A program made the position numbers and the translations under genes. From Smithellaceae bacterium (GTDB taxonomy: Bacteria > Desulfobacterota > Syntrophia > Syntrophales > JAQULV01): DNA of 11,099 nt. Where the stretch lies: the NCBI GenBank assembly GCA_028718405.1, contig JAQULV010000013.1, forward strand, positions 1 to 11,099. Direction: 5' to 3'. This document shows, piece by piece, positions 1-11,099 of the stretch. Each line of letters opens with the position of its first letter. The stretch's first letter is position 1. The notes beneath the pieces are model-generated. The model had not been told where the DNA came from, did no database searches, and saw only the letters and a list, made by a program, of their open reading frames with translations.

Positions 1-1
1 T

Positions 2-322
2 AAAGGGATCACGACGGTCAAGATCGACTCCATCAAAGATCCCTATACCGAGGGCAAGGGGAGGGTACGGATGGACGAATTAAGGTCGACCTTTGTTCTC
101 ACCTATCTGGAAAGAAACAAGACCAAGGTGGACTTCTGGCTGAGCTCCAAGCCGGGCGGCGATCTTCCGGCCACGCTTTTCAATACCGTTTTGAGGGTCC
201 ATCCTTACGTGACCCTGGCGGGACTACGCAAGATGGGCCAGATGGAGAAGTATATCGCCAAGGGAAAAACCTCGAAGTACCGCGAGTCGGCGGAGATAAC
301 CTTCAAGACCAAAGGGAAATAG
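2..322 (+). CDS. START/SRPBCC-domain protein, C-terminal fragment (5' end outside window)
   Basis: The reading frame is open from the first bases of the window to the TAG at 320-322, so this is the 3' part of a longer gene. The ATG at 71 lies inside the domain and is unlikely to be the start. The roughly 106 visible residues look like the end of a START-type lipid-binding fold (SRPBCC superfamily). A basic GRVRMDEL strand is followed by alternating strands (TFVLTYLE, TKVDFWLSSKPGG) and then a DLPATLFN loop leading into a long amphipathic C-terminal helix (VLRVHPYVTLAGLRKM). This matches the usual 'GG-x-LP-x-x-x-x-N ... tl-x-x-lR' ending of the family. These proteins bind hydrophobic ligands, and the ligand here cannot be told. 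The tail is rich in Lys and Thr. The gene converges on the minus-strand LPS operon and shares its terminator. The family call is fairly secure; the function is not. Confidence 0.7.
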   Translation, partial: KGITTVKIDSIKDPYTEGKGRVRMDELRSTFVLTYLERNKTKVDFWLSSKPGGDLPATLFNTVLRVHPYVTLAGLRKMGQMEKYIAKGKTSKYRESAEITFKTKGK

Positions 323-341
323 GAATTAGCATCTGCGCAAG

Positions 342-370
342 AAAAAAGCGGGCCCGAGGCCCGCTTTTTT
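342..370. terminator. Bidirectional rho-independent terminator
   Basis: A perfect 13-bp inverted repeat is visible. The left arm is 342-354 (six A then GCGGGCC), the loop is CGA at 355-357, and the right arm is 358-370 (GGCCCGC then six T). With the A-tract on one side and the T-tract on the other, it has the form of an intrinsic terminator in both directions. It lies 19 nt after the TAG of the plus-strand gene and 18 nt after the stop of the minus-strand lipoprotein gene, so it can end both convergent transcripts. Confidence 0.93.
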
Positions 371-388
371 GCATATTTCGGAGGGTTT

Positions 389-1126
389 TTAAAGCTTCAT
401 ATCCAGGGTATAGAGTGCCCCTGTGTCGACGGCACGCAGTTTCAGCCGCAACTCTTTCACCTTCTTGGTCTCGCCGGGAAAGAAGATGAAGCCGTAGGCG
501 ACCTCCTGGGGTCGCACGGCCCGTCTCTCCAGCGAATTGTGTTCCAGGTCTTGCCTGATCTGATAGCGGACATCGGGATCGGAAAGCGCCTCGGCTCCGC
601 CCTTGGCCACTCCGATCGCCGCGCCGACGGCGGCGCCCTTCGCGGCCGTTTCCGCCACGTTATGACCCGTCACGATGCCGATGGCGGCGCCGATCACCGC
701 TCCCGCGGCGCCTCCAATAGCGCCCATTTTCCCCGCCTGCGGCGCGAGCTCGCCCAACTCCGTCTTCCGGGCGATGCGATCGTAGGTGAGCTTTGCATCC
801 ATCACCGGCCAAAGGTTGCTCTCCGTATCGACCAGGAAGGTCTGGTCGGAGACGATCTCCAAGGGGTGGCGCCCCTTGTTGTCAAAGATCACCTGTACGG
901 GCAGTATCCCCGCGCCGCGGATATCAAAGCCGAAGGCCGCCTGCGCCTCTTTGGAATCTTCATAGGCCTTCGCGGCAAGCGAGGCATCGGCCACCTCAAC
1001 GACATTGGGGTAGGCGGAAGGGAGCTTGAAAGGAACCACCTGTCGCTCGTAGTGTTCGCAGGCGGAAAAAAGGATCATTGCGACAAGCACCGATATGCAG
1101 AGACTGAGTCTTTTCATCCGTTTCAT
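389..1126 (-). CDS. Predicted lipoprotein with an internal glycine-zipper segment
   Basis: This 245-residue protein starts with a basic stretch (MKRMKR), a hydrophobic segment (about residues 7-20) and a lipobox-like FSAC. Cys23 is the probable lipidated residue, so the mature protein should be membrane-anchored in the envelope. Residues 70-120 look like a beta-rich domain (ILPVQVIFDNKG, PLEIVSDQTFLVD). Residues 132-180 form a Gly/Ala-rich glycine-zipper segment (AIGGAAGAVIGAAIG, then AAVGAAIGVAKGG). The C-terminus returns to beta-type sequence with FFPGETKKVKELRLKLRAVDTG. The ATG at 1126 follows AAGGAG at a 6-nt gap. M4 is a second possible start but is worse placed. It is the last gene of the operon, 18 nt after the GT2 gene, with a run of nine A on its own strand between them. 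I do not recognise a named family. A role in the outer envelope, for example assembly or stability, is inference from the signal and the neighbours. Confidence 0.82.
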   Translation of the reverse strand: MKRMKRLSLCISVLVAMILFSACEHYERQVVPFKLPSAYPNVVEVADASLAAKAYEDSKEAQAAFGFDIRGAGILPVQVIFDNKGRHPLEIVSDQTFLVDTESNLWPVMDAKLTYDRIARKTELGELAPQAGKMGAIGGAAGAVIGAAIGIVTGHNVAETAAKGAAVGAAIGVAKGGAEALSDPDVRYQIRQDLEHNSLERRAVRPQEVAYGFIFFPGETKKVKELRLKLRAVDTGALYTLDMKL

Positions 1127-1144
1127 GGCGTTCTCCTTTTTTTT

Positions 1145-1906
1145 TCAGTTCCTGTTCAACTCTTTCAGTTTAGCGTATTTGGAAAAGGTATAAAAGGAAT
1201 AATAGATGGAGAGGATAAGGCCGTAGTATCCGTCGAGAAAGCCGGCTCTCATGACGTACATATTGAAAAAGGTGTAGCCCGGGTGAAAGATGATGTGGTC
1301 CAGGCGCGCCCTCTTCTTCTCAATCTGGAGCTGCCGCGCCGCCAGGGTGGAGTAACGATCCAGGCGCGCTATGTAGTCGCCGATGGACTTGTAGGTGTAA
1401 TGTTCCATGGGGTTTTTAAGATGTCCCGATACCCCTTCAAGCTCGATTGCCTCGTGGACCTCGCGTTTGCGAAAGGTACCTCTGCCCCTTTTGAACAAAC
1501 GGAGGTTGTAGTCCGGATACCAACCGGAGTGCCTGATCCATTTTCCCAGGAAGAAATTCCTTCGGGCGATGAAGTAACCGTCCTTGGCGTCACCGCTTCC
1601 GATGACATTCTCGATTTCAAAGCGCAATGCCGGAGTGACCCGCTCATCGGCATCGAGGCTCAGAACCCAAGGTTTGGTGGCTTTGGACACGGCGCTGTTC
1701 TTCTGCGCGGAAAAACCCCTCCAGGGCTCCGTGTGGAATTGCACCCCGTAGTCGCGACAGATCTGCGGCGTGCTGTCGGTGCTCCCCGAATCGACGACCA
1801 CGATCTCGTCGGCCCATTTCACGCTCTCCAGACAGGGGCCGATGTTCTCCTCTTCGTTGCAGCAAATGATGGCAACGGACAGCTCGGCGCATCTCTTATC
1901 GGGCAA
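1145..1906 (-). CDS. Family 2 glycosyltransferase, WaaE/KdtX-like
   Basis: This is an inverting GT-A glycosyltransferase of family GT2, probably cytoplasmic-face and acting on LPS core or a related glycan. Seen: the N-terminal nucleotide-binding strand and loop (LSVAIICCNEEENIG, then VVVDSGSTDST at about residues 37-46), the metal-binding SLDADE (D85-A-D87), a WYPDYNLRLFKRG acceptor region, and a C-terminal HYTYKSIGDYIARLDRYS with a hydrophobic tail (GFLDGYYGLILSIYYSFYTF). This pattern is known from the WaaE/KdtX group of LPS core beta-1,4-glucosyltransferases. The frame can be extended to an ATG at 1984, but that would run through the end of the upstream gene. A TTG at 1906 sits 6 nt after a strong AGGAGGT (1913-1919), which overlaps the upstream stop codon. 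I therefore take TTG as the start, giving 253 residues. Sugar and acceptor are unknown. Glucosyl transfer is possible by homology only. Confidence 0.88.
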   Translation of the reverse strand: MPDKRCAELSVAIICCNEEENIGPCLESVKWADEIVVVDSGSTDSTPQICRDYGVQFHTEPWRGFSAQKNSAVSKATKPWVLSLDADERVTPALRFEIENVIGSGDAKDGYFIARRNFFLGKWIRHSGWYPDYNLRLFKRGRGTFRKREVHEAIELEGVSGHLKNPMEHYTYKSIGDYIARLDRYSTLAARQLQIEKKRARLDHIIFHPGYTFFNMYVMRAGFLDGYYGLILSIYYSFYTFSKYAKLKELNRN

Positions 1907-1917
1907 GACCCTACCTC

Positions 1918-3063
1918 CTACAATCCTTTCTTCTGCAACAGCTCGCGGTAGATTCGATCCATCTTGTCGGCGACGGCATCCCAACCGTTGCCCCGGGCCG
2001 TTTTCAAGGCTTCTTTCCCCATCCCTTCGCGCCGCCCGCCATCGGCCAGTTTTTCCAGAACCGCCGCAAGTCCCGCAGTGTCATCGGGCGCAACGATAAA
2101 GCCATTCACCCCGGCGGTGACGATATCCTGCGCACCCACCTTGTCACTGACCACTACGGGAAGTGATGCCGTCATGGCCTCGAGAACCACCATCCCAAAG
2201 GTATCGAACTTGGAGAGCATGACGTAGAGATCTCCCGCCAAGTAGGTTTCTATGAGTATCTCCCTGCCCAAGATCCCCGCGAAGACGACATTATCCCCGA
2301 CACCCTCCTTCATTGCCAGTGCTTTGTAGGGACCGCTGTTGCCCTTGCCGACTACCAGGAGGCGAGGACTCCCGCCCTGACGTCTCTTGAAACTGCCCAG
2401 AGCTTGGATCAGAACATCCAACCCTTTGACCTCGAAGTTCATGGCCACAAAGAGGATCAGAAGATCGTCCGCGCCGATATGGAAGCGGTTTCTTGTCTCG
2501 CGGCGGCATAGCGTTCGGTCTTTCCTTTCAAATTCAGCGACGTCAACGCCCGGAGGAACAATTCTGAGTTTCTCAGCGGCAACGGGATACACCTCCGTGA
2601 ACTTTTCCTGTGCGAGATGCGAGACGGAGATGAAGATGTTGCATCGAGAAGACAAGACGAGCCTTTTCTCTACCTGCGCCGTTGCCAAGTCAAAGAGGCT
2701 GGGCCTTTTTCGGCGGATCTCCCGTACCCAGCTGAGATGGGGAATGCCGTGCATGGTGAAGACATCGGCGGAGAAGATCCGGTCGTGGGCGTGGACCAGA
2801 TCGAAACCCATGCGTTCTATCTTCCGTCCGGCCAGATAAGCGAAGCTGGGCGTCGTGAGGTATTTTGGGAAAGAGATGATGGGGACCTTGTGAAAGGTGA
2901 TGCGCTCCGAGGTCGCCCGCCAGTGGTTGGCCAGCACATGTATTTCGTAGTCCTCATTGCGGGCAAGCCTTTCCGTCAATTCGGCCGCGTACTGCTCGGT
3001 CCCTCCCGCCAGACCGTATCTGGGGACGACCACTGCTATCTTGTAGGATCGCTCAGGTTTCAC
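1918..3063 (-). CDS. Family 4 (GT-B) glycosyltransferase, WaaG-like
   Basis: A 381-residue retaining GT-B transferase. The N-terminal acceptor domain opens with KIAVVVPRYGLAGGTEQYAAEL (about residues 8-29), the usual Gly-rich loop of GT4 enzymes. It continues with LVHAHDR (89-95) and FISVSHLAQEKF (144-155). The C-terminal donor domain has RIVPPGVDVAEF (167-178), ILFVAMNFEVKGLDVLIQAL and LLVVGKG. The donor-binding signature FDTFGMVVLEAMTASLPVV (286-304) carries Asp287 where the E-x7-E motif normally has its first Glu; Glu295 is kept. The layout resembles WaaG-type LPS core glucosyltransferases, but GT4 specificity cannot be read from sequence. The start is GTG at 3063 after GAGGA. ATG alternatives lie too far inside the domain. 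It follows the putative glycosyltransferase gene by 27 nt, and its stop overlaps the ribosome binding site of the GT2 gene, which suggests coupled translation. Confidence 0.9.
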   Translation of the reverse strand: MKPERSYKIAVVVPRYGLAGGTEQYAAELTERLARNEDYEIHVLANHWRATSERITFHKVPIISFPKYLTTPSFAYLAGRKIERMGFDLVHAHDRIFSADVFTMHGIPHLSWVREIRRKRPSLFDLATAQVEKRLVLSSRCNIFISVSHLAQEKFTEVYPVAAEKLRIVPPGVDVAEFERKDRTLCRRETRNRFHIGADDLLILFVAMNFEVKGLDVLIQALGSFKRRQGGSPRLLVVGKGNSGPYKALAMKEGVGDNVVFAGILGREILIETYLAGDLYVMLSKFDTFGMVVLEAMTASLPVVVSDKVGAQDIVTAGVNGFIVAPDDTAGLAAVLEKLADGGRREGMGKEALKTARGNGWDAVADKMDRIYRELLQKKGL

Positions 3064-3072
3064 TAATTCCTC

Positions 3073-3088
3073 AGACCGCCGACGGTCT
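3073..3088. repeat. Small intergenic hairpin
   Basis: AGACCG (3073-3078) and CGGTCT (3083-3088) form a perfect 6-bp stem with a 4-nt loop, in the 27-nt gap between two operon genes on the minus strand. No T-tract follows it in the minus direction, so it does not look like a terminator. It might affect mRNA stability or coupling between the two genes, or it may be chance. Confidence 0.4.
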
Positions 3089-3090
3089 CT

Positions 3091-3978
3091 TTATTTCGTA
3101 GTCTCCACCTGCAATGGCACTCCATCGTACGAAGCCTTCGCAATTCGTTCGAACAGATCGGCTTCCTTCCGAAAGGCGTCGCTGTAGCCCACAGCGCCGA
3201 TGTGGAGCCACCTGTCATCGATGACGGTGAACTTTCCCGAAATCCCCCGTTCCGGAACCGTGATCTCCGCGTCCCTCTGCGACGCGAAGCGCAGCTGCGA
3301 GCGATCGTATCGGCAATAAAGATGTGGCCAGTTGCGACCTCCCGTATCGAGGCCGATGGAGAAATCGTTGAGGTAATTCAAACTCAGACCATCGACCGCG
3401 GGAAAATCGTACGAACAGAACCCTGCCCACAGAGACCACGCCCAAGGGCTCGCGTTGAGAACCCCGTAAAACGGCTGGCCGGCCAGGATGCCTCCCAGGT
3501 CAGTTTTGACAATGGGAATGAGGTCGTGGTCGATATAGGTAAACATCTTTGGTCTTAGGGTTTGGACCACGTTCCTGAATATCCAGGTCATCGCCATGCC
3601 GTGCGAGCGATTGGGATGCCGTGTCGGGTTGAAAGGCAGCGGCAGGTAGAGCGTGTCGTATCGACGGCATACGAGCTCGATTTCTTTCCGCACCTGCTTG
3701 TTGCGGGAGTTGTCGAAAACGAGCAGCGCTCCATCGGTGAGATGCCGCTGCGCCATCTTCAATAACCACCCCAGGGCCCAGGGCTGTTCATAGGCAACGA
3801 CGAGCCCGACATTCTTCCCCTGCAGACGACCGGCATCGCGGAGGAACTCACTGTAGCCGCGCGGCTTCCATTTTACAAAGAGACCCTGCAAGCCGTCGTT
3901 GCAGATCTGGATCATAAAATGATCCAGCGGCTTCCAGCGGCGCCATTCCCGTCTTGAGAAATCCTTCAGATCACGCAT
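3091..3978 (-). CDS. Unrecognised protein, probable GT-A-type glycosyltransferase
   Basis: I do not recognise a named family for this 295-residue protein. It has the outline of a GT-A transferase: GKNVGLVVAYEQPW (54-67), a second strand ALLVFDNSRNKQVRKEI (84-100), YLPLPFNPTRHP (111-122), then a helix leading into MFTYIDHDLIPI. The D150-H-D152 triad sits where GT-A enzymes place the metal- and nucleotide-sugar-binding DxD. Later conserved-looking parts are GLDTGGRNWPHLY (209-221) and RWLHIGAVG (256-264), where His259 could be a C-terminal metal ligand. There is no signal peptide or clear membrane segment. It sits between the sugar-nucleotide genes and two definite glycosyltransferases, which supports a transferase role. 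The ATG at 3978 has no ribosome binding site of its own; the nearest strong one serves an upstream leader ORF that overlaps this start by 8 nt. Function is inference. Confidence 0.72.
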   Translation of the reverse strand: MRDLKDFSRREWRRWKPLDHFMIQICNDGLQGLFVKWKPRGYSEFLRDAGRLQGKNVGLVVAYEQPWALGWLLKMAQRHLTDGALLVFDNSRNKQVRKEIELVCRRYDTLYLPLPFNPTRHPNRSHGMAMTWIFRNVVQTLRPKMFTYIDHDLIPIVKTDLGGILAGQPFYGVLNASPWAWSLWAGFCSYDFPAVDGLSLNYLNDFSIGLDTGGRNWPHLYCRYDRSQLRFASQRDAEITVPERGISGKFTVIDDRWLHIGAVGYSDAFRKEADLFERIAKASYDGVPLQVETTK

Positions 3979-4000
3979 AATGCCCGCGAATAGTCCACAT
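3971..4000 (-). CDS. Possible 9-codon leader ORF overlapping the next start
   Basis: The minus strand reads ATG TGG ACT ATT CGC GGG CAT TAT GCG TGA, encoding MWTIRGHYA. Its ATG is 9 nt after a near-perfect Shine-Dalgarno GAGGAGGG (4010-4017). The stop TGA (3971-3973) lies within the first codons of the putative glycosyltransferase gene, so the two overlap by 8 nt. The main ATG is 31 nt from that site, too far for normal use. The likely reading is that ribosomes translate this short ORF, terminate and restart at 3978. It may be only a coupling device with no function for the peptide. Confidence 0.45.
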   Translation of the reverse strand: MWTIRGHYA

Positions 4001-4009
4001 AATGAATGT

Positions 4010-4017
4010 CCCTCCTC
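4010..4017 (-). promoter_or_regulatory. Strong ribosome binding site (GAGGAGGG) of the leader ORF
   Basis: GAGGAGGG on the minus strand is complementary to the 16S rRNA 3' end. It is spaced 9 nt from the out-of-frame ATG at 4000 and 31 nt from the ATG of the annotated gene at 3978. This placement is the reason for proposing coupled translation. Confidence 0.6.
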
Positions 4018-4024
4018 GGAAAGG

Positions 4025-4052
4025 GTTATAATGTTCTCCCAACACCTGTCAA
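4025..4052 (-). promoter_or_regulatory. Predicted internal sigma-70-type promoter
   Basis: On the minus strand TTGACA (4047-4052, a full match to the -35 consensus) is followed after 16 nt by TATAAC (4025-4030, five of six to the -10). It lies in the only gap of about 100 nt inside the operon (3979-4087), just after the SDR gene and just before the leader ORF. The start of transcription would fall near 4018, leaving a very short 5' leader. It would let the glycosyltransferase and lipoprotein genes be made independently of the sugar-nucleotide genes. The -35 match and location support it; it is not proven. Confidence 0.6.
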
Positions 4053-4087
4053 CTCCGACTCCGCTTGGCGCTGTCGGCCCTATGGTC

Positions 4088-5137
4088 TCAGGTCTCGGCT
4101 GGTTCCACGCCGTGCCAGTTGATGGTCCTTCTTATCGCTTCTTCCAGATCGATATTCTGTCGCAGCCCCAGTTCTTCCCTCGCTCTCGCCGTGGAAGGAA
4201 TATAGCGCTCGGGAAGAGAAGAACCCTCGGCCTTCTCGTCGATGACGACCCGTGACTCGGACCCGAAGGCCTTTGCCACCGTCGAGGCGAGATCGGCAAT
4301 AGAGATCGCCTCCTCCGACCCCACGTTATAGGCCCGCTGCGGCTTGCCCAGGAAAAGTATCGTCCAGAGCCACACGGCCAGGTCGGCCGCATAGAGATAG
4401 GACCGGTAGGGCGTTCCGTCGCCCTTTACATGAACGGGTCTTCTGCGGATCCCATCGCCGATGAAGTTGCCGATCGCGTATTGGGCATCGAGCGGCAGAT
4501 AAGGACCGACAAAGGCAAAACAGCGCGCGATCTTTGTCTGTATCCCATAAGTTCTTCCATATGCCGAGCAGAGAAATTCAGCGGCACGTTTCCCCTCCCC
4601 GTAGGCCGAGCGCTCCCCCAAGGTATCAGGGGCACCGCTGTATTCCTCGCTCAGGTGAGTGAGCGGCGGCGGTTGTTTCCCGTATACCGCGCCGGAGCTC
4701 GTCAGGAGAAACTTTCCCGCGCCGCACGTCCTCGCGAACTCAAGAACGCGCCTCGTTCCCGCCGCAATCGTGTCGAAACTCGTAAGGGGATCATCCACGC
4801 CCACCTGCGGGCTGGCATCGGCCGCCGCGTGAATGACGTGGGAAAACTCGCCGTTAGGAAAAGAGAAGGACCGGACATCTCCTTCATGGAGGCTGATGGC
4901 CGGGCGGGACGCGAGGTGCGGGGCCTTCTTCCGAAAAGCCTGCCCGTCCCTGGTCAGGACAATCGCCTGCGCATTCAGACCCAGTTCTTCGTTTGCGTAG
5001 AGGAAGCTCTCGAGAAGCCAGCAGCCGACAAAACCTGTCCCCCCGGTAATAAAGATCCTCGTTTCCTTCAATTCATTCCAAAGGGATTGGGTCTGTGCAA
5101 AGATGTATTCCAGGTCGGCCTGCAAACGGGAACCCAT
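4088..5137 (-). CDS. Extended SDR NAD(P)-dependent nucleotide-sugar epimerase/dehydratase/reductase
   Basis: A 349-residue extended short-chain dehydrogenase. Seen: the Rossmann dinucleotide loop ITGGTGFVG (residues 30-38), a GDVRS acidic strand end (86-90), HAAADASPQVGVDDP (103-117), the LLTSSGAVYG strand with Ser147/Ser148, and the catalytic Y179-x3-K183 in SAYGEGK. It also has the RSYLYAADLAVWLW substrate-domain motif (245-258) and YNVGSEEAISIADLA (270-284). This is the family of RfbJ, the tyvelose epimerase and YerF-like reductases. It stands directly after the transketolase pair (6-nt gap; AGGTGA overlapping the transketolase stop serves as its ribosome binding site). In the branched-sugar hypothesis it would reduce the keto group of the branch; in a plain 3,6-dideoxyhexose pathway it would reduce or epimerise C-4. 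The family is certain, the exact reaction is not. An N-terminal extension of about 25 residues precedes the Rossmann fold. Confidence 0.9.
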   Translation of the reverse strand: MGSRLQADLEYIFAQTQSLWNELKETRIFITGGTGFVGCWLLESFLYANEELGLNAQAIVLTRDGQAFRKKAPHLASRPAISLHEGDVRSFSFPNGEFSHVIHAAADASPQVGVDDPLTSFDTIAAGTRRVLEFARTCGAGKFLLTSSGAVYGKQPPPLTHLSEEYSGAPDTLGERSAYGEGKRAAEFLCSAYGRTYGIQTKIARCFAFVGPYLPLDAQYAIGNFIGDGIRRRPVHVKGDGTPYRSYLYAADLAVWLWTILFLGKPQRAYNVGSEEAISIADLASTVAKAFGSESRVVIDEKAEGSSLPERYIPSTARAREELGLRQNIDLEEAIRRTINWHGVEPAET

Positions 5138-5143
5138 ACAGGA

Positions 5144-6091
5144 TCACCTATCCTTGCCGGGAGTTCGCATCAGTTTTCTCAAGGCCCCGGTAACGGCATC
5201 CGCGATATGGCTGCCGCTTAATAGATTTTCATCACGCAGGTAGGAATGAGACCCCACAGTGGCACTGCCGGTATTGCAGATACCGACCTGCAAGAGCAGG
5301 CACTGTCGGAAACCGGAGGCGACGATCCGCGCCACGGCGTCCCCCAGTCCCCCGCGGCATGAATGCTCCTCTACCGTAACGATCAGCTTATGGGAACGTG
5401 CAATCTCTCCGATCGTTCCCTCATCTATGGGGCTTATCGTGGGTATGCTGACGAGCGACGCCTTCACACCCTTTGCCTCCAGGAGTTGCGCAGCTTGAAC
5501 CGCTTCACCTAATATGGCGCCGGAAGCGATGATACATGCGTTCTCGCCTCTGCACAGCCAGATCGCTTTGTCGATCGGAAAGTCCGCGATCGCGCCATGG
5601 ATAATGGCCTCTCCGCCTTTTCCCAATCTCAGGAAACAAGGCCCGGGACATTCCGCAACGGCGCGCGTCGCCATCCGCACCTCCACCGGATCGCCGGGGA
5701 CGATCACTTTCATATTAGGCATCGCCCCCATGACGGCCAGGTCTTCCACGCCGTGATGCGTGTATCCCGCCGACCCATAAGAGAAGCCGCCTCCCACGGA
5801 AACGATCTTCACATCGAGATTATGGTAACAGATGTCGTTGCGTATCTGCTCCAGGCAACGCATGACGGGGAAGTTCGCAATCGAATAGATGAAGACCTTC
5901 TTGCCGCACAGGGCCAATCCAGCGGCGATGCCCGCCATATTCTGCTCGGCAACACCAATATTTACATACCTCCCGGGAAAACGATCGGCAAATCGCTCGA
6001 GCACCGAATAGCCCAGATCGCCGGTGAGCAACCAGATCCTTTCGTCCTTTTCCGCCAGGGTACAGAGGCTCTCGATAAAGGTCGTTCTCAT
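5144..6091 (-). CDS. Split transketolase, C-terminal subunit (pyrimidine-binding and C-terminal domains)
   Basis: A 315-residue protein equal to the second half of a transketolase. The pyrimidine-binding domain has GDLGYSVLERFADRFPG (residues 24-40), then NIGVAEQNM, where Glu49 is the Glu that activates the TPP aminopyrimidine. It is followed by FIYSIANFPVMRCLEQIRND (67-86) and YTHHGVEDLAVMGAMP (110-125). The C-terminal domain begins near residue 180 (ENACIIASGAILGEAV) and contains VTVEEHSCRGGLGDAVARI (238-256). The ATG at 6091 overlaps the stop of the N-terminal subunit gene as ATGA, typical for coupled synthesis of two subunits of one heteromeric enzyme. Together they move a two-carbon ketol unit using TPP and a divalent metal. 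The position inside a CDP-sugar operon suggests a sugar-specific role rather than the pentose phosphate pathway. Split transketolases are also housekeeping enzymes in archaea and some anaerobes, which remains possible. Confidence 0.93.
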   Translation of the reverse strand: MRTTFIESLCTLAEKDERIWLLTGDLGYSVLERFADRFPGRYVNIGVAEQNMAGIAAGLALCGKKVFIYSIANFPVMRCLEQIRNDICYHNLDVKIVSVGGGFSYGSAGYTHHGVEDLAVMGAMPNMKVIVPGDPVEVRMATRAVAECPGPCFLRLGKGGEAIIHGAIADFPIDKAIWLCRGENACIIASGAILGEAVQAAQLLEAKGVKASLVSIPTISPIDEGTIGEIARSHKLIVTVEEHSCRGGLGDAVARIVASGFRQCLLLQVGICNTGSATVGSHSYLRDENLLSGSHIADAVTGALRKLMRTPGKDR

Positions 6092-6900
6092 TTCTTGTCT
6101 TCCAATTCGCCCAGGGCTTTTATCAACTGTTCCGCGTTAGGCGATTTGTAATGCCACGCGAGGTTATCTTCCATGAAGCTGATTCCTTTGCCCTTTACCG
6201 TGTGTGCGATGACGACGCTCGGCTTCCCGTGTTCGAAAGGGACGCCGGCCAGCGCGCGCTCCACCTGCATATGATCGTGCCCGTCGACTTCGCGCACGGC
6301 CCAACGGAACGCCCGCCATTTGTCGAACAAAGGCTCCAGACCGATAACGTCCTTCACATGTCCGAAGCTTTGTATCTTATTGTAATCGACGATTGCGACC
6401 AAGTTGTCCAGTTCGTGTTGAGGGGCAAAGAGGGCCGCCTCCCAATTGGACCCTTCGTCCAGCTCGCCGTCGCCCAGCATCGCGAATACCCGGTAAGAGC
6501 TCCCCTCCCGCTTGCCGCACAGAGCCATGCCGCAGGCGATCGGCAGTCCGTGTCCCAAAGATCCCGTCGAGACCTCCACGCCGCTGATCCCGTGGCTTGT
6601 AACGTGACCGGAAAGCACGGCGCCGTCCCGACAGTAAGTCTCCAGGTGGGATAAAGGTATGAACCCCCGCTCGGCCAGCGCTGCATACAGAACGGCCGCT
6701 GCATGTCCCTTGCTCAGTATGAAGCGATCCCGCTCGGGATCTAAAGGAACGGCGGGATCGATTTTCAATACCCTGCTGTAGAGGACCGCGATGACGTCCG
6801 CGGCACTCAGGCAGGAACCTATGTGAGAAGCATTTGCCGCGTGAACCATCCGCAAGGCGTGCGCCCGGATTTTCCGCGCAAAGGTGACACTATCGTCCAC
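6088..6900 (-). CDS. Split transketolase, N-terminal subunit (TPP pyrophosphate-binding domain)
   Basis: This is the first half of a transketolase. Seen: SHIGSCLSAADVIAVLY (residues 25-41), the equivalent of the GHPG region with His26; ILSKGHAAAVLYAALAERG (61-79) with His66; and STGSLGHGLPIACGMAL (111-127) with His117. The TPP/metal motif starts at GDGELDEGSNWEAA (143-156) and ends at N174. HTVKGKG (233-239) and HYKSP (250-254) follow. A frame to an ATG at 7005 is open, but that would overlap the end of rfbF by 85 nt. GTG at 6900 lies 6 nt after GAGGGA and 20 nt past the rfbF stop, and the protein then begins MDDSVTFARKIRAHALRM, a normal start for the family, giving 270 residues. The two subunits together (585 residues) are slightly shorter than one-chain transketolases. 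For the role in this operon see the C-terminal subunit. Confidence 0.92.
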   Translation of the reverse strand: MDDSVTFARKIRAHALRMVHAANASHIGSCLSAADVIAVLYSRVLKIDPAVPLDPERDRFILSKGHAAAVLYAALAERGFIPLSHLETYCRDGAVLSGHVTSHGISGVEVSTGSLGHGLPIACGMALCGKREGSSYRVFAMLGDGELDEGSNWEAALFAPQHELDNLVAIVDYNKIQSFGHVKDVIGLEPLFDKWRAFRWAVREVDGHDHMQVERALAGVPFEHGKPSVVIAHTVKGKGISFMEDNLAWHYKSPNAEQLIKALGELEDKK

Positions 6901-6920
6901 TATCCATCCCTCTTTTCCCA

Positions 6921-7700
6921 CTACCAGGTCTTCCAGGGTGCATCGCCTGAATCCCACATTTGATTCAACATTTCGTATTCCCGGTAGGTGTCCATGCCGA
7001 TCCAAAAACCGCTGTGGGAAAAGGCCATCAGCTCACTTTCGGAGGAAAGCCTCTCCATGGGGGCGCGCTCCAGGATGCAGTCCGCATCAAGATAGCGGAA
7101 GACGTCACGGTTGAAGACGAAGAACCCGCCGTTGATCCACTCCGCCTGCGCCTTTTCGCGGAAGCTGTTGACCTTCCCGTTCTCCGACAGATCGAGAATG
7201 CCGTAACGGGAAGGCGCTCTCGTGGCGGTAAGAGTCGCGATCTTCCCGTGCGCTTTGTGGAAGGCGACCAGTTTTTTCAGGTCGACGTCGGCGAGACCGT
7301 CGCCGTAAGTGACCATGAAGGTCTTCGTGTCGATGTAAGGCTCGATGCGTTTTACCCTTCCCCCGGTCATGGTATGCAGGCCCGTATCCACCAGGGTAAT
7401 CTCGAAATCCTGTTCCGTGTGGTTGCTCTGGAAGGAGATCCGGGTGTTCTTTCCCAGGTGGATCGTGAAATCGTTGCTGGCCGCTTCGTAGTTCAGGAAG
7501 TAGTCCTTGATGACGCCGCCTTTGTAACCCAGACAGAGGATGAAACGCCGGAAACCGTAATGGGCATAAATCTTCATGATATGCCAGACGACGGGCTTGC
7601 CTCCGATTTCCACCATGGGCTTAGGCTTGAATTCCGTCTCTTCGCGCAGGCGCGTCCCCATGCCGCCACAGAGTATCACCACTGGGATGTTTTCCTTCAT
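6921..7700 (-). CDS. rfbF: Glucose-1-phosphate cytidylyltransferase
   Basis: RfbF joins CTP and alpha-D-glucose 1-phosphate to give CDP-glucose and pyrophosphate (EC 2.7.7.33), the first committed step of CDP-deoxysugar synthesis in the cytoplasm. Seen: the nucleotidyltransferase signature LCGGMGTRLREETEFKPKPM (residues 10-29) with the catalytic Lys region (Lys25/Lys27), EIGGKPVVWHIMKIY (31-45), the metal-binding YGDGLADVD (132-140), SRYGILDL (164-171), INGGFFVFN and GFWIGMDTYREYEML (231-245) with a second acidic ligand at Asp237. The C-terminus DAPWKTW is characteristic of RfbF. The frame extends to a GTG at 7730, but the ATG at 7700 has AAGGAG 5 nt upstream and gives 259 residues, close to the known size of about 257, so I chose it. 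It lies between the reductase gene (26-nt gap) and the transketolase pair (20-nt gap). Confidence 0.97.
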   Translation of the reverse strand: MKENIPVVILCGGMGTRLREETEFKPKPMVEIGGKPVVWHIMKIYAHYGFRRFILCLGYKGGVIKDYFLNYEAASNDFTIHLGKNTRISFQSNHTEQDFEITLVDTGLHTMTGGRVKRIEPYIDTKTFMVTYGDGLADVDLKKLVAFHKAHGKIATLTATRAPSRYGILDLSENGKVNSFREKAQAEWINGGFFVFNRDVFRYLDADCILERAPMERLSSESELMAFSHSGFWIGMDTYREYEMLNQMWDSGDAPWKTW

Positions 7701-7726
7701 CGAAACTCCTTCATCATTGATCTTTT

Positions 7727-8440
7727 TCACTCCCAGGCGTCGATCCGAACCTTCTCGGCCGGAACGCCTTTATCGCGCAAATCTTCCGAGATCCGCTTCA
7801 ACATCGCCGGCGGTCCCGAAATATAATAGCAGCAGGACAAAGGCGCGGCGATCCTCTGCCAGAGCCCCGTGACGGAAAGGCAGCCGCGCTCGATCCCTTC
7901 TGCGCCATCTTCCCCCTCGGTGAAATAGAATACGCGGAGGCGCGGCGTCTTTGCCGTAAAATCGTCTATGGCATCACGATAGATATGCAAGCCGCAGTTC
8001 TTCGCGCCGTAAGCGAGATAGACATCATGGTCCAGGTCGGGACCCAGGCTTCCCAGAAAGGCCGTGAAGGCGGTGATGCCCGTGCCGCCGGCAAACAGGA
8101 CCGTGTCGGAACCGCCCGAGATGACAAAATCCCCGTAGGGCATCTTCACCCATACGCCTTTTCCTTCGACCAGCTCCTTCTCCATACGGGCGGTGAATCT
8201 TCCCTTCACTGAATAGGAGAGGACGAGCCTTCCGCGCTCCTCCGGCGAACTGGCAATGGAGAAGACCCGCGATTCGGGCCAGAAATCGCTGGGGTCATAC
8301 TCGTCCAGAGCCAGGTGAAGAAACTGGCCCGCGCGAAATTTAGGCAGCCGGCGCTCGGGGCTAAGGATAAGCGTATAGACACCCGGGCCATGACAATGGA
8401 TCTTATCTACCCGGCAGCGGATTTTTTGTGCTACGGCCAT
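7727..8440 (-). CDS. FNR-family flavin/NAD(P)H reductase, probable partner of RfbH, without a [2Fe-2S] domain
   Basis: A 237-residue ferredoxin-NADP reductase-type protein. The FAD domain has FRAGQFLHLAL (residues 35-45), R58-V-F-S61-I-A-S for flavin binding, and YSVKGRFTARM (76-86). The NAD(P)H domain has VLFAGGTGITAFTAFL (114-129), VYLAYGAKN (140-148) and YYISGPPAML (205-214). It ends shortly after, at IDAWE. Classical RfbH reductases (AscD/RfbI/DdhD, E3) carry an N-terminal plant-type [2Fe-2S] domain of about 90 residues, which is absent: the protein starts at the FAD domain and its Cys (9, 16, 150, 187, 203, 204) show no C-x4-C-x2-C pattern. The frame could extend to an ATG at 8524 but that overlaps rfbH. 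ATG at 8440, with GGGGAAGGA just upstream, lies 13 nt after the rfbH stop. Its place right after rfbH supports electron delivery to RfbH. The direct electron route is inference. Confidence 0.85.
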   Translation of the reverse strand: MAVAQKIRCRVDKIHCHGPGVYTLILSPERRLPKFRAGQFLHLALDEYDPSDFWPESRVFSIASSPEERGRLVLSYSVKGRFTARMEKELVEGKGVWVKMPYGDFVISGGSDTVLFAGGTGITAFTAFLGSLGPDLDHDVYLAYGAKNCGLHIYRDAIDDFTAKTPRLRVFYFTEGEDGAEGIERGCLSVTGLWQRIAAPLSCCYYISGPPAMLKRISEDLRDKGVPAEKVRIDAWE

Positions 8441-8453
8441 GTTCCTTCCCCGC

Positions 8454-9779
8454 TCACGCCTGGAGGCGTTCTCCCGCCATGAACCTCTGAAAGACGTCTC
8501 CCACGTATTCCAGTCGTTCATCATCGAGCCCCGGATAGACGCCGATAAAAAAAGTCTGATTCATGATCGTATCGGTATTGGCAAGGTCCCCCGCGATGCG
8601 GTGATGGCAATCGGTGAAGGCCGGGTGGCGCAGCAGGTTCCCGCTGAAAAGGTTGCGCGTCTCGATGCGGTTCGCCTCCAGAAAACGCGTGAGGTCGTTG
8701 CGCGAGAACCCCGCATCCCGGCGGACGGTGATGACGAAGCCGAACCACGCCGGGTCCGAATGCGGCGTGGCCACAGGAAGGATCAGGCGATCCTCGTAAG
8801 GTTTCAGGATTGTCGTAAGCTTTTTGAAGTTCTCTTTGCGCTTGGCGATGAACAGCGGAAGCTTTTCGAGTTGGGCGCAGCCGATGGCGGCCTGCATATC
8901 CGTTACCTTCAGGTTGTAGCCGACGTGGCTGTACACGTATTTGTGATCGTAGCCGTAGGGGAGCGTTCCGAATTGCTGCCCGAAACGTTTCCCGCAGGTG
9001 TTGTTCTCCCCCCCCGCGCAGTAACAGTCCCTCCCCCAGTCGCGAACGGAACGGGCGGTTCTCGCGAGGTCTTCATCATTGGTGGCGACGCAGCCTCCCT
9101 CGCCCATGGTGATGTGGTGCGCAGGGTAGAAGGAAAACGTCGCCAGATGGCCGAACCCGCCGGTGAGCCGTCCGTCGTAGCGGGACCCCAGGGCGTCGCA
9201 GTTGTCCTCGATGAGCCACAGGTCGTGACCCTTCGAGAGCTCCATCACTTTATCCAGTTGGAACGGCACGCCCATCGTGTGGGCCATGACAATCGCCTTG
9301 GTTTTGGGGCCGACGGCGTCGGCGAGCCGCTCCGGGATGGCGGTGTAGTCGCCCAGATTCACATCGACAAAGACGGGCACGAGTCCGTTCTGGAGCAGGG
9401 GCGCCACGGTGGTGGGAAAGGCGGCCGCGACGGTGAGCACTTCGTCGCCGGGTTTAAGGCGCCGCTCTCCCAGCTTCGGAGAGGTGAGGGCGGTAACGGC
9501 CACGAGGTTTGCCGACGATCCGGAATTAACCAGCAGGGCATTGTCCAGATCCAGATAGGCGGCAAAATCCGCCTCGAAGGCCTCGGCATAGCGGTTCGCG
9601 GTAAGGTAGAAATCCAGACTCGCGTCGACTAGGTTTTGCAGTTCTTTCTCGTCGAAAACGCGCCCCGCGTAATGGACGAGATCGTGGGTGGGCTCGAAAC
9701 CTTTCGCCGTAAATTTCTCCTTGTGGTAGAGCGCTACCAACTCCAGTATCTGTTTGCGCAGTTCCTGATCCCTTCCCAT
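8454..9779 (-). CDS. rfbH: CDP-6-deoxy-D-xylo-4-hexulose-3-dehydrase (E1)
   Basis: RfbH removes the C-3 hydroxyl of CDP-6-deoxy-4-keto-glucose using pyridoxamine phosphate and a [2Fe-2S] cluster, with electrons from a flavin reductase. It belongs to the DegT/DnrJ/EryC1 aminotransferase fold. Seen over 441 residues: NSGSSANLVAVTALTSPKLG (85-104), GDEVLTVAAAFPTTVAP (111-127), LIEDNCDALGS (189-199), and FSFYPAHHITMGEGG (215-229). In the last motif His221 stands where aminotransferases have the PLP Lys, the hallmark of this enzyme. Asp195 and Tyr218 match the conserved acid and Tyr. The cluster ligands C194, C252, C254 and C262 fit the C-x57-C-x1-C-x7-C spacing known from the Yersinia enzyme. DWGRDCYCAGG and TCGKRFGQQFG surround them. 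The ATG at 9779 is 6 nt after the rfbG stop; its ribosome binding site is weak (AAAAAAGG abutting the ATG), which suggests coupling to rfbG. Confidence 0.98.
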   Translation of the reverse strand: MGRDQELRKQILELVALYHKEKFTAKGFEPTHDLVHYAGRVFDEKELQNLVDASLDFYLTANRYAEAFEADFAAYLDLDNALLVNSGSSANLVAVTALTSPKLGERRLKPGDEVLTVAAAFPTTVAPLLQNGLVPVFVDVNLGDYTAIPERLADAVGPKTKAIVMAHTMGVPFQLDKVMELSKGHDLWLIEDNCDALGSRYDGRLTGGFGHLATFSFYPAHHITMGEGGCVATNDEDLARTARSVRDWGRDCYCAGGENNTCGKRFGQQFGTLPYGYDHKYVYSHVGYNLKVTDMQAAIGCAQLEKLPLFIAKRKENFKKLTTILKPYEDRLILPVATPHSDPAWFGFVITVRRDAGFSRNDLTRFLEANRIETRNLFSGNLLRHPAFTDCHHRIAGDLANTDTIMNQTFFIGVYPGLDDERLEYVGDVFQRFMAGERLQA

Positions 9780-9785
9780 CCTTTT

Positions 9786-10889
9786 TTACAGACTCAATCT
9801 CATGCGGCGCTCTTTTGCGAAGGCCACGTATTTTTCTATCTGGGCGCAACATTTATCATACATATCCGGTCCCTGTCTATTTTCATAATAGTCCCGGTAC
9901 CAGGAGACGAGCATCGCGAGCGTTTCCTCGATGCTGAGGGTGCTTTGCCACCGGAGCTGTGCCAGCGCTTTGTCGCAGCAGAGCGCCAGTGTCCGCGCTT
10001 CATGGAGCGCACCGGGGACAGAGACGTCGCGCCAGGAACCTTTACCCCAGAGCTTGACCACGCGATCGACGACCTCCTTCACATTGAGCTGATCGTCTCC
10101 GGCAGGTCCGAAGTTCCAGGCGCCACTGAACGCCTCCGGATCCTCTCCCAGCCTGGCACCCAAAAGAAGGTAGCCGCTAAGCGGCTCCAGGACATGCTGC
10201 CAGGGCCTGATCGCCAGGGGATTGCGGATGTCGATGACGGCAGCTGCGCTCAAGGCGCGGATGCAATCCGGAATCAGTCGATCCGTCCCCCAATCTCCGC
10301 CGCCGACGACGTTACCCGCCCGGGCCGAGGCGGCACCGATCTCGCGACCCGCGGAACCCTTGCGGAAGAACGATCTCTGATAGGCCGAGAAGACGATCTC
10401 CGCCCCGCCTTTGGAGGCACTGTAAGGATCGTGACCGCCCAAGGGGTCGTTTTCACGGTACCCCCAGAGCCACTCGCGGTTTTCGTAACATTTGTCGCTG
10501 GTCACATTGACAACGACCCTGACCTTGGGGGTGAGCCGCACGGCCTCCATGACGTTCACCGTCCCGCCTATATTGGTGTCGAAGGTCCGTTTCGGGTCCT
10601 GGTACGAGGGACGCACCAAGGCCTGGGCGGCCAGATGAAAGACGTACTCGGGCTCGTACTTCCGGAACACCTCCAGAAGATGATCGAGGTCGCGGACGTC
10701 GCCTTCGATGCTGACGATCTTCTCTTTCAGGCGGCAAGCCTCAAAGTTGCTGGGAACGCTGGGAGGGGCCAGGGCGTAGCCGACCACCTCCGCCCCCAAT
10801 TCTCTAAGCCACAGGGCCAGCCAGGAACCCTTGAATCCCGTATGGCCGGTGACGAGTACCTTTTTGCCGCGGTAGACATCGTTAAACAT
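9786..10889 (-). CDS. rfbG: CDP-glucose 4,6-dehydratase
   Basis: RfbG converts CDP-glucose to CDP-6-deoxy-4-keto-glucose with bound NAD+ (EC 4.2.1.45). It is an extended SDR of 367 residues, near the usual 360. Seen: VLVTGHTGFKGSWLALWL (11-28) with the GxxGxxG NAD loop, VFHLAAQALVRPSYQDP (83-99), and the catalytic TSDKCYEN (130-137), which carries the Asp-Lys pair typical of CDP-glucose dehydratases rather than the Asp-Glu of dTDP-glucose dehydratases. It then has Y156-x3-K160 in DPYSASKGGAE, ASARAGNVVGGGDWG (187-201), RLIPDCI (204-210) and IRPWQHVLEPLSGY (227-240). The ATG at 10889 is the only suitable start; its GGAGG is 13 nt away, a long spacing. It is the first gene of the operon as seen here. 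A 13-codon ORF overlapping its start by 8 nt is described separately. Confidence 0.97.
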   Translation of the reverse strand: MFNDVYRGKKVLVTGHTGFKGSWLALWLRELGAEVVGYALAPPSVPSNFEACRLKEKIVSIEGDVRDLDHLLEVFRKYEPEYVFHLAAQALVRPSYQDPKRTFDTNIGGTVNVMEAVRLTPKVRVVVNVTSDKCYENREWLWGYRENDPLGGHDPYSASKGGAEIVFSAYQRSFFRKGSAGREIGAASARAGNVVGGGDWGTDRLIPDCIRALSAAAVIDIRNPLAIRPWQHVLEPLSGYLLLGARLGEDPEAFSGAWNFGPAGDDQLNVKEVVDRVVKLWGKGSWRDVSVPGALHEARTLALCCDKALAQLRWQSTLSIEETLAMLVSWYRDYYENRQGPDMYDKCCAQIEKYVAFAKERRMRLSL

Positions 10890-10923
10890 ATCCGTGTTGA
10901 AACCTCCGAAAGGTCCTACGCAT
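10882..10923 (-). CDS. Possible 13-codon leader ORF overlapping rfbG start
   Basis: On the minus strand an ATG at 10921-10923, preceded by AGAGGA with a short 3-nt spacing, opens a frame encoding MRRTFRRFQHGYV, ending in TAA at 10882-10884. It overlaps the rfbG start by 8 nt. The GGAGG inside it is 13 nt from the rfbG ATG, so rfbG could also be started directly. This makes it weaker than the similar arrangement at 3971-4000. It may be chance. Confidence 0.25.
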   Translation of the reverse strand: MRRTFRRFQHGYV

Positions 10924-11099
10924 TTTTCCTCTGCGGACTTTGATCCCGCCCTTTACGGACAAGCGTCAAACGTCCGGCGGGGCCGAGACCAGCCGATCCT
11001 GAACAATGTTTTATCAAATACAATAGTTGACGAATAAAGCAAGCCTTAAAAAGACGGTTCGGCCGGCAGCAAGCACGCGGAACTGCCGGTTTGCGGGGG
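10924..11099 (-). promoter_or_regulatory. Upstream region of the operon, with an AT-rich stretch (11001-11053) as candidate promoter zone
   Basis: No coding frame with family similarity was seen here. The stretch 11001-11053 is clearly more AT-rich than its surroundings and contains weak -10-like hexamers on the minus strand (TATTGT, GATAAA), but no pair with a good -35 at proper spacing. At 11063-11089 CCGGCAG and CTGCCGG form a 7-bp inverted repeat with a 13-nt loop. In the minus direction a run of five T follows about 10 nt later, too far for a normal terminator. I did not find the JUMPStart/ops element (GGCGGTAG) known from some LPS operons. The operon may begin here, or more LPS genes may lie to the right. 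Confidence 0.3.

Follow-up and report, generated by a model that had tools for sequence, protein, structure and literature searches.

Upon analyzing 11,099 nucleotides of a Smithellaceae bacterium genome (contig JAQULV010000013.1 of assembly GCA_028718405.1; this whole stretch is referred to as the window), we identified an operon that probably adds a two-carbon branch to an unusual sugar, since a transketolase split over two genes (tkN and tkC) replaces in it the other carbon-joining enzyme of related operons. The minus strand of the window carries a single run, rfbG-rfbH-reductase-rfbF-tkN-tkC-SDR (Table 1). As the best explanation of this run we favor, with modest confidence, a route in which a ketol unit would be transferred to the C-4 ketone of CDP-3,6-dideoxy-4-hexulose and the product then reduced by the SDR. 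The computed basis consists of (i) the gene content; (ii) an intact catalytic core; (iii) a changed substrate pocket; (iv) an SDR family common to loci with YerE-like carboligases, which are of the acetolactate-synthase type; and (v) a fusion of an SDR to tkN in a relative. We infer the donor, the acceptor, the position of attack, the product and the substrate of the SDR.

In the proposed pathway, RfbF, RfbG and RfbH, which by the established pathway produce CDP-3,6-dideoxy-4-hexulose, would supply this compound. TkN/TkC, acting as a ketone-accepting transketolase, would take a ketol unit from a donor of central metabolism (a ketose phosphate or hydroxypyruvate), and the joining of these two carbons to the C-4 ketone would give a 4-C-hydroxyacetyl (glycoloyl) branch. 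The SDR would then reduce the branch ketone, yielding CDP-3,6-dideoxy-4-C-(1,2-dihydroxyethyl)hexose, and neighboring glycosyltransferases would put the branched sugar into a surface polysaccharide.

Table 1. Genes of the operon and its flank in the window, in the order of their reading
Feature	Positions	Strand	Evidence
rfbG, CDP-glucose 4,6-dehydratase	9786..10889	-	TIGR02622 477.5 bits, curated cut-off 278
rfbH, CDP-4-keto-6-deoxyglucose 3-dehydrase (E1)	8454..9779	-	NF011936 688.7 bits, cut-off 423
Short FNR-type reductase	7727..8524	-	PF00175 32 bits; flavin-reductase model NF005963 65 bits, cut-off 230 not reached
rfbF, glucose-1-phosphate cytidylyltransferase	6921..7730	-	TIGR02623 332 bits, cut-off 300
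tkN, ThDP-binding half of split transketolase	6088..6900	-	270-aa open frame, GTG at 6900 to stop at 6088; PF00456 149 bits; best PDB match 6yak
tkC, pyrimidine-binding and C-terminal half	5144..6091	-	315-aa open frame; PF02779 115 bits, PF02780 77 bits
Extended SDR, proposed branch ketoreductase	4088..5137	-	PF01370 133 bits
295-aa protein, between SDR and glycosyltransferases, in line with the operon	3091..3978	-	
GT4-type glycosyltransferase	1918..3063	-	PF00534 109 bits
GT2-type glycosyltransferase	1145..1984	-	PF00535 73 bits

The initial annotation had claimed a set of RfbF, RfbG and RfbH, two transketolase halves with an intact TPP motif and catalytic glutamate, an SDR directly after them, and no YerE-like gene, and all of this was borne out. 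Each of the three Rfb proteins scores over its curated NCBIfam cut-off, and RfbH carries FYPAHHITMGEGG (a His-containing motif) and CYCAGGENNTC (a Cys motif), which we take to be the active-site histidine motif and the cysteine motif of iron-sulfur 3-dehydrases. In the AscD/RfbI type, an E3 reductase with a 2Fe-2S domain adjoins RfbH; the window has no such neighbor, as only the FNR part was matched (Pfam, NCBIfam), and no 2Fe-2S domain, in the 265-aa frame of its FNR-type reductase. The true start of this frame is probably near 8430, and its product is possibly the electron donor of RfbH. Matches to this reductase also lie beside rfbH in two other loci (L120 and L041). Given this start and the GTG start of tkN, the spacing from rfbG to the SDR is -4 to 23 bases; the SDR begins 6 bases past tkC. 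The SDR matched no NCBIfam equivalog over cut-off, and the protein at 3091..3978 had no Pfam or NCBIfam match at E <= 0.001. Farther along (389-1126, minus strand), a protein that is lipoprotein-like by eye, with a glycine-rich middle, had no Pfam match at E <= 1e-5. A scan for promoters and terminators gave counts no higher than in shuffled sequences.

The GTG start of tkN was chosen by us, an open frame with a TTG start beginning at 7005. As in other split transketolases, a ThDP half and a pyrimidine/C-terminal half lie on two genes: tkN has GDG at 143-145 and, at N174, the asparagine of DYN, while the catalytic Glu of tkC is residue 49, within AEQN. The halves are intact and overlap by 4 bases, and we rejected a broken or chance frame. 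Among solved structures, they are closest to the two chains of the split transketolase from Carboxydothermus (6yaj/6yak). The AlphaFold model of tkC (pLDDT 87), in which a low-confidence loop (105-111) adjoins the differing residues discussed below, gave its best fold matches with 6yaj (TM 0.86-0.88). No acetolactate-synthase-type TPP domains (PF02775/PF02776), by which a YerE-like carboligase would be recognized, were detected among the ten window proteins scanned, and a search of the genome (86% complete) with a YerE-like protein at E <= 1e-20 returned a sole match of 109 bits and 27% identity, covering residues 219-568 of 614.

Although the catalytic core is kept, the substrate pocket is not. 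In E. coli TktA numbering, the window pair retains H26, H66, H100, D155, N185, H261, R358, S385, E411 and H473, but R91, H461, L466, D469 and R520 are replaced by C, G, Y, A and K, so that the R91, H461, D469 and R520 of a pentose-phosphate transketolase (EC 2.2.1.1) are all missing. Similar replacements were found in 44 loci (L005-L048) of the genome_contigs set, which comprises 46 loci minus L049 and L050 (24% identity). The H461 position is glycine in 42 of these and alanine in two; D469 is replaced in 43, being kept in L017; and of the 42 loci that have a tkN half, 39 carry another residue at R91 (L029 and L034 keep R, and L017 has a gap). The R520 position is mostly K, with R, G or Y elsewhere. 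Conversely, the split pairs L052-L060 retain all four residues, and neither rfbF nor rfbG was present in any of the nine fetched surroundings of such pocket-keeping pairs (L169-L177, 4.5-19.5 kb). In E. coli transketolase, D469 pairs with R91, a salt bridge that D469T removed, and the engineered enzyme (D469T, R520Q) is reported to have better uptake of aromatic aldehydes (PMC5073344). By analogy, the natural pocket changes may admit a CDP-ketosugar.

Loss of D469 as a diagnostic residue was rejected, because D469 is missing in the catabolic split pairs L184 and L185 (Ser at H461, Leu at D469) and in 12 split pairs of the phylum that keep H461 and R520 and have Ala at D469, and is kept in L017. 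The catabolic pairs adjoin FGGY kinases. The 12 (L214, L215, L217-L220, L222, L223, L225, L226, L229 and L231) represent a further type of split transketolase, and 11 of them also have Ala at R358. In a quick tree of 60 rows with a long E. coli outgroup, the polysaccharide-type transketolases form a 47-row clade (SH-aLRT 97); single-half loci (e.g., L012, L033), DXS rows, human and Carboxydothermus fragments, and duplicates were left out of this tree.

To place the pair in the context of related operons, we searched 395 genomes of the phylum for CDP-glucose 4,6-dehydratase, which scored over cut-off in 63 of them, and fetched the DNA around all 66 places over cut-off other than the window (L103-L168, 3.4-19.5 kb; L126 is from the window's own genome). 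Thresholds were at least 400 bits for rfbH, at least 150 bits for the acetolactate-synthase type or a transketolase pair for the carboligase, and at least 150 bits for an SDR of the window type. A ThDP carboligase was found in 11 of 20 rfbG loci with rfbH versus none of 46 without (p=1.6e-7, the rows not being phylogenetically independent). Ten of these 11 are of the acetolactate-synthase type and one is a transketolase. A window-type SDR occurs in seven of the 66 loci, and six of these seven contain a carboligase, versus five of the 59 others (p=3e-5, with the same non-independence of rows). In the PDB, the L121 carboligase best matches JanthE (8rph), a YerE-like enzyme (PMC12188165); the remaining carboligases of the acetolactate-synthase type are termed YerE-like solely because of how they score against a related query.

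The transketolase locus of this survey, L127, has the order rfbH-rfbG-rfbF-tkN-tkC-SDR; compared with the window, rfbG and rfbH are swapped and the reductase is missing. Within the phylum, the pattern of rfbFGH plus split transketolase is represented by two loci, the window and L127. Among the YerE-like loci, L121, L122 and L168 contain genes of the NeuB family and L124 a DmpG-type aldolase with an acetaldehyde dehydrogenase, which might produce longer keto acids as donors for branched sugars; the donors favored by ErwE reportedly include 4-hydroxy-2-oxo acids (PMC12247030). The ten window proteins scanned include neither a NeuB-like protein nor a donor-making aldolase, and a transketolase could use central metabolites as its donor supply. 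Among the transketolase loci, one (L027) contains a DmpG match.

Like the association of rfbH with carboligases and the pocket changes, the relationships of the SDR favor a branching role. In a quick tree, from which pieces under 150 aa or 90 bits were left out, it falls in a 12-row clade (SH-aLRT 100) of which six rows stand in transketolase loci, five in YerE-like loci and one in neither. Its nearest rows, L122 (spanning two adjacent frames) and L168, are both from loci with rfbFGH and a YerE-like gene. A search centered on the SDR in the 395 genomes of the phylum gave 14 places in 13 genomes, the window included. A YerE-like gene is near nine of the 14, two of which, in G208, share one carboligase gene, while in G159 it lies several kb from the SDR; a transketolase pair is near two, the window and G398. 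In the DNA fetched around the remaining three (G165, on a 4.8-kb contig, G235 and G368), neither was seen. Searching plasmids with the SDR returned 35 records, none of which reached 60% identity; identity is 31-33% in the 15 that were listed, and most of the annotated ones among these are named UDP-glucuronic acid decarboxylase. The best Foldseek match by E-value of its AlphaFold model (pLDDT 85) is human UDP-xylose synthase.

The transketolase subtype extends well beyond this phylum. Of the 44 genome_contigs loci, a set biased to CDP loci because the query came from a CDP operon, 25 contain both rfbF and rfbG, one rfbG alone, and 18 neither, several of the 18 being on short contigs. Record titles of the 25 include Acidobacteria, Omnitrophota, Anaerolineae, Verrucomicrobia, Lachnospiraceae and Micrarchaeota. 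As rfbH (370 bits) is missing in 12 of the 25, the acceptor in these would not be a 3-deoxy sugar; four of the 12 (L008, L013, L035, L036) have a C-methyltransferase match instead. A transketolase pair and an acetolactate-synthase-type carboligase occur together in five loci (L020, L022, L026, L027, L046), and L020, L022 and L026 each combine both enzymes with a C-methyltransferase and rfbG-rfbH. On plasmids, the order is rfbF-rfbG-SDR-rfbH-tkN-tkC in Methylovirgula sp. HY1 and rfbF-rfbG-methyltransferase-[SDR fused to tkN]-tkC in Paenibacillus cellulosilyticus (L182). The SDRs of these two plasmids (L181 and, fused to tkN, L182) belong to another SDR group, outside the window's clade.

Within the phylum, 31 of 36 tkC places were residue-typed, and 16 of the 31, including the window, have Gly at the H461 position. 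Of the 15 Gly-type places whose surroundings were inspected (L232 was left out; some lie on short contigs), only the window and G398 have rfbF/rfbG nearby, and we therefore rejected a strict link of the subtype to CDP genes. It is instead a broader polysaccharide family in which the acceptor may differ between loci. Its presence in polysaccharide loci that have no CDP-sugar genes means that it does not specifically mark the proposed sugar. A DegT-type aminotransferase is near the pair in six of the 13 remaining places (L233, L235, L236, L238, L240 and L246, with no rfbF/rfbG in the fetched DNA), and the subtype was once found near pseB/pseC (L183). We tentatively raise the possibility, which we hold at well below even chances, that Gly-461 split transketolases are a widespread, unrecognized ketone-accepting family adding two-carbon ketol branches to nucleotide-linked keto sugars of surface polysaccharides, the branch ketone then undergoing reduction by an SDR in CDP loci, or amination by a DegT enzyme in non-CDP loci.

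As suggested by the initial annotation, we searched the genome for a second transketolase, and its assembly contains two besides tkN/tkC: one frame, of 662 aa, is of the human type, and the other, of 605 aa, is TktA-like and ends 86 bases before its contig end. The possibility that tkN/tkC is the sole transketolase is therefore excluded. In the 60 relatives closest to the window's genome, 19 best matches were residue-typed and all 19 fell outside the Gly-461 type, so that the pair is sporadic. The same genome has a second rfbG-rfbF pair in another CDP-sugar locus (L126; contig C258, 772-3616), where the frames that follow resemble, by eye, a cupin-type sugar epimerase and a methyltransferase.

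These results bear on three other explanations. An ordinary pentose-phosphate transketolase, in the operon by chance or supplying precursors such as heptose, would be consistent with a catalytic core that is kept, as are the equivalents of R358 and S385, yet we consider it improbable: the two further transketolase genes and the changed pocket make a household role unlikely, whereas the split pairs that do keep all four pocket residues lack rfbF and rfbG in their fetched surroundings. The pair is thus probably not the household transketolase, as far as can be judged from sequence. Similarly low is the probability of a transketolase fold that mimics YerE, decarboxylating pyruvate and adding an acetyl unit to give a yersiniose-like product. 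The SDR family common to YerE-like loci would suit such an enzyme, as would the slightly better score of tkC with DXS, a pyruvate user (115.6 bits), than with human transketolase (105.8 bits). However, both halves best match the split transketolase 6yaj/6yak, and that characterized enzyme is reported to refuse pyruvate as a donor (PMC7661550).

It is more conceivable, although still unlikely, that the pair serves another sugar of the same polysaccharide (another NDP-ketosugar or a precursor) while the SDR makes an ordinary unbranched dideoxyhexose by C-4 reduction. The occurrences of the subtype in loci whose fetched DNA held no CDP genes, near DegT aminotransferases and near pseB/pseC are in line with this, and among the 50 matches listed for the SDR model the highest query-normalised TM (0.81-0.82) belongs to a Campylobacter NADP-dependent CDP-sugar reductase (8v4g/8v4h), which fits plain CDP-sugar reduction. 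Against it, 11 of the 14 places with the window-type SDR have a carboligase or transketolase nearby, L182 carries a fusion of tkN to an SDR from another group, and no second sugar-nucleotide pathway was seen among the ten window proteins scanned.

Ketol transfer followed by SDR reduction, the interpretation put forward by the initial annotation, hence remains plausible and, while unproven, is better supported than it was from sequence alone. That the transketolase stands in the place of a YerE-like carboligase is favored by the SDR family, the association of rfbH with carboligases, the pocket changes, the SDR-tkN fusion and the two other transketolases; the subtype's occurrence without CDP genes speaks against its use as a specific marker. 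Counting against the proposed route are the breadth of the subtype beyond CDP loci, the 12 of 25 loci that lack rfbH, the five loci with both kinds of carboligase, the membership of the two plasmid SDRs in another group, and the sporadic, two-locus pattern within the phylum. The suggested survey for rfbFGH, split transketolase and SDR yielded L127 within the phylum, but rfbF/rfbG were near only two of the 15 Gly-type places. If the interpretation is true, ordinary surface polysaccharides have, in addition to the YerE route, a transketolase route to C-branched sugars, and these enzymes form a set for direct tests of ketone acceptance by transketolases, described as pending (PMC12247030). The predicted sugar, 3,6-dideoxy-4-C-(1,2-dihydroxyethyl)hexose, would be expected in isolates such as Methylovirgula sp. 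HY1.

In the literature searched, which most subscription papers lay outside, we found neither a paper describing split transketolases beside CDP-dideoxyhexose genes nor an assayed enzyme of this type, nothing fitting on a dihydroxyethyl-branched sugar or pillarose, and no polysaccharide with such a branch. For a link between transketolase and glucose-1-phosphate cytidylyltransferase, the literature searched offered one paper, on viral metagenomes. Coxiella virenose was dropped as a lead, the available portions of the virenose papers making no mention of a transketolase that we found. An exopolysaccharide cluster of Actinoplanes contains DegT genes and, as domain predictions, a split transketolase (PMC13390465). 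The initial annotation had taken YerF to be the yersiniose reductase, whereas a 2016 paper calls the ketoreduction of yersiniose uncharacterized (PMC4753412).

Among known systems, the window resembles those of YerE, JanthE and ErwE in that a ThDP carboligase is proposed to act on CDP-3,6-dideoxy-4-hexulose in a surface-polysaccharide operon, and its SDR family occurs beside YerE-like genes. It differs in that the carboligase is a split transketolase rather than a protein of the acetolactate-synthase fold, in the expected donor, a ketol rather than a keto acid, and, relative to L121, L122, L168 and L124, in that none of the ten proteins scanned is NeuB-like or a donor-making aldolase. With the Carboxydothermus hydrogenoformans enzyme (6yaj/6yak) it shares the domain split, the fold and the catalytic core; the equivalents of H461, D469 and R520 are kept there but are G, A and K in the window. 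For miharamycin and amipurimycin, it has been proposed that a keto sugar receives its hydroxyacetyl group from a ketone-accepting two-gene transketolase, and a bioinformatic study lists 13 further putative ketone-accepting sequences, split-gene and all from Streptomycetes, none of the ketone-accepting transketolases having been characterized in vitro according to the portion of that source available (PMC12247030). By description, these are like the window pair in the two-gene transketolase and the proposed ketol addition to a keto sugar, but they belong to antibiotic pathways, whereas the window pair comes from other bacteria and lies in a surface-sugar operon of the CDP-dideoxyhexose type. 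Transketolase-based branching beside CDP-dideoxyhexose genes would thereby differ both from the known YerE route and from the split transketolases proposed for antibiotics.
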